64,000 nt of DNA, taken from NCBI RefSeq assembly GCF_003337735.1, contig NZ_QPJY01000002.1, positions 310,001 to 374,000 of the forward strand, in the 5' to 3' direction. Positions 1 to 64,000 of the stretch are shown one piece after another. The position numbers and the translations under genes were made by a program. The DNA is from Thioalbus denitrificans. Its GTDB lineage: Bacteria > Pseudomonadota > Gammaproteobacteria > DSM-26407. Every line of letters starts with the position of its first letter. Position 1 is the first letter of the stretch. Below the pieces are notes generated by a model, which saw only the letters and a list, made by a program, of their open reading frames with translations, had not been told where the DNA came from and made no database searches.

Positions 1-1
1 A

Positions 2-766
2 CCCAAGCGTGCGTTGCGCCTGGCGGAAACCGGCGGCTGGCTCATGGCCGCGGAGCTGCGGGCGGTGGGGGTGGATCTCAGCCTGGCACCCGTTCTCGAC
101 CTGGGCCGGGGTCTCAGCGAAGTCATCGGCGACCGTGCCTTTCATCGCCTGCCGGACACGGTCACCCGGCTGGCCCAGGCATGGATCGAGGGTATGCACC
201 GGGCCGGCATGGCCGCCACCGGCAAGCACTTTCCCGGCCACGGTTCGGTGGCCGCCGACTCCCATGTGGATATTCCCCGCGACGAGCGCCGGCTCGAGGA
301 GCTGCTGCTGGAGGACGTGGTGCCCTTCGAGCGGCTGTGCCGGAGCGAACTCGCGGCCATCATGCCCGCCCACGTGGTCTATCCCCACGTGGACCCCATG
401 CCGCCGGGCTTCTCGCGGCACTGGCTGCAGGAGATCCTGCGCCGGCGACTCGGCTTCCAGGGGGTCATCTTCAGCGATGACCTGACCATGGAGGGTGCCC
501 GGGTGGCCGGCGATACGGAATCCGCCGCCGAACTCGCCCTGGAGGCGGGCTGCGACATGGTGCTGGTCTGCAACGACCGGGCCGCCACCCACCGGGTGCT
601 GGATCGACTCCGCAACCATGACGACCCCACCGCGCATCTGCGCCTGGTCCGGCTGCACGGCCGGCCCGCGCCGTTGCGTCCCGAACTGATGCAGTCCCAG
701 GCCTGGAAGCAGGCGGTCAACGCCGTGGCCGGACTCGAACCACCCCAGTCACTCGACCTGGTCTGA
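2..766 (+). CDS. nagZ: Beta-N-acetylhexosaminidase NagZ, 3' part (5' end outside the window)
   Basis: NagZ is a cytoplasmic glycoside hydrolase of family 3. It removes GlcNAc from 1,6-anhydro-muropeptides during peptidoglycan recycling. The family signature KHFPGHG is followed by the DSH and P residues of the mobile catalytic His loop, encoded at about nt 222-275. The motif FSDDLTME with the catalytic Asp follows near nt 470-490. The reading frame is open from the first bases of the window, so roughly 90 N-terminal residues of the usual ~340 are missing. A GC-rich hairpin lies just after the stop. The next gene, rpfF, begins 339 bp downstream behind its own promoter region. Confidence 0.93.
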   Translation, partial: PKRALRLAETGGWLMAAELRAVGVDLSLAPVLDLGRGLSEVIGDRAFHRLPDTVTRLAQAWIEGMHRAGMAATGKHFPGHGSVAADSHVDIPRDERRLEELLLEDVVPFERLCRSELAAIMPAHVVYPHVDPMPPGFSRHWLQEILRRRLGFQGVIFSDDLTMEGARVAGDTESAAELALEAGCDMVLVCNDRAATHRVLDRLRNHDDPTAHLRLVRLHGRPAPLRPELMQSQAWKQAVNAVAGLEPPQSLDLV

Positions 767-767
767 C

Positions 768-794
768 TCCGGCGCCGGGCGGGCAAGCGCCGGA
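768..794 (+). terminator. Hairpin after nagZ
   Basis: An 8-bp perfect stem (768-775 with 787-794) has an 11-nt loop and is followed by a pyrimidine-rich run rather than a clean U tract. It begins 2 nt after the nagZ stop and probably ends or protects that transcript. Confidence 0.4.
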
Positions 795-940
795 TTCCTC
801 CTCTCCCGGCGGCTTCGCACCGCACATCGGGGCCGATGCCCCGCGCCCCGTATCCATGCGCTGATCTGCCCACCCGCGGTCGCTGCGGCGGACTCCGTTG
901 CGGCGCTCTCCGGCGAGGGATGGCTTCCGGACATCCGTTT

Positions 941-1002
941 TGTGAACCGCGTCACATCGGAGAGCGTGGACATTTGCTTTTAACCCCCTATTGCCCATAC
1001 TT
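941..1002 (+). promoter_or_regulatory. CRP/Clp/Vfr-type site and putative promoter of rpfF
   Basis: Bases 941-956 read TGTGA, six bases, TCACA, a perfect match to the CRP-family half sites. Downstream, TTGCTT (974-979) and CATACT (996-1001) form a plausible -35/-10 pair with a 16-bp spacer. A start near 1008 would place the site centre at about -59.5, close to a class I activator position. The rest of the 339-bp nagZ-rpfF spacer holds no gene I can support. The hexamers are weak matches; the palindrome is exact. Confidence 0.55.
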
Positions 1003-1105
1003 GGGTCAAGGCAAAAAGGCTCTTCTATGTGCCTGTTTCAGATGTATTTTTTTTGATCTTTGCCAGTTCACTCAATGGGTCACCAGCGTACCAAGGGGGT
1101 TCGCC

Positions 1106-2011
1106 ATGTCTTTTGAAAGCAAGAAGTTCCAGGGCAGTGTCCAGGCCTACTACGAGCAGCTGACCACCCGTTTCGACATGGAGCACGGCATCATCTGGCT
1201 CTACATGCACGCCGCTCCGCGACCCTGTTTCACCCCGCGCCTGCTCGAGGACCTGCGCAAGTACCAGCGCATCCTGGAAAACCACGGCGGCCGCTTCCCG
1301 GCCAACGGTGAGCTCCTCCCCGTCAACTACCAGGTGCTCACCTCCGACGTTCCGGGCGTCTACAATCTCGGCGGGGATCTCAGCCTGTTCATGTCGTTGA
1401 TCCGGGAACGGGATCGCACCGGCCTGCTGAAGTACGCCACCGCCTGCATCGACGTTCTCTTCCCCAACGCCATCAACTACAACCTGCCCCTGACCACCAT
1501 CTCCCTGGTCAAGGGGCAGGCCCTCGGCGGCGGCTTCGAGGCGGCCCTGTCCAGCAACGTGGTAATCGCCGAACGCGGTTCCCAGATGGGACTGCCGGAG
1601 ATTCTGTTCAACCTGTTCCCCGGCATGGGCGCCTACAGCCTGCTGGCGCGCCGCATCGATCCCATCCGTGCCGAGCAGCTGATCCTGGGCGGCCGGATTC
1701 ATACCGCCGAGGAGCTGTTCGAGATGGGCGTCGTGGACATCCTCGCCGAGGAGGGGGAGGGCGAGGAGGCGGTCTACCGCTACGTGCGCAAGCACAGCCG
1801 TTCCCGCATCGGCCAGCTGGCCATGCAGCGGGTGCGCCAGCGCTACAACCCCGTCACCCATGCCGAGCTGATGGACATCACCCGCATCTGGGTCGACGCG
1901 GCCATGCAGCTGGAAGCCAAGGACCTGAAGGTGATGGAGCGGCTCGTCCGCGCCCAGGACAAGGCCTTCAGCGACGAGAAGAAGGGCGAAAACGCCCACG
2001 AGGTGGCCTGA
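1106..2011 (+). CDS. rpfF: RpfF-like DSF synthase (crotonase fold)
   Basis: This 301-aa enoyl-CoA hydratase-family protein matches RpfF, which makes cis-2-unsaturated fatty acid signals (DSF) from 3-hydroxyacyl-ACP by dehydration and thioester cleavage. The conserved block ALGGGFEAALSS then MGLPEILFNLFPGMGA is characteristic of RpfF. Glu145 and Glu165 keep the 20-residue spacing of the two catalytic glutamates of Xanthomonas RpfF. The ATG at 1106 was chosen over an in-frame ATG at 836 because the upstream extension has no similarity and would cover the promoter. The length then fits the family (~290 aa). The gene converges on an rpfC-like sensor kinase and an rpfG-like phosphodiesterase follows, which supports the call. 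No rpfB is visible upstream. Confidence 0.87.
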   Translation: MSFESKKFQGSVQAYYEQLTTRFDMEHGIIWLYMHAAPRPCFTPRLLEDLRKYQRILENHGGRFPANGELLPVNYQVLTSDVPGVYNLGGDLSLFMSLIRERDRTGLLKYATACIDVLFPNAINYNLPLTTISLVKGQALGGGFEAALSSNVVIAERGSQMGLPEILFNLFPGMGAYSLLARRIDPIRAEQLILGGRIHTAEELFEMGVVDILAEEGEGEEAVYRYVRKHSRSRIGQLAMQRVRQRYNPVTHAELMDITRIWVDAAMQLEAKDLKVMERLVRAQDKAFSDEKKGENAHEVA

Positions 2012-2040
2012 AGAACACGCGGGCGGACTGGAACCCGAAT

Positions 2041-2209
2041 TCACCACGAAGTCACGAAGTACACGAAGCGGCCGATCACGAAGGGACCGGCCGGTGCGGG
2101 TTCGGCGGCCGGCGGGGTCTGGCCGCCGAATCATTCATCGCGCCCTGGGATCCCGACGGAGGCCCGGTCGGTTGGGCGGGGCTTCGTGACCTCCGTGCCT
2201 TCGTGGTGA
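2041..2209. repeat. Spacer bounded by inverted CACGAAG-type repeats (rpfF-rpfC)
   Basis: The left arm (2041-2069) holds three imperfect copies of a CACGAAG unit. The right arm (2181-2209) is its near-complete reverse complement. The arms lie between the convergent stops of rpfF and rpfC and could pair in either transcript. It belongs to the same architecture as the spacers at 14127-14377, 21944-22080 and 37151-37369. Confidence 0.7.
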
Positions 2210-2253
2210 GAGCATGACACCTGCGTGGCGCGGGCAGGTCCGGGCGGGAGCGA

Positions 2254-4812
<2,559 letters not shown>

Positions 4813-5091
4813 CGAGCTCTCTTCGGTCTCTCGGTTGGAACCTGAACCGCATGATTCGGAAGGGCGCAGCCAGCGTGGCTGGCCCCGCGGGAGGCGGCCA
4901 CGCTGAAGATACCCCAGCCTGCGTGGCGTTTCACCCGGCGCGCGCCATCCACCCGCTGGTGCGGTGCGGGTACACCGGACAGCCCGGCCCGGCCCATGAA
5001 GTCAGGCCGCGCGGAATTCGCCACTCACTTTGGCAAAGTAAAGCCTAAACAAAGAGATAGCACAAGTCCGCGCGTGCCGGGGTGTGACCGG

Positions 5092-6153
5092 TCACTCGGC
5101 TTCTTCGAGCCGCCCCATGTCGGGCAGCTGACGCTGCACTTCGAACACCCGGCTGTGATCGGAGAGAAAGGCTTCCACGCAGCGGGGATCGAAATGGCGA
5201 CCGACCTGGGTGGTGAGGTAGTCCATGGCGTCTTCGCTGGACCAGGCGGGCTTGTAGGGACGGACGGTGGTCAGGGCATCGTAGACGTCGGCAACCGCCA
5301 CCACGCGGGCCGCAAGGGGAATGCGGTCACCGGCGAGCCCCTGGGGATAGCCGCTGCCGTCGTAGCGCTCGTGGTGGTTGAGGGCGATGATCGCCCCCAT
5401 CTGCAGGTATTTCGAGGGACTGCCCTTCAGTATCTCGTAACCCATCCGGGTATGGGCCTTCATGACCTCGCGTTCCCGATCGGTCAACCGGCCCCGCTTG
5501 AGGAGAATGCTGTCGGGAATACCGATCTTGCCGATATCGTGCATCGGCGCCGCCTGTTCGATCACCTCGCTCTCCTGCGGCAGGAGCCCCAGCTGATCGG
5601 CGATGAGGCGGGAGTACTTGGCCATGCGCAACACGTGGTTGCCGGTGTCCACATCGCGGTATTCACCGGCCTTGGCCAGGCGCAGCAGCGTTTCGTACTC
5701 GCGGGTACGTATCTCGGCGGTGGCCAGGGCCACCTGCTGCTCCAGCCACTTGGCGCGGTCCTTGATGATGCGCTGCTGGCGGCGCAGGGTCAGCAGGTTG
5801 CGGCAGCGCGCCTGGACCTCGTAGTGGTCGATGGGCTTGGTGAGAAAATCGGTGGCGCCGGCCTCCAGCGCCTGGTAGCGGATGTTGCGATCCTCCACCA
5901 CCGTAATCACCACCAGGGGAATGTCGGCTCCGTGGGGAGTGGCCCGGAACCGGCGGGTGAACTCGACGCCGTCGAGCTCGGGCATCTTGTAGTCCGTGAT
6001 GACCAGATCCGCCTGGGCTTCACGGGACCATTCCAGCGCCTCAAGGGGATTGGCGAAGGTGACGATGTCGAGACCGTTTTCAATCTTCTGCACAAGCTCG
6101 GCAAGGATCTTGCGGCTGGTGAACTGGTCGTCGACGATTAGAACGGTTGACAT
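5092..6153 (-). CDS. rpfG: RpfG-like response regulator with HD-GYP c-di-GMP phosphodiesterase domain
   Basis: This 353-aa cytoplasmic protein has a receiver domain at residues 1-125 (phospho-acceptor Asp54 in VITDYKMPELDG) and a linking helix. An HD-GYP domain follows, with HDIGK at 205-209 and the HHE...DGSGYP block at 260-270. HD-GYP domains with these residues hydrolyse cyclic di-GMP. The MSTVLIVDD start at 6153 was preferred to an in-frame ATG 45 bp upstream because receivers begin this way. A 16-bp palindrome lies about 30 bp upstream of this start. The partner kinase is rpfC downstream. Confidence 0.85.
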   Translation of the reverse strand: MSTVLIVDDQFTSRKILAELVQKIENGLDIVTFANPLEALEWSREAQADLVITDYKMPELDGVEFTRRFRATPHGADIPLVVITVVEDRNIRYQALEAGATDFLTKPIDHYEVQARCRNLLTLRRQQRIIKDRAKWLEQQVALATAEIRTREYETLLRLAKAGEYRDVDTGNHVLRMAKYSRLIADQLGLLPQESEVIEQAAPMHDIGKIGIPDSILLKRGRLTDREREVMKAHTRMGYEILKGSPSKYLQMGAIIALNHHERYDGSGYPQGLAGDRIPLAARVVAVADVYDALTTVRPYKPAWSSEDAMDYLTTQVGRHFDPRCVEAFLSDHSRVFEVQRQLPDMGRLEEAE

Positions 6154-6183
6154 GATCCGTGCGCGGCCCCGTGGCATGGCTGG

Positions 6184-6199
6184 AATGCAGCGCTGCATT
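6184..6199. promoter_or_regulatory. Perfect 16-bp palindrome upstream of rpfG
   Basis: The sequence AATGCAGCGCTGCATT is a perfect palindrome centred about 38 bp before the rpfG start codon. It could be an operator or a short mRNA hairpin. A palindrome of this length is expected roughly once by chance in a window this size, so the evidence is weak. Confidence 0.3.
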
Positions 6200-6507
6200 G
6201 GCGAAGAATACGGCTGCGGTCTTGATTAATGTAGCCCCATCCCGGGACGGAGACCAACGCCGGTGTCAAGCCCCGTGAAGGGTATCACAGTAACCGCGGC
6301 GGGCGGAGGCACTGGCGGTGCGGTGGAACGCCGGCAACCTGCCAGGTTTTTCGGCGCCAATCCCCCCGCTTCCAGCGGGCGCGTCGAGGCGGAGGGAAAT
6401 CGAATCCGCCGCCCCGGCAGGCAACCGTTCCCCGGCATTGCCGCGGCTGGGCGTTCGGTCCCCGGCAAACGCCGCGACATCCCGAACGCAGCGGCCCGGG
6501 CGAGTCG
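6200..6507. other. Gene-free spacer between rpfG and valS
   Basis: About 300 bp upstream of rpfG and downstream of valS. Open frames here are antisense or shadow frames without family similarity. I see no RNA gene or strong terminator. An AT-richer patch near 6215-6235 may hold the rpfG promoter. Confidence 0.4.
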
Positions 6508-9312
6508 TCACAGGGTCTCGATCTGGGCCTTCTGCGCCTCCAGTTTCTCCAGGGCCGAGCGCACCTCCAGCGCCCGCTGCCGTTCCTTCTCCACCACCTC
6601 GGCGGGCGCCTTGTTGACATAGTTGGGATTGGCCAGCTTGCCCTCGGCGCGTTCCAGGTCCTTGCCCAGGCGGGCGATCTCCTTGCCCAGCCGGGTGAGC
6701 TCGGCATCCTTGTCGATGAGTCCGGCCATGGGGATCAGGATGCGCATCCCGCCGACCAGGGCGGTGGCGGAAACCGGCGGCCGGGCACCCGCTTCGAGCC
6801 AGGCCACCGATTCCAGCCGGGCGAGGGTGGAGAGAAAGGCCCGGTTCTCCTCCAGGCGTCGCCGGTCCTCTTCCCCGCCATGGTCCAGGAGCACCGCCAG
6901 CGGCTTGCCGGGGGCGATGTTCATCTCCCCGCGGATGCTGCGTACCCCGATGATGAAGGCCTGCACCCATTCCATGTCCGCGACGGCCTGCGCGTCCTCC
7001 TTTCCGGCCTCGGCCTGCGGATAGGGCTGCAGCATGATGGTGGAGCCGGACTTGCCGGCCAGCGGCGCCACGCGCTGCCAGATCTCCTCGGTGATGAAGG
7101 GCATCAGCGGATGGGCCAGGCGCAGCAGGGCCTCCAGCACCCGGACCAGGGTGCGCCGCGTGCCGCGGCGGGCCTCCTCGCTGCCGGACTCGGTGGTGAG
7201 CACCGGCTTGGAGAGCTCCAGGTACCAGTCGCAGTACTCGTTCCAGGTGAACTCGTAGATGGCCTGGGCGGCGAGATCGAAGCGGTAGGCCCCGATGGAC
7301 TCCGCCACCGTGCGCTCGGTCTGCTGCAGCCGGCTGATGATCCAGCGATCGGCCAGGGACAGCTCCACCGGCTCATTCCCGCGGCCCGTGTCCTGGCCTT
7401 CGGTGTTCATCAGCACGTAGCGGGCGGCATTCCAGAGCTTGTTGCAGAAGTTGCGATAGCCCTCGATGCGCCCGAGATCGAACTTGATGTCGCGGCCGGT
7501 GGAGGCCAGGGCGCAGAAGGTGAAACGCATGGCATCGGTCCCGAAGGCGGGAATGCCGTCGGGGAAATCCTTGCGGGTCATCTTCTCGATGGCCTTCGCC
7601 ATCTGCGGCTGCATCAGCCCGCTGGTGCGCTTGGCCACCAGGCTGTCCAGTTCGATGCCGTCGATGAGATCGATGGGGTCCAGCACGTTGCCCTTGGACT
7701 TGGACATCTTCTGGCCGTGGGCGTCGCGCACCAGGCCATGGATGTAGACCTCGCGGAAGGGGACGTCACCGGTGAACTTCAGTCCCATCATGATCATCCG
7801 GGCGACCCAGAAGAAGATGATGTCGAAGCCGGTCACCAGCACCGAGGTGGGGTAGAAGGTGGCGTACTCCGGCGTCTCGCGGGGCCAGCCGAGGGTGGAG
7901 AAGGGCCACAGGGCCGAGGAGAACCAGGTGTCCAGCACGTCCGCATCCTGGGTCAGGGGCACCGCTTCGCCCAGGCCGTGCCTCTCGCGCACCTCCGCCT
8001 CGCTGCGGCCCACGTAGAACCGGCCGTCGGCGTCATACCAGGCCGGGATGCGGTGTCCCCACCAGATCTGGCGGCTGATGCACCAGTCCTGGATGTTCTC
8101 CAGCCACTGGAAGTAGGTCTTCTCCCAGTTCTCGGGGATGAAGCGGATGTTCCCGCCGCGGACCGCCTCGATGGCGGGCCGGGTGATGGCGGCCAGCCCG
8201 CCGGGACGGCCGTCGGGCTGGGTCTCGCGGGTGAGGTCCACGAACCACTGGTCGGTGAGGTAGGGTTCGATGACCGCGTGGGAGCGATCGCCGCGGGGCA
8301 CCATCAGCTTGTGGGGATCGATCTTCTCCAGCAGGCCCGCCGCCTCGAGGTCCTGGACGATCCGTTCGCGGGCGTCGAACCGGTCCAGGCCGCGGTAGCG
8401 CTCCGGCATCTCGGCATTGATCCGCGCGTCCACGGTGAAGACGTTGATGAGCGGCAGGTCGTGGCGCTGGCCCACGGCGTAGTCGTTGAAATCGTGCGCC
8501 GGGGTGATCTTCACGCAGCCGGTGCCGAACGCCGGATCCACGTAGTCGTCGGCGATGATGGGGATGTCGCGCTCCGCCAGCGGCAGGCGCACCATCCTGC
8601 CCACCAGGTGGCGGTAGCGCTCGTCATCCGGGTGGACCGCCACGGCGGTGTCGCCGAGCATGGTCTCGGGCCGCGTGGTGGCCACCACCAGGTGGCCCGA
8701 GCCGTCGGCCAGGGGATAGCGCATGTGCCAGAGGGAGCCGTCCTCCTCCTGGGACACCACTTCCAGGTCGGAGACCGCCGTGTGCAGCACCGGGTCCCAG
8801 TTCACCAGGCGCTTGCCGCGGTAGATGAGGCCCTCATCAAAGAGCCGGACGAACACCTCGATCACGGCCTCGGAGAGCCCTTCGTCCATGGTGAAGCGTT
8901 CGCGGCTCCAGTCCAGCGAGGCGCCCATGCGGCGCAGCTGGCGGGTGATGGTGCCGCCGGACTGCTCCTTCCACTCCCAGATCCGCTCGACGAACGCCTC
9001 CCGCCCGAGATCGTGGCGGGTCTTGCTCTCCACGTTGAGCTGACGTTCCACCACCATCTGGGTGGCGATGCCGGCGTGGTCGGAACCGGCCTGCCAGAGG
9101 GTGCGGTCGCCCCGCATGCGGTGGTAGCGGGTGAGCGCGTCCATGATGGTGTCCTGGAACGCGTGCCCCATGTGCAGGCTCCCGGTCACGTTGGGCGGCG
9201 GGATCATGATGCAGTAGGGGGCGCCCTCGCCGCTGGGGGCGAAGTAGCCGTTGTTCTCCCAGGTCTCGTACCAGCGCTGCTCGATGGAATGGGGATCGTA
9301 GGTCTTGTCCAT
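6508..9312 (-). CDS. valS: Valyl-tRNA synthetase
   Basis: This 934-aa class I aminoacyl-tRNA synthetase charges tRNA-Val. The HIGH-type motif appears as [15 protein letters not shown] near residue 45 and the KMSKS loop as KMSKSKGN. The editing (CP1) domain, the anticodon-binding domain and a C-terminal Ala/Leu/Lys-rich coiled coil (last ~70 residues) are all present. The start at 9312 ([14 protein letters not shown]) matches the family; an in-frame upstream ATG would add seven unrelated residues. It lies 105 bp downstream of a small unknown gene in the order pepA-holC-unknown-valS, a common gammaproteobacterial arrangement. Confidence 0.97.
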
Positions 9313-9417
9313 GATGGTCCGAATCAACAACAAAGGGCGGACGGCAGGCAGGGCGCGCCATGCCGTGTCGACGGTTCAGTAACCGGTGAGTGGAAAATGC
9401 AGCATTATAACGTAACG

Positions 9418-9777
9418 TCAGTCGTCGCGCGGGCCATCTCCAGCGCTGTCCCCGTGACTCCGGGCGGCCTGCCCGAGCGCGGTATCGAGCCGCTCGCGCA
9501 GCCGCGGCGCCAGTTCCGATACCAGCCGCGCCGCCAGGTGGTCCGCCTCCCGGCGCAGGGTGTCGGCGAGCTCCTGGCGGACCGCGCCCAGCAGGGCGGC
9601 GGTGAGCTGCTCCGCCAGCAGACGCTCATCCGCGCCGGTCGCGGGCGGGGGGGGAAGGGGGGCTTCGCTCTCCGTGCCCCCGGCCGGCGGGACTGAGTCG
9701 GGGGCCGGGCGCCCGGGCTGAACCACCTCGTCGAGGACGGGGATCGCCTCCGGATCCGGAGGCTGCTCGCGGCTCAT
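9418..9777 (-). CDS. Hypothetical protein between holC and valS
   Basis: A 119-aa protein of unknown function. The first ~50 residues are Pro/Glu/Ala-rich and probably disordered. Residues ~52-110 are amphipathic and helical, rich in Leu, Arg and Glu. The ATG overlaps the holC stop (ATGA), so translation is probably coupled to holC. Small proteins of this kind often sit in this position beside holC, but I do not recognise a named family. Confidence 0.65.
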   Translation of the reverse strand: MSREQPPDPEAIPVLDEVVQPGRPAPDSVPPAGGTESEAPLPPPPATGADERLLAEQLTAALLGAVRQELADTLRREADHLAARLVSELAPRLRERLDTALGQAARSHGDSAGDGPRDD

Positions 9778-10211
9778 GGCTGCTTCTCCCGCAGATCGTG
9801 CGTATTGAGGGGATAGCCGCGCTCACGATAGAACCGGTAGTGCTCACGGCCAAGCCGGGTGGTTTCGGGATCCTGGGTGACGATTTCGACAACCCGGGGA
9901 TAGCCGCTGAAGAAGGCCGGCACCTCCGGAGCGAGATTGACCAGCACGTCGGCAGCGGGCCAGGTCTCCTCCCCATGACCGATCCGGATCAGTTCCGGGC
10001 CGTTGCCGCCGGCGAGCAGCCGGTGGGGCAGAAAGCTGTCCTGGCGCCAGGTCCACAGCAGGTCGTCGAGAGCCTGCGCCTCGTCCCCGGATCCGGCATG
10101 CAGGTGAATCCGGTAGCCGCGCCCATAGGCCTTCTCCACCACCCGGCAGGCGAACCGGGCGCGCACCTCGCGGCGCGGTTCGGAGAGGATGTAGAAATCG
10201 ACCCGGGTCAT
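9774..10211 (-). CDS. holC: DNA polymerase III subunit chi
   Basis: A 145-aa HolC protein. Chi binds psi (HolD) in the clamp-loader complex and contacts single-stranded DNA-binding protein during replication. Family features are the MTRVDFYIL start, the central L(D)DLLWTWRQDSFLPHRL segment and the AADVLVNLAPEVP segment. It follows pepA by 25 bp on the same strand, the usual pepA-holC pairing, and overlaps the next small gene by 4 bp. Confidence 0.92.
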   Translation of the reverse strand: MTRVDFYILSEPRREVRARFACRVVEKAYGRGYRIHLHAGSGDEAQALDDLLWTWRQDSFLPHRLLAGGNGPELIRIGHGEETWPAADVLVNLAPEVPAFFSGYPRVVEIVTQDPETTRLGREHYRFYRERGYPLNTHDLREKQP

Positions 10212-10236
10212 CGCCGCCTGTCCCCGCCCGTCCCGT

Positions 10237-11736
10237 TCACTCGCCCTGGCCGCAGCAGTTCAGCAGGTACTGGGTGAGCATGGGGACGGGCCGGCCGGTG
10301 GCCCCTTTCTCCTTGCCGCTCTTCCACGCGGTGCCGGCGATGTCGAGATGGGCCCAGTGGTAATTGCCGGTGAAGCGGGAGAGGAAGCAGGCCGCGGTGA
10401 CGGCGCCGGCCTCGCGCCCGCCGACGTTGGCCATGTCGGCGAAGTTGGTGTCGAGCTGCTCCTGGTACTCCTCCCACAGGGGCAGCTGCCAGCAGCGATC
10501 GGCGCTCTCCGTGCCGGCGGCGAGGAGGTCGTGCGCCAGCGGGTTGTGATTGGAGAACAGGCCCGTGGCCGCGTTGCCCAGGGCGATCACGCAGGCGCCG
10601 GTCAGCGTGGCCACGTCGATGACCACCGCCGGCTCGTAGCGCTCGGCGTAGGTCAGGGCATCACAGAGGATCAGCCGGCCCTCGGCATCGGTGTTCAGGA
10701 TCTCGATGGTCTGCCCCGAGAGGCTGGTCACCACGTCCCCCGGCTTGCTGGCATTGCCGTCGGGCAGGTTCTCGCAGCTGGGCACGAGGCCCACCAGGTT
10801 GATGGGCATCTGCAGCTCCAGCGCCGCGGTCAGGGTGCCGATCACCGCCGCCGCACCGGCCATGTCGAACTTCATCTCGTCCATGGCCGCGCCCGGCTTG
10901 ATGGAGATGCCGCCGGAGTCGAAGGTGATGCCCTTGCCCACCAGGACCACCGGCGCCTGCCCCTTGGGTCCGCCCCTGTACTCCACGATGATGAACTTGG
11001 GCGGCTGGCGGCTGCCCCGGGTCACCGAGAGCAGGGCGCCCATGCCGAGCTTTTCCATGTCCGCCTGCTCCAGCACCGTGGTCTTGACGTTCTTGTAGAC
11101 CTTCGGCATCGAACGCGCCTGCTCGGCGAGATAGGTGGGCGTGCAGTGATTGCCGGGCAGGTTGGCCAGCTCCTTGGCCAGTCGCACGCCGGTGGCGATG
11201 GCCTGTCCCTGGCGCACGGCCGCCTCGCCGGGGGCGAGATCGCGCCGGGTGGGCACATTGAGCACGAACTTGCGCAACGGCCGCCGCGGCGGCTTCTTCT
11301 CGGTCTTGAAACGATCGAACCGGTAGACGGTCTCGTTGGCCGCCTCCACCGCCTTGCGCACCTTCCAGGCGATATTGCGGCCCTTCAGGCCGAGCTCGGT
11401 CAGGAAGCAGACCGCCTCCATGGCACCGGTTTCATTGAGGGTATTGACCGCCGTGGCGACGGCCTTCTTGTAGACGGCCTCGCTGAAGTCCCGCTCCCGG
11501 CCGCACCCCACCAGCAGCACCCGGTCGCTGAGCATCCCGGGCACGTTGTGCAGCAGGAGGGTCTGTCCCGGCTTGCCTTCGAGGTCGCCGCGGCGCAGCA
11601 GGTTGCTCAGGAACCCGTCGCTGATCTTGTCGATCTGCTGGGCCGCGGGGGAGAGCCGGCGGGGCTCGAACACGCCCGCCACCACACAGGCACTGCGCTG
11701 TTTTTCCGGGTTGCCGCTCTTGACACTGAATTCCAT
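10237..11736 (-). CDS. pepA: Leucyl aminopeptidase (M17)
   Basis: A 499-aa cytosolic dimetal aminopeptidase of family M17, which also acts as a DNA-binding protein (PepA/XerA) in some enterobacteria. The signature NTDAEGRL with metal ligands is present, as are [10 protein letters not shown] and the [10 protein letters not shown] segment. The start MEFSVKSG at 11736 was chosen over an upstream in-frame ATG because it matches the family N terminus. It is divergent from lptF, the classic pepA/lptFG arrangement of gammaproteobacteria, and heads the pepA-holC-unknown-valS run. Confidence 0.96.
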
Positions 11737-11947
11737 AGCCTCTCCCGATGCAGACAAGCGAAGACGGTTCGTGGATAATCAGCACGACGGTACCCGGTCA
11801 GCTGCCTGAAACGGAGTCCCGCGGCTGTGAAACAGGCGGAAAAGTATGATTTTTGCCGCCTTTTTGAGCTTATCGGCTAGTTTACCAAGAAATAACCAAC
11901 GTGAAAGGGCGCGGCGCGTCCGCCATAACCCAAACAAGAAGCCGGCC

Positions 11948-13051
11948 TTGATCATCCCCCGCTACATCGCCCGGTCCGTACTCACCAGCGTGGCCGGCAT
12001 CTCGACGCTCCTTCTGGCCGTGCTGGTCAGCAACCGCTTTGTCAACTATCTCGCCGAGGCGGTCAGCGGCCAGTTCTCCGGCGAAGGCATCCTGGTGCTG
12101 CTGCTGCTCAAGCTGCCGGCCTATCTCGGGCAGATGCTGCCCCTGGCCCTGATGCTGGCCATTCTCATGGTATTCGGCCGGCTCTACCGCGACCAGGAGA
12201 TGTTCGTCTTCTTCTCCAGCGGCATCGGACCCGGCCGCCTGGCCGGCATCGTGCTCGGCATCAGCGTGCCCGTGACCCTCCTGGTGGCGCTGCTGATCCT
12301 GGTGGTGGGGCCCTGGTCCAGCGAGCGCGAATACAGCATCAAGGCGGCCGAGCGGGCCACCGCGGCCCTGCGCATGATCTCCTCCGGACGGTTCACGGAA
12401 CTGGCCGGTGGCCGCGGAATCTTCTATGTCGAGCGCCTGAGCGAGGGCGAGCAGCGGCTGGAGAATGTCTTCGTGGCCCGGGTGCTCCGTCAGCGCGAGG
12501 GCAGCACCCCCCGCATCGGCGTCATCTCGACCCGCGAAGCCCTGCTCAGCAGGGACGCCGATACCGGCGACTACTTCGTGGTCATGGACCAGGGCCATCG
12601 CTACGAGGGCGTTCCCGGGCAGGGCGATTTCCGCATCGTGAACTTCGATCGCTATGCCGTGCGGGTCCAGGAGCAGGCGGCGACACCCAAGGTCAAGCGC
12701 GAGAGCCTCGGCAGCGGGGAGCTCTGGCAGCGCGGCGGACCGAAGGATATCGCCGAGCTGCAATGGCGCCTTTCCATCATCATTTCCACCCCGCTGCTGG
12801 CGCTGCTGGCCGTTCCCCTCGGGCGCACGCGGCAGCGCCAGGGACGCTTCGCCCGCATTCTCCCCGGCCTGTTCGCCTACATCGTCTACGTGAACCTGCT
12901 GGGCGTGGCCAGGGTATGGGTGGAGGACGGCCGCATACCGGGCTTCGTCGGATTGTGGTGGGTGCATCTGCTGCTGCTGGCCGCCGTCCTGGTGCTGCTG
13001 CCGGGCCGTTTCGGCTGGGACCGGCTGCGTGAACAGTGGCGCACCGCATGA
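11948..13051 (+). CDS. lptF: LPS export ABC transporter permease LptF
   Basis: A 367-aa inner-membrane permease of the LptB2FG complex, which extracts lipopolysaccharide from the inner membrane. It has three N-terminal and three C-terminal transmembrane segments flanking a periplasmic beta-jellyroll domain. The TTG at 11948 (IIPRYIARSVL) was chosen because it gives the family length and N terminus; an ATG at 11846 would add 34 residues of unlikely sequence. The stop overlaps the lptG ATG by 4 bp. Confidence 0.92.
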   Translation: MIIPRYIARSVLTSVAGISTLLLAVLVSNRFVNYLAEAVSGQFSGEGILVLLLLKLPAYLGQMLPLALMLAILMVFGRLYRDQEMFVFFSSGIGPGRLAGIVLGISVPVTLLVALLILVVGPWSSEREYSIKAAERATAALRMISSGRFTELAGGRGIFYVERLSEGEQRLENVFVARVLRQREGSTPRIGVISTREALLSRDADTGDYFVVMDQGHRYEGVPGQGDFRIVNFDRYAVRVQEQAATPKVKRESLGSGELWQRGGPKDIAELQWRLSIIISTPLLALLAVPLGRTRQRQGRFARILPGLFAYIVYVNLLGVARVWVEDGRIPGFVGLWWVHLLLLAAVLVLLPGRFGWDRLREQWRTA

Positions 13052-14112
13052 GGATCATCGACCGCTACCTGGGCCTGAACGTCCTCCTGGCCACGCTGCT
13101 GGTGCTCGCGGTACTGCTTGGCGTGGAGCTGTTCTTCACCCTGGTCGAGGAGCTGGGGGATGTGGGAAAAGGCACCTACGGCGTTTTCGATGCCCTGGCC
13201 TACGTCCTCCTCACACTGCCACGACGCGCCTATGAGCTGCTGCCGGTCTCGGCCCTGCTGGGCGCCGTGGCGGCGCTGGGACTGCTCGCCAGCCACGGCG
13301 AGCTGGTGGTGCTCCGGGCGGCCGGGCGCTCCATTCTCAACATCGGGCTGGGCGTACTGAAGACGGGGCTGCTCATCGCGCTCGGCGGCATGCTCATGGG
13401 AGAGTTCGTGGCCCCGGGGGCGGAGCAGTACGCCCAGGCGCAGCGCTCGATGGCCAAGACCAACCGGGCGACGCTGCAGACCGCCGAGGGCTTCTGGGCC
13501 AAGGACGGCGGCACCTTCATCCATATCCAGGACATTCTGCCCGGCGCGGTGCTGGCCGGCATCACCATCTACGAATTCGACGACTCCCAGCAGCTGCGGG
13601 TCGCCACCCTGGCGCGACGGGCGCTTTTCCGCGACGGCCACTGGGTCCTCGAGGGCCTGGAGCAGAGCGTGCTGGAGGAGGAGCGGGTGCGGACCTACAG
13701 CCTGGACCAGGCCGGCTGGGACACCATGCTCAACCCGGACCTGCTGAGCGTGGCCATCGTCAAGCCAGAGAACCTCTCCGCCTATGGCCTGCACCGCTAC
13801 ATCGCCTATCTCGAGGACAACGATCTCGATGCCGGCCGCTACCGGCTAGCCTTCTGGCAACGACTGGCCAAGCCCCTGGCCATCGCGGTCATGGTCCTGC
13901 TGGCGGTGCCCTTCACCTTCGGTCCGCTGCGCTCGGCCCACACCGGAGCCCGCCTGGTGGTCGGCGCCGTGGCGGGTTTCGCCTTCCACCTGTTCAACCT
14001 GACCGCCGGGCAGCTCAGCCTGGTCTACGGCGCATCGCCGCTGTTCGGCGCCTTCGTCCCCTCCCTGGTGTTCCTCGCCGCCGCCCTGGTGCTGGCCCGC
14101 CGCAACGCCTGA
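13048..14112 (+). CDS. lptG: LPS export ABC transporter permease LptG
   Basis: A 354-aa partner of LptF with the same six-helix plus periplasmic-domain layout. The start MRIIDRYLGLNVL at 13048 overlaps the lptF stop (ATGA), indicating coupled translation. The C-terminal helices contain the typical PFTFGPLRS and VGAVAGFAFHL coupling region. An intergenic repeat begins 15 bp after the stop. Confidence 0.95.
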   Translation: MRIIDRYLGLNVLLATLLVLAVLLGVELFFTLVEELGDVGKGTYGVFDALAYVLLTLPRRAYELLPVSALLGAVAALGLLASHGELVVLRAAGRSILNIGLGVLKTGLLIALGGMLMGEFVAPGAEQYAQAQRSMAKTNRATLQTAEGFWAKDGGTFIHIQDILPGAVLAGITIYEFDDSQQLRVATLARRALFRDGHWVLEGLEQSVLEEERVRTYSLDQAGWDTMLNPDLLSVAIVKPENLSAYGLHRYIAYLEDNDLDAGRYRLAFWQRLAKPLAIAVMVLLAVPFTFGPLRSAHTGARLVVGAVAGFAFHLFNLTAGQLSLVYGASPLFGAFVPSLVFLAAALVLARRNA

Positions 14113-14126
14113 AACTGCCGCTTCCA

Positions 14127-14377
14127 CCGCAGATTGGCGTTTATTGACGTTGATTGTCCTGCCTAGGTCCATCCGCTGAAGCATCACTCGGCAGACTGGC
14201 CCGTCGGTGGAGGCGCGACGTTGAAACGGACACGACCGCTACCGGTTGGGCTATTGCGTGTGGGAACCCGTCATTGCCCCCGGGTCGAACCCGGGTTGTC
14301 CACGAGCCAACGGAGTTCAGGCCGAAGAGGTGTTTCAGGAACCGAAGGAATCAACGTAAATCAACGTCAATCTGCGG
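14127..14377. repeat. Spacer bounded by inverted AATCTGCGG/TTGACGTTGATT repeats (lptG-RDD)
   Basis: The left arm 14127-14155 and right arm 14350-14377 are near-perfect reverse complements. Each is built of short degenerate tandem units related to ATCAACGT. The right arm abuts the stop codon of the RDD gene and the left arm follows lptG, so the element fills a convergent spacer. No gene is seen between the arms. Confidence 0.7.
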
Positions 14378-14378
14378 T

Positions 14379-14828
14379 TTATTCAGTCTCGTGCCTGGGC
14401 TTCGGCGGCAGGAGGACGACGCGGGTGCCGGAGAGGCGGTCGTAGAGGGTGCGGCGCTCGCGGTCGATGAGCATCCACAGGAAGCCGACACCCAGCGGCA
14501 GGCAGGTGAGGAAACCGAGCGAGAAGCGCAGCATGGCCACGCCCCAGGTGAGGGGTCGGCCGTCGCCTTCCTCCACCCGCAGCCGCCAGGAGCGCAGGCC
14601 GAGGGTCTGGCCCCCGTTGATCCAGAACCAGCCGTAGAAGATGAAGCTCACCAGGAGCAGGTAGGCGCTGAGCCAGGGGCTCCCGGGCTGGTTGGCCGCG
14701 CCGGCGGTGATCAGGAGCAGGGCGCCCATGGCGACGTAGAGCACCGCCAGCAGCAGGATGAGGTCGTAGACAATCGCCAGCAGGCGGCGAACGAAGCCGG
14801 CGGGAGGGGTCGCTTCACTTCCGGACAT
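14379..14828 (-). CDS. RDD family membrane protein
   Basis: A 149-aa integral membrane protein with an RDD domain. The Arg and the two Asp positions are seen in GFVRRLLAIVYDL and LIDRERRTLYDRLSGT. Three or four hydrophobic segments are visible (about residues 13-42, 52-70 and 92-115). Function is unknown; some RDD proteins act in ion exchange. The stop of glgB begins at the start codon position of this gene, so the two are adjacent and read in the same direction. The link to glycogen genes is probably positional only. Confidence 0.85.
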   Translation of the reverse strand: MSGSEATPPAGFVRRLLAIVYDLILLLAVLYVAMGALLLITAGAANQPGSPWLSAYLLLVSFIFYGWFWINGGQTLGLRSWRLRVEEGDGRPLTWGVAMLRFSLGFLTCLPLGVGFLWMLIDRERRTLYDRLSGTRVVLLPPKPRHETE

Positions 14829-17005
14829 CAGGGGTGTTCCTCGTGCCGGAGCACCACCATCGCCAGGGGCGGGAGGGTGAGCTCGATACTGTGTGGACGA
14901 TCATTCCAGGCCTCCGGCCGACTGGAGACTCCGCCGCCGTTGCCCATGTCGCTGCCGCCGTAGTGGCGCGAGTCGGTGTTGAGCAGTTCCCGGTAGAAAC
15001 CCGAACGGTCCACGCCCACCCGGTAGCCCGGCCGGGGCACGGGAGTGAAGTTGCAGATCACCAGCACGTCGCCGGCGTCGGAGTGGCGCCGGAAGCTGAG
15101 CACCGAGCGGGCGGCATCCTCGCAATCCACCCAGGAGAAGCCGCGCGCGTCGAAATCGTGCTGGTGCAGGGCGGGTTGCCCGCGGTAGAGCCGGTTGAGA
15201 TCGGAGATCAGCCGCTGGATGCCCTGGTGCGCGGGCAACTCGAGCAGTTGCCAGTCCAGCGCCGTGTCGTGGTTCCACTCCCGCCCCTGGGCGAACTCGC
15301 CGCCCATGAACAGGAGCTTCTTGCCCGGGTGGGTGAACAGGTAGGCATAGAGCAGGCGCAGGTTGGCGAAGCGCTGCCAGGCATCGCCGGGCATCTTGTC
15401 CAGCAGCGAGCGTTTCAGGTGCACCACCTCGTCGTGGGAGAAGGGCAGCACGAAATTCTCGTTGAAGGCGTAGAGGAGGCTGAAGGTCAGCAGGCTGTGG
15501 TGATGGCTGCGATAGAGGGGGTCACGGCTCATGTACTCGAGCGTGTCGTGCATCCAGCCCATGTTCCACTTCATGGAGAAGCCCAGCCCCCCCAGCCAGA
15601 CCGGACGCGAGACCATGGGCCAGGCGGTGGACTCCTCGGCAATCACCATGGCGCCGGGGTGGCGGGCATGGACCACCTCGTTGAGCTCGCGCAGGAAGGC
15701 AATGGCCTCCAGGTTCTCCCGGCCGCCGTGGATGTTCGGCAGCCACTCCCCGGCCGGACGGGAGTAGTCCCGGTAGAGCATGGAGGCCACCGCGTCGACC
15801 CGCAGGCCGTCGATGTGGAACTCCTCCAGCCAGTACATGGCGCTGGCCAGCAGGAAGTTGCGCACTTCGTTGCGCCCGTAGTTGAAGATGTAGGTCCCCC
15901 ACTCGCGATGCTCGCCCAGGCGGGGGTCCTCGTGCTCGTAGAGGGCGCTGCCGTCGAAGCGCGCCAGGGCGTGGCGATCCTTCGGAAAGTGCCCCGGCAC
16001 CCAGTCCAGCAGGACGCCGATGCCGGCCTGGTGGCAGAGATCAACGAAGTAGCGGAAATCATCGGGCGTGCCGAAACGGCTGGTGGGCGCGAAGAAGCCG
16101 GTGGACTGGTAGCCCCACGAGGCGTCCAGCGGATGCTCGGTGACCGGCAGCAGCTCGATGTGGGTGAAACCCAGCCCCCCCACGTGCTCCACGAGGCGCT
16201 GCGCCAGCTCCCGGTAATTGAGGAACCCGCCCCCGGAATCGCGCTGCCAGGATCCCAGGTGCAGCTCGTAGATGGAGAGGGGCTGGTGCAGCCAGTCGCT
16301 TCCGGCCCGCCGCGCCATCCATGCCCCGTCCTGCCAGGCATGGCCGCTGCGCGCCTCCACGATGGCCGCCGTGGCCGGACGCATTTCGAAGCGCTGGCCG
16401 TAGGGATCGGTTTTCAGGACCACCTCGCCGGTGGCCCGGTTGCGGAGCTCGTACTTGTAGCAGGCACCGGGGGTGAGGCCGGGGATGAACAGCTCCCAGA
16501 CACCGCTGCCGCCCCGTACCCGCATGGGGTGACAACGGCCGTCCCAGGCGTTGAAATCGCCCACCACGCTGGCCCGCTCGGCATTCGGGGCCCAGGTGGC
16601 GAACAGCACGCCGGGCACGCCGTCCACCACCCGCGGCGTGGCGCCCAGGTGGCGGTAGACATGCCAGTGGTGCCCCTCACCGAACAGGTGCAGGTCATAG
16701 TCGGAGAGCTGGGGGGGGAACCCGTAGGGATCGAAATAGCGCTGCTGCTCGCCGCGGCCGTTGTCGCGCTCGAACTCGAGATGCCCCCCGGGGAGGAGCG
16801 CCGTCTTTCCGCGCCACTCGAACAGATCGGTTCCAGGGTGGCGTTCCATCGGCAGGCGCTGCCCGCCGGACAGGATGGCGAGCCGGGCGGTATCGGGCGC
16901 GAAGGCGCGCACCACCGACTCGCCGGCGGTGCCGGGATGATGCCCCAGAACGGCGAATGGATCGTGGTGCCGGGCTTCGACTAGTTTCTTGATTTCGGGG
17001 GTAAT
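14828..17005 (-). CDS. glgB: 1,4-alpha-glucan branching enzyme GlgB, probable ATT start
   Basis: GlgB makes alpha-1,6 branches in glycogen (GH13 with an N-terminal CBM48). The catalytic blocks are [10 protein letters not shown] (nucleophile Asp), AEEST (acid/base Glu) and [10 protein letters not shown]. The first ATG or GTG in this frame (16915) lies inside the CBM48 domain and drops the conserved [15 protein letters not shown] segment, which is encoded just upstream in the same open frame. No canonical start codon exists there. The only convincing start is ATT at 17003-17005, 7 nt after GGAG, giving 725 aa and an N terminus of the form [18 protein letters not shown] sequencing error or small indel is the alternative. 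The gene is divergent from glgC. Confidence 0.93.
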
Positions 17006-17096
17006 GGGCCTGCTCCATGGGACAGCTGTACCACCTCCGCAGATATCGTGCCGGAGGGGCTGTGAGGTTCATAATCCGGTCTCACTTGAGCGGGAC

Positions 17097-17134
17097 AATC
17101 ATACAGCCCTTGAAGCCGACTAGGCCAGACTCGG
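17097..17134 (-). promoter_or_regulatory. 38-bp element upstream of glgB, matched by one upstream of glgC
   Basis: Read on the minus strand, this element agrees at 29 of 38 positions with 17380-17417 on the plus strand. Each therefore points toward its own gene. Near its 3' end it carries TATGAT, a good -10-like hexamer. It probably includes the glgB promoter or a shared operator. Confidence 0.5.
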
Positions 17135-17379
17135 CATGTTTCCCGGGGCCGTTCAATACCCCGGCGACCGGGTCGGGAACAGCGTCCACAGGCAGTGCCC
17201 GGCCGTTCCGGCCAGGGTCCGGGGACTCGGCTGGGGAGGGGCGACGGAGCCGCCCCGGCCCCGGTTCCGATGCACACAGTGAGAGGGCGCGGGCGGCCAT
17301 GCACACCAGCGCGCGCCCTTGCCCGCAACTCCCGGCGCAGACCCGCGAAAACGCCTTGCGGACACACTTGTTCAGGACC

Positions 17380-17417
17380 CTGAATCTGGCTTTGTCGGCT
17401 TCCGGGGCTGTACCATA
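17380..17417 (+). promoter_or_regulatory. 38-bp element upstream of glgC, matched by one upstream of glgB
   Basis: This copy lies 41 bp before the glgC start and ends with TACCAT in the position of TATGAT in the glgB copy. The shared core is TCTGGC, a gap, GTCGGCTTC, a gap, then GGGCTGTA. The rest of the 452-bp glgB-glgC spacer (17006-17457) contains no other gene or RNA I can support. Confidence 0.5.
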
Positions 17418-17457
17418 CCCATGCGCCGTTGGAGGACCCAGACAAGGAGCCATGCCT

Positions 17458-18726
17458 ATGCAGATCGACCATTCAGGCCGTTTCATCAGTCGCCTGACCC
17501 GGGATACCCTGGCGCTGATACTGGCCGGGGGTCGGGGTTCCCGACTCAAGCAGCTCACCCTCTGGCGGGCCAAGCCTTCTGTCCCCTTCGGGGGGAAATT
17601 CCGCATCATCGATTTCCCCCTCTCCAACTGCGTAAATTCCGGGATCCGGCGCATCGGGGTGCTGACCCAGTACAAGGCCCACTCCCTCATCCGCCACATC
17701 CAGCAGGGCTGGGGCTTCCTGCGCGGCGAGCTGAACGAGTTCGTGGAGCTGCTCCCGGCCCAGCAGCGCATCGAAACCTCCTGGTACGCCGGGACCGCCG
17801 ATGCGGTGTACCAGAACCTCGACATCATCCACAGCCACGATCCGGAATACGTCCTCATCCTGGCCGGCGATCACATCTACAAGATGGATTACGGCGAGAT
17901 GCTCGCCTACCACGTGGAGCAGGGCGCCGACATGACCGTCGGCTGCATGGAGGTGCCGCTGGAGCGGGCCCGCGCCTTCGGGGTGATGGCCGTGGACGAG
18001 GCCGGACGGGTGGTGAATTTCGCCGAGAAGCCGGATTCACCACAGTCGATCCCCGGCAAGCCGGAGCTGGCGCTCGCCTCCATGGGCATCTACATCTTCA
18101 ACGCCCGCTTCCTGGAGGAGCAGCTGGTTGCCGATGCCAACGATACCTACTCGTCCCACGACTTCGGCAAGGACATCATTCCGAAGGTGATCGAGAATCA
18201 TCGGGTCGTCGCCTTCCCGTTCCGCGATCCCCAGACCGGCAAGATGGCCTACTGGCGCGACGTGGGAACCGTGGACGCCTACTGGGAAGCCAACCTGGAG
18301 CTCATCGGGGTCACCCCGGAGCTCAATCTCTACGACGAGACCTGGCCCATCTGGACCCACCAGGTCCAGCTGCCGCCGGCGAAATTCGTCTTCGACGACG
18401 ACGACCGCCGCGGCATGGCGGTGGACTCCATGGTCTCCGGCGGCTGCATCGTCTCCGGATCGCTGGTACGCCACTCGCTGCTGTTCTCCAACGTGCAGGT
18501 GGGATCCTTCTCCCAGGTGCAGGACTCGGTGGTGCTGCCGGACGTGGTCATCGGGCGCAACTGCCGCATCACCCGGGCGATCATCGACGTGGGCTGCCAG
18601 ATTCCGCCCGACACCCACATCGGGCAGGACCGGGAGCAGGATGCCGCGCGCTTCCACGTGAGCCCCGGGGGCGTGGTTCTCGTCACCCCCGAGATGCTCG
18701 GCCAGGAGCGTCACCATGTCCTCTAA
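17458..18726 (+). CDS. glgC: Glucose-1-phosphate adenylyltransferase
   Basis: A 422-aa ADP-glucose pyrophosphorylase, the regulated first step of glycogen synthesis. It has the nucleotide-binding motif [15 protein letters not shown], the [10 protein letters not shown]-type region (here [11 protein letters not shown]) and the FAEKP block, with a C-terminal left-handed beta helix. Of two adjacent ATGs (17452 and 17458), the second is preferred because the AAGGAG ribosome-binding site (17444-17449) is 8 nt away from it and only 2 nt from the first. It overlaps the following GH57 gene by 11 bp. Confidence 0.95.
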
Positions 18727-20446
18727 GGCGGACAAGGCCGGCCGCGGCCGGCTGCGGGTGGTGCTGGCCTGGCACATGCACCAGCCCCAGTACCGGGACC
18801 TGATCACCGGTGTCTACCGCCTGCCGTGGACCTATCTGCATGCGGTGAAGGACTACATCGACATGGCCGCCCACCTGGAGGCGTGTCCGGATGCCCGGGC
18901 GGTGGTCAATTTCGCCCCCATCCTGCTGGAGCAGATCTCCGACTACGCGGACCAGACCCGCGGCTACCTGAACAACGCGCAGCCCATCTCCGATCCCCTG
19001 CTGGCGGCCCTGGTGAGCCCGGTATTGCCGGTGGTCAACGACCAGCGCGCGGCGCTGATCCGGGCCTGCCTGCGCGCCAACGAGCAGCGGCTGATCCAGC
19101 GCTTCACCCCCTTCGCCAAGCTGTCCCAGATCGCCCGCCTGGTGGTGGACAACCCCGACGTGCTCACCTACCTGGACGATCAGTTCCTCGCCGACATCCT
19201 GGTCTGGTATCACCTGGCCTGGCTGGGCGAGTCGGTGCGCCGGGAGGATGGGCGGGTCCTGCGCCTGCAGGAGAAGGGCAGCGGCTTCAGCCTGCAGGAC
19301 CGGAGCGAACTGCTGGGCGTCATCGCCGATGTCCTGGGGGCGGTGCTTCCGCGCTACCGGAAACTGGCCGAAGCGGGCCGGGTCGAGCTCTCGGTGACCC
19401 CCTATGCACACCCCATCCTGCCGCTGCTGCTCGATCTCCGCAGCGCCCGCGAGGCCATGCCCGAGGCGCCGTTGCCGGAGCTGAAGGCCTACCCCGGCGG
19501 ACTGGAACGCGCCCGGCGGCACGTGGAGGAGGGCATCGAGACCTTCGAGACCCACTTCGGCTTCCGCCCCAGCGGCTGCTGGCCGGCCGAGGGCGGGGTG
19601 AGTAGCGCGGCCCTGGCGCTGCTGGGCGAACTCGGCTTCGACTGGGTGGCCAGTGGCCAGAGCGTCCTGCACAACAGCCTGCAGCGTACGGGAACCGCCT
19701 GGGAGACCCCCGAGGGACCGGCGCTCTACCATCCCTACCGGGCCGAAAACCCGGGCCCCGCCTGCTTCTTCCGGGATGACGGACTCTCCGACCTGATTGG
19801 CTTCACCTACGCGAACTGGCATGCCGACGATGCCGTGGCCGACCTGATTCGCCACCTCGAGACTATCGCCTCCCACTGCGCGCATCCGGAACAGAACGTG
19901 GTCTCCATCATCCTCGACGGCGAGAACGCCTGGGAGTACTACCCGGAGAACGGGCAGTTCTTCCTCTCCGCGCTCTACAAGCGGCTGGCGGAGCACCCCG
20001 GACTGGATCTCACCACCTTTTCCGCCTGCGTGGACAGCGAGGTGCAGATCCGCACGCTGGGCGAACTGGTGGCGGGGAGCTGGGTCTACGGGACCTTCTC
20101 CACCTGGATCGGGGACAAGGACAAGAACCGGGGGTGGGACATGCTCGGCGAGGCCAAGCGGGCCTTCGACGAGGCCGTGGCCGATGGCCGGCTGATGGGA
20201 CGACGACTGCAGCTCGCGGAACGCCAGCTGGCCGTGTGCGAGGGTTCGGACTGGTTCTGGTGGTTCGGCGACTACAACCCCGCGGACACGGTCTCCGACT
20301 TCGAGCAGCTCTTCCGCCGCCACCTCAGCAATCTCTACCAGCTGATCGGCGTGGTACCGCCGGAATATCTCTCCCACACCTTCACCACCGGCAAGGGAAG
20401 GCCACAGATGGGCGGCGTGATGCGCCCGGGGCAGGCCCAGGCATGA
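18716..20446 (+). CDS. Glycoside hydrolase family 57 protein (alpha-amylase/glucanotransferase type)
   Basis: A 576-aa GH57 protein acting on alpha-glucans. It opens with the conserved WHMHQPQY motif. The catalytic Glu region appears as [10 protein letters not shown] and the catalytic Asp region as [11 protein letters not shown], followed by the WFWWFGD segment. It lacks a signal peptide, so it is cytoplasmic. It starts inside glgC and ends overlapping the malQ ATG (ATGA), which implies co-translation in a glgC-GH57-malQ operon. Whether it is an amylase, glucanotransferase or branching enzyme cannot be told from sequence. Confidence 0.88.
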
Positions 20447-21933
20447 GGGGCGGACATGCAGCCATACTCGACCGCCGCCTCTCCGGGATCCTGCTGCATC
20501 CCACCTCCCTTCCAGGGCCGGGCCCCGCGGGCAATCTCGGCGTAGAGGCCTACCATTTCATCGATTTCCTGGTCAGCGCGGGCCAGCGTGTCTGGCAGGT
20601 TCTGCCCCTGGGTCCCACCCACGACGACCTCTCGCCCTACCAGACCCTCTCCGCCCACGCCGGCAACCCCTGCATCATCAGCTGGGAACGGGTCGTGGAG
20701 GCGGGCTGGTTGCTCGAGGACGCCCTCGACCAGGCGGGTACCGCGGAGCCGCAGCGCGGCGAGCGCCTTCTCACCTGGGCCCTGGAGGGCTTCCGCGCCC
20801 ATGCGGACGCGGCGGAAAGGGCCGCATACGAGGCCTTCTGCCAAGAAGAGGCCTGGTGGCTGGAGGATTATGTCCTCTACCGGGCGCTGCGCCGGGCGCT
20901 GGGCAACCGTCCCTGGTTCCAGTGGCCCGCGCCGTTGCGCGACCGGGTGCCGGCCGACCTGGACGAGGCCCGGGGCGTGCTGGCGGAGACCCTGGAACGG
21001 TTGCGGCTCGGGCAATACCTGTTCCGGGTGCAGTGGCTGGCCCTCAAGCGCCACGCCAACAGCCGTGGCGTCCACCTGTTCGGCGATCTGCCCATCTTCG
21101 TGGCCCACGACAGCGCCGACGTCTGGGCGCAACGGGAATTCTTCCGCCTCGACGAGAGCGGCCGACCCACGGTGGTGGCCGGGGTGCCCCCCGACTACTT
21201 CTCCACCGAGGGCCAGCGCTGGGGCAACCCGCTCTATGACTGGGAACGCCTGGAGGCAGATGGCTTCGCGTGGTGGATTCAGCGCATGCGTACCCAGCTG
21301 GTCCTGTTCGATCTGGTCCGCATCGATCACTTCCGCGGTTTCCAGGCCTTCTGGGAGATACCGGCCGGGGAGGAGACCGCGGTGAACGGCCACTGGCGCG
21401 AGGCGCCGGGAGATGCCCTGTTCAGGGCGCTGGACGAAACCCTGGGACCCTTGCCGGTGGTGGCCGAGGATCTCGGCACCATCACCCCCGAGGTCCACGC
21501 GCTGCGCAGTGACCATGGCCTGCCGGGCATGCGGGTGCTGCAGTTCGCCTTCGACGGCAACCCGGGCAATCCCTACCTGCCCCACAACCACGCCCGCGAC
21601 ACCGTGGTCTATACCGGGACCCACGACAACGACACCACCAGCGGCTGGTTCAGGAGTCTCGATCCGGCGCTCCGGAACCGCATCCTGGACTACCTGGGCC
21701 AGCCCCGGGACCCGATGCCCTGGGCCCTCATCCGCGCGGCGCTCGCCTCGGTCTCATGCCTGTCGATGATACCGATGCAGGATGTCATGGGGCTCGACAG
21801 CTCCCACCGCATGAACGTCCCCGGTGTCTCCGACGGCAACTGGCAGTGGCGCTTCGAATGGTCCCAGGTGCCCCCGGAAGCCGCCGGCCGCCTGCGCCAC
21901 CTCACCGCCCTGTACGGCCGCCTGCAGGGTTGA
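20443..21933 (+). CDS. malQ: 4-alpha-glucanotransferase (amylomaltase)
   Basis: A 496-aa GH77 enzyme that transfers glucan segments between malto-oligosaccharides. Typical blocks are SGILLHPTSLPGPGPAGNLG at the start, VPPDYFSTEGQRWGNPLYDW, LVRIDHFRGF (nucleophile Asp), VVAEDLG (acid/base Glu) and GTHDNDTT. The ATG at 20443 overlaps the GH57 stop and gives the family length; longer in-frame starts would run far back into the GH57 gene. It converges on glgP, and a repeat-bounded spacer with a strong hairpin separates them. Confidence 0.96.
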   Translation: MRGGHAAILDRRLSGILLHPTSLPGPGPAGNLGVEAYHFIDFLVSAGQRVWQVLPLGPTHDDLSPYQTLSAHAGNPCIISWERVVEAGWLLEDALDQAGTAEPQRGERLLTWALEGFRAHADAAERAAYEAFCQEEAWWLEDYVLYRALRRALGNRPWFQWPAPLRDRVPADLDEARGVLAETLERLRLGQYLFRVQWLALKRHANSRGVHLFGDLPIFVAHDSADVWAQREFFRLDESGRPTVVAGVPPDYFSTEGQRWGNPLYDWERLEADGFAWWIQRMRTQLVLFDLVRIDHFRGFQAFWEIPAGEETAVNGHWREAPGDALFRALDETLGPLPVVAEDLGTITPEVHALRSDHGLPGMRVLQFAFDGNPGNPYLPHNHARDTVVYTGTHDNDTTSGWFRSLDPALRNRILDYLGQPRDPMPWALIRAALASVSCLSMIPMQDVMGLDSSHRMNVPGVSDGNWQWRFEWSQVPPEAAGRLRHLTALYGRLQG

Positions 21934-21943
21934 TTCATCAACC

Positions 21944-22080
21944 AACCGCGGATTACGCCGATTAGCTGGAGTAATTCGCGCTGGCGGCAGCTCGACCTGC
22001 CGCCAGCGATGGATGCTCGCAGCGCCCTCGTCAGGCGCTGTCTGCTGTCGACAACCGTCTAATCCGCGCAATCTGCGGTT
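21944..22080. repeat. Spacer bounded by inverted AATCTGCGG-type repeats (malQ-glgP)
   Basis: The arms 21944-21965 and 22059-22080 are 22-bp near-perfect reverse complements made of two tandem copies of a GGATTANGC-like unit. They flank a 12-bp hairpin. The element fills the convergent malQ-glgP spacer. Confidence 0.72.
21979..22008. terminator. 12-bp hairpin between malQ and glgP
   Basis: A perfect 12-bp stem (21979-21990 with 21997-22008) closes a 6-nt loop. No U tract follows on either strand, so it may end or protect both convergent transcripts rather than act as a classic intrinsic terminator. Confidence 0.55.
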
Positions 22081-22110
22081 AAAGCTTCCTGCCGCGGTTC
22101 AGCTGCAGAC

Positions 22111-24669
22111 TCACACCCACAGCATGCAGCCGAGCTCGAAGCGGTGGCTCAGCAGGCGGTGATAGGGATAGGCGCGCAGCTGGTAGTACTGCAGGCCCGG
22201 CAGGGTGGGGGAGAGGTCCAGGGTGAACAGGGCCTGGCCCTGGGCATCGGTCTCCCGCGCGGTGAGCTGGTACTGGTCGTGGATCAGGAGCTCGCCGCGC
22301 TCGCCCTCGGTCCCCACCAGGCACTCCACCACGATGTCATCACTGGTCAGTCCGCCGAGCTCGACGCTGACATGGACGGGCAGCGTCTCACCGGCGCGAA
22401 TCTTCGCGGGCGGGGGATCCCGGCGCGACACGCGCACCCCCGGCCACAGCTTGCGCACCCTCGATTTCCAGGTTGCCAGTTCCCGGGCCCCGGCGGCGTC
22501 TTCAGCCAGCAGGCGGCGGCGCTGCCGCGCGGCGGGGGCGTAGAACCCCATCACGTAGTCCATCACCATCCGCTCGGCGTTGTAGCGGGGCATGAGGGTC
22601 TTCATGGACTGCTTGGATTTCTTCACCCAGCCGTCGGAGAAGCCGTGCCCGTTGCGGTCGTAGTAGAGCGGGATGATTTCGTGCTCGAGCAGGTCCAGCA
22701 GCTCGCGGGCATCCTCGCGCTGGCGGTAGGCGGGATCGAACTCGGGGCCGTGGGGAGCGATGGCCCAGCCGTTGTCCCCCTCGTACCCCTCGCCCCACCA
22801 GCCGTCGAGCACGCTGAGGTTGAGCACACCGTTGATGCCGGCCTTCTGCCCCGAGGTGCCGCTGGCCTCGAGCGGGTACTCGGGGTTGTTGAGCCAGACA
22901 TCCACGCCGCTGACGAGCTTGCGCGCCAAGGAGAGATCGTAATCCTCCAGCATGAGCACCCGCCCCTCGAACTCGGGACGGCGGGAAAACCCGTTGATCA
23001 CCTGGATCAGGTGGCGGCCGGGTTCGTCGTGGGGATGGGCCTTGCCGGCGAAGATGAGCATCACCGGACGCTCCGGATCGTTGACCAGGCGCGCGAGCCG
23101 CTCGGGGTCATTGAAGATCAGCGCGGCCCGCTTGTAGGTGGCGAAGCGGCGCGCGAAGCCGATGGTCAGGATGCCGCTCTCATCGGGATCCAGGAAACGC
23201 ATGAGCCGTTCGCATTCGGCGTCGCTGCAGCCGTTGCGTGCGAACTGGGCCCGGACCCGCCGGCGCACGTCCACCATCAGCTCCGCCTTCAGCGACTGGT
23301 GCAGGCTCCAGTAGCCATGGTCCGGAATCTCGTCCACCCGCTTCCAGAACTCCTGACTCAGGAGCTCGTTGCGCCAGCCGCCGCCGAAACGCATGTCGAA
23401 CAGGTTGGCCCATTCGCGGGCGAGGAACGTATGCACGTGCACGCCGTTGGTGACGTAGCGGATGGGATTCTCCGCCGGGGGCACCTGGGGCCAGACATAG
23501 GACTCCATCTCCGAGGCGACGCCGCCGTGGATGCGGCTCACCCCGTTATGGAAGCGCGACCCCCGCAGGGCCAGCGCCGTCTGGTTGAACACGTGGGGAT
23601 TCTCCGGCATCGTTCCCAGCGCCAGAAAGCGCTCCATGCCGATGCCGAGATCGTCGATGTAATCGGCGAAATAGCTGGAGATCAGGTGGTGCTCGAACAT
23701 GTCGTGGCCGGCGGGCACCGGGGTATGGGTGGTGAACACCGTCCCCGCCGCCACCAGTTCCAGCGCCGCTTCGAACTCCATCCCCTTGGCCACCCAGCGC
23801 CGGGTCCGCTCCAGGATCTGGAACGCGGCGTGGCCCTCGTTGATATGCCACACGGTCGGCTGCAGACCGAGAGAGGTCAGGGCGCGGACTCCGCCCACGC
23901 CGAGCACGATCTCCTGCTGTATCCGGGTGTTGACATCACCGCCATAGAGCTGGTGGGTGATGGCCCGATCCGAGGGGGCGTTGGCTTCCAGGTCGCTGTC
24001 GAGAAGATAGAGGGTGACGTGTCCCGCCACCGCCTTCCAGACTTTCAGCATGACGCCGCGGCCGGGCAGGTGGATCTGCACGTGCACCTCCTGCCCTTTC
24101 GCGTCGAGGGCGGGGCTGATGGGCAGATCGGCGAATTCGCTGTCCACGTAGTGGGCGACCTGGTTCCCGAATCCATCGATGCGCTGGCGGAAATAGCCCT
24201 GGTGATAGAGCAGTCCCACGGCCACGAGGGGGACACCCAGGTCGCTCGTCGCCTTGCAGTGGTCCCCGGCCAGGATGCCCAGGCCCCCGGAGTAGACCGG
24301 GAAGCTCTCGTGGAACCCGAATTCGGCGCAGAAGTAGGCGATCAGGTCGCTTTCCGGATCCAGGTACTCCTCCAGTCCGGAACGGTAGCGCTCCTGGCGG
24401 TAGGTGTCGTAGCTGGAGAGAACCCGGTTGAAGTCCTCCACGAAGACGTTGTCCTGTGCGGCGCGATCCAGCTTCTTCTGGGAAACCCGGCGCAGAAACA
24501 GCTTCGGATTGTGACCGCATTCATCCCACAGCTGCCGATCCAGCCGGAAGAAGAGCCCGCGGACCTCCCGATCCCAGCTGTAGAACAGGTCGTTCGCCAG
24601 TTCCTGCAGCCGCTGCAGGCGCTCGGGCAGGATGGGCTGGACTTCGAGTGTGAAGCGGGTGCCGTTCAT
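22111..24669 (-). CDS. glgP: Alpha-glucan phosphorylase
   Basis: An 852-aa PLP-dependent glycogen/maltodextrin phosphorylase of the type with an N-terminal DUF3417 domain (about residues 10-120). Conserved features include YSGGLGILAGDHCKA, VWHINEGHAAF, and the PLP-binding region EASGTSGQKAGINGVLNLSVLDGWW in two adjoining blocks. It releases glucose-1-phosphate from the glycogen made by GlgC and GlgB. No glgA lies in the window. The promoter contains a TATAAT box overlapped on its upstream side by a CRP-type palindrome. Confidence 0.95.
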   Translation of the reverse strand: MNGTRFTLEVQPILPERLQRLQELANDLFYSWDREVRGLFFRLDRQLWDECGHNPKLFLRRVSQKKLDRAAQDNVFVEDFNRVLSSYDTYRQERYRSGLEEYLDPESDLIAYFCAEFGFHESFPVYSGGLGILAGDHCKATSDLGVPLVAVGLLYHQGYFRQRIDGFGNQVAHYVDSEFADLPISPALDAKGQEVHVQIHLPGRGVMLKVWKAVAGHVTLYLLDSDLEANAPSDRAITHQLYGGDVNTRIQQEIVLGVGGVRALTSLGLQPTVWHINEGHAAFQILERTRRWVAKGMEFEAALELVAAGTVFTTHTPVPAGHDMFEHHLISSYFADYIDDLGIGMERFLALGTMPENPHVFNQTALALRGSRFHNGVSRIHGGVASEMESYVWPQVPPAENPIRYVTNGVHVHTFLAREWANLFDMRFGGGWRNELLSQEFWKRVDEIPDHGYWSLHQSLKAELMVDVRRRVRAQFARNGCSDAECERLMRFLDPDESGILTIGFARRFATYKRAALIFNDPERLARLVNDPERPVMLIFAGKAHPHDEPGRHLIQVINGFSRRPEFEGRVLMLEDYDLSLARKLVSGVDVWLNNPEYPLEASGTSGQKAGINGVLNLSVLDGWWGEGYEGDNGWAIAPHGPEFDPAYRQREDARELLDLLEHEIIPLYYDRNGHGFSDGWVKKSKQSMKTLMPRYNAERMVMDYVMGFYAPAARQRRRLLAEDAAGARELATWKSRVRKLWPGVRVSRRDPPPAKIRAGETLPVHVSVELGGLTSDDIVVECLVGTEGERGELLIHDQYQLTARETDAQGQALFTLDLSPTLPGLQYYQLRAYPYHRLLSHRFELGCMLWV

Positions 24670-24762
24670 TGAGAACCCCCGGGTTCCTCAAGTTTGTTGT
24701 TCTTGGCTGCATGCAAAAGAGGTGCCGCGACGAAGCCGCGGCATCGCCCTCCGATGGGCAGG

Positions 24763-24793
24763 ATTATAGTGATCGCATGTGACAATCGTCACA
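24763..24793 (-). promoter_or_regulatory. glgP promoter with perfect CRP/Clp/Vfr-type operator
   Basis: On the minus strand, TATAAT (24768-24763) is a perfect -10 box. Immediately upstream, 24778-24793 reads TGTGA-N6-TCACA, an exact CRP-family site. Its centre would be near -29.5, between and over the -35 and -10 elements. That position favours repression or steric control rather than class I or II activation. Confidence 0.6.
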
Positions 24794-25149
24794 CATACTA
24801 ACCCAACCCCGGGCGGGCCTCACCCAGCGTCTCGCAATGGGTCCGCACCGGCGGCCGGTCGGCCCCCGCAGCGCCGCTCCCGGCAGGGATCGGCGGGGCA
24901 TCCGTGCCGGCGGACGAGGGCCTGCCCGGGTGTGACGTGCGCCCGGACACACCCCGGCGACGGCGAGGGGAGAACGGGGAGACGAGACCACGGCGGGTGA
25001 CAGGGGCGGAGTCCGGCGGGGTCCTGGAGTGGCTGGTGGTGCGCAGCCCGGCAGCCGCTGACCCATTTCGGTGCAGGGCAGGCGTGCCGGCCCGAATTCC
25101 TCGCGCGACGCTGAACGGGCAGCTGTCAGGGCTCGGACTGGAAAGTGTC
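24794..25149. other. Gene-free spacer between the glgP promoter and tRNA-Leu
   Basis: About 355 bp with no supported gene. An open frame crossing it on the minus strand begins inside the tRNA-Leu gene and is an artefact of that. No repeat or structured RNA was recognised. Confidence 0.5.
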
Positions 25150-25234
25150 TGGTGCCGGGAGCGAGACTCGAACTCGCACGGGTCGCCCCACCTGATTTTG
25201 AGTCAGGCGCGTCTACCGATTCCGCCATCCCGGC
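25150..25234 (-). tRNA. tRNA-Leu (anticodon CAA)
   Basis: An 85-nt tRNA including an encoded CCA end. The acceptor arms are GCCGGGA and TCCCGGC. The D loop holds GGTAGACGC. The anticodon stem CCTGA/TCAGG closes a loop with anticodon CAA. The extra arm is long, as expected for class II tRNA-Leu, and the T loop is TTCGAGT. Confidence 0.95.
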
Positions 25235-25324
25235 CTGAAGGGGGTGGAAGTATAGGGTGCCGGCGGGCAGGGTGACAAGCCGGGAAGCTCGGACCGGCGG
25301 GGCCCGGCAAGCGGCACCCGGACA

Positions 25325-26044
25325 CTAGCGGGGAATCCAGTGGCCGTCGCGGAGAATCTCGAGGGGACGGAAGCGACCCTTGTAGCTCATCTTCCGGCAG
25401 TCCTCGATCCAGTAGCCGAGATAGAGCCAGGTGAGCTCGAGGCGGGCGGCCTCCTGGGCCTGCCACAGGATGGCGTAGGTCCCGAGGCTGCGCGCATCCA
25501 TGCCGGGCTCGAAGAAGGTGTAGATGGCCGACAGGGCGTCATCCAGGCGGTCGACCACCGCCACCGCCACCAGGCGACCTTCCAGGCTGAATTCGTAGGA
25601 CCAGGTGTCGCTCCACTCGCAGCCCAGGAAGCTTTCGTACTGCTCCCGGTCCGGAGGGTACATGTCGCCGTCCCGGTGACGGGAGCATATGTAGCGTTCG
25701 TAGAGGGGGTAGTGCCGGGCCGGATGAACGCCGCGCAGGCAGCGTACGCTCAGATCCCGGTTGCGGTTCCAGACCCGGCGCTGCCCGCGATCGGGACGGA
25801 AGTGCCGGACCGGGATGCGTGCCGGGATGCAGGCCCGGCAGCCGGCGCACTCCGGGCGGTAGACGTGGGCCCCGCTGCGGCGGAAACCGAGGCGGGAGAG
25901 ATAGCTGTAGATCCCGGTATCGAGGGGATAGAAGGGATCGACGAACAGCGTCGTCGCCTGACGGCCGGCAAGGTAGCTGCACGGGTGCGGCGCCGTGGCA
26001 TAGAGCTTGATGGTGCCGGTTGTCGAGGGATGCTGTTCGGACAT
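25325..26044 (-). CDS. bpt: Aspartate/glutamate leucyltransferase (Bpt/Ate family)
   Basis: A 239-aa tRNA-dependent N-end-rule transferase, which adds Leu (Bpt) to proteins with N-terminal Asp or Glu for ClpAP/ClpS degradation. The family CSYL..R.A and CAGCRACIP cysteine motifs are present, as are the YERYICSRH and YLGYWIEDCRKMSYK blocks. The start at 26044 (MSEQHPSTTGTIKLYATAPHPC) matches the family; an upstream in-frame ATG adds 20 unrelated residues. It lies next to aat, another N-end-rule transferase, the usual pairing. Confidence 0.93.
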   Translation of the reverse strand: MSEQHPSTTGTIKLYATAPHPCSYLAGRQATTLFVDPFYPLDTGIYSYLSRLGFRRSGAHVYRPECAGCRACIPARIPVRHFRPDRGQRRVWNRNRDLSVRCLRGVHPARHYPLYERYICSRHRDGDMYPPDREQYESFLGCEWSDTWSYEFSLEGRLVAVAVVDRLDDALSAIYTFFEPGMDARSLGTYAILWQAQEAARLELTWLYLGYWIEDCRKMSYKGRFRPLEILRDGHWIPR

Positions 26045-26190
26045 GGCCTGATCTGCCGTGCAGCTCCTGGGATGCCTTCTGGGGGGGTTGCTCTCTCGCT
26101 CCACGTTACCTCAGGACGCCCGCACATCCAATCCGTATCGGGCGGCGCCGCGGCCGCCGGCCGTTGCCGCGGACCGGCAGCGGGCCGGAT

Positions 26191-26901
26191 TCACGGGCCG
26201 TATGTCCAGTCCAGCCGCCACGGTCCGGCGCGGCCCGGCAACTGCCGGGCCTCCCTGACCCAGTGTAGAAACTCCCGGCGGGGAATTTCCACCGCGCCCA
26301 TGGTCAGGAGATGGCTGGTGGTCTGCTGGCAGTCGATCAGCGGGAATCCCCAGGCCTGGAGCTGGCCGGCCAGGTGGACCAGTGCGACCTTGGAGGCATC
26401 GCGGGCCCGGGTGAACATGGACTCGCCGAAAAAGACCCGGCCGATGGCCACCCCGTAGAGACCACCCGCGAGCATCCCGTCCTCCCACACCTCCACCGAA
26501 TGGGCCGCACCCTGCAGGTGCAGCCGCAGGTAGGCGTTGCGCATCGCGGCGGTAATCCAGGTGCCATCCTGGCCGGGCCGGGGCTCGGCGCAGGCGGCGA
26601 TCACGGCGGCGAAATCCGTGTCCATGGAAACCCGGTAACGATGCGACCTGAGGGTCTTGCGGAGGCTGCGGGTGATGCGGATGCGATCGGGAAAGAGCAC
26701 GGCCCGCGGGTCGGGCGACCACCACAGGATGGGCTGGCCCTCGCTGTACCAGGGAAAGATGCCTTCCCGGTAGGCGGCCAGCAGGCGCTCCGGACCGAGA
26801 TCGCCGCCCGCGGCGAGGAGCCCGTCGGGTTCCCGCAGCGCCAGCTCCGGGTCGGGGAATTCAGCCGGAGCGCCGGGCTCGATCCAGAACAGTCGCTCCA
26901 T
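26191..26901 (-). CDS. aat: Leucyl/phenylalanyl-tRNA-protein transferase
   Basis: A 236-aa enzyme that adds Leu or Phe to N-terminal Lys or Arg for N-end-rule degradation. Typical segments are [48 protein letters not shown] and [11 protein letters not shown]. The ATG at 26901 gives the family length. A longer open frame upstream is the continuation of the trxB region in another frame. It follows trxB by 53 bp. Confidence 0.96.
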
Positions 26902-26954
26902 GACGGGTGGAGGAGGGCGCCGCGCGGCCGGTACCGCGCGGCGCGCACACCTGC

Positions 26955-28007
<1,053 letters not shown>

Positions 28008-28075
28008 TCACCGTGTCCGGCCAGCATGAGGGGTGGTATAGTACGCAATGCATTCCAGTGGGTAAAGGAGCCGCC

Positions 28076-29149
28076 ATGCGCGTTGGAATTCCACGTGAAA
28101 TCAAGACCCTCGAAGGCCGGGTGGCACTCGTGCCGGAGGCGGCGGGGGAGCTCGTGCGGCTCGGTCACGAGGTGCTCGTGGAACGGGGCGCCGGACGCCT
28201 GAGCGGTTACGAGGACGCGGACTACGAGGCCCACGGGGTGCGCCTAGCGCCGGACGCCGCCGCGGTATACGGCGCGGCGGAGGTCATCATCAAGGTCAAG
28301 GAGCCGCAGCCGCAGGAGTACCCCCTGCTGCGTTCCGACCACCGCCTGTTCTGCTATCTGCACCTGGCGGCCGAGCCGCAGCTGTTCCGCGCGCTGCTCG
28401 ATATCGGCCTGACGGCGGTGGCCTTCGAAACGGTCTCCGAAGGCACGCACCTGCCGCTGCTGGCGCCCATGAGCGCCATCGCCGGGCGGCTGGGAGTCCA
28501 GGTGGGCGCCCACCTGCTGCACCGGCCCCAGGGCGGCAAGGGCCTGCTGCTCGGCGGCCTGCCCGCGGGCGAGCGCGGCCACGTGGTCATCATCGGCGCC
28601 GGCGTCGCCGGCGGCAACGCGGCCGCGGCGGCCGCTGCCGCGGGCACCCGGGTGACGGTGTTCGATCGCAAGCCGGACAAGCTGGTGGCCATGCATGACC
28701 TCGGCCCCAACGTCACCGCGCTCTATCCCTACGGCGGCGCGCTGGCGCAGGCCGTGGCGCAGGCGGACCTGCTGGTGGGCGCGGTACTGATTCCCGGCGC
28801 CCGCGCGCCCCGGGTGGTGGACCGGGCCATGGTCGCCGCCATGCAGCCCGGCAGCGTCATCGTGGACATCTCCGTGGATCAGGGCGGCTGCATCGAGACC
28901 ACCCGGCCCACCACCTATGCCGAACCCACCTACGTTGACGAGGGCGTGGTGCACTTCGCCGTCACCAACATGCCGGGAGCGGTGCCGCGCACCGCCTCCC
29001 AGGCACTCTCCGCGGCGCTCATTCCCTATGCCGCGCGGCTGCTGGAGGCCGACTGGCGGGATCGTCCGGCCCTGGCTGCGGGCATCAATGTCGAAGCCGG
29101 TGAAATCCGCTATCCCGCCCTCCGGAACATCCTGGCCTCTCAGGTATAA
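28076..29149 (+). CDS. ald: Alanine dehydrogenase
   Basis: A 357-aa NAD-dependent enzyme converting L-alanine to pyruvate and ammonia. It begins MRVGIPREIKTLEGRVALVP, contains KVKEPQ and the Rossmann motif VVIIGAGVAGGNAAAAA, and ends with the VTNMPGAVPRTAS block. The ATG at 28076 is preceded by AAAGGAG at 28063-28069. It stands alone, divergent from trxB; the ftsK operon starts 53 bp downstream in an AT-rich stretch. Confidence 0.94.
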   Translation: MRVGIPREIKTLEGRVALVPEAAGELVRLGHEVLVERGAGRLSGYEDADYEAHGVRLAPDAAAVYGAAEVIIKVKEPQPQEYPLLRSDHRLFCYLHLAAEPQLFRALLDIGLTAVAFETVSEGTHLPLLAPMSAIAGRLGVQVGAHLLHRPQGGKGLLLGGLPAGERGHVVIIGAGVAGGNAAAAAAAAGTRVTVFDRKPDKLVAMHDLGPNVTALYPYGGALAQAVAQADLLVGAVLIPGARAPRVVDRAMVAAMQPGSVIVDISVDQGGCIETTRPTTYAEPTYVDEGVVHFAVTNMPGAVPRTASQALSAALIPYAARLLEADWRDRPALAAGINVEAGEIRYPALRNILASQV

Positions 29150-29200
29150 TTTCATTAATATTTTATAAATTAGCTTGACTACTTAAGGAAAAGGTAAAGG
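29145..29200 (+). promoter_or_regulatory. AT-rich leader before ftsK
   Basis: A markedly AT-rich segment contains TATAAT (29145-29150, overlapping the ald stop) and a second TA-rich box near 29163-29170. A GGAAAAGG-type ribosome-binding site precedes the TTG start. It is the likely promoter region of the ftsK operon, although no good -35 box is seen. Confidence 0.35.
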
Positions 29201-29202
29201 AC

Positions 29203-31497
29203 TTGGGACAGGCATCACGGAAATCTGGAAACGGCCTGCCGCTCGCGATACACGTGGGCAGGGGAGTGCGCGAGGGTGCGCTGATCCTCTTCTCCGCCGT
29301 GGCGCTCTACCTGCTGCTCGCGCTGGTCACCTACCAGCCCACCGATCCCGGCTGGACCCACAGCGGCAGCGGCGGCGCGGCCACCAATGCCGGCGGTGTG
29401 GCCGGCGCCTGGTTCGCGGACATCTTCCTCGCCCTGTTCGGCTACATGGCCTACCTGGTCCCGCTGATGGTGGGCTACAGCGGCTGGCTGGTCTTCCAGG
29501 GGCGACAGGGCGAGATGGCCACCCAGTGGACCCGCTTCTCCCTGCGCGCGGTCGGCTTCGTGGTGACCGTGGCCACCGGCTGCGGGCTCGCCTGGCTGCA
29601 CTTCGACACCCCGTCCATGGTGCTGCCCCAATCGAGCGGGGGCATCCTCGGCGAGGTGGTCGGCGGCGGTCTCCACGCCGTGTTCAACTTCATGGGCTCG
29701 ACGCTGCTGCTGCTGGCGCTGTTCCTGACCGGCGTCACCCTGTTCACCGGGCTTTCCTGGTTCGGGCTCATGGATGCGGTGGGCCGCTTCACACTCGGGG
29801 CGCTGGATACCTTCCGCACCCGGGTACGGTCGCTGCGCGAACGGCTCGCGGCGCGGCGGGCGGTGCAGGAGCGGCGCGAGATCGCCAAGGCCGAGGTGAA
29901 AAAGGTCGAGAAGCGCAAACCGCCGCGCATCGAGCCGGTCATCGCCCAGCCGGAACCCAGCAAGCGGGTGGAGAAGGAGCGCCAGGTTCCCCTGTTCAAG
30001 AACCCGGAGAGCGGCACCCTGCCCACCCTGGGTCTGCTGGACAAGGGCGACAAGGCCCAGACCTCCTACTCGAAGGAGGCGCTGGCGGCCATTTCACGCC
30101 AGGTGGAGCTCAAGCTCATGGACTTCGGGGTGGAAGCGCAGGTGGTGGCCGTGAACCCCGGTCCGGTCATCACCCGCTTCGAACTGCAGCCGGCCCCCGG
30201 CGTGAAGGGCCACCAGATCAGCAACCTGGCCAAGGATCTGGCCCGTTCCCTGTCCGCGGTCAGCGTGCGCGTGGTGGAGGTCATCCCGGGCAAGTCGGTC
30301 ATCGGCCTGGAGATCCCCAACGAGAACCGCGCCATCGTGCACCTGAGCGAAGTGCTCACCTCCCGGGCCTATGACGAGGCGGCCTCGCCGCTCACCCTGG
30401 CTTTGGGCAAGGACATCTCGGGCAACCCGGTGGTGGTGGATCTCGCGCGCATGCCCCACCTGCTGGTGGCCGGCACCACCGGATCGGGCAAGTCGGTGGC
30501 CCTGAACGCCATGCTGTTGAGCCTGGTCTACAAGGCCCTGCCCGACGAGGTCCGCCTCATTCTCATCGATCCCAAGATGCTCGAACTCTCGGTGTACCAG
30601 GGCATACCGCACCTGCTCGCCCCGGTGGTGACCGACATGAAGGAGGCGGCCAACGCCCTGCGCTGGTGCGTGGCGGAGATGGAGCGCCGCTACCGCCTCA
30701 TGGCCTCGCTGGGGGTGCGCAACATCGCCGGCTTCAACCGCAAGGTGCGCGAGGCCCACAAGGCCGGCACGCCGATCCCCGATCCCCTGGCCAGCCCGGA
30801 TCTGGAGGGCGAGCCGCCGGTTCTCGACCCGCTGCCCTACATCGTGGTGCTGGTGGACGAATACGCCGACCTGATGATGGTGGTGGGCAAGAAGGTGGAG
30901 GAGCTCATAGCCCGCCTGGCGCAGAAGGCCCGCGCCTCGGGTGTCCACCTGATCCTGGCCACCCAGCGCCCCTCGGTGGATGTCATCACCGGCCTCATCA
31001 AGGCCAACATCCCGACCCGCATCGCCTTCCAGGTCTCCTCGAAGGTGGATTCGCGCACCATCCTCGACCAGCCCGGCGCCGAACAGCTGCTCGGCCATGG
31101 CGACATGCTCTACCTCCCCCCGGGCACCGGCTTGCCGATGCGTGTCCACGGCGCCTATGTCGCCGACGCGGAGGTGCATCGGGTGGTGGAGGATCTGCGC
31201 GCCCGCGGCGAGCCCGACTACGTGGAGGCCGTCCTCGAGGGCGGATCCGACGGCGAGGGCGGTCCCGGCGGCGACGGCGGGGAGGATGCCGAGTCCGATC
31301 CCCTCTATGACGAGGCGGTGCGGGTGGTGACCGAGACCCGCCGCGCCTCCATCTCCAGCGTCCAGCGCCGCCTCAAGATCGGCTACAACCGCGCCGCGCG
31401 CATGATCGAGGCGATGGAGCAGGCCGGCATCGTGAGCGAAATGCAGACCAACGGCAGCCGCGAAGTGATCGCGCCGCCGCCTCCCGGAACCGACTGA
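29203..31497 (+). CDS. ftsK: DNA translocase FtsK
   Basis: A 764-aa septal DNA translocase that segregates chromosome termini and activates XerCD. About four N-terminal transmembrane helices (residues 25-190) are followed by a short charged linker, a RecA-like motor with Walker A GTTGSGKS and Walker [12 protein letters not shown], and the C-terminal gamma winged-helix domain (last ~70 residues) that reads KOPS. The linker is short compared with E. coli FtsK. The TTG start follows a purine-rich ribosome-binding site. lolA follows after 5 bp. Confidence 0.95.
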
Positions 31498-31502
31498 TCC
31501 CC

Positions 31503-32156
31503 GTGAGTCTCCCCATGCCGAAACATCCTGCCCGCCGCCTCTCCCCCGGGCTGCTCCTCATCGCGGCGCTGTGGACCGCCTTGGCGGCGGCGGCCGATAC
31601 CGACCGGCTGACCCGCTTCCTCTCCGACACCCGGGCGCTGCGCGCGACCTTCACCCAGGAGGTGCGCGACATGGACGGCGCGGTCATGGAGCGATCCACC
31701 GGGACCATGGTGCTGGAGCGGCCGGACCGCTTCCGCTGGGACTACCTGGAACCGGCCGAACAGCACGTCATCAGCGACGGCCGGACGCTGTGGCTCTACG
31801 ATCCGGAGCTGCTGCAGGTCTCGGTCCGCCCCCTCGGGCAGGCGCTGGCCAACACCCCGGCGCTGCTGCTGGGCGGCGACCTCGGCCGGCTGGAGGAGAA
31901 CTTCATCGTCACCCCCCTGGACGACCAGGAGGGCATCCACTGGTACGAACTCGTACCCCGCGATCCCGAAGCCGTCTTCCAGCAGATGCTCATCGGTTTC
32001 CGCGGCGAGACCCTGGCGCAGATGGAGCTGACCGATCACCTGGGCCAGTCCACCCGCCTCACCTTCAGCGACGTGGAGGCCAACCCGGGGCTGGACCCGG
32101 CGCTGTTCGGGTTCACGCCGCCGCCCGGTGTGGATGTCATCGGCGAGGGCGGCTGA
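31503..32156 (+). CDS. lolA: Outer-membrane lipoprotein carrier protein LolA
   Basis: A 217-aa periplasmic chaperone that carries lipoproteins from LolCDE to LolB. A signal peptide ends near residue 31 (ALAAAADT). The RFRWDYLEP block and the beta-rich body are typical. Start is GTG at 31503, 5 bp after ftsK; ATG at 31515 is an alternative. The ftsK-lolA-rarA-serS order is conserved across gammaproteobacteria. Confidence 0.93.
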
Positions 32157-32208
32157 GGCCGCGCCGGCGCGGATATCCGGTCACAACACACCTGACGAGC
32201 CTCCAGCG

Positions 32209-33546
32209 ATGCCGACCACCGATGCCGGGACCCGACTGCAGCCGCTTGCGGCGCGCATGCGTCCGCGCAACCTCGACGAATACGTGGGCCAGCCCCACCT
32301 GCTCGGTCCCGGCAAGCCGCTGCGCCAGGCGGTGGAGTCGGGCAACCTGCACTCCATGGTGCTGTGGGGCCCGCCCGGCACCGGCAAGACCACCCTGGCA
32401 CGGCTGATGGCCGGCTACGCCCGCGCCCGCTTCGTGACCCTGTCGGCGGTCCTGGCCGGGGTGAAGGACATCCGCGCGGCGGTGGAGGAGGCCCGGCAGG
32501 CCATCGTGACCGAAGGCCGCGGCACCATCCTGTTCGTGGACGAGGTGCACCGCTTCAACAAGGCCCAGCAGGACGCCTTTCTGCCCTTCGTGGAGGAGGG
32601 CACGGTCACCTTCATCGGCGCCACCACCGAGAATCCCTCCTTCGAGCTCAACAACGCGCTGCTATCCCGGGCCCGGGTCTATGTGCTCAAGCGGCTGGAG
32701 ACGGAGGATATCGACGCGCTGCTGGGCCAGGCGCTGGCCGACGCCGAACGGGGGCTCGGCGGCCAGGGCCTGGAGGTGGATGCCGCAACCCGGCGGCAGA
32801 TCGCCGCGGCCGCCGACGGTGACGCCCGGCGCGCGCTCAACCTGCTCGAGATCGCCTCCGATCTGGCCGGCGAGGAGGAGGGGCGGAGGGTCATCAACGC
32901 CACGGTGCTGGAGGAGGTGCTCAGCGGCGATGTACGCCGCTTCGACAAGGGCGGCGACCTCTTCTACGACCAGATATCCGCCCTCCACAAATCGGTGCGC
33001 GGCTCCGCCCCCGATGCCGCCCTCTACTGGCTCGCGCGGATGCTGGACGGCGGCTGCGACCCGGTCTACATCGCCCGCCGGGTGGTGCGCATGGCCAGCG
33101 AGGATATCGGCAACGCCGATCCCCGGGGCCTGCACCTGGCACTGGACGCCTGGGATGCCTACGATCGGCTGGGCAGCCCGGAAGGGGAGCTGGCCCTGGC
33201 CCAGGCGGTGGCCTACCTGGCCTGCGCGCCGAAGAGCAACGCGGTCTACACCGCCTACGGCGCCGCCCAGGAGGATGTGCGGCGCAGCGGCACGCTGGAG
33301 GTGCCCGTGCACCTGCGCAATGCGCCCACCCGGCTGATGAAGGAGCTGGGCTACGGCCACGCCTACCGCTACGCCCACGACGAGCCGGAGGCCTATGCCG
33401 CCGGGGAGCGCTACTTTCCTGAGGAGCTGGGGGAGCGGCGCTATTACCGGCCGGTTCCCCGCGGCCTGGAGATCAGGATCGGCGAGAAGCTGGAACACCT
33501 GCGCGCGCTGGACCGCGCCAGGGAGCGCAAGAAAGGGCCCGGATAG
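32209..33546 (+). CDS. rarA: Replication-associated recombination ATPase RarA (MgsA)
   Basis: A 445-aa AAA+ ATPase related to clamp loaders that acts at stalled replication forks. Walker A is [11 protein letters not shown], Walker B is [16 protein letters not shown], and sensor 1 is [12 protein letters not shown]. The C-terminal tetramerisation domain has [22 protein letters not shown]. The ATG at 32209 gives the family N terminus; an upstream in-frame ATG lies inside lolA. Confidence 0.96.
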
Positions 33547-33609
33547 GGTGTAAAATGATCCGGGCGGATGGCGCAGCCGGGGGGAGCGAGAGGTGCGGGG
33601 ATCGATGCG

Positions 33610-33981
33610 ATGCAGCTGATGGCCATCGCGGCGGGGGGGGCCGTCGGCGCCGTGCTGCGCTTCTGGGTCTCCACCGGCGTCTACAACCTGTTCGGACGCG
33701 CATTCCCCTACGGGACCCTGGCGGTCAACGTGCTCGGCTCGCTGGCCATGGGCGTGTTGTTCGTGCTGCTGGTTGAGCGCGTCACCCTGGCGCCGGAGTG
33801 GCGCGCGGCGCTGATGGTGGGCCTGCTGGGCGCGTTCACCACCTTCTCGACCTTTTCCCTCGAGACATTCGCGCTGCTCCAGGAAGGGGCCTGGGGCAGG
33901 GCGCTGGCCAACGCCGCGCTCAGCGTGCTGGCCTGCCTGGCGGCCACCTGGGCCGGCGTTCTGATGGGGAGGCAGCTATGA
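33610..33981 (+). CDS. crcB: Fluoride channel CrcB/Fluc
   Basis: A 123-aa protein with four hydrophobic helices that forms dual-topology dimeric fluoride-export channels. Family blocks are GGAVGAVLRFWVS, PYGTLAVNVLGSLAMG (conserved Asn) and GLLGAFTTFSTFSLE. The ATG at 33610 fits the family start. It lies 63 bp after rarA, and its stop overlaps the start of a DUF190 gene, a common partner. Confidence 0.93.
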   Translation: MQLMAIAAGGAVGAVLRFWVSTGVYNLFGRAFPYGTLAVNVLGSLAMGVLFVLLVERVTLAPEWRAALMVGLLGAFTTFSTFSLETFALLQEGAWGRALANAALSVLACLAATWAGVLMGRQL

Positions 33982-34286
33982 GAAGACAGGATGTGCGCAT
34001 GGTGCGCGTCTATCTGACCGAAGGCCAGCACCTGATGCGCGAGCTGGTGGAACTGCTGCACGACCGTGAACGGGTGCGGGGCGTCACCGTGTTCCGCGGC
34101 ATCGCCGGGTTCGGCAGCTCGGGAGCCCTGCACACCACCAGCCTGGTAGACCTGTCGCTGGATCTCCCCCTGGTGCTGGAGTTTTTCGATACCCCCGAGC
34201 GGGTCGAGCAGGTGCTCGCGACCCTGGAAGAGTACGTGGAACCAGGCCACATCGTGGTCTGGCCCGCGCAGGCAACCATCGACTGA
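33978..34286 (+). CDS. DUF190 family PII-like protein
   Basis: A 102-aa protein of the DUF190 family, small PII-like proteins often encoded beside crcB. The segments VRVYLTEGQ, RVRGVTVFRGIAGFGSSG and LPLVLEFFDTPERVEQVL are typical. The ATG overlaps the crcB stop (ATGA), so a role with the fluoride channel is plausible but unproven. serS follows after 9 bp. Confidence 0.85.
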   Translation: MRRQDVRMVRVYLTEGQHLMRELVELLHDRERVRGVTVFRGIAGFGSSGALHTTSLVDLSLDLPLVLEFFDTPERVEQVLATLEEYVEPGHIVVWPAQATID

Positions 34287-35570
<1,284 letters not shown>

Positions 35571-35613
35571 ACAGGCGCCTCTCCCAAAGGGGGGGGTGCC
35601 CTCGGACGACGGG

Positions 35614-35634
35614 TATATTAGTATTCACTGAATA
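35614..35634 (+). promoter_or_regulatory. Possible cysG promoter with TATTCA-C-TGAATA palindrome
   Basis: In the 93-bp serS-cysG gap, TATATT (35614-35619) could be a -10 box. It is followed by the dyad TATTCA, one base, TGAATA (35622-35634). No convincing -35 box is present. Confidence 0.3.
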
Positions 35635-35663
35635 GTTGCGTATCGGATAAGTGCCGACAGATC

Positions 35664-37127
35664 ATGGAATTTCTACCAATCTTCCTGAACATCAGTGGAC
35701 GACCCTGCCTGGTGGTGGGTGGCGGAGAAGTCGCCGCGCGCAAGATCGAAATGCTGTGCGGCGCCGGCGCCCGGGTCCGGGTGGTCTCACCCGCGCTCTG
35801 CAGCGGCGTCTCCCAGCAGGTGGAGCAGGGGAGCGTCGAGTACCATGCCGGCACCTTCTCCGAATCCGACCTGGAGGGCTGCGAGCTGGTCATCGCCGCC
35901 ACCGATGACGCCGCGGTCAACCGCCAGGTGGCGGAGCTCGCCCGCAGCCGCCGGATTCCCGTGAACGTCGTCGACGACCCGGAGCTGGGCAGCTTCATCG
36001 TGCCCTCCATCATCGATCGTTCACCGGTGGTGGCGGCGGTCTCAACCGGCGGCCGCTCCCCGGTGCTCGCGCGGCTTGTCCGCGCCCGGCTGGAGACCCT
36101 CATCCCCGCCGCCTACGGTCGGCTGGCCGATCTCGCCGCCCGCTGGCGCGAGCGCGTACAGGCGCGCTTCTCCAACAGCGCCGAGCGCAAGGCCTTCTGG
36201 GAACAGGTCCTGGGCGGCGCGGTGGCGGAAATGGTCTTCTCGGGGCAGGAGGAGCTGGCGGAAAAGGCGCTGGAGAAGGCCCTGTCCGGCGACGAGGCGG
36301 CCATTGCCCGGACCGGTGCGGTCTACCTGGTGGGCGCCGGGCCGGGCGATCCCGATCTCCTCACCTTCCGTGCCCTGCGGCTCATGCAGCAGGCCGACGT
36401 GGTGGTCTACGACCGCCTGGTCTCGCCCCAGGTGATGTCGCTGGTGCGGCGGGACGCCGAGCTCGTCTACGTGGGCAAGGAGCGCGACAAGCACACGCTG
36501 CCCCAGGAGCAGATCAACGATCTGCTGGTGAAGCTGGCGAAGCAGGGCAAGCGGGTGGTGCGCCTCAAGGGCGGCGATCCCTTCGTCTTCGGCCGCGGAG
36601 GGGAGGAGATCGAGACCCTTTCGGCGGAAGGCGTGCCGTTCCAGGTGGTGCCGGGCATCACCGCGGCGGCCGGCTGCGCCGCCTACTCGGGCATCCCGCT
36701 CACCCACCGGGACTTCTCCCAGACCCTGAACCTGGTCACCGGCCACCTCAAGGACGGCACCACCAACCTCAACTGGCCGGCACTGGCCCAGCCCAACCAG
36801 ACCACCGTCTTCTACATGGGCCTGAAGGGGCTGCCCATCATCTGCGCGGAGCTGATCCGCCACGGCCTGCCGGAGCAGACCCCCATCGCGCTGGTGCAGA
36901 AGGGCACCACCCCGCAGCAGAAGGTGTTCATCGGCACCCTGGGCACCATGCCGGCGCTCGTGGAAGGCGCCACCATCAAGCCACCGACGCTGATCATCGT
37001 CGGCGAAGTGGTCCGCCTGCACGACAAGCTCGCCTGGTTCGACCCGGAGGCCGGCGTCGGCCAGCCCCGCAACCCCTCCGCCGAGCAGACCGCCGAAGCC
37101 CGCGAGGCGAGCCGCGCCGGGGATTGA
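35664..37127 (+). CDS. cysG: Siroheme synthase CysG (trifunctional)
   Basis: A 487-aa protein with an N-terminal precorrin-2 dehydrogenase/ferrochelatase domain (VVGGGEVAARKIEML, then VAAVSTGGRSPVLARL) and a C-terminal uroporphyrinogen-III methyltransferase domain (VGAGPGDPDLLTFRALRLMQ, GGDPFVFGRGGEE). It makes siroheme, the cofactor of DsrAB, encoded about 17 kb away, and of assimilatory sulfite reductase. It is the last gene of the rightward ftsK-serS run and may have its own promoter. A repeat-bounded spacer follows. Confidence 0.96.
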   Translation: MEFLPIFLNISGRPCLVVGGGEVAARKIEMLCGAGARVRVVSPALCSGVSQQVEQGSVEYHAGTFSESDLEGCELVIAATDDAAVNRQVAELARSRRIPVNVVDDPELGSFIVPSIIDRSPVVAAVSTGGRSPVLARLVRARLETLIPAAYGRLADLAARWRERVQARFSNSAERKAFWEQVLGGAVAEMVFSGQEELAEKALEKALSGDEAAIARTGAVYLVGAGPGDPDLLTFRALRLMQQADVVVYDRLVSPQVMSLVRRDAELVYVGKERDKHTLPQEQINDLLVKLAKQGKRVVRLKGGDPFVFGRGGEEIETLSAEGVPFQVVPGITAAAGCAAYSGIPLTHRDFSQTLNLVTGHLKDGTTNLNWPALAQPNQTTVFYMGLKGLPIICAELIRHGLPEQTPIALVQKGTTPQQKVFIGTLGTMPALVEGATIKPPTLIIVGEVVRLHDKLAWFDPEAGVGQPRNPSAEQTAEAREASRAGD

Positions 37128-37150
37128 AACGAAAAGAATTTTTTAAAAAT

Positions 37151-37369
37151 AGACAGGATTGACAGGATTCCTGTTGTGGGTTGTTTTCTGTCTCGGGTTG
37201 AAACAGGCGTTGGTTTCGGTGACCAAGTCCTGGCAGAAACAAAACAGCCGCGGGAATCCATCCCGCGGCTGCTTATCTTCGCTGTCTAACCAATCTGCGT
37301 AATCTGCGTAATCTGCGGATAAAAACGCTCTTGATCTTGTGTCCTGTAAATCCTGTCAATCCTGTCCAT
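37151..37369. repeat. Spacer bounded by inverted GACAGGATT repeats, with AATCTGCGT tandem copies inside
   Basis: The left arm has two tandem GACAGGATT units (37151-37169). The right arm (about 37341-37369) has reverse-complement units of the same kind. Inside, 37292-37318 holds three tandem 9-bp AATCTGCGT/G units, the motif that bounds other spacers in this window. The element fills the convergent cysG-rhodanese spacer. Confidence 0.72.
37245..37271 (-). terminator. Intrinsic terminator of the rhodanese gene
   Basis: An 11-bp GC-rich stem with a 5-nt loop is followed on the minus strand by TTTTGTTT. It lies about 100 bp after the rhodanese stop and would end the leftward kinase-regulator-rhodanese transcript. 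Confidence 0.7.
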
Positions 37370-37873
37370 TTACTTCCTGGGACCGAGCTGTTCGTCGCTG
37401 GGGCCGGCGGCGAAGTAGGCGTCGGCGTCGTCCAGGGTGAGGGGATTGCCGGCGCCGTCCACCAGGGGCTGCTCGTAGTCGTTCCAGCCGCGCAGGCCGG
37501 TCTTCAGGGAACGGACGCTGCGGTAGCCCATGCGCTGCAGGGTGTCGGCGGCGAAGATGCTGCGGTAGCCGGAGCGGCACACCACCACGATGTCCCGTTC
37601 GCGCGCCCGGGCGATCGCGGGCACGGTCTCCTCGTAGCCCCAGTCGCAGGCCGGCTCCAGCACGCCGCGGGGGACATTGAGTGAATCGGCGATATGCAGG
37701 GCCTGGTACTCGTAGGGTTCGCGCACGTCGAGAATGAGCGGTTCGCGTCCCGCCTCGATCTCCTCCACCAGGTCCCAGGGGAAAATCTCGGTCACCCGGG
37801 CCCGGCAGAGATCCACCAGGCCCATGTAGGTGAGGGGCCGTGCTTCGCCGGCAGTCGCCGCCTGCTCGTTCAT
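37370..37873 (-). CDS. Rhodanese-like sulfurtransferase
   Basis: A 167-aa cytosolic single-domain rhodanese. Typical blocks are LILDVREPYEYQALHI and the active-site loop VVCRSGYRS, whose Cys would carry a persulfide. An N-terminal ~40-residue extension precedes the domain. The ATG overlaps the stop of the response regulator gene, so it is translationally coupled to a two-component system. Rhodaneses can feed persulfide sulfur to TusA/DsrE-type relays; the nearby dsr operon makes that plausible here. Confidence 0.88.
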   Translation of the reverse strand: MNEQAATAGEARPLTYMGLVDLCRARVTEIFPWDLVEEIEAGREPLILDVREPYEYQALHIADSLNVPRGVLEPACDWGYEETVPAIARARERDIVVVCRSGYRSIFAADTLQRMGYRSVRSLKTGLRGWNDYEQPLVDGAGNPLTLDDADAYFAAGPSDEQLGPRK

Positions 37874-38520
37874 TCACTCTTCCTCGCAAGTCCCAGCTGC
37901 ACGGCCATCACCGCCGCTTCCACCCGGGAGTGGACGCCCAGCTTGCGCAGGATGGCCTTCACATGCAGCTTCACGGTGCCGTCGGAGATGCCCAGGTTGC
38001 GGGCAATCACCTTGTTGCTCTGCCCCTCGGCCAGGTGCTTGAGGATCTCCTGCTCCCGGGGGGTGAGTTCCGCCAGTTCGGTGGGCGCGCGTGTCGGGCT
38101 GCCGCCATCGCCCTGGACCACCCGGGCCAGCACACCGGCCAGTTCCTTGGCCACCACCGTCTCGCCCGAGGTCACCTCCTGCAGGGCGCTGACCAGCTCG
38201 TCGGGTTCCATATCCTTGATGAGGTAGGCCTGGGCCCCGCCCCGCAGGGACTTGATCAGATCCATGCCGTCGCGGCTGGTGGTCACCACCGCCACCGGCG
38301 TCTCGTTGCCGCCCTCCCGCAGCGCCCTCAACACCTCGATGCCGTCCATGCCGGGCATGCGCATGTCCAGCAGGATGACGTCGGGTTTCAGCTGCTCGGC
38401 GAGCTCCAGCCCCTCCTTGCCGTCACCGACCGAGGCCACCACCTCGATGCCCCGGCGTTCCAGCAGTGCCGCCAGGCCGGCCCGGAAGAGGGCATGATCA
38501 TCTATCATCAGGACCCGCAT
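37870..38520 (-). CDS. NarL/FixJ-family response regulator
   Basis: A 216-aa regulator with an N-terminal receiver (Asp52 in LLDMRMPGMDG) and a C-terminal LuxR-type HTH (about residues 150-205, LTPREQEILKHLAEGQSNKVIARNLGIS). It resembles NarL. The upstream NarX-like kinase is the obvious partner. Targets are unknown; the position between rhodanese and dsr suggests sulfur or redox genes. Its promoter or leader contains an AAAATAT...ATATTTT dyad. Confidence 0.88.
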   Translation of the reverse strand: MRVLMIDDHALFRAGLAALLERRGIEVVASVGDGKEGLELAEQLKPDVILLDMRMPGMDGIEVLRALREGGNETPVAVVTTSRDGMDLIKSLRGGAQAYLIKDMEPDELVSALQEVTSGETVVAKELAGVLARVVQGDGGSPTRAPTELAELTPREQEILKHLAEGQSNKVIARNLGISDGTVKLHVKAILRKLGVHSRVEAAVMAVQLGLARKSE

Positions 38521-38612
38521 CTGGCTACTGAGTCGCCCCTGTCAGAGTGGTTCGCCGGAAAATATCACATTCCGGTAATATTTTGAATTTGGTATCCGGC
38601 CACCATGCGCCG

Positions 38613-38631
38613 AGGGCGGTACACCCGCCCT
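38613..38631 (-). other. Hairpin between the sensor kinase and response regulator genes
   Basis: A 7-bp stem AGGGCGG/CCGCCCT with a 5-nt loop lies in the 153-bp kinase-regulator gap. No U tract follows on the minus strand. It may set relative expression of the two genes. Confidence 0.35.
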
Positions 38632-38673
38632 GGCGCCGGCCCGCGACCGCGCGATCACACCGCTCGCATGCTA

Positions 38674-40323
38674 TCAGAGGACACTGCTGATGGTGGGGTA
38701 GTGGAAGGTCAGCTCGACCCGTGTCCCTTCGCCGGCATCACTCTCGATATTCAGCTCGCCCGAGAGCTGCCGGGCACGCTCGCGCATGACCGAGAGGCCT
38801 ATGTGCTCGCCGCGCAGGCCGCTCTCCCCGTCCTCGCCCTGGCGCTGGGCGTGGTGTCCGATACCGTCATCCTCCACCAGCACCCGATAGTCGCCCGCGT
38901 CGTTGCAGCTGAGCAGAAGCCGGGCGGTCTTCGCCTGGCTGTGCTTGCGGATGTTGGCGAAGGCCTCCTGCACGATGCGCAGCACCTGGACCTCGTAGGA
39001 GGGGGGCAGGTCCAGCGATTGGCACTGGCGCTGGAAGAAGACCTTGATGCCCGTGTCGGTCCGGAACCGGCGCAGAAAGTCCTCGATGGCGGGGATGAGG
39101 CCGCGTTCGTCCATCCGGACCCGGAAGTGATCCAGCAGCTCGCGCAGCTCCGTGTAGGCCTGGTCGAGGCCACTCTTGATCTGTGCCAGCTCCATCTGCG
39201 CCTGGAAATTGCCCGTGTCGGCAAGGGTTTCCTGGTGCATCTTGATCTGCATGCGCAGACTCGCGAGGGACTGCGCCAGGGAGTCGTGCAGCTCGTGGGC
39301 GAGCATGGCCCGCTCCTGCATGAGCGACAGGCGCTGGGACTCGGCATCCAGGCGTGACTTCTCGATGGCCATGCCCAGATGCTGGCCGATGGTATTGAGC
39401 AGGTTTTTCCACTCCTGCCACTGCCGGTCGTGGGTGCCCGGGTCGACGAACAGGTTGTAGACACCCAGGGTCCGGCCCCGGTACTGGAGCGGCACGGCGA
39501 TCATCTCCAGCTCCTGGTGGGGGAGCAGGGGGCGTCCGATCTGGGCGTCGCAACGGCGCATGTCCTGCTGGCACATGACCTCGCCGGCGGAAACGGCGGT
39601 CCCGCACAGGCAACTGTCGGTGGACATGATCCGCTCCCGCTCGGCAACCCCTTCCTCCAGGCCGATGCTCGCCACCAGCCGCATCTGGTTGTCGTCCTGG
39701 ATCAGGCGCACCGCCGCGGCGTGGGCATCGACGATCTTCATGACCGTGCTGAGGAAACGGGTGAGGAGATCGTCCAGGTCGCGGGAGGAGTTCACCCCGG
39801 CGGCCACGTCGTAGAGAACCTCGAGGGAGCGGGTTTTCTGTTCCAGCCGCTCGGTCTGCAGCTGGACCTGGCGATCCATGTCCTGGGTCAGGTTCTGCAG
39901 CGACTCGGCCAGGGAGTTGATATCCCGGGCCAGCTCGGCGAACTCGCCCCGTTCAGGCACCGGGATCCGGGCGGAGAGATTGCCGCCCCGCATACGCAGG
40001 GCCCAGTTGCGCAGATGCGCAAGCGGCTGGAGGAGCTGCTGGTGGATGCGCCGGGCCAGGATCGCCAGGCACACCAGCCCGAGGAGGAACAGCAGCAGGT
40101 GGCCCGGGAGCAGGGCCGCCCGGTCCTCGCCCCCCCGGGGAAACAGCAGCAGGCCGCTGAATGCCAGCACGAACAGCACCGCCACCAGCGCCGCCATGGG
40201 CTGGAACAGGGGATTGCGCCAGATGCCGGCGGACTTGCGCCGCCAGCCGCGGGCGGGTGGGATCATCCAGATGGCCAGGTCGCGGATACGGCCCGCGGCC
40301 TTCTTCGGCTCCAACAGCTGCAT
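38674..40323 (-). CDS. NarX-like sensor histidine kinase with cytosolic cysteine cluster
   Basis: A 549-aa kinase. Two adjacent transmembrane helices (about 43-62 and 72-92) leave almost no periplasmic loop, so the nitrate-binding sensor domain of true NarX is absent. A HAMP-like region (93-145) and a GAF-like domain (about 165-325) follow; the latter has Cys238, Cys240, Cys251 and Cys258 arranged as C-x-C-x10-C-x6-C. The HisKA_3 dimerisation motif ELHDSLAQSL has His346, and an HATPase domain ends the protein. The cysteine cluster suggests Fe-S or thiol-based redox sensing. It starts about 200 bp beyond the end of the dsr operon. Confidence 0.85.
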   Translation of the reverse strand: MQLLEPKKAAGRIRDLAIWMIPPARGWRRKSAGIWRNPLFQPMAALVAVLFVLAFSGLLLFPRGGEDRAALLPGHLLLFLLGLVCLAILARRIHQQLLQPLAHLRNWALRMRGGNLSARIPVPERGEFAELARDINSLAESLQNLTQDMDRQVQLQTERLEQKTRSLEVLYDVAAGVNSSRDLDDLLTRFLSTVMKIVDAHAAAVRLIQDDNQMRLVASIGLEEGVAERERIMSTDSCLCGTAVSAGEVMCQQDMRRCDAQIGRPLLPHQELEMIAVPLQYRGRTLGVYNLFVDPGTHDRQWQEWKNLLNTIGQHLGMAIEKSRLDAESQRLSLMQERAMLAHELHDSLAQSLASLRMQIKMHQETLADTGNFQAQMELAQIKSGLDQAYTELRELLDHFRVRMDERGLIPAIEDFLRRFRTDTGIKVFFQRQCQSLDLPPSYEVQVLRIVQEAFANIRKHSQAKTARLLLSCNDAGDYRVLVEDDGIGHHAQRQGEDGESGLRGEHIGLSVMRERARQLSGELNIESDAGEGTRVELTFHYPTISSVL

Positions 40324-40530
40324 GTGGCAGTCACCCCGCAGGGGGCAGAAATTGGCTTATAAGACAGGCACTAGTAGCGCCATCTTAGCACGCTTCCACC
40401 CGGACACCGTACTCTGCCAGTCTCTGGCCCGCTCAATTCCAGGCGACACGGCTGGAAGCGCGCGCGGATTCGACCGGACAGTAACCGTAATTCTGCGTAA
40501 TTCGCATAATCTGCTGTTAAACAAGCTATT

Positions 40531-41970
40531 TCAGTCCTCACCGCCGACGTCGGTGGCGAAGATGCCGGGGCGGAAGAGGTCGCGTCCGGAGCGGGCGATG
40601 GCCTGGGCGTGGGGATTGATGGCATTGCCCAGGTCCTCGTACCAGGAGGGGTGGGTGTAGTTGATGTCGCTGAAGAACCACAGCCCGCGGTCCGACTGGC
40701 AGGCGGCGGCGAGCATGTGGATCTGCTCCCCGGCGTCGGGACCGACAATGCAGCCGCCCAGCAGCTGCCCGGTCTCGTCGTCGTGGACCACCTCGATGAA
40801 GCCCTCGGCGTCGTTGTGGGCGCGGGCCTTGATGGAGGCCATGAAGTTCGCGCGGGCGAACTCGGGCTCGAAGCCGGCCGCCTCGGCACGTTCCTCCAGC
40901 AGTCCCACGGTGGCGATCTGCAGGGCCGAATCGATGACCAGCGGCACCCGGTGATAGTTGGCGCGGAGCGTGTTGCCGCGGACAGCATTGAATGCCGCCA
41001 CCCTGGCGTCGTGGAAGGCGGCGTTGGCGGACATCGGTCCGGGCTTGCAGTCTCCCACCGCGTAGATACCCGGCTGCGTCGTCTCCAGGTACTTGCTGGT
41101 GCGGATGAAGCCCTCGGCGTCGAACTCGACGCCGAGCTTCTCGAGCCCCAGTCCGCTCGGTGCGGGCCGCCGGCCGATGACCACCAGCACCCGTTCGTAG
41201 TGGCCCTCGCCGCCGTCGCTGAAGCTGACGCTGACGCCGTCGTTCCCGACCCGGGTGCCGACCACCTCGACGCCCAGCCGCAGCTCGGTTCCCAGGCGCA
41301 GGAACTTGCGCTCCAGCAGCTGGGTCGCCCGCGCCGGCAGGGCCATGCCGCCGAGAAGGTGATCCTGGCGCTCGACGAGGGTGACCCGGCTGCCGAACTG
41401 CTGCAGGAAGTAGCCGAGCTCGCAGCCTACCGCACCCCCGCCCACCACCAGCACGGAGGCGGGCAGGGCGTCGAGCTGGTACATGAAGTGGTGGGAATTG
41501 AGAATCCGCACCCCGTCGGCGGGGCAGGCCGGATGCTCGCGGGGGATGGCGCCGGTGGCCACGATGATCCGCCGGGCCTGCAGGGTGACGTTCCCATCGG
41601 GCCCCTCGACGGCGACCGTGCGCGGATCGAGAAGCCGGGCGCTGCCCTGGAGGTAGCGGATTCCGAGCCGGCGCAGCCAGACCGGGAAATTCGCGCTGAT
41701 GCCATCGACCACCCGGGCCTTGTGCGCCATGGCGGCGGGGAAGTCGCCGCGCACCTCGCCCACCAGCCCCCGGCCGTTGAGTGAATTGGCCGACTCAATC
41801 AGGCCGGCGAGACGGATGAGCGCCGCTTTCGGAACACAGCCCTCGTTCAGACACACGCCGCCCGCCAGGCCCTTCTCCACGAGGGCCACCCGCGCTCCCT
41901 GCTGGGCGGCGGTCAGGGCGGCCTTGTAGCCGCCCGGACCGCTGCCGATGACCACCACATCCAGTTCCAT
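40531..41970 (-). CDS. Dihydrolipoamide-dehydrogenase-like flavoprotein, last gene of the dsr operon
   Basis: A 479-aa pyridine nucleotide-disulfide oxidoreductase. The FAD motif is VVIGSGPGGYKAALTAAQQG, the redox disulfide is VCLNEGC, the NAD motif is VLVVGGGAVGCELGYFL, and the second FAD motif is IYAVGDC. The C-terminal His-Glu dyad region appears as INYTHPSWYEDL, divergent from the usual HAHPTLSE. The residues after the disulfide (VPKAAL) also differ from the usual IPSKAL. It begins 14 bp after dsrR, so it is probably co-transcribed. A DsrC-, lipoate- or persulfide-linked substrate is possible; none is shown. Confidence 0.83.
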   Translation of the reverse strand: MELDVVVIGSGPGGYKAALTAAQQGARVALVEKGLAGGVCLNEGCVPKAALIRLAGLIESANSLNGRGLVGEVRGDFPAAMAHKARVVDGISANFPVWLRRLGIRYLQGSARLLDPRTVAVEGPDGNVTLQARRIIVATGAIPREHPACPADGVRILNSHHFMYQLDALPASVLVVGGGAVGCELGYFLQQFGSRVTLVERQDHLLGGMALPARATQLLERKFLRLGTELRLGVEVVGTRVGNDGVSVSFSDGGEGHYERVLVVIGRRPAPSGLGLEKLGVEFDAEGFIRTSKYLETTQPGIYAVGDCKPGPMSANAAFHDARVAAFNAVRGNTLRANYHRVPLVIDSALQIATVGLLEERAEAAGFEPEFARANFMASIKARAHNDAEGFIEVVHDDETGQLLGGCIVGPDAGEQIHMLAAACQSDRGLWFFSDINYTHPSWYEDLGNAINPHAQAIARSGRDLFRPGIFATDVGGED

Positions 41971-41983
41971 GGGCGTTACCGGT

Positions 41984-42319
41984 TCACTCCTGCGGAACCT
42001 CGACATCCGCCTCCTTGGGCGGTATGTAGTTGGGATCGTTCGGATTGAGGAAAATGAAGCTCATCTCACCCGATTCCAGCTCCACGAAATCCATGACCGT
42101 TCCCTCGAGCATTTCGCGCAGGGCGGGGTTGATGAGGATCTCGACCCCCTGGGAGGAGATGCGGAGGTCATCAGCGGCCGGCGCGTCGAAACCGAGACCG
42201 TAGTCGAAGCCGCCGTCGGGCAGTGTCCGCACCGCCACCCGCAGGGCAAGGCCGTCGATCTCTCCCTGTTCCATGGACCGGCGTACCTGTTCAGCGGCGC
42301 GTTCGGTGATCTTGAACAT
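41984..42319 (-). CDS. dsrR: DsrR, cysteine-free A-type scaffold-like protein
   Basis: A 111-aa protein with the fold of IscA/SufA (MFKITERAAEQVRRSMEQ start, DYGLGFD, FVELESGEMSFIFLNPNDPN). It has none of the three Fe-S-binding cysteines of IscA. This is the hallmark of DsrR, which in Allochromatium vinosum affects post-transcriptional dsr expression. It follows dsrN by 89 bp and precedes the Lpd-like gene. Confidence 0.9.
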   Translation of the reverse strand: MFKITERAAEQVRRSMEQGEIDGLALRVAVRTLPDGGFDYGLGFDAPAADDLRISSQGVEILINPALREMLEGTVMDFVELESGEMSFIFLNPNDPNYIPPKEADVEVPQE

Positions 42320-42408
42320 CGGCTCTCCTGTTGGTTGTCTGGTTGACGATGGATTGCTTCGGCGCGGGCCGGCAGCGGCCCGGCACCGGTTCCGGTTCGC
42401 CGGGGCGC

Positions 42409-43818
42409 TCAGCCGCCGGCGGCCCGTACCGCCGTGCGGCTGCGGCAGTGGCGTACGAATTCGAGGAAGCGGTGGGTCCAGTGGTTGGCGCCCACATCAC
42501 GCTGGTGGGCATAGCATGCCAGGAGATTCCTGTAGACCACCCCGTCATAACCGTTGCCGAGCCCGGTGCCGCGGAGCACCCGAAAGGCGAAACGACAGTC
42601 CGGATCGAGGTTCTCGATGCTGGAATGGTGGAATTCGTGGGCATGGAACCCGGCCAGCCGCCCAGCGGCATCCCGCAGCGGCCAGGGACCCTCGCCGGTC
42701 TCCTGCACGTGGATGTAACCACGGCCCACGGGGCGCTCGTGCATCCGGATGTCACCCGGCACCACGCCCACCATCTCGTGGCGCCGCCCCTGCCAGGTGA
42801 TGCTGCGGGCCAGGTACATGAGTCCGCCGCACTCGGCGTAGGCGGGCAGGCCCGCCTCGATGGCGGTGCGAATGGAACGGCGCAGCGACCGGTTCGCCTC
42901 CAGCTGTTCCGTGTGGGTCTCCGGGAACCCGCCGCCGATGAACAGGCCATCCACCGCGGGCAGTTCGCTGTCCCGCAGGGTATCGACGGGCACCAGCTCG
43001 GCTCCGCCCCGCTCCAGCGCCTCCAGGTCGCCGGGATAGTAGAAGCCGAAGGCGGGATCGCGGGCGATGGCGATGCGGAGATCGCGCACGGGAGAGACCG
43101 GTTCCGGCTGGAACAGCGCCGGGTCAGGCCCGGCGCTGCGTGCCGCGGCCAGTTCGATGAGGGCGTCGAGGTCGACCTGCGCCGCGATCACCCCGGCGGT
43201 GTAGTCGATCTTCTCCCGCGCGGTGCCGAGCTCGTTGCTGGGCACCAGGCCGAGATGCCGTTCGCTGATGCGCAGCTCCGGATTGCGGCGTACCGCTCCC
43301 AATACGGGGATGTCGGTGTAGTGGCTGATGACCGCGCGGAGCTTCTCCTCGTGGCGCTGGCCGGCCACCTGGTTGAGGATCACCCCGGCGATGTCCACCT
43401 CGCGGTCGAAGGCCTGGTAGCCGAGCAGGAGTGGGGCGATGCCCCGGGTCACGCCGGTGGCGTCCAGCACCAGGATCACGGGCGCCCCGATGAGCTTCGC
43501 CAGCGCCGCGTTGCTGTTGCCGCCCTCGAGATCCATGCCGTCGTAGAGGCTCATGTTCCCCTCCACGATGCCGATGTCCGTCTCCCGCAACCCGCAGGCG
43601 AAGGTGCGCAGGATTTCGTCGTTGTCCTGGGTCTGGAAGTCGAGGTTCAGGCAGGAGCGTCCCGCGGCCATCCCCAGCCACATGGGGTCGATGTAGTCGG
43701 GACCCTTCTTGTAGGGGCGTACGCGCAAACCGCGCGCGTGCAGTGCGGCGCACAACCCGAGGGTGATGGTGGTCTTGCCCGAGGACTTGTGGGCGGCGGA
43801 GATGAGAAGGTGGGACAT
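42409..43818 (-). CDS. dsrN: DsrN, siroheme amidase (cobyrinate a,c-diamide synthase family)
   Basis: A 469-aa CobB/CbiA-like glutamine amidotransferase that converts siroheme to siroamide for DsrAB. The N-terminal P-loop-like SAAHKSSGKTTITLG is followed by the KKGPDYIDP motif. The C-terminal class I GATase domain has the nucleophile Cys in AECGGLMYL and the IHVQETGEG region. The ATG at 43818 was chosen because the synthetase domain begins there; the upstream open frame has no similarity. A hairpin separates it from the previous gene. Confidence 0.92.
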   Translation of the reverse strand: MSHLLISAAHKSSGKTTITLGLCAALHARGLRVRPYKKGPDYIDPMWLGMAAGRSCLNLDFQTQDNDEILRTFACGLRETDIGIVEGNMSLYDGMDLEGGNSNAALAKLIGAPVILVLDATGVTRGIAPLLLGYQAFDREVDIAGVILNQVAGQRHEEKLRAVISHYTDIPVLGAVRRNPELRISERHLGLVPSNELGTAREKIDYTAGVIAAQVDLDALIELAAARSAGPDPALFQPEPVSPVRDLRIAIARDPAFGFYYPGDLEALERGGAELVPVDTLRDSELPAVDGLFIGGGFPETHTEQLEANRSLRRSIRTAIEAGLPAYAECGGLMYLARSITWQGRRHEMVGVVPGDIRMHERPVGRGYIHVQETGEGPWPLRDAAGRLAGFHAHEFHHSSIENLDPDCRFAFRVLRGTGLGNGYDGVVYRNLLACYAHQRDVGANHWTHRFLEFVRHCRSRTAVRAAGG

Positions 43819-43876
43819 GGGGGGCCCGTTCCGCGGTTGTGGGACTCTGCAGGGGCAGCAAGGCGGAAGGGGGCGC

Positions 43877-43898
43877 CGGCGGCCGGTGAAGGCCGCCG
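43877..43898 (-). other. Intercistronic hairpin before dsrN
   Basis: A perfect 8-bp stem CGGCGGCC/GGCCGCCG with a 6-nt loop sits just after the stop of the TrpD2-like gene. No U tract follows. It is one of several hairpins at dsr gene boundaries. Confidence 0.55.
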
Positions 43899-43903
43899 TT
43901 GCC

Positions 43904-44905
43904 TCAGGCCGCCCGGGAGTACTTCTCCCGCGGGCGCTGCCGCCACATCTGCCGCGCCTGCGCGAGGGCCGCATCGCGGGTTTCGGCCCGCCCCATCATC
44001 TGCAGGGTGACGGCCACGGTGGAGATCACGGCGCCCTCGGCGTACTCGTCCTCGAGTTCGCCGTTCCAGAGTGCGGCCAGATGCCCCACCTCGAGTTCCG
44101 GCTGCTTCACGTGGCGCTGCGGGAACAGCGGCGGCCACTCCTCGTCGGCGAGAACCCCGTCATGGACACTCTGCACCAGGCAGGCCATGTCCGGGTTGAC
44201 CTCGATCTCGCCACCCTCGCCCTTGATGACCGCCAGGTGTGGCTGCTCCAGCAGCAGCGCGGCCTCCTGGTGCACCGGGCGGTAGCCGGGATGGAAGATG
44301 CCCTGCATCACGTAGGGCGCATCGAGGGGATTGAGCAGCCGGGCCAGGGTATGGACCGGGGAGCGCAGCCCGAGCAGCGGGCGCAGCTGGATGATCTCGT
44401 GCAGCTTGGGGCACATGTGCTCGAGGGGGAAGTAGGCGAAGTTGCGCGCCTCCAGATCCTCGGCCACCTCGTCCCAGCTGGTGGCATGGCGCAGGCCCAG
44501 GGTGGACAGCACATCCTGGGTATAGATGCGACCGGCGGTGTGCCCGCTGGCCCCGTGCATGAAGACCCGGATACCGTTCTCGGCCAGCAGCAGGGTGGAG
44601 AGCAGGAACCAGGGCAGGTGGCGGCGCTTGCCCGCGTAGGAGGACCAGTCGAGATCCGCGCCCAGGCCGGCGGGCGGGGCCATGTCGGCACGGGCCGCGC
44701 GCACGAAACCCGCCAGCTCCTCGGGACTCTCCTCCTTGACGCGCATGAGCATCAGGAAGGCGCCCAGCTGAACCGGCTCCACCTCGTTGCGCAGGATGAG
44801 CCGCAGCGCCGTCTCGGCCTCCTCCTGGGAGAGGGAGCGGGATCCGTTGCGACCCTTGCCGAGGATGCGCACGTAATGCGCGAAGGGGTGTTCCTGCTGT
44901 GCCAT
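43904..44905 (-). CDS. TrpD2-like glycosyl/phosphoribosyltransferase-fold protein in the dsr operon
   Basis: A 333-aa protein of the anthranilate phosphoribosyltransferase-like (TrpD2/YbiB) family, often annotated as glycosyl transferase family 3. The N-terminal helical domain (about 1-75, with LILRNEVEPVQLGAFLMLMRVKEES) and the alpha/beta domain (FMHGASGHTAGRIYTQDVL) are typical. Residues normally binding PRPP in TrpD (GTGGD) are not seen. YbiB-type proteins bind nucleic acid. The ATG at 44905 follows a 14-bp hairpin after dsrP. Its place between dsrP and dsrN points to a sulfur-oxidation or RNA-linked role, which is inference. Confidence 0.8.
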   Translation of the reverse strand: MAQQEHPFAHYVRILGKGRNGSRSLSQEEAETALRLILRNEVEPVQLGAFLMLMRVKEESPEELAGFVRAARADMAPPAGLGADLDWSSYAGKRRHLPWFLLSTLLLAENGIRVFMHGASGHTAGRIYTQDVLSTLGLRHATSWDEVAEDLEARNFAYFPLEHMCPKLHEIIQLRPLLGLRSPVHTLARLLNPLDAPYVMQGIFHPGYRPVHQEAALLLEQPHLAVIKGEGGEIEVNPDMACLVQSVHDGVLADEEWPPLFPQRHVKQPELEVGHLAALWNGELEDEYAEGAVISTVAVTLQMMGRAETRDAALAQARQMWRQRPREKYSRAA

Positions 44906-44925
44906 CCGGTCACTCCTGCTGTACA

Positions 44926-44958
44926 GGCGCGATGGGCGGGCGATCCGCCCATCGCGCC
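44926..44958 (-). other. 14-bp intercistronic hairpin after dsrP
   Basis: A perfect 14-bp stem (44926-44939 with 44945-44958) with a 5-nt loop begins 5 nt after the dsrP stop. There is no U tract on the minus strand, so a stabiliser, attenuator or processing site is more likely than a classic terminator. Confidence 0.7.
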
Positions 44959-44963
44959 CGGTG

Positions 44964-46178
44964 TCAGTGCTTGCTGGCCTCGAGGTACTGCTGCATGGCC
45001 TCGTCGGACATGGTCTCGGGGATGAAGCGCAGCACCCGCATGGCGACCATCGCCAGCGCCAGGGCCAGGGCGATGCCGCCGACACCCAGCACCACCTCGG
45101 GCAGACTGGGCGCATAGCTGTTCACCACCCCGTCATTGAAGCTGCTGCTCACCTCCATGCCCGGGAACAGCACCAGCGGGTAGGCCTGGCCGCCGATGAT
45201 GATGACGTACACCAGGGCGATGGCGCCCACCAGCACCAGCACGGAGGCGGCGGTGATCCAGGTGCGCGAGCCGCCGGTGGCCGGGTGGTAGAGCAGCCCC
45301 AGGGGCAGGAGGCTGCCCACCAGCACGAACACGACCCAGAACAGGAAGGTGTAGATCCCGCCGTTCATCAGGATGAAGGCCTCGACGCCGTGGTGCTCGG
45401 TGGCGTAGAGATTGGTCAGGTGCATCAGCGCCACGAAGTAGAGGGTGGCGGCGATGAACACGCCCAGCAGGTTCTTGTAGCGCTTCAGCGCCATCCCGCC
45501 CAGCTCCCAGCCGAAGCCTCCCTCCATGGCGCGTAGCACCAGCAGGAAGATGGCCAGGCCGAAGGAGAAGGACATGGCGATGAACATGGGCGCCATGACC
45601 GCCGCGTCATAGCCCTGCCGCGCCACCAGGAAACCGAAGATGGAACCGGTACCGGTGGTGAGCATGAGGCGCCAGACGAAGGCGAGGAAACCCATCGGCT
45701 TGGAGTAGGGATTCATCCGCCGCTCCATCATGGACCACAGATAGACCGCCACGATGGCCATGAAGCCCGTGTAGAGGAAGATGTTCCAGGCGAAGATGGA
45801 TTTGAAGTTGTAATGGGTCATGGCCACGATGAGGCGGTCCGGATGCCCCAGGTCCAGTACCAGGACCGTCAGGCCGCCCATCAGCAGCGTGATGGCCAGC
45901 AGGCCCGCCATGCGCCCCAGGGGCTTGTACATCGACTTGCCGAACACCGACCCGATGGAGGCCATGTTGAGGACCCCGGAGGCGGCCACGATCAGGAACA
46001 CGGCGAACACGTGGGGTGTGCCCCAGACCACCTGGTTGTTCATTCCGGTGACGTAGTGGCCGTGGTGTTCCATGTACAGAAAGGCGCCGAAGCCCATCAG
46101 GACAACCAGTGCCAGGGCCCCGAGCAGGCCGTAGTAGCCGCTGCGTCCGGGCAGTTCGCGATAGGTGATATGCTTCAT
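44964..46178 (-). CDS. dsrP: DsrP, NrfD-like integral membrane subunit of DsrMKJOP
   Basis: A 404-aa polytopic protein of the NrfD/PsrC family with about ten transmembrane helices. It would exchange electrons with quinone in the DsrMKJOP complex. Charged and aromatic motifs such as LDLGHPDRLIVAMTHYNFKSIFAWNIF, in two adjoining stretches, are typical of this family. The gene starts 21 bp after dsrO. A 14-bp hairpin follows its stop. Confidence 0.95.
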   Translation of the reverse strand: MKHITYRELPGRSGYYGLLGALALVVLMGFGAFLYMEHHGHYVTGMNNQVVWGTPHVFAVFLIVAASGVLNMASIGSVFGKSMYKPLGRMAGLLAITLLMGGLTVLVLDLGHPDRLIVAMTHYNFKSIFAWNIFLYTGFMAIVAVYLWSMMERRMNPYSKPMGFLAFVWRLMLTTGTGSIFGFLVARQGYDAAVMAPMFIAMSFSFGLAIFLLVLRAMEGGFGWELGGMALKRYKNLLGVFIAATLYFVALMHLTNLYATEHHGVEAFILMNGGIYTFLFWVVFVLVGSLLPLGLLYHPATGGSRTWITAASVLVLVGAIALVYVIIIGGQAYPLVLFPGMEVSSSFNDGVVNSYAPSLPEVVLGVGGIALALALAMVAMRVLRFIPETMSDEAMQQYLEASKH

Positions 46179-46199
46179 CTTGCGGCTGAGCTCCCGTGA

Positions 46200-46964
46200 C
46201 TAGATGCCTTGGTAACGGACCCCGGGGTTGAGGTTCAGGTCGGCCCGGATCTGGGTGGTGGCGTAGGTGGCCACCGTCTTGGCGATGGGGCTTGCGGGGT
46301 CGTTCAGGTCACCGAACAGCATGGCATTGTGATTCTCGGCCGTGCAGGCCTCCACGCACGCGGGGGAATCGCCCGCGTCGACCCGGTGCACGCACAGGGT
46401 GCAGGACTCCACGGTCCCCTTGCCGCGGGGGGCATAGGGCTTCTGGTCCGAGAGCGTCTCGTGGACGAAGGAGCGCGCCTTGTAGGGGCAGGCCATCATG
46501 CAGTAGCGGCAGCCGATGCAGATGTGCTTGTCCACCAGGACGATACCGTCGTCGCGCCGGAACGAGGCCCCGGTGGGGCAGACGTCGGCACAGGGCGGAT
46601 TTTCGCAGTGCTGGCACATCATGGGCAGGGTGAAGGCGTGTCCGGTTTCGGTGTTCTTCACCTCCACCTTGCGGATCCACTGCGCCTTCTGCGTCGCGTC
46701 GGAGTGGGACTCGTCGGTGGAACCGGTACCCCAGCCGTTCTCCCGTTCGCAGGCGCTCACGCAGTCGCTGCAGCCGGAAGCGCATTTGTTGGTGTCGATG
46801 AGCAGGCCCCAGCGCACCGCGCTGGAGACGGGTTCGTCGGCGGGACGGGCCTGGGCGACGCTGTAGAGCATGACTCCGGGGGCGAGGGCGACTCCCGCCG
46901 TGGCCGCGCTCCGGGTCAGGAACTCGCGCCGGTTCAGATCAGTGTGTTCGCTGGTCTCGTTCAT
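46200..46964 (-). CDS. dsrO: DsrO, periplasmic iron-sulfur subunit of DsrMKJOP
   Basis: A 254-aa ferredoxin-type protein with a twin-arginine signal (NRREFLTRSAATAG) for Tat export. It has four cysteine clusters: CASGCSDCVSAC, CQHCENPPCADVC, CIGCRYCMMAC and CTLCVHR...CVEAC. These fit multiple [4Fe-4S] centres linking DsrJ haems to DsrP. It sits between dsrJ (40 bp upstream) and dsrP. Confidence 0.96.
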   Translation of the reverse strand: MNETSEHTDLNRREFLTRSAATAGVALAPGVMLYSVAQARPADEPVSSAVRWGLLIDTNKCASGCSDCVSACERENGWGTGSTDESHSDATQKAQWIRKVEVKNTETGHAFTLPMMCQHCENPPCADVCPTGASFRRDDGIVLVDKHICIGCRYCMMACPYKARSFVHETLSDQKPYAPRGKGTVESCTLCVHRVDAGDSPACVEACTAENHNAMLFGDLNDPASPIAKTVATYATTQIRADLNLNPGVRYQGI

Positions 46965-47004
46965 TCTCGGGCTCTTGCCTGTTTCCCTGTGGTTGCGGCC
47001 GTTC

Positions 47005-47400
47005 TCAGCGTGCAGCGCCGGGCTGTTCCGGCTTCAGGCTGTGGCACTGGAAACAATCGGGCTGGGCCGCCGTGTACTGGTGGCAGCTCACACAGAAGTG
47101 CTGTTCCCGGGCTTTCTCGTCGCCCTGGTAGTCAGCGGCGTGACAGTTGATGCACTCCTTGAGGCTGTGCTTCTTGGTACGGATCCCCTCGTGCATGGTC
47201 TTGTCACGGTGATCGAGGATCACCTCCATGTGGTTGCGGCGCATGAAGTCGGTATCCTCCACGCACTGCGTGCCCTGCGGCTCCATGAAGCTGGGCATGG
47301 GGATACCGCTGTCGGCGGCGCCGCCGGGGGCCGAAGCCCCCAGCAGCGCAACCGTCGCCAGCACGGTCAGGGACCGCTTGAGGTTTGCGAAGCAGGTCAT
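47005..47400 (-). CDS. dsrJ: DsrJ, periplasmic triheme cytochrome c
   Basis: A 131-aa protein with an N-terminal signal or anchor (about residues 8-29) and three CxxCH haem motifs: CINCH, CVSCH and CFQCH. This matches DsrJ, whose unusual Cys-ligated haem is thought to act in periplasmic sulfur chemistry or electron transfer. The start at 47400 has a GGAGGG site upstream, just after the dsrL stop. Confidence 0.95.
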   Translation of the reverse strand: MTCFANLKRSLTVLATVALLGASAPGGAADSGIPMPSFMEPQGTQCVEDTDFMRRNHMEVILDHRDKTMHEGIRTKKHSLKECINCHAADYQGDEKAREQHFCVSCHQYTAAQPDCFQCHSLKPEQPGAAR

Positions 47401-47414
47401 CAGGACCTTCCCTC

Positions 47415-49397
47415 CTAGTTGGCCCAGGCGCCGAGCCCCATTTCGATGTAGCCGGTGGGGCAGACGTCGGCACAGATGTGGCAGCCGATGCAGCGGCTGT
47501 AATCGGTGTAGACGTAGCGGCCCATGGTGGCCTCGGCCTTGGGCGTCTTCTTGACCGCCTCCTGGGGGCAGAAGACCACGCAGTTGTCGCACTCGAAGCA
47601 CATGCCGCAGCTCATGCAGCGCTTCGCCTCGGCGACGGTCTTCTCCTCGTCGAGGGCCACCAGGCGCTCTTCGAAGTTGCCCAGCACGTTCTCGGCGCTG
47701 ACCTCCACGTGCTGTCGGCGGTTGCGCGGGGTGAAGGGGAAGTGCCCCAGGAACAGCTCGTCGGCGGGAATGATCTCGCTCTGCGAACGATCCTCGTAGT
47801 TGTGCACGGCGAACTTCGCCTCGGAGGTGCCGCGGGCGCCCAGGTCGGTCTCCTTCTTGTAGACGGAGTCCTTGGCCTCGAGTTGGAACGGCGCCGGCTC
47901 CAGGTGGGTCTCGCGCAGCTTCTCCAGCAGGTTGAAATGGTGCACGTCCACCTTCGGACGCTTGCCGAGATCCTTCTGCTGCAGGTAGCCGTCGATGCTG
48001 TCCACGGCGATGGAGGCCTGGCCGATGGCAGTGGTCAGCAGGTGCGGGCGCACGATGTCACCGCAGACGAAATAGCCTTCCTTGCCGGGCACCTGGTAGT
48101 GCTTGTCGGCATCGATGAGGCCGCGCTGGTTGCCGAAGGTCTCCATGCCGGTCAGGTCGCCGCCCTGGCCGATGGCCGCGACGATGAGATCGCACTCGAT
48201 GTCGAACTCGCTGCCCTCGACCGGGGTCTTGCCGTCTTCCTGCAGCTCCTGCACGCGCAGGGCCTTGGCACGACCGTCCTCGCCAAGGATGACCTCGACC
48301 GGGTTGAGCCGGCCGCGGATCTCCACGCCCTCGCGCAGCGCGTCGTCGATCTCGTGCTTCGCCGCGTTCATCTTCTCGATGGGCGCGCGGGACATCAGCA
48401 GCACGTCGGCGCCCTGGCGGGCGGCAGACTCCACCACGTCGTGGGCGGTCTGGTTGATGATGACGTGCTCGGGGCGATCCTTCTCGCTGACCACGTCGAT
48501 GTGGCCGAGGCGGCGGGCCACGGAGGCCACGTCGATGGAGGTGTCACCACCGCCCACCACCACCACCTTGCCGGTGACGTGCTTCAGGCGACCCTGGTTG
48601 AAGGCCTCGAGGAAGGCCACGCCGGTGATGCAGTTGGTGGCCTTGTCGCCGCCCGGTATGGGCAGGGCGCGGCCGGACCAGGCGCCGATGGCGAACAGGA
48701 CGGCGTCGAACTCCTTCTCGATGTCCTCCATGGAGATGTCCACGCCCACCTTGGTGTTGGTGTGGACCTCCACGCCGAGGTCGAGGATGCGCTGAATCTC
48801 GCCGTCGAGCACGTTGCGCGGGGTCCGGTAGCCGGGGATGCCGTAGCGCATCATGCCGCCGAGGCCGGGCTTGGACTCGAAGATGGTGGCGCCGTGGCCG
48901 CGGCGGCGCAGCTGGTAGGCCGCGGCCAGGCCGGCGGGGCCGCCACCGATGATGGCCACCTTCTTGCCCGTGTCGGGACCGGCCTCGAACTGGTAGCCGG
49001 CGGCAAGGGCGTTGTCGCCGATGAACTGCTCCACCGAGTTGATGCCGACGTGTTCCTCGACCTTGTTGCGGTTGCAGCCGTCCTCGCAGGGCGCGGGGCA
49101 GACGCGACCCATGATGGAGGGGAACGGGTTGGCCTCGGTGTTGCGACGGAAGGCGTACTCCTTCCAGTCCATCCCTTCGGCAGGCTTCTCGATGCCGCGC
49201 ACGATATCGAGCCAGCCGCGGATGTCGTGGCCCGACGGGCAGCTGCCCTGGCAGGGGGGCGTGCGGTGGACATAGGTCGGGCAACGGTAGCTCTCGTCGC
49301 CCTTGAACACCCAGCGGTTCCAGGCGTAATGCTCGTTGTCGCCGTCCTTGAACTTCCGGTTGGTTATCTTCTTGATGTCGTCGCTCGAAGTGGCCAT
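47415..49397 (-). CDS. dsrL: DsrL, iron-sulfur flavoprotein NAD(P)H:acceptor oxidoreductase
   Basis: A 660-aa cytosolic protein related to the small subunit of glutamate synthase (GltD). N-terminal Cys clusters (CPTYVHRTPPCQGSCP, CPAPCEDGC) are followed by an FAD motif (AIIGGGPAGLAAA), an NAD(P) motif (VVVGGGDTSIDVA) and a C-terminal two-[4Fe-4S] ferredoxin domain (CMSCGMCFECDNC, CIGCHICADVC). DsrL takes electrons from DsrAB during sulfur oxidation and reduces NAD(P)+. Its presence supports the oxidative direction. The ATG at 49397 follows a GGAG site; a longer frame overlaps dsrK. Confidence 0.96.
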   Translation of the reverse strand: MATSSDDIKKITNRKFKDGDNEHYAWNRWVFKGDESYRCPTYVHRTPPCQGSCPSGHDIRGWLDIVRGIEKPAEGMDWKEYAFRRNTEANPFPSIMGRVCPAPCEDGCNRNKVEEHVGINSVEQFIGDNALAAGYQFEAGPDTGKKVAIIGGGPAGLAAAYQLRRRGHGATIFESKPGLGGMMRYGIPGYRTPRNVLDGEIQRILDLGVEVHTNTKVGVDISMEDIEKEFDAVLFAIGAWSGRALPIPGGDKATNCITGVAFLEAFNQGRLKHVTGKVVVVGGGDTSIDVASVARRLGHIDVVSEKDRPEHVIINQTAHDVVESAARQGADVLLMSRAPIEKMNAAKHEIDDALREGVEIRGRLNPVEVILGEDGRAKALRVQELQEDGKTPVEGSEFDIECDLIVAAIGQGGDLTGMETFGNQRGLIDADKHYQVPGKEGYFVCGDIVRPHLLTTAIGQASIAVDSIDGYLQQKDLGKRPKVDVHHFNLLEKLRETHLEPAPFQLEAKDSVYKKETDLGARGTSEAKFAVHNYEDRSQSEIIPADELFLGHFPFTPRNRRQHVEVSAENVLGNFEERLVALDEEKTVAEAKRCMSCGMCFECDNCVVFCPQEAVKKTPKAEATMGRYVYTDYSRCIGCHICADVCPTGYIEMGLGAWAN

Positions 49398-49432
49398 GGG
49401 TATCTCCTCTGCCAAGACGAATCTTGTAGTAG

Positions 49433-50974
49433 TTAGTCGTTGCTGCCCAGGATGACCGCGTCCCCGACCAGCTGGTGAACACTCAGAATCATGTGCATCG
49501 GGAAGTCGTAGTAGGGCAGTACCTTGGCGAACTGCGTCTTGCAGATGGCGCAGATGGCCGCCAGGGTATCCACCTTGTGTTCGTCGACCACGTACTTCAG
49601 GGCCTGCATGCGCGGAAGGGCACCCTTGACGCGCACCTCCATCAAATCGTCGGTGAGCAGGCCGCCACCGCCGCCGCAACAGAACGTTCCCTCGTGGATG
49701 GTCTCGGGGGCCATGTCGAAGAAGTTGTTGCAGGCCGCCTTGATCACTTCACGGGGGATGATGAACTGCCCGCCCGGCATGTCGCCCATGCGCGAGGCGC
49801 GGGCCACGTTGCAGGAGTCGTGGAAGGTCACGCGACGGTGGTCGTTGGCGGACTTGTCCAGCTTGATCGCACCCTGCTGGATGAGATCGTAGGTGGACTC
49901 GCAGATGTGCTGCGGCACCGGGAAGCGCGGGTCGAGCTGCTTCTGCAGCATGCGCGCGTACTTGTCGTCATCGGCCGCGCCGTGGCCCACGCCCGCCAGG
50001 GTGTTCCAGAAGCTGTAGGCGGCACGCCAGGCATGGCCGCACTCGCCCACCATGATGCGCTTGACGCCCAGCTCCAGCGCCGCCTTGCGGATGCGCTCCG
50101 CCTGCCTCTTCATGTTGTCGTAGCTGCCGATGAACATGGAGAAGTTGGCCGCTTCCGAGGCATAGCTGGACAGGGTCCAGCTGAGCCCCGCGGCATGGAA
50201 CACCTTCGCGTAGCCGATGAGGCCGTCGATGTGCGGCTCGGCGAAGAAGTCCGCGGAGGGCGTGATGAGCAGGATGTCGGCGCCTTCCTGGTCCACCGGC
50301 AGCTTCACGTCCACGCCGGTATCGGTCTTGATGTCATCCTCGAGGTCCTCGAGGGTGGCTTCCAGCGCCGGGCCGGGCAGGCCGAGGTTGTTGCCGATCT
50401 TGTGAACCTTGGCGATGATCTCGTTGCAGTACTTCTGGCCGTAGCCGATGGAGTCGAGAATCTCGCGGGCGGCCATGGAAATCTCGGCCGTGTCGATGCC
50501 GTAGGGGCAATAGACCGAACAGCGGCGGCACTCGGAGCACTGGTGGTAGTAGCTGTACCAGTCGTCGAGCACCTCCTTGGTCAGGTCGGTGGCGCCCACC
50601 AGCTTGGGGAAGTACTTGCCGGCGAAGGTGTAGTAGCGGCGGTAGACCTTGCGCAGCAGGTCCTGGCGCGCCACCGGCATGTTCTTCGGATCGGCCGTGC
50701 CGAGGAAGTAGTGGCACTTGTCGGTGCAGGCGCCGCACTTCACGCACGAATCCAGGTAAACCTGGATGGAGCGGTACTTCTGCAGGATATCGCCCATCTT
50801 GGCGATGGCCGCCTCCTGCCAGTTCTCCACCAGCTCACCGGGAAAGCCGAGCGGGATATTGTGATCGGGCTTGGCCACGTACGGGCTGCTGTGGGACATG
50901 GCCCCCGGCTTGATGTTGGGAACCACGACCACGGGCACGTCTGCGAGCAGCTTGGGAGTCTCGTAATCTGCCAT
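49433..50974 (-). CDS. dsrK: DsrK, HdrD-like catalytic iron-sulfur subunit
   Basis: A 513-aa cytoplasmic-face subunit with two [4Fe-4S] motifs (CVKCGACTDKC and CSECRRCSVYC). CCG-type segments (FHDSCNVARAS, FCCGGGGG) would bind the noncubane cluster that handles disulfide chemistry. It is thought to oxidise or reduce the DsrC trisulfide or disulfide. It pairs with DsrM, encoded 18 bp upstream. Confidence 0.96.
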   Translation of the reverse strand: MADYETPKLLADVPVVVVPNIKPGAMSHSSPYVAKPDHNIPLGFPGELVENWQEAAIAKMGDILQKYRSIQVYLDSCVKCGACTDKCHYFLGTADPKNMPVARQDLLRKVYRRYYTFAGKYFPKLVGATDLTKEVLDDWYSYYHQCSECRRCSVYCPYGIDTAEISMAAREILDSIGYGQKYCNEIIAKVHKIGNNLGLPGPALEATLEDLEDDIKTDTGVDVKLPVDQEGADILLITPSADFFAEPHIDGLIGYAKVFHAAGLSWTLSSYASEAANFSMFIGSYDNMKRQAERIRKAALELGVKRIMVGECGHAWRAAYSFWNTLAGVGHGAADDDKYARMLQKQLDPRFPVPQHICESTYDLIQQGAIKLDKSANDHRRVTFHDSCNVARASRMGDMPGGQFIIPREVIKAACNNFFDMAPETIHEGTFCCGGGGGLLTDDLMEVRVKGALPRMQALKYVVDEHKVDTLAAICAICKTQFAKVLPYYDFPMHMILSVHQLVGDAVILGSND

Positions 50975-50992
50975 GGGTGCCTTCTTCCTGAA

Positions 50993-51733
50993 TTATTCGG
51001 CGCTGCTGGAGTCGAGCGGAGCCGCCCAAGGTGCGAGATGACGGGTCTCGCGGGGGTTGTCCACCTGGTTGCGGGTCGGGCTGAAGAACACGCCGGGGGC
51101 ATGCAGCAGCTTGCTCACCGGGAAGATGATCATCAGTACCGCCACCAGCAACAGGTGCAGCAGCAGATTGAAGTCGGCCGGCAGAGGCTGCCAGTCGAAG
51201 TACATCAGGCCCAATACGAAGGCCTTGAGACTGACGATGTCCGTATGGGCAACGAACTTCATGCTCAGGCCGGTGATGCCGATACCCACCAGCAGGGCGA
51301 GAATCAGGTGGTCGGAGGGCGCGCTGATGTAGCGCACACGGTCCACGAGCACGCGGCGGGACCACAGGCCGAGCAGCCCGAGCACCATGAAGAAGCCCGC
51401 GTACTTGCCGAACGGCTGCAGCCAGCTGACCCAGAACCAGACCGGCTCGGTGAAATAGCGCAGGTGACGGATCAGGACCAGCGCCAGGGAAATGTGGAAC
51501 ATCCAGCCGAACAACCAGGTCCACTTGCTGGACTTGAACAGGCTTTCGAAGAAGATCACCTCGCGGCCCATGCGCATCACCACGCCACTGGTGGTCGTGG
51601 GGGCGGGCGTGGTCGGGATCTTCAACGGTGCCGGGGTGCGGGCGTATACACTGATCTTGTAGGCCAGACCGCCGATCAGGATCGCGGTCGCGGCATAAAA
51701 CAGCACTGCATACGTCACGGTCAGGAACGACAT
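50993..51733 (-). CDS. dsrM: DsrM, NarI-like cytochrome b subunit
   Basis: A 246-aa membrane protein with about five or six hydrophobic helices and conserved His residues (for example KWTWLFGWMFHISLALVLIRHLRYF, in two blocks) as haem b ligands. It links DsrK to the quinone pool. It follows dsrC after a gap that contains a GC-rich hairpin, which may lower expression of dsrM onward relative to dsrC. Confidence 0.94.
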   Translation of the reverse strand: MSFLTVTYAVLFYAATAILIGGLAYKISVYARTPAPLKIPTTPAPTTTSGVVMRMGREVIFFESLFKSSKWTWLFGWMFHISLALVLIRHLRYFTEPVWFWVSWLQPFGKYAGFFMVLGLLGLWSRRVLVDRVRYISAPSDHLILALLVGIGITGLSMKFVAHTDIVSLKAFVLGLMYFDWQPLPADFNLLLHLLLVAVLMIIFPVSKLLHAPGVFFSPTRNQVDNPRETRHLAPWAAPLDSSSAE

Positions 51734-51768
51734 TCTGCTTGCACCTCGAGTGCCACCGGGTAAGGGGA

Positions 51769-51790
51769 GGGGGGCGGTGTTACGCCCCCC
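51769..51790 (-). other. Intercistronic hairpin between dsrC and dsrM
   Basis: A perfect 8-bp stem GGGGGGCG/CGCCCCCC with a 6-nt loop begins about 20 nt after the dsrC stop. No U tract follows on the minus strand. It could protect the 3' end of a dsrC-containing message, since DsrC is needed in large amounts. Confidence 0.6.
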
Positions 51791-51809
51791 TTTCCAGGAC
51801 TGCTGCTGA

Positions 51810-52142
51810 TCAGATACAGCCGGTCGGCTTGGGCAGGCCGGCGATCTTGCACGCCTGCTTGGCCGGGCCGTAGGGGAACAGCTCGTACAGGTACTTGCTG
51901 TTGCCCTTCTCGGGCCCGAGCTTCTTGCCGATGGCCTTGGTCAGCACGCGGACCGCCGGGGCGATCTGGTACTCGTTGTAGTACTCACGCAGGAAGTTCA
52001 CGACCTCCCAGTGGTTCTCGGTCATCTCCACGCCCTCGCTCTTGGCGAGCTCGCCGGCGATTTCCTCGTCCCAGTCGGCCAGGTTGACCAGGTAGCCTTC
52101 CTCGTCGGTCTCAACGCTCTTGCCACCAACTTCAAGTGCCAT
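51810..52142 (-). CDS. dsrC: DsrC, sulfur-carrier protein with both redox cysteines
   Basis: A 110-aa TusE/DsrC-family protein. The flexible C-terminal arm ends ACKIAGLPKPTGCI, with Cys98 (CysB) and the penultimate Cys109 (CysA), 11 residues apart as required for the DsrC trisulfide cycle. It accepts sulfur from DsrEFH/TusA and delivers it to DsrAB, then interacts with DsrMK. A second, cysteine-less paralogue lies at 59109-59447. A GC-rich inverted repeat precedes the gene. Confidence 0.97.
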   Translation of the reverse strand: MALEVGGKSVETDEEGYLVNLADWDEEIAGELAKSEGVEMTENHWEVVNFLREYYNEYQIAPAVRVLTKAIGKKLGPEKGNSKYLYELFPYGPAKQACKIAGLPKPTGCI

Positions 52143-52165
52143 GGTACTTTCTCCTTTCAGTTCAT

Positions 52166-52187
52166 CCGGCGGCCGGAGCCGGCCGGA
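52166..52187 (-). other. GC-rich inverted repeat in the dsrH-dsrC gap
   Basis: An overlapping set of CCGGC/GCCGG dyads lies in the 66-bp dsrH-dsrC gap, just 5' of the dsrC ribosome-binding site. It can fold into a short strong hairpin. It may mark a separate dsrC message. Confidence 0.4.
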
Positions 52188-52208
52188 AATTAAATTGCCG
52201 TTGGAGTT

Positions 52209-52508
52209 CTACAGCCAGGACTGCACCCGCTCGCTCTCGGCGACCAGGTCCACGAACCCAGCATAATCGACCCGCTTGATCCCATCCATCGCCTTGGCGG
52301 CGATACCCCGGGCCGCAAGATCCGGCTCCAGGACGCAGACGGTGTAATCCTGCATGGCCTGACGCAGGGTCTCGGCCTTTGCAGAGCCTTCCAGCGCCGC
52401 GTAAACGCCATCCTCGATGAAGAGCAGCGTGCTTCCCTTGGTGGCGGTACGCAGGCAACTCTCCAGGCTGTTACGCTCGAAGGGCGACTTATTGATGATA
52501 TGCAACAT
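52209..52508 (-). CDS. dsrH: DsrH (TusB-like) sulfur-relay subunit
   Basis: A 99-aa DsrH/TusB-family protein (MLHIINKSPFERNSLESCL start, LLFIEDGVYAAL). It is a subunit of the cytosolic DsrE2F2H2 hexamer, which passes persulfide sulfur to DsrC. Cys18 is in the position region of the conserved Cys of DsrH. It is followed by dsrC. Confidence 0.94.
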   Translation of the reverse strand: MLHIINKSPFERNSLESCLRTATKGSTLLFIEDGVYAALEGSAKAETLRQAMQDYTVCVLEPDLAARGIAAKAMDGIKRVDYAGFVDLVAESERVQSWL

Positions 52509-52523
52509 GGTCCGTGCCTCTCC

Positions 52524-52913
52524 TTAAAAGCTCAGGATGACGTCCTGATCTTCCATCAGGTCGCGGATCTGCTCGGAGGTCATAACCTCGACGGGGACCA
52601 GCAGGTCGTCCTCGGTGAGCCCGCGGGCGTCCAGGGACTCCTTCTCCACGAACAGCTTCTCCACGTCGTACATTTCAAGTGCACGGTAGGTGGGGGAGAA
52701 GTTCTTCATCTCCACGCCGGCCGTATCCTGACCCTTGGTGATCTGGAACACACCATCATCCATGAACACCAGGCTCACGTCCTGCTCGAACGCGGCGCCG
52801 ATCAGCACCACCTCGAGGGACTCCAGCGCGTAGACGGTCCCGTACGGCGCCTTGCGGTTGACGTACAGGAACTTCTTGATGGTCCCGCCTTCTTCCATCA
52901 TCTCTTCAGACAT
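52524..52913 (-). CDS. dsrF: DsrF (TusC-like) sulfur-relay subunit
   Basis: A 129-aa DsrF/TusC-family protein (KKFLYVNRKAPYGTVYALESLEV, in two blocks, and VSLVFMDDGVFQI). It is the second subunit of DsrEFH. The MSEEMMEEGG start at 52913 was preferred to an in-frame ATG 60 bp upstream that overlaps dsrE. Confidence 0.94.
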   Translation of the reverse strand: MSEEMMEEGGTIKKFLYVNRKAPYGTVYALESLEVVLIGAAFEQDVSLVFMDDGVFQITKGQDTAGVEMKNFSPTYRALEMYDVEKLFVEKESLDARGLTEDDLLVPVEVMTSEQIRDLMEDQDVILSF

Positions 52914-52926
52914 GACTCTCCCCCAC

Positions 52927-53319
52927 TCAGTCGCCGAAGACCACCAGGCGATCCGCCTGGATACCGGCCTCAATCAGCTGTCCCAGACCGGAGATGCGGA
53001 AGCCGTCGGCGATGTTCTGCGCGCTCTTGCCGTTCCGCTTCATCTCGCCCTCGTCCACGATGCCGCGGCGCTGGGCCGCAGCGACGCAGACCACGAAGTC
53101 GAGATTGTGCTTCGCGGCCAGCTCGGACCAGCGATTGGTGATGTTCCGGTCATCCTGGGGCGGGGTCGTGAGATTGGTCCCGTTGTTCACACCGTCGTGG
53201 TAGAAGAACACGCGGAAGATCTCATGACCCTTTTCCAACGCCGCCCGGGTGAAGAGGTAGGCGGTGTCGGATGCCTCGTGGGTGTAAGGCCCTTCGTTTA
53301 CCTGGATTGCAAACTTCAT
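52927..53319 (-). CDS. dsrE: DsrE (TusD-like) sulfur-relay subunit
   Basis: A 130-aa DsrE/TusD-family protein. It begins MKFAIQVNEGPYTHEASDTA and carries the essential Cys78 (DFVVCVAAAQRRGI), the persulfide-carrying residue shown in Allochromatium DsrE. The start at 53319 was chosen by family N terminus; an in-frame ATG five codons upstream is the alternative. dsrEFH together with dsrL marks the oxidative pathway. Confidence 0.95.
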   Translation of the reverse strand: MKFAIQVNEGPYTHEASDTAYLFTRAALEKGHEIFRVFFYHDGVNNGTNLTTPPQDDRNITNRWSELAAKHNLDFVVCVAAAQRRGIVDEGEMKRNGKSAQNIADGFRISGLGQLIEAGIQADRLVVFGD

Positions 53320-53341
53320 AGCTGTGCCTGCCATCCCTTGA

Positions 53342-54412
53342 TCAGAAGCGGATATGCGCCGACGCGTTAAGCGAGCTGCGCGAACCCTTCCAGTTGTCGA
53401 TGTGGAACTTGGTGAAGGGCAGACCGGTCAGTTCGAAGAACCGCGGCCAGCCGATACGGTCGATCCACTCGTTCATGCGCTCCCACTCGCGGGCATCTTC
53501 CTTGTAGGCGCGCAGGATCTTCTTGACCACGTCCGCAACCTCGGGCCAGCGGGGCGGATTGTTCGGGATGCCGGCGGCCACCAGCTTGTGGAAGGTGGGC
53601 TTGCTGCGGGCATTGGAGTTCTTGCCGCCGACCCAGATGGCGAGCTTGGAATGCTCGGGGTCGTTGATCTGCATGGGCGGGCAGGGCGGATAGCAGGCGC
53701 CGCAGCAGATGCACTTCTTCTCGTCCACTTCCAGCGACGGCTTGCCGTTCACCATGGCGGGGCGGATGGCCGCCACCGGGCAACGGGCCACCACGGAGGG
53801 GCGTTCGCAGACGTTGGCCACCAGGTCGTGGTTGATCTTCGGCGGCTTGGTGTGCTGGATGTTGATGGCGATGTCACCCTGGCCGCCGCAGTTGATCTGG
53901 CAGCAGGAGGTGGTCATGCGCACCCGGTTGGGCATCTGCTCGTTGACGAACTCATCGTGCAGCTCGTCCATCAGCGCCTTCACCGCCCCGGAGGCGTCGG
54001 TGCCGGGGATGTCGCAGTGCAGCCAGCCCTGGGTGTGGGAGATCATGGACACCGAGTTGCCGGTGCCGCCGACCGGGAAGCCTTCCTGGTTCAGCTTGTC
54101 GATCAGGGGCTGGACCTTGGACTCGTCGCTCACCATGAACTCGATGTTGGAGCGGATGGTGAAGCGGACGAAGCCTTCGGCGAATTCGTCGGCGATATCG
54201 CACAGCTTGCGGACGGTGTAGAGATCCATCTGGCGCTGGGTGCCGGCGCGGACGGTCCAGATGGCGTCGCCGCTCTTGGCGACGTGGTGCAGAACCCCGG
54301 GACGGGGACGGTCGTGCCAGGACCAGTTGCCGAAATTCTTCCGCATCAGCGGGTGCATGTACGGGAAGGGATCAGGCACGCCGCTCTCAATGGGCATACG
54401 CGGTGCTGACAT
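53342..54412 (-). CDS. dsrB: Reverse dissimilatory sulfite reductase beta subunit
   Basis: A 356-aa DsrB. The siroheme/[4Fe-4S]-region cysteines appear in RMTTSCCQINCGGQGDIAI and CERPSVVARCPVAAI, and the ferredoxin domain cluster in CICCGACYPPCPPM. The ATG at 54412 is preceded by GGAGGT. With DsrA it forms the alpha2beta2 enzyme that oxidises DsrC-bound sulfur to sulfite in the cytoplasm. A hairpin lies between dsrA and this gene. Confidence 0.97.
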   Translation of the reverse strand: MSAPRMPIESGVPDPFPYMHPLMRKNFGNWSWHDRPRPGVLHHVAKSGDAIWTVRAGTQRQMDLYTVRKLCDIADEFAEGFVRFTIRSNIEFMVSDESKVQPLIDKLNQEGFPVGGTGNSVSMISHTQGWLHCDIPGTDASGAVKALMDELHDEFVNEQMPNRVRMTTSCCQINCGGQGDIAINIQHTKPPKINHDLVANVCERPSVVARCPVAAIRPAMVNGKPSLEVDEKKCICCGACYPPCPPMQINDPEHSKLAIWVGGKNSNARSKPTFHKLVAAGIPNNPPRWPEVADVVKKILRAYKEDAREWERMNEWIDRIGWPRFFELTGLPFTKFHIDNWKGSRSSLNASAHIRF

Positions 54413-54448
54413 GCTTACCTCCAAAATAGCGCTTATCTAGTTTTGGAA

Positions 54449-54471
54449 GGGGCGCCCACTCGGGGCGCCCC
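54449..54471 (-). other. Intercistronic hairpin between dsrA and dsrB
   Basis: A perfect 9-bp stem GGGGCGCCC/GGGCGCCCC with a 5-nt loop lies in the 84-bp dsrA-dsrB gap. No U tract follows on the minus strand. Confidence 0.6.
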
Positions 54472-54496
54472 CTGGCTTCGTCGATTAAGACCCGGG

Positions 54497-55765
54497 TCAG
54501 CCCGCGGCCGCCTCGGCCTTACGCTGGAACCACTTCTCGGCCTCCTCGTCCCAGCTGTCCGTACGGACGTAGGAGCTGGTGCGGGGGTTGGCGACCATGT
54601 TGGGATCCACCTCCAGGCCGATGCCCTCGAGGAAGTTCACCAGGCCGATACGCTCGATCATCTCGCCGGTACGCTCGTGCTCCAGGGCGTTCTCGGCGAA
54701 GAAATCGATGGTGTTCTCGGCGATCTCCTCCAGACGCGCGTAGTCCTCGTCGGTCTCGAGCTTCATGAAGGGAATGACCACGGTGCCCATCAGGTCACCG
54801 ATCTTCAGGGTGCGCTTGCCGCCCATCAGGATGGACACGCCCTTGTCGTCGCCCGGGGAGAGGGCCTTGGTCATCACGTTGATGCAGTGCATGCAGCGCA
54901 CGCAGTTGCGGTTGTCCACCGCCAGGGTGTCGTCGTCGTTGAGCGACAGGGCCTGGGTGGGGCAGCGGGTGATGACGTTGTCGATGACGTACTTGCGGCC
55001 CTTCGCGGCGACGAAGGCCTTGACCTCGTCCTGGTCGACCTTCATGTCGTCGCGCCAGGTGCCGATGGTGGCCATGTCGGCGCGCTGGATGGCGTTCATG
55101 CAGTCGTTGGGGCAGCCCGAGACCTTGAACTTGAACTTGTAGGGCAGGGCCGGACGGTGCATGTCGTCCAGGAAGCGGTTCACCAGCATGCGGTGAATGC
55201 GCTGCTCGTTGGCGCAGGAGTGCTCGCAGCGGGCGGCACCCACGCAGGACATGCCGGTACGCACGGCGGGACCGGCGCCGCCGAGGTCGAAGCCCATCTC
55301 GTTGAGCTCGTCGAAGGCGGGCTGGACGTTGTCGGTGGTGGCACCCTGGAACATGATGTCGCCGGACTGGCCGTGGAAGGCGATGAGGCCGGAACCGTAC
55401 TTCTCCCAGACGTCGGCCATCTTGCGCAGCACGTCGGTGGTGTAGTGCATGCCGGCCGGCGGCATGATGCGCAGGGTGTGATACTCGGCGGCGTTCGGGA
55501 ACAGCGGCTTGCCGGCTTCGTTCTTGAGCTCGGTGAAGCGGGGAATGATGCCGCCGCCGTAGCCCACGACGCCGACGGTGCCGCCCTTCCAGTAACCCTT
55601 CTTGGTCTGGTAGGAGGTTTCCAGCTGACCCAGAAGGTCATTGTTCATCTGGCGCACGCGCTCGTCGGGGTGCTCGTCGCGCATCTTCTTCAGGCCGGTC
55701 ACAAAGCTCGGCCACGGACCGCTCTCCAGCTGATCAAGATTAGGAGTCGGGTGTTTTTCTGCCAT
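54497..55765 (-). CDS. dsrA: Reverse dissimilatory sulfite reductase alpha subunit
   Basis: A 422-aa DsrA, first gene of the operon. Siroheme/[4Fe-4S] cysteines are in SCVGAARCEHSCAN and SGCPNDCMNAI. The inserted ferredoxin domain has RCPTQALSL and CVRCMHCINVM. The N-terminal MAEKHPTPNLDQLESGPWPSF matches oxidative-type DsrA. The ATG at 55765 follows GGGAGAA. The leader contains a perfect TCAACGATCGTTGA palindrome, and 440 bp separate it from the divergent dioxygenase gene. Confidence 0.97.
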   Translation of the reverse strand: MAEKHPTPNLDQLESGPWPSFVTGLKKMRDEHPDERVRQMNNDLLGQLETSYQTKKGYWKGGTVGVVGYGGGIIPRFTELKNEAGKPLFPNAAEYHTLRIMPPAGMHYTTDVLRKMADVWEKYGSGLIAFHGQSGDIMFQGATTDNVQPAFDELNEMGFDLGGAGPAVRTGMSCVGAARCEHSCANEQRIHRMLVNRFLDDMHRPALPYKFKFKVSGCPNDCMNAIQRADMATIGTWRDDMKVDQDEVKAFVAAKGRKYVIDNVITRCPTQALSLNDDDTLAVDNRNCVRCMHCINVMTKALSPGDDKGVSILMGGKRTLKIGDLMGTVVIPFMKLETDEDYARLEEIAENTIDFFAENALEHERTGEMIERIGLVNFLEGIGLEVDPNMVANPRTSSYVRTDSWDEEAEKWFQRKAEAAAG

Positions 55766-55783
55766 GGTAATGTTCTCCCTAGA

Positions 55784-55797
55784 TCAACGATCGTTGA
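55784..55797. promoter_or_regulatory. 14-bp palindrome in the dsrA leader
   Basis: TCAACGATCGTTGA is a perfect palindrome ending 18 nt before the dsrA start codon, next to its ribosome-binding site. It could be an operator or a hairpin that hides the leader. Palindromes of 14 bp arise a few times by chance in a window this size. Confidence 0.35.
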
Positions 55798-56005
55798 CTC
55801 TTTAGGCCAACCAGGTATTCCTGGCCGCAGGGCCTCTGGCTTTACTTACTCACTGTCAGCTCGAGTTAACTGAGTGCCGGTGCATGCAGAAGCTGGTTCG
55901 GATTCCCTCATCATCAGCTGCATTCGCATCGAAATCACGACAGCCATCTGAGGACCGGTCCGATGGAGTTTAGTAGTAGCTCCTAATAAACGAACACCGT
56001 CCAGA

Positions 56006-56044
56006 GGGGGTGCCACCCCCCACCCATCTATCCCGAATGGGATA
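56006..56044. promoter_or_regulatory. Two adjacent dyads in the dsrA upstream region
   Basis: GGGGGT-GCC-ACCCCC (56006-56020) and TATCCC-GAAT-GGGATA (56029-56044) are both perfect. They lie 240-280 bp before dsrA, in the 441-bp spacer shared with the divergent dioxygenase gene. They are candidate regulator sites for dsr. I could not place a convincing sigma-70 promoter for dsrA. Confidence 0.4.
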
Positions 56045-56137
56045 TATGCGGGCAGTTTTTTTCTGGTGCATTGCAGCAAGTCTTTACAGGGGCCGAGCAA
56101 GCAATTAAGTTGTTCATTACTTACTTATTTACTCGGG

Positions 56138-56143
56138 TATACT
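56138..56143 (+). promoter_or_regulatory. Putative -10 box of the dioxygenase gene
   Basis: TATACT lies about 64 bp before the start codon at 56207. It is preceded by an AT-rich run of TTAC/TTAT repeats (56117-56131). No clear -35 hexamer is seen at 16-18 bp. Confidence 0.35.
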
Positions 56144-56206
56144 ATCCCCTGGTAAAACCGGTCGGGGCCATTTGATACGCCTGCGGCAGGGAAAGATCAA
56201 CCTTGT

Positions 56207-57100
56207 ATGTCAAGACAACCCATGCCCGACAGTCCCTTCGATCCCGATAATGCGGCCGCATTCGCCCGCTGGCGCACGGCGAAACTCGCCGCCTGGCCGC
56301 CGTCGCCGGCGGCGCTCGTGACCGATCTGGCGCGCCCGGACCGGATCGAACCCGCCGAGCATGCCCGGATGCTGGAAGCGTGCCGCCGCGCCAATCTCTG
56401 CATCTACCGGGCCCCGCCGGGCACGGCCGGCCGGGACACGCTCCGCACGGTCGCCGGCGCCTTCGGCCTGGTACGCCGGGACGGCCACCTCTGCGCCGAC
56501 GCCGACGGCATCGCCACCCTCCAGGTGGCGCGGGATGCCCGCCGGCGCGACTACATTCCCTATACCGATCGCCCCATCAACTGGCACACCGACGGCTATT
56601 ACAACCCCCCGGAGCAACGTATCCGCAGCATGATGCTGCACTGCCAGGAGCCGGCCGCGGAGGGCGGGGAGAACGCCTGTATCGACCCGGAGATCATCTA
56701 CCTCCGGCTGCGGGACGAGAATCCGGACTACATCCGGGCACTCATGCGGCCGGCCTGCATGACCATCCCGGCCAACAGCGACGCGTCCGGTGTGCTGCGC
56801 CCGGCGCAGACCGGGCCGGTATTCTCGGTCGATGGGGTCAGCGGCGCCCTGCACATGCGCTACACCGCGCGCCGACGCAACATCGCCTGGGCCGATGATC
56901 CCCTGCTGCGCGAGGCGCTGGCGTTCCTGGAGACCCTGCTGGCAACCGATGCCCCCCACGCCATCCGTTTCCGTCTCGAGGCGGGGCAGGGCATCCTGTG
57001 CAACAACGTCCTGCACATGCGCACCGGCTTCAACGACGGGCCGGAGCAGCGGCGAACCCTCTACCGCGCGCGCTTCTACGAGCGCATCGCCGGTACCTGA
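56207..57100 (+). CDS. TauD/TfdA-family Fe(II)/2-oxoglutarate dioxygenase
   Basis: A 297-aa dioxygenase-fold protein. The metal-binding HxD is in INWHTDGYY, and the distal His in CNNVLHMRTGF is followed by an Arg-containing stretch (EQRRTLYRARFYER) that would bind 2-oxoglutarate. TauD-type enzymes often release sulfite from sulfonates, which would suit a sulfur-oxidising context, but the substrate is unknown. It is divergent from dsrA across a shared upstream region. Two ATGs lie close together (56207 and 56222). Confidence 0.8.
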   Translation: MSRQPMPDSPFDPDNAAAFARWRTAKLAAWPPSPAALVTDLARPDRIEPAEHARMLEACRRANLCIYRAPPGTAGRDTLRTVAGAFGLVRRDGHLCADADGIATLQVARDARRRDYIPYTDRPINWHTDGYYNPPEQRIRSMMLHCQEPAAEGGENACIDPEIIYLRLRDENPDYIRALMRPACMTIPANSDASGVLRPAQTGPVFSVDGVSGALHMRYTARRRNIAWADDPLLREALAFLETLLATDAPHAIRFRLEAGQGILCNNVLHMRTGFNDGPEQRRTLYRARFYERIAGT

Positions 57101-57162
57101 CCCGGGGCGGATTCATCCAGCGCCGTACACCGGCAATTCATATACATATATAAAAGATTCAA

Positions 57163-57267
57163 ATGACCAAAACCGATCCCAACACGTCCATTCCAGCGCA
57201 CAATATTGTGCCCCGGGCTGATGCGGAACGGGTCGCAAGCGACGAGGTGGCTTCATGCTCTATCTAA
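57163..57267 (+). CDS. Possible 34-aa leader ORF
   Basis: A short ORF begins after an AT-rich stretch (TATACATATATAAAAG) and overlaps the start of the next 59-aa gene by 13 bp. It has no clear ribosome-binding site and no similarity I recognise. A GCACAATATTGTGC palindrome (57198-57211) lies inside it. It may be a regulatory leader or simply non-coding. Confidence 0.2.
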   Translation: MTKTDPNTSIPAHNIVPRADAERVASDEVASCSI

Positions 57268-57434
57268 GCGAACTGCTGATTCAGCACCATGAACTGGAAA
57301 GCTTCGCCCAGCTCGAAGAGCTGGTCAGGAAGCGGGCCCGCGAAGGTGAACGGTTCTTCCGCATGGACGTGCGCCCCACCTTCAAGGACACGCCCGAGAA
57401 CTGGGAGGACCGCCTGGAGGCGGCGTTCACCTGA
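57255..57434 (+). CDS. 59-aa protein in the dsr-linked accessory operon
   Basis: The 59-aa product begins MLYLSELLIQHHELESFAQ and ends NWEDRLEAAFT. It is predicted to be mostly helical and acidic, with no membrane segment or Cys. GAGG lies 7 nt before the ATG and codon use is G/C-ending like the neighbours, which supports a real gene. I do not recognise the family. Its place before a helical-repeat protein, a Cas6-like protein and a DsrC paralogue suggests a sulfur-metabolism accessory role. Confidence 0.6.
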   Translation: MLYLSELLIQHHELESFAQLEELVRKRAREGERFFRMDVRPTFKDTPENWEDRLEAAFT

Positions 57435-57557
57435 CGGGAGGATCCCGGTCCGGGCGTTGACCGTCCCGATCCGGTGGTCCGGCGGAGCATCACGGCGCTC
57501 CGTTACCGAGAGGCTTTAAAGCATGCCGCATCAGTTGGTTACGCCCCGGAGTTGATG

Positions 57558-58265
57558 ATGAATCACGAAATAGAGAAGCATTTTCCCGGCCTGACGGGCC
57601 CGCTCGAAGTGGATACGGAGACCCGCGGGGCGCTGGAGCGCCAGCTGGCCGAGGTGGACGCCGAGCTGCTCGAGCTCCCGGAGGCGGGGGACCCGAGCCT
57701 GCGCGCCCACCGGCTGGTGGAGAAGGGCCGGGTGCTCAATCGCCTGGAGCGGGGTGCGGAGGCCTGGGACGTCGCCCGCGAAGCCTTCGACATGTTCGTC
57801 GGCCTGGAAAACTGGGAAGGCGCCGTCGAGGCCAGTGACGTACTGTTCGAGTCCGATCAGGAGGCGTCCCTGGAAGCCCTGGGCCAGGGCATCTGGCTGG
57901 CGGTCACCTATCCCATCGACCCCGAGATCAGCGCCATCATGCTCCGCCACCTGGTGGAGGAGTCCCCGCCCGGCGGTGATACCGCCGCCGTGGCGGCCGC
58001 AACCGCCTACTACCTGGCGTGCACCCGCGGCCAGGGCAAGGCGGGAGAGGGGCTGCGCGATTTCACCGCCGCGCAGATGGCGGAAGTGGCCAAGGCCCAC
58101 AGCATGGTGGACAGCCAGGCGGAATTCGGGTTCTGGGTCGATCGGCTGGGGCTGAACAACCCCGAACATTTTCTGCCCCACCTGGGGCAGGCCCTGGAGA
58201 AGCTGGTCCGGGGCAACTGGTGGTACGACCGCGACGCCCTGCGCGCGCGGCTGCCGGTGCAGTGA
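57558..58265 (+). CDS. 235-aa helical-repeat (TPR-like) protein
   Basis: A cytosolic, all-helical protein of unknown family. Residues ~40-105 look like tetratricopeptide-type helix pairs (LVEKGRVLNRLERGAEAWDV, then NWEGAVEASDVLFESD). There is one Cys, no signal and no membrane segment. The second of two adjacent ATGs (57558) is preferred because GGAG lies 6 nt upstream of it. The Cas6-like gene follows after 18 bp, so they are probably co-translated partners. Confidence 0.75.
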   Translation: MNHEIEKHFPGLTGPLEVDTETRGALERQLAEVDAELLELPEAGDPSLRAHRLVEKGRVLNRLERGAEAWDVAREAFDMFVGLENWEGAVEASDVLFESDQEASLEALGQGIWLAVTYPIDPEISAIMLRHLVEESPPGGDTAAVAAATAYYLACTRGQGKAGEGLRDFTAAQMAEVAKAHSMVDSQAEFGFWVDRLGLNNPEHFLPHLGQALEKLVRGNWWYDRDALRARLPVQ

Positions 58266-58283
58266 CACCGGCGGGAGGCTGAG

Positions 58284-58970
58284 ATGTACTGGGAAGAGGA
58301 CGATGAGCGGGCCGCGGGCCCGGTGCCCGGCGATATCGTGGATCTGAGTTTCCGCATCGACTGCCGCGCCCTCCCGGTGGACCACGCCCACGCCCTCTAC
58401 ACCGAGGTCAGCCGGGTGCTGCCCTGGTTCGGGTCCGAGGCCGGTGCGGCGCTCCACACCATCCACGGCGCGGAATCGGGCAACGGCTGGTACCGGCCCG
58501 AAAGCGGTGCCGACGATGTCATCTACCTCTCCCGGCGGACCCGGTTCACCCTGCGGCTGCCCGCTCACCGGGTCGAGGCCGCCCGGGCGCTCACCGGGCA
58601 GACGCTCGAGGTCGGCGGCCATGCGCTGCGCATCGAGGAGGCCACGGTGCGGCCCCTGAGCGCCGGCACCACGCTCTTCGCCCGCTACGTGGTGGGGCCG
58701 GCCGGTGAGGCGGAGGACGAGTTCCTGCACCGGACCGTGGCGGAACTGCGTGCGCTGGGCGTGCAGGTGAAGAAGGTGATGTGCGGCCGCGGTCACGTCA
58801 TCCGCACCCCGGCGGGTGAGCTGCATACCCGCAGCCTGATGCTCGCCGACCTGAAACCGGCCGATTCCATCCGCCTGCAGCAGGCCGGAATCGGCCCCGC
58901 CCGGAAGCTGGGCTGTGGTGTGTTCATTCCCCACAAGGGTGTGAAGAAAGCGGACGAAACGCTCCTGTAA
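58284..58970 (+). CDS. Orphan Cas6/Cmx6-like protein
   Basis: A 228-aa protein resembling the Cas6/Cmx6 family of CRISPR RNA endonucleases (type I-MYXAN annotation). Support comes from the two-domain ferredoxin-like layout with LRLPAHRVEAARALTGQTL and VGGHALRIEEATVRPL. The C-terminal glycine-rich segment GIGPARKLGCGVFIPHKG is followed by basic residues, typical of the family G-rich loop. No CRISPR repeats or other cas genes are in the window. Its neighbours are a helical-repeat protein and a DsrC paralogue, so a housekeeping RNA-binding or RNA-processing role in sulfur metabolism is more likely than immunity. The function is unknown. Confidence 0.72.
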   Translation: MYWEEDDERAAGPVPGDIVDLSFRIDCRALPVDHAHALYTEVSRVLPWFGSEAGAALHTIHGAESGNGWYRPESGADDVIYLSRRTRFTLRLPAHRVEAARALTGQTLEVGGHALRIEEATVRPLSAGTTLFARYVVGPAGEAEDEFLHRTVAELRALGVQVKKVMCGRGHVIRTPAGELHTRSLMLADLKPADSIRLQQAGIGPARKLGCGVFIPHKGVKKADETLL

Positions 58971-59020
58971 CGGTTCTTTCAACGCAGCAACGACGACAGT
59001 CACAAGCCCGACACGGCCCC

Positions 59021-59037
59021 GGACAGCCCGCCTGTCC
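59021..59037 (+). other. Short hairpin upstream of the DsrC paralogue
   Basis: GGACAG-CCCGC-CTGTCC forms a 6-bp stem in the 138-bp gap between the Cas6-like gene and rspA. It is a possible structured leader or processing site. Confidence 0.35.
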
Positions 59038-59108
59038 CCGGGGGAAAGTTCTGCACCGCCGGCGGCTGTAGCGGGTTTCGGGACTGAGGCAACAACGAGG
59101 GAGAAACG

Positions 59109-59447
59109 ATGAACTACGAAGTGAACGGCAACACCATCGAGGCGGACGCCAACGGCTACCTGGTCAACGGCGAGGAGTGGACCGAGGAGGTGGCCGGCGC
59201 CATCGCCGCGGCCGAGGGTGTCGAGCTGAACGACAAGGCCTGGGAAATCATCAACTACATGCGCGACGAGTTCTACAACAACAACGGCAACCAGCCGAAC
59301 GAGCGCAACATGGTCAAGCACTTCAAGGATGTGTGGGGGCCGGAAACCAGCCAGAACAGCCTCTACCAGCTCTTCCCCCGCGGGCCGGCCAAGCAGTCCA
59401 GCAAGATCGGCGGCCTGCCGGAAACCCGGCGCAAGGGCGGCTACTGA
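59109..59447 (+). CDS. DsrC/TusE-family paralogue lacking both C-terminal cysteines (RspA type)
   Basis: A 112-aa DsrC-fold protein (NGYLVNGEEWTEEVAGAIAA, LYQLFPRGPAKQ). Its C-terminal arm reads KQSSKIGGLPETRRKGGY. Ser replaces CysB and CysA is absent, so it cannot form the DsrC trisulfide. Such proteins have been grouped as RspA, proposed regulatory sulfur-related proteins. A strong ribosome-binding site precedes the ATG and an intrinsic terminator follows. It closes the 57255-59447 gene run. Confidence 0.9.
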   Translation: MNYEVNGNTIEADANGYLVNGEEWTEEVAGAIAAAEGVELNDKAWEIINYMRDEFYNNNGNQPNERNMVKHFKDVWGPETSQNSLYQLFPRGPAKQSSKIGGLPETRRKGGY

Positions 59448-59473
59448 TCCGCAGCCACCCGGCCGGAAAAAAG

Positions 59474-59505
59474 CGGGGCGCTCCTGGCGCCCCGTTTCTT
59501 TTTTT
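59474..59505 (+). terminator. Intrinsic terminator after the DsrC paralogue
   Basis: An 8-bp stem CGGGGCGC/GCGCCCCG with a 5-nt loop is followed by TTTCTTTTTTT. It lies 26 bp after the stop and ends the rightward accessory operon. Confidence 0.9.
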
Positions 59506-59526
59506 CGGCCGCCGATCCCTCCGGCG

Positions 59527-60579
59527 TCAGGCCAGCGCCAGGTCCGCCTCCGGCAGCTTCTGCAACTCGACGATCAGCTCCCGGGGCTCGGCCCGGAAGC
59601 GTTCCAGCAATGCCAGCGCCCGCTGCTCCCAGTGCCCCCGGGCACGCCGGGCGAGCGCCGCCAGCGCCTCGTCACCGCCGCTCGCGAGCCAGCTTTCGTA
59701 GGCCGGCATGAATGCCGGCAGCAGGGCCTGGCGCATGCCGGTCAGGTTCGCCGCATAGTAGTGCCAGAGGCTGCTCTCGCCCTCGGCGAGCAGCCGCGGC
59801 AGGGTGGCCAGCGAATCGGCCAGGTGGTCGCGCAGGGCGCGGGCCAGGACCTCGCCGCGGGTCGCCGCCACCGCCATCACCAGTTCCTCCCAGTCGGGCC
59901 CCAGCAGTTCGCCCGCGAGGGCCTCGCCCACCTCGTGCTCCTTCACCAGCGCCAGGACCGCGTCGGTCATCCGCTCCAGGGCCGCCTCGGCATCCTCCTC
60001 GAAGCCGTAATCCGCCAGGGCACGCTCCAGCGCACCCTCCTTGCGGCGCCAGCGCCAGGATTCGTAGGACTCCCAGATCATCTGCCGGATGGCGGCACGG
60101 CGAACGTAGATGGTCCGGCCCTGGGTCATCGCGGGGGGCGCGGAGAGATCGCGGGCGTACTCGTTGTCGGTGACGAGCACCCGGAACCCGCGGATCGTCT
60201 CCTCGCTCTGCAGGCAGCCGAGGAAGAACAGCGGCTTGGAGAAACGGCCGTAGACGCCGCTGTAGACCAGGCTTTCAGGCACGAGCAGCTGGTTGATGCT
60301 GTGGCTGTCGAAGGGATCCAGGTGGCGATCGTCGATGGCCACCGGGCTGAAGCCCTCGTTCTCGATCTCCTGCCACAGGCGCTCCCGCTCCTGCAGCCAC
60401 TCGCCGACTTCCTCGTGGGGCAGGCTGACCCCGGGGGCGAATCCCCGTTCCCAGCGGTAGTACTCGCGCATCTTCAACAGGAAGGTGCACATGGAGTAGT
60501 TGCCTGCATAGCGCGCATCGGAGACATGGCAGTTCCGCTGTACGGTCTCCACCAGCCGGTCGAAGTTCTGCATGGTCAT
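59527..60579 (-). CDS. 350-aa cytosolic protein, DsrS-like candidate
   Basis: A cytosolic, mostly helical protein starting MTMQNFDRLVETVQRNCHVS. The N-terminal part has conserved-looking segments (DARYAGNYSMCTFLLKMREY, then RWERGF; FGFEEDA-like helices follow). There are no membrane segments or cofactor motifs. Its size and location fit DsrS, a soluble protein of about 41 kDa encoded at the end of the Allochromatium dsr operon, but I cannot align them here. It is read leftward and ends near the rspA terminator. A divergent 181-aa gene starts 129 bp upstream. Confidence 0.6.
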   Translation of the reverse strand: MTMQNFDRLVETVQRNCHVSDARYAGNYSMCTFLLKMREYYRWERGFAPGVSLPHEEVGEWLQERERLWQEIENEGFSPVAIDDRHLDPFDSHSINQLLVPESLVYSGVYGRFSKPLFFLGCLQSEETIRGFRVLVTDNEYARDLSAPPAMTQGRTIYVRRAAIRQMIWESYESWRWRRKEGALERALADYGFEEDAEAALERMTDAVLALVKEHEVGEALAGELLGPDWEELVMAVAATRGEVLARALRDHLADSLATLPRLLAEGESSLWHYYAANLTGMRQALLPAFMPAYESWLASGGDEALAALARRARGHWEQRALALLERFRAEPRELIVELQKLPEADLALA

Positions 60580-60603
60580 ACTCCGTATAGCCCGTCTATT
60601 TCT

Positions 60604-60684
60604 GAGTATTTTACTCTGATTTTAAAAAACGTTAGCATACGCCCTCCACTAATACTAGCCGGCGGGCGGAGCGGTTCCGCCGGC
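60604..60684. promoter_or_regulatory. Divergent intergenic region with two dyads
   Basis: GAGTA-TTT-TACTC (60604-60616) and GCCGGCGG/CCGCCGGC with an 11-nt loop (60658-60684) lie between the DsrS-like gene and the 181-aa gene. The first is in AT-rich DNA suited to promoters. The second is in the leader of the 181-aa gene. Confidence 0.35.
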
Positions 60685-60708
60685 GTTCCTGGGTAGAGGG
60701 AATCGAGC

Positions 60709-61254
60709 GTGCGCATCAAGAGCAAGTGGCACAAGAGCGACCAGCCCAAGTCGCCGGAAGAGATCGCCAGCGTGCTGGCCTTCAACGGCTGGAAAATCGC
60801 CATGAACCGGCTGGAACACCTGGAATCGGAAAACTTCCCCATCACCGAGAACCGGCAGCGCTTCGGCATCGTGATGGAGTTCCTGGCCTACCAGCTGCAG
60901 GCCGCCGACCGGACCGCCTACGGCCTGATGGAGGAGGAGGATCGCCAGCGCCTCATCACCCGCATGGCGCTGCGCTTCGCCGAGATCGTCGACGAGAACA
61001 TCACCGATCTCGCCGGGCCCGGCGACTACAGGCGCCTGTTCATCGATCTCATAAACCAGCGCTCCGCCGACTACGCCGGTCTCACCTACGGCGAAGATGG
61101 CCCCGGCTACAGCTTCAACCGCTACCTGGCCGACCGGGTCGCCGAAGCGGTGGGCGAGGAGAGCAACAAGTGGATCCGCGAGCAGGTCGCTGAAATCGAG
61201 GCGCCCGAGGCCTTCAAGCTCATGCGCAAGTCCTTCAACGACCAGCTCGGCTGA
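60709..61254 (+). CDS. 181-aa conserved-looking hypothetical protein
   Basis: A soluble, largely alpha-helical acidic protein (MRIKSKWHKSDQPKSPEEIA start) with no Cys and no membrane segment. The GTG start follows GAGGGAA. I do not recognise a family. It is divergent from the DsrS-like gene and ends 27 bp before a strong bidirectional terminator, so it is a single-gene unit at the edge of the sulfur region. Confidence 0.7.
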   Translation: MRIKSKWHKSDQPKSPEEIASVLAFNGWKIAMNRLEHLESENFPITENRQRFGIVMEFLAYQLQAADRTAYGLMEEEDRQRLITRMALRFAEIVDENITDLAGPGDYRRLFIDLINQRSADYAGLTYGEDGPGYSFNRYLADRVAEAVGEESNKWIREQVAEIEAPEAFKLMRKSFNDQLG

Positions 61255-61280
61255 GTCCCGCCGCCTCCCCGCGGGCACAA

Positions 61281-61308
61281 AAAACCCCGGCCGCATGGCC
61301 GGGGTTTT
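61281..61308. terminator. Bidirectional intrinsic terminator
   Basis: A 12-bp stem AAAACCCCGGCC/GGCCGGGGTTTT with a 4-nt loop has T runs on both sides. It ends the 181-aa gene on the plus strand and the YccA-family gene on the minus strand. Confidence 0.93.
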
Positions 61309-61330
61309 TCGTTTCCGGTCGCCGCCGGGC

Positions 61331-62002
61331 TCAGTCGTCGCCGCTGAAGGCGCCGAGCAGGTGCAGCAGGCTCAGGAACAGGTTGTAGATGGCCACGTAG
61401 AGGGAGACGGTGGCCATGACATAGTTGGTCTCGCCCCCGTGGATGATGTTGCTGGTCTCGAACAGGATGAGCGCCGACATCAGCAGCACGAACATGGCCG
61501 AGACCCCCAGCGCCAGGGCCGGGATGTTGAAGATGGCCGCGCCGATCCCCGCCAGGAACGCCACCAGGATGCCGCTCATCAGGAACCCCGCCATGAAGCT
61601 GAAGTCCTTGCGGGTGGTCAGGGCATAGGCGGACAGGCCGATGAAGATGACGCCGGTGCCGCCGAGCGCGGTCATCACCAGCTGGCCGCCGTTGGGCAGG
61701 CTCATGTAGGCGCTGATGATGGGGCCGAGGGTCAGGCCCATGAAGCCGGTGAGGGCGAACACGAACACCACGCCCAGGCCGCTGTTGCGGAACTTGGTGG
61801 TCAGGAACAGCAGGCCGAAATAGCCCACCAGGGTCAGGATCATGCCCGGATGGGGCAGGTTGAAGACCATGGAGATGCCCGCGGTCAGGGCGCTGAACAG
61901 CAGCGTCATGGACAGCAGCATGTAGGTGTTGCGAATCACCTTGTTGGTCGCGAGCACCGAATCCGTTGATCGGACGGCTGCCACTTCGCGATTCGTGTAC
62001 AT
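61331..62002 (-). CDS. Bax inhibitor-1/YccA family membrane protein
   Basis: A 223-aa protein with seven hydrophobic helices from residue ~25 onward. It matches the BI-1/YccA family (VIRNTYMLLSMTLLFSALTAG, GLTLGPIISAY and the C-terminal SLYVAIYNLFLSLLHLLG). YccA modulates FtsH-dependent membrane proteolysis in E. coli, and others are calcium-leak channels. The MYTNREVAAV start at 62002 was preferred to an upstream in-frame ATG that adds 33 unrelated residues. Confidence 0.93.
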   Translation of the reverse strand: MYTNREVAAVRSTDSVLATNKVIRNTYMLLSMTLLFSALTAGISMVFNLPHPGMILTLVGYFGLLFLTTKFRNSGLGVVFVFALTGFMGLTLGPIISAYMSLPNGGQLVMTALGGTGVIFIGLSAYALTTRKDFSFMAGFLMSGILVAFLAGIGAAIFNIPALALGVSAMFVLLMSALILFETSNIIHGGETNYVMATVSLYVAIYNLFLSLLHLLGAFSGDD

Positions 62003-62165
62003 GTCGGGTACGTCCTCCTGGGTTAGTGTTTTCCCTATGCGTGAGACTGCCGGCCGGGAATGAAGTTCACTGCATGATACGCGAGGCGGGCGGCCGTTCA
62101 ACCCCGGTCCGCCCGCGGGCGGGCTTTGCCCGCACGGGCCTTTGGGTTATCCTCCTCCCCCTCAC

Positions 62166-62253
62166 GGAGAGGTGGCTGAGCGGTTGAAAGCGGCGGTCTT
62201 GAAAACCGTTGACCCGCAAGGGTCCGGGGGTTCGAATCCCTCCCTCTCCGCCA
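62166..62253 (+). tRNA. tRNA-Ser (anticodon TGA)
   Basis: An 88-nt class II tRNA with encoded CCA. The acceptor is GGAGAGG/CCTCTCC, the anticodon loop CTTGAAA holds TGA, the variable arm is long (GACCCGCAAGGGTC) and the T loop is TTCGAAT. Confidence 0.96.
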
Positions 62254-62346
62254 GCCTCGTCCCGGCCTGCCGCCGGCACCTGACAGACCTGCCCGACGCC
62301 TCCCTGGCGCGGCCGGGCAGGCCATTTCCCTATCGCCTCCGGCCAA

Positions 62347-64000
62347 TCACATCCGATTCGGCGCACCACCCGCGCCCAGGTCCGGCTCGCCCGCGTGGTC
62401 GAGTATCCAGGCGCGGGCGGCGTTGCGCAGTTGCACCGCCGCCGCCCAGTCCGTTCCCGCCGGATCCAGGGGTTTGCCGATCCGCACGCTGACCGTACCC
62501 CGGTGGGGGAAGTGGGAGCGGCCGCGGAGTATCGATCGGGTGCCGCGGATGGCGATGGGCACCACCGCCACACCCGCCTGCGCGGCGGCCAGGAACGCCC
62601 CCATGCGGAAGGGCAGCAGTCCCGCCATGCTCCGGAAGGTCCCTTCCGGGAAGGAGAGCAGGGCGCTGCCTGCGCGCACGGAGCGGATCGTGCGCTCCGC
62701 GTCCGCCACCCCCTGCCGGCGGTCGAAGCGCTCCACGAACTCCACGCCGATACGCTGCAGGAACAGCCGGGGTATGGGCTTGCGGCGCAGCTCCGCCTTG
62801 GCCACGAAGCGGACCGGCCGGGGCAGCGCGGCCACCAGCACCACGCCGTCGAGATAGCTCTGGTGGTTGGCCACCAGGACACGTTGGTCACCCTGGTCCA
62901 GGCTCCCGGCACCGTCGACCCGCAGGGGCGTGCCCGTCAGGCGCAGCAGCAGCCGGGCGCCGGCGCGCATCACCGCCCAGCGCCAGCCCATCCGCGGCAG
63001 CAGCAGCACCGTCAGCCACACGGGAATCGCCAGGCTCCAGAAGATCACGTGGGCCCAGGCGGCGAAGGCGAAACGGCCGCTCGCCTGCCGGGTCCGGCGC
63101 CACCGGGGCGGGAGGCTCGCCAGCGCCAGGCGCGCGAACTGCAGCCAGGCCGCCCGCGGCGGGCGTCCGCTGCGGCCCTGCTCGTAGAGCTCCCGGCTGG
63201 CCGCCCGGCGGATCTTGCCGCTGGAGGTCTTCAGCACCGTGCGCGGAGGGACCAGCACGGTCTCGTCGGGAGGAATGCCCAGCAGATCCACTGCCACCCC
63301 GTTGATCCGGGCATGCAGCGCCTCCCGCGCCGCCGGTCCGGTTTCCCGGGTCTCGGCCATGACCACCAGGCGCTCGGTGCCGGTGGCCGGATCCGGGCTG
63401 CCGAACACCGCCACGCAGCCCTGGCGTACGCCGGGCAGCTCACCCACCGCCGCCTCCAGCTCCTGGGGATGGATGTTGCGCCCGCCGCGGATGATCACGT
63501 CCTTCACCCGGCCGGTGACATAGATCTCGCCCTCGGCGAGGTAGGCGAGATCGCCGCTGTCGAGCCACTCGCCGTCGAACAGCCGCCGGGTCGCTTCCGG
63601 GTTGCGGAAATAGCCGCTGGTGGCGGAAGGCCCGCGGAACTCCAGCCGTCCCTGCTGCCGCTCGGGCAGCTCCCGCCCGCCTTCGTCCACGACGCGGATC
63701 CCGTAGCCGGGCAGGGGCTGGCCGCTGCCGACGAACTCCAGGGCGTGGCCGTCACCCTCCGTCAGCGGCAGGGCATGGCCACTGCGCAGGAAGGGATCCC
63801 GCCGGATCCGGTCGATGAGCGGCGCCCGGCCGAGGGGCGGGAACGCCAGCCCCACTGCCGCCTCGGCCAGGCCATAGACCGGGGCCATGGCCTCGGGCCG
63901 GAATCCATAGGGCTCGAAGCGCGCGCTGAAGCGCCTCAGCGTCTGCGGGCTGACCGGCTCGGCGCCGTTGAACACCCGGCGCAGGGAACCCAGGTCCAGC
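62347..64000 (-). CDS. Acyl-AMP ligase/PlsC acyltransferase fusion (5' end outside the window)
   Basis: The partial protein covers the C-terminal part of an AMP-forming acyl ligase (VYGLAEAAVGLAFP, GEWLDSGDLAYLAEGEIYVTG, then KDVIIRGG; terminal motif TSSGKIRR). It is fused to a PlsC-type acyltransferase (about the last 200 residues) with HX4D as NHQSYLDG and FPEGTFR. A hydrophobic linker with about two membrane segments joins them. The arrangement is the reverse of Aas, where PlsC comes first. It could activate exogenous or released fatty acids and place them on lysophospholipids. The frame remains open to the window edge. Confidence 0.88.
   Translation of the reverse strand, partial: LDLGSLRRVFNGAEPVSPQTLRRFSARFEPYGFRPEAMAPVYGLAEAAVGLAFPPLGRAPLIDRIRRDPFLRSGHALPLTEGDGHALEFVGSGQPLPGYGIRVVDEGGRELPERQQGRLEFRGPSATSGYFRNPEATRRLFDGEWLDSGDLAYLAEGEIYVTGRVKDVIIRGGRNIHPQELEAAVGELPGVRQGCVAVFGSPDPATGTERLVVMAETRETGPAAREALHARINGVAVDLLGIPPDETVLVPPRTVLKTSSGKIRRAASRELYEQGRSGRPPRAAWLQFARLALASLPPRWRRTRQASGRFAFAAWAHVIFWSLAIPVWLTVLLLPRMGWRWAVMRAGARLLLRLTGTPLRVDGAGSLDQGDQRVLVANHQSYLDGVVLVAALPRPVRFVAKAELRRKPIPRLFLQRIGVEFVERFDRRQGVADAERTIRSVRAGSALLSFPEGTFRSMAGLLPFRMGAFLAAAQAGVAVVPIAIRGTRSILRGRSHFPHRGTVSVRIGKPLDPAGTDWAAAVQLRNAARAWILDHAGEPDLGAGGAPNRM

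Follow-up and report, generated by a model that had tools for sequence, protein, structure and literature searches.

The Cas6-like gene of this locus (Table 1) is linked to the dsr genes and not to CRISPR: across Gammaproteobacteria it tracks dsrA, which encodes the alpha subunit of the oxidative dissimilatory sulfite reductase (rDsr), and does not track cas1. That a Cas6-fold protein has been exapted is close to certain. We see slightly better than even chances that this is a Cas6-fold (RAMP) protein outside of CRISPR that serves, together with a DsrC paralogue, as a near-obligate accessory or regulator of rDsr in this class. In what follows, the window is the whole 64-kb stretch of DNA that was analysed.

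Table 1. Features of the dsr locus and of the divergent cluster, in coordinates of the window.
Feature	Position	Strand	Basis or remark
dsrC-dsrM gap with G+C-rich hairpin	51734..51809	-	candidate Cas6 target, disfavoured
dsrA-dsrB gap with G+C-rich hairpin	54425..54496	-	candidate Cas6 target, disfavoured
dsrA, alpha subunit of the oxidative dissimilatory sulfite reductase; divergent partner	54497..55765	-	TIGR02064 E 1e-175
Intergenic region from which dsrA and the TauD-like gene diverge	55766..56206	.	
TauD-like protein (2-oxoglutarate/Fe(II) dioxygenase family), which opens the divergent cluster	56207..57100	+	
Conserved 59-aa ORF of no known family	57255..57434	+	67 loci
TPR-like all-helical protein	57555..58265	+	start uncertain: GTG 57474 or ATG 57555/57558
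Cas6-fold protein, dsr-linked clade (228 aa, ATG start)	58284..58970	+	PF09559/TIGR02807 and orthologues
Cys-less DsrC paralogue (RspA-type)	59109..59447	+	PF04358 E 1.8e-32

Identification of the Cas6-like protein

The original prediction had described the gene as a member of the Cas6 family and proposed a search with Cas6/Cmx6 profiles, which gave matches above the curated cut-offs. The open reading frame scored 219 bits (E 5.4e-65, cut-off 26.7) with the Pfam profile PF09559 (Cas6), covering positions 1-190 of 191, and 126 bits with the NCBIfam profile TIGR02807 (cas6_cmx6), over the equivalog cut-off of 98.85. The Cas6 models of PADLOC also matched it. By sequence, the nearest solved structure is 8fcj, a Cas6 from a type I-B CRISPR-associated transposon. 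An AlphaFold model made from 82 orthologues (pLDDT 88.7) matched 8fcj_B with Z 24.6 (rmsd 2.2 Å, 198 residues aligned) and the remaining Cas6 structures with Z of about 8-17, e.g., 15.0 for the Cas6 of P. furiosus (3pkm). The fold match thus bears out the family assignment, and the model predicts the tandem RAMP/ferredoxin-like domains. The C-terminal glycine-rich loop, GIGPARKLGCG at residues 202-212, agrees with the Cas6 consensus G-hydrophobic-G-X5-G-hydrophobic-G with a basic residue (PMC3727216).

The genome (4.14 Mb, 99.7% complete) has a single PF09559 gene, and a search for PF10040, another Cas6 family, found none in it. Viral contigs searched with the alignment as query returned no relative, and a phage or AMG origin was dropped on this ground.

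Co-occurrence with dsrA

We sampled 369 genomes evenly across the Gammaproteobacteria and counted those with PF09559 and those with dsrA (E below 1e-30); the sample takes in 86 Cas6-positive genera. The former was present in 117 genomes and the latter in 118: both occurred in 110, only Cas6 in seven, only dsrA in eight, and neither in 244 (odds ratio 479; p 1.5e-74, a value that overstates the evidence because the genomes are related). The two genes shared a contig in 83 genomes, at most 8 kb apart in 81 of these (median 2.8 kb). The link to the dsr operon proposed for this gene therefore holds far beyond the evidence on which it was first drawn.

The inspected exceptions look mostly like assembly gaps. 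In genomes with Cas6 only, the cluster genes (in most cases all of the TauD-59 aa-(TPR)-cas6-DsrC paralogue set) are found on short contigs or next to a contig end, and the contig of one of these genomes holds a fragment of dsrA. In the seven of the eight dsrA-only genomes that were read (G237 was left out), the contig stops at or near dsrA, where cas6 would lie. The gene does not follow sulfur oxidation in general: among soxB-positive genomes, it was found in 99 of the 104 with dsrA and in 6 of the 46 without it, and in these six, genes of the cluster, usually all of them, lie on short contigs or close to where a contig ends. In a phylum-wide sample, 5 of 398 genomes had PF09559, all of the same class and again adjoining dsr in the loci read; this draw says little on other classes.

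The gene is also present where it is not beside dsr. Four Thiotrichaceae contigs (L009, L013, L014, L016) keep the 59-aa ORF with the cas6-like gene and show no dsr within the stretch, and G109 and G324 are examples of small genomes that encode it far from dsr. It can therefore act in trans.

CRISPR status of the gene and the genome

No CRISPR-like array was found in the window. The sole Rfam CRISPR-DR match there (43106-43139) was at chance level (23 bits for a cut-off of 39), and the only three matches of Rfam families near the gene were all below threshold. Elsewhere in the genome, the array search covered the region around cas1, where type I-F was the only CRISPR system found. This single cas1 gene lies on contig 14 inside a complete type I-F system (Cas1f, Cas2-3f, Csy1, Csy2, Csy3, and Cas6f/Csy4), beside an array of 28-nt repeats with 60-nt spacing. 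An array elsewhere that the gene might serve had been named as evidence against a role in dsr; such an array does exist, but the system to which it belongs has its own Cas6f, so that this array can do without the Cas6-like gene.

In the 369 genomes, PF09559 and cas1 occurred together in 50, PF09559 alone in 67, cas1 alone in 86, and neither in 166 (odds ratio 1.44, p 0.13); many complete genomes have no cas1. PF01905 (Cas7/DevR), which adjoins the PF09559 Cas6 in several CRISPR loci, was absent from the 29 Cas6-like-positive genomes searched, including this one. The co-occurrence check suggested in the original prediction thus places PF09559 with dsrA and not with cas1, and its view of the gene as an orphan was right. 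With no array or cas gene near it, no association with cas1, and no PF01905 in those 29 genomes, we found no genomic link to an array or cas operon. The gene is not a CRISPR component.

Organisation of the cluster

The gene starts 2519 bp from the start of dsrA (55765), in agreement with the predicted 2.5 kb, and it is indeed flanked by the helical protein and the Cys-less DsrC-family protein. The genes dsrBEFHCMKL come after dsrA, to about 47400. We read the neighbourhoods on 27 named contigs and in about 60 more loci. Most often the order runs dsrKMCHFEBA (divergent), TauD-like, 59-aa ORF, sometimes TPR-like, cas6-like, and Cys-less DsrC paralogue; Thioalkalivibrio and Thiohalobacter are among the named genomes that keep it. 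Four loci (L104-107) have dsrA, cas6-like, DsrC paralogue, one more gene, and then TauD. No single partner is universal, since in some genomes (L097, L118, L119) the cas6-like gene has no 59-aa ORF and no DsrC paralogue next to it.

The Cys-less DsrC paralogue, a kind of protein for which we take RspA to be the name, ends here in GLPETRRKGGY (consensus GLPESRRKGGY, 68 loci), in place of the terminal cysteine region of DsrC. Such paralogues have been noted before (PMC5944118, PMC4287430). In Allochromatium, binding of DsrC to DNA upstream of the dsr genes has been reported (cited in PMC5944118).

The 59-aa ORF is part of the same cluster and was missed in the original prediction. It usually has the cas6-like gene, or the TPR-like neighbour of that gene, immediately downstream; its dN/dS is mostly under 0.2, and it matched no Pfam family. 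The TPR-like protein, of which 28 orthologues were aligned, is found in only part of the clusters. It matched no family in Pfam or NCBIfam, and the hits of its model in the PDB were generic TPR matches (Z up to 13.7) that are common for helical proteins. The TauD-like gene is divergent from dsrA in most loci. In a mirror-tree comparison, whose correlations were modest (0.46-0.63) and were left out of the evidence, distances followed those of DsrA with rho 0.52 for the cas6-like gene and 0.12 for the TauD-like gene. Two further genes recur near the cluster in many loci, encoding a DUF6866/Sfum_1244 family protein (59527-60579) and an uncharacterised 181-aa protein with no Pfam match (60709-61254).

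Divergence from CRISPR-associated Cas6 and selection

We compared the dsr-linked proteins with eight PF09559 Cas6 from cyanobacterial plasmids, most of them adjoining cas3 and cas8 genes. In a quick, unrooted tree, the 82 dsr-linked sequences and the eight CRISPR Cas6 fell on separate sides of one branch (SH-aLRT 99), a clean split between this clade and the sampled CRISPR proteins. The dsr-linked set has a median pI of 5.96 and a net charge of -5, versus pI 9.3-10.2 and +6 to +14 in the CRISPR set; part of this difference may be lineage composition, because the CRISPR set consists of eight cyanobacterial plasmid proteins, although the Cas6f of this very genome is basic too (pI 9.15, versus 6.8 for the Cas6-like protein). 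Some AT-rich orthologues are basic (pI 9.4 in L118, 8.9 in L098). Sixteen alignment columns are basic in at least five CRISPR sequences, and nine of them are basic in less than 15% of the dsr-linked ones. The basic beta-hairpin tip is also shorter than in CRISPR Cas6. The protein thus appears to lack a basic RNA-binding surface like that of the CRISPR members.

The N-terminal domain of this family offers two candidates for a catalytic histidine, that of the 'LHE' motif and His34 (DH). The former is, by alignment, present in 5 of 7 CRISPR sequences and in none of the 83 dsr-linked ones; some active Cas6 enzymes are known without the usual histidine (PMC3727216). Other residues are retained: His34 in 81 of 83 dsr-linked sequences, R91 in all 83, the conserved R134, and a K or R at Arg207 of the glycine-rich loop in 73 of 83. 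This retention also fits residual RNA binding or cleavage. The clade has its own invariant residues, R85 and E144, and nearly invariant ones (G168, K164, K218, and W69), together with a conserved, clade-specific HxIHxAESGNGWxRP loop that is partly of low confidence in the AlphaFold model. Close pairs gave dN/dS values of 0.10-0.24, i.e., purifying selection, with 0.10-0.14 in the two pairs of reduced genomes among them. The gene is kept even in genomes of 1.0-1.1 Mb.

dsr hairpins as candidate RNA targets

The original prediction offered, as a hypothesis, a role in processing sulfur-gene mRNA at the hairpins between the dsr genes; cleavage of these hairpins found no support. The dsrC-dsrM gap has a strong hairpin in most loci, at the same position, with sequences unrelated between genomes; dsrA-dsrB hairpins are present in some loci and absent in others. 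In five reduced genomes (L084, L087, L089, L093, L095) the dsrC-dsrM gaps span 22-32 nt and the dsrA-dsrB gaps, where measured, 29-44 nt, and we found no real hairpin in them. Since these genomes keep the gene under constraint, the processing of hairpins in dsr mRNA cannot be its shared function. The loss of basic residues and of the 'LHE' histidine also speaks against such cleavage, and we rejected the dsr hairpins as Cas6 targets.

The divergent dsrA-TauD intergenic region is as short as about 160 bp. Single-sequence folding of this gap in the five reduced genomes showed no evident common fold, and a structured RNA there was dropped as a candidate. As a separate observation, the constant place and unrelated sequence of the dsrC-dsrM hairpin are what one would expect if it stabilises or attenuates the mRNA and thereby sets the dsrC level.

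Proposed role and alternative explanations

We propose that the protein would act in trans, with the DsrC paralogue and the 59-aa protein as its partners. Its part would be one of regulation or assembly, in which it would sense or modulate either the function of rDsr (DsrAB/DsrC) or how the divergent dsr operon is expressed. Its main means would be protein contacts of the HxIHxAESGNGWxRP loop and not the cutting of hairpin RNA; a limited, non-CRISPR interaction with RNA or nucleotides may persist at the glycine-rich loop. We infer the protein contacts from gene order and charge, as a matter of judgement. It is rather probable, in our view, that a domesticated Cas6, the Cys-less DsrC paralogue, and the 59-aa protein form a new kind of complex for the control of rDsr, with a fold once used in RNA processing now binding proteins (or a single non-CRISPR RNA).

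The main rival to protein contacts is an RNA-binding role, in which a sequence-specific regulator, similar to Cas6 but with another RNA as its target, would bind or cleave one conserved hairpin, in dsr mRNA, its own operon or a small RNA, and thereby control the processing or stability of dsr mRNA. The Cas6 fold, the glycine-rich loop with its basic residue, the retained His34, R91, and R134, the strong hairpin in most dsrC-dsrM gaps, and the precedent of active enzymes without the usual histidine all fit this. Yet the protein is acidic, with most of the basic columns lost and a shorter beta-hairpin tip, the hairpins share no sequence, and they are missing from the measured gaps of reduced genomes where the gene is still under selection. 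Nor does the short divergent region show an evident common fold, or any Rfam family lie near the gene. We regard this regulator as a tentative, less probable explanation.

Two other explanations fare worse. A strictly structural, non-regulatory accessory of a DsrAB-DsrC type complex, e.g., a maturation chaperone working with the TPR-like protein, would account for the presence of that partner in many clusters and for the near-universal co-occurrence with dsrA, also when the genes are not adjacent; but the TPR-like gene is absent from many clusters, and although rDsr has been studied in Allochromatium, we know of no listing of its parts that includes a Cas6-like protein. We think it unlikely. 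A CRISPR Cas6 that acts in trans on an array in another part of the genome, maturing its crRNA, is highly improbable: the score above the TIGR02807 equivalog cut-off and the existence of an array speak for it, but the array in question is part of a type I-F system that has a Cas6f of its own, and the clade is set apart from CRISPR Cas6, tied to dsr, lacks a statistical link to cas1 (many complete genomes having none), and comes without PF01905 in the 29 genomes searched.

Significance

About a third of the sampled gammaproteobacterial genomes carry a gene annotated as a CRISPR Cas6 that nevertheless follows sulfur oxidation. On the preferred reading, as an rDsr accessory or regulator, this would clearly be an example of the Cas6 fold put to use in core metabolism, outside of CRISPR, and a central energy pathway would gain a member that is near-universal and unstudied. 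Lone matches to PF09559 or TIGR02807 should not be counted as evidence of CRISPR. A full-text search of open-licence papers, which leaves most subscription journals outside, found none linking Cas6 with dsr; because of this restriction we do not claim priority outright.

Comparison with known systems

The nearest known proteins are the type I-MYXAN (I-B) Cas6/Cmx6 (PF09559/TIGR02807), including the Cas6 of the I-B CAST (8fcj). They share with the Cas6-like protein the fold, the glycine-rich loop, R91, and R134, as well as the DH histidine, with the exception of 8fcj, which has DN. In contrast to them, the Cas6-like gene has no array, cas3, cas7 or cas8 as neighbours, and its product is acidic, lacks the 'LHE' histidine, and has its own HxIHxAESGNGWxRP loop and invariant R85 and E144 (G168, K164, and K218 nearly so). 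The type I-F Cas6f/Csy4 of the same genome shares the Cas6 name and the general class of role, but is of a different family and is encoded on another contig, where it adjoins its array and csy1-3. On the sulfur side, the nearest known proteins are DsrC and its RspA-type Cys-less paralogues, and the downstream neighbour of the Cas6-like gene is of that kind.
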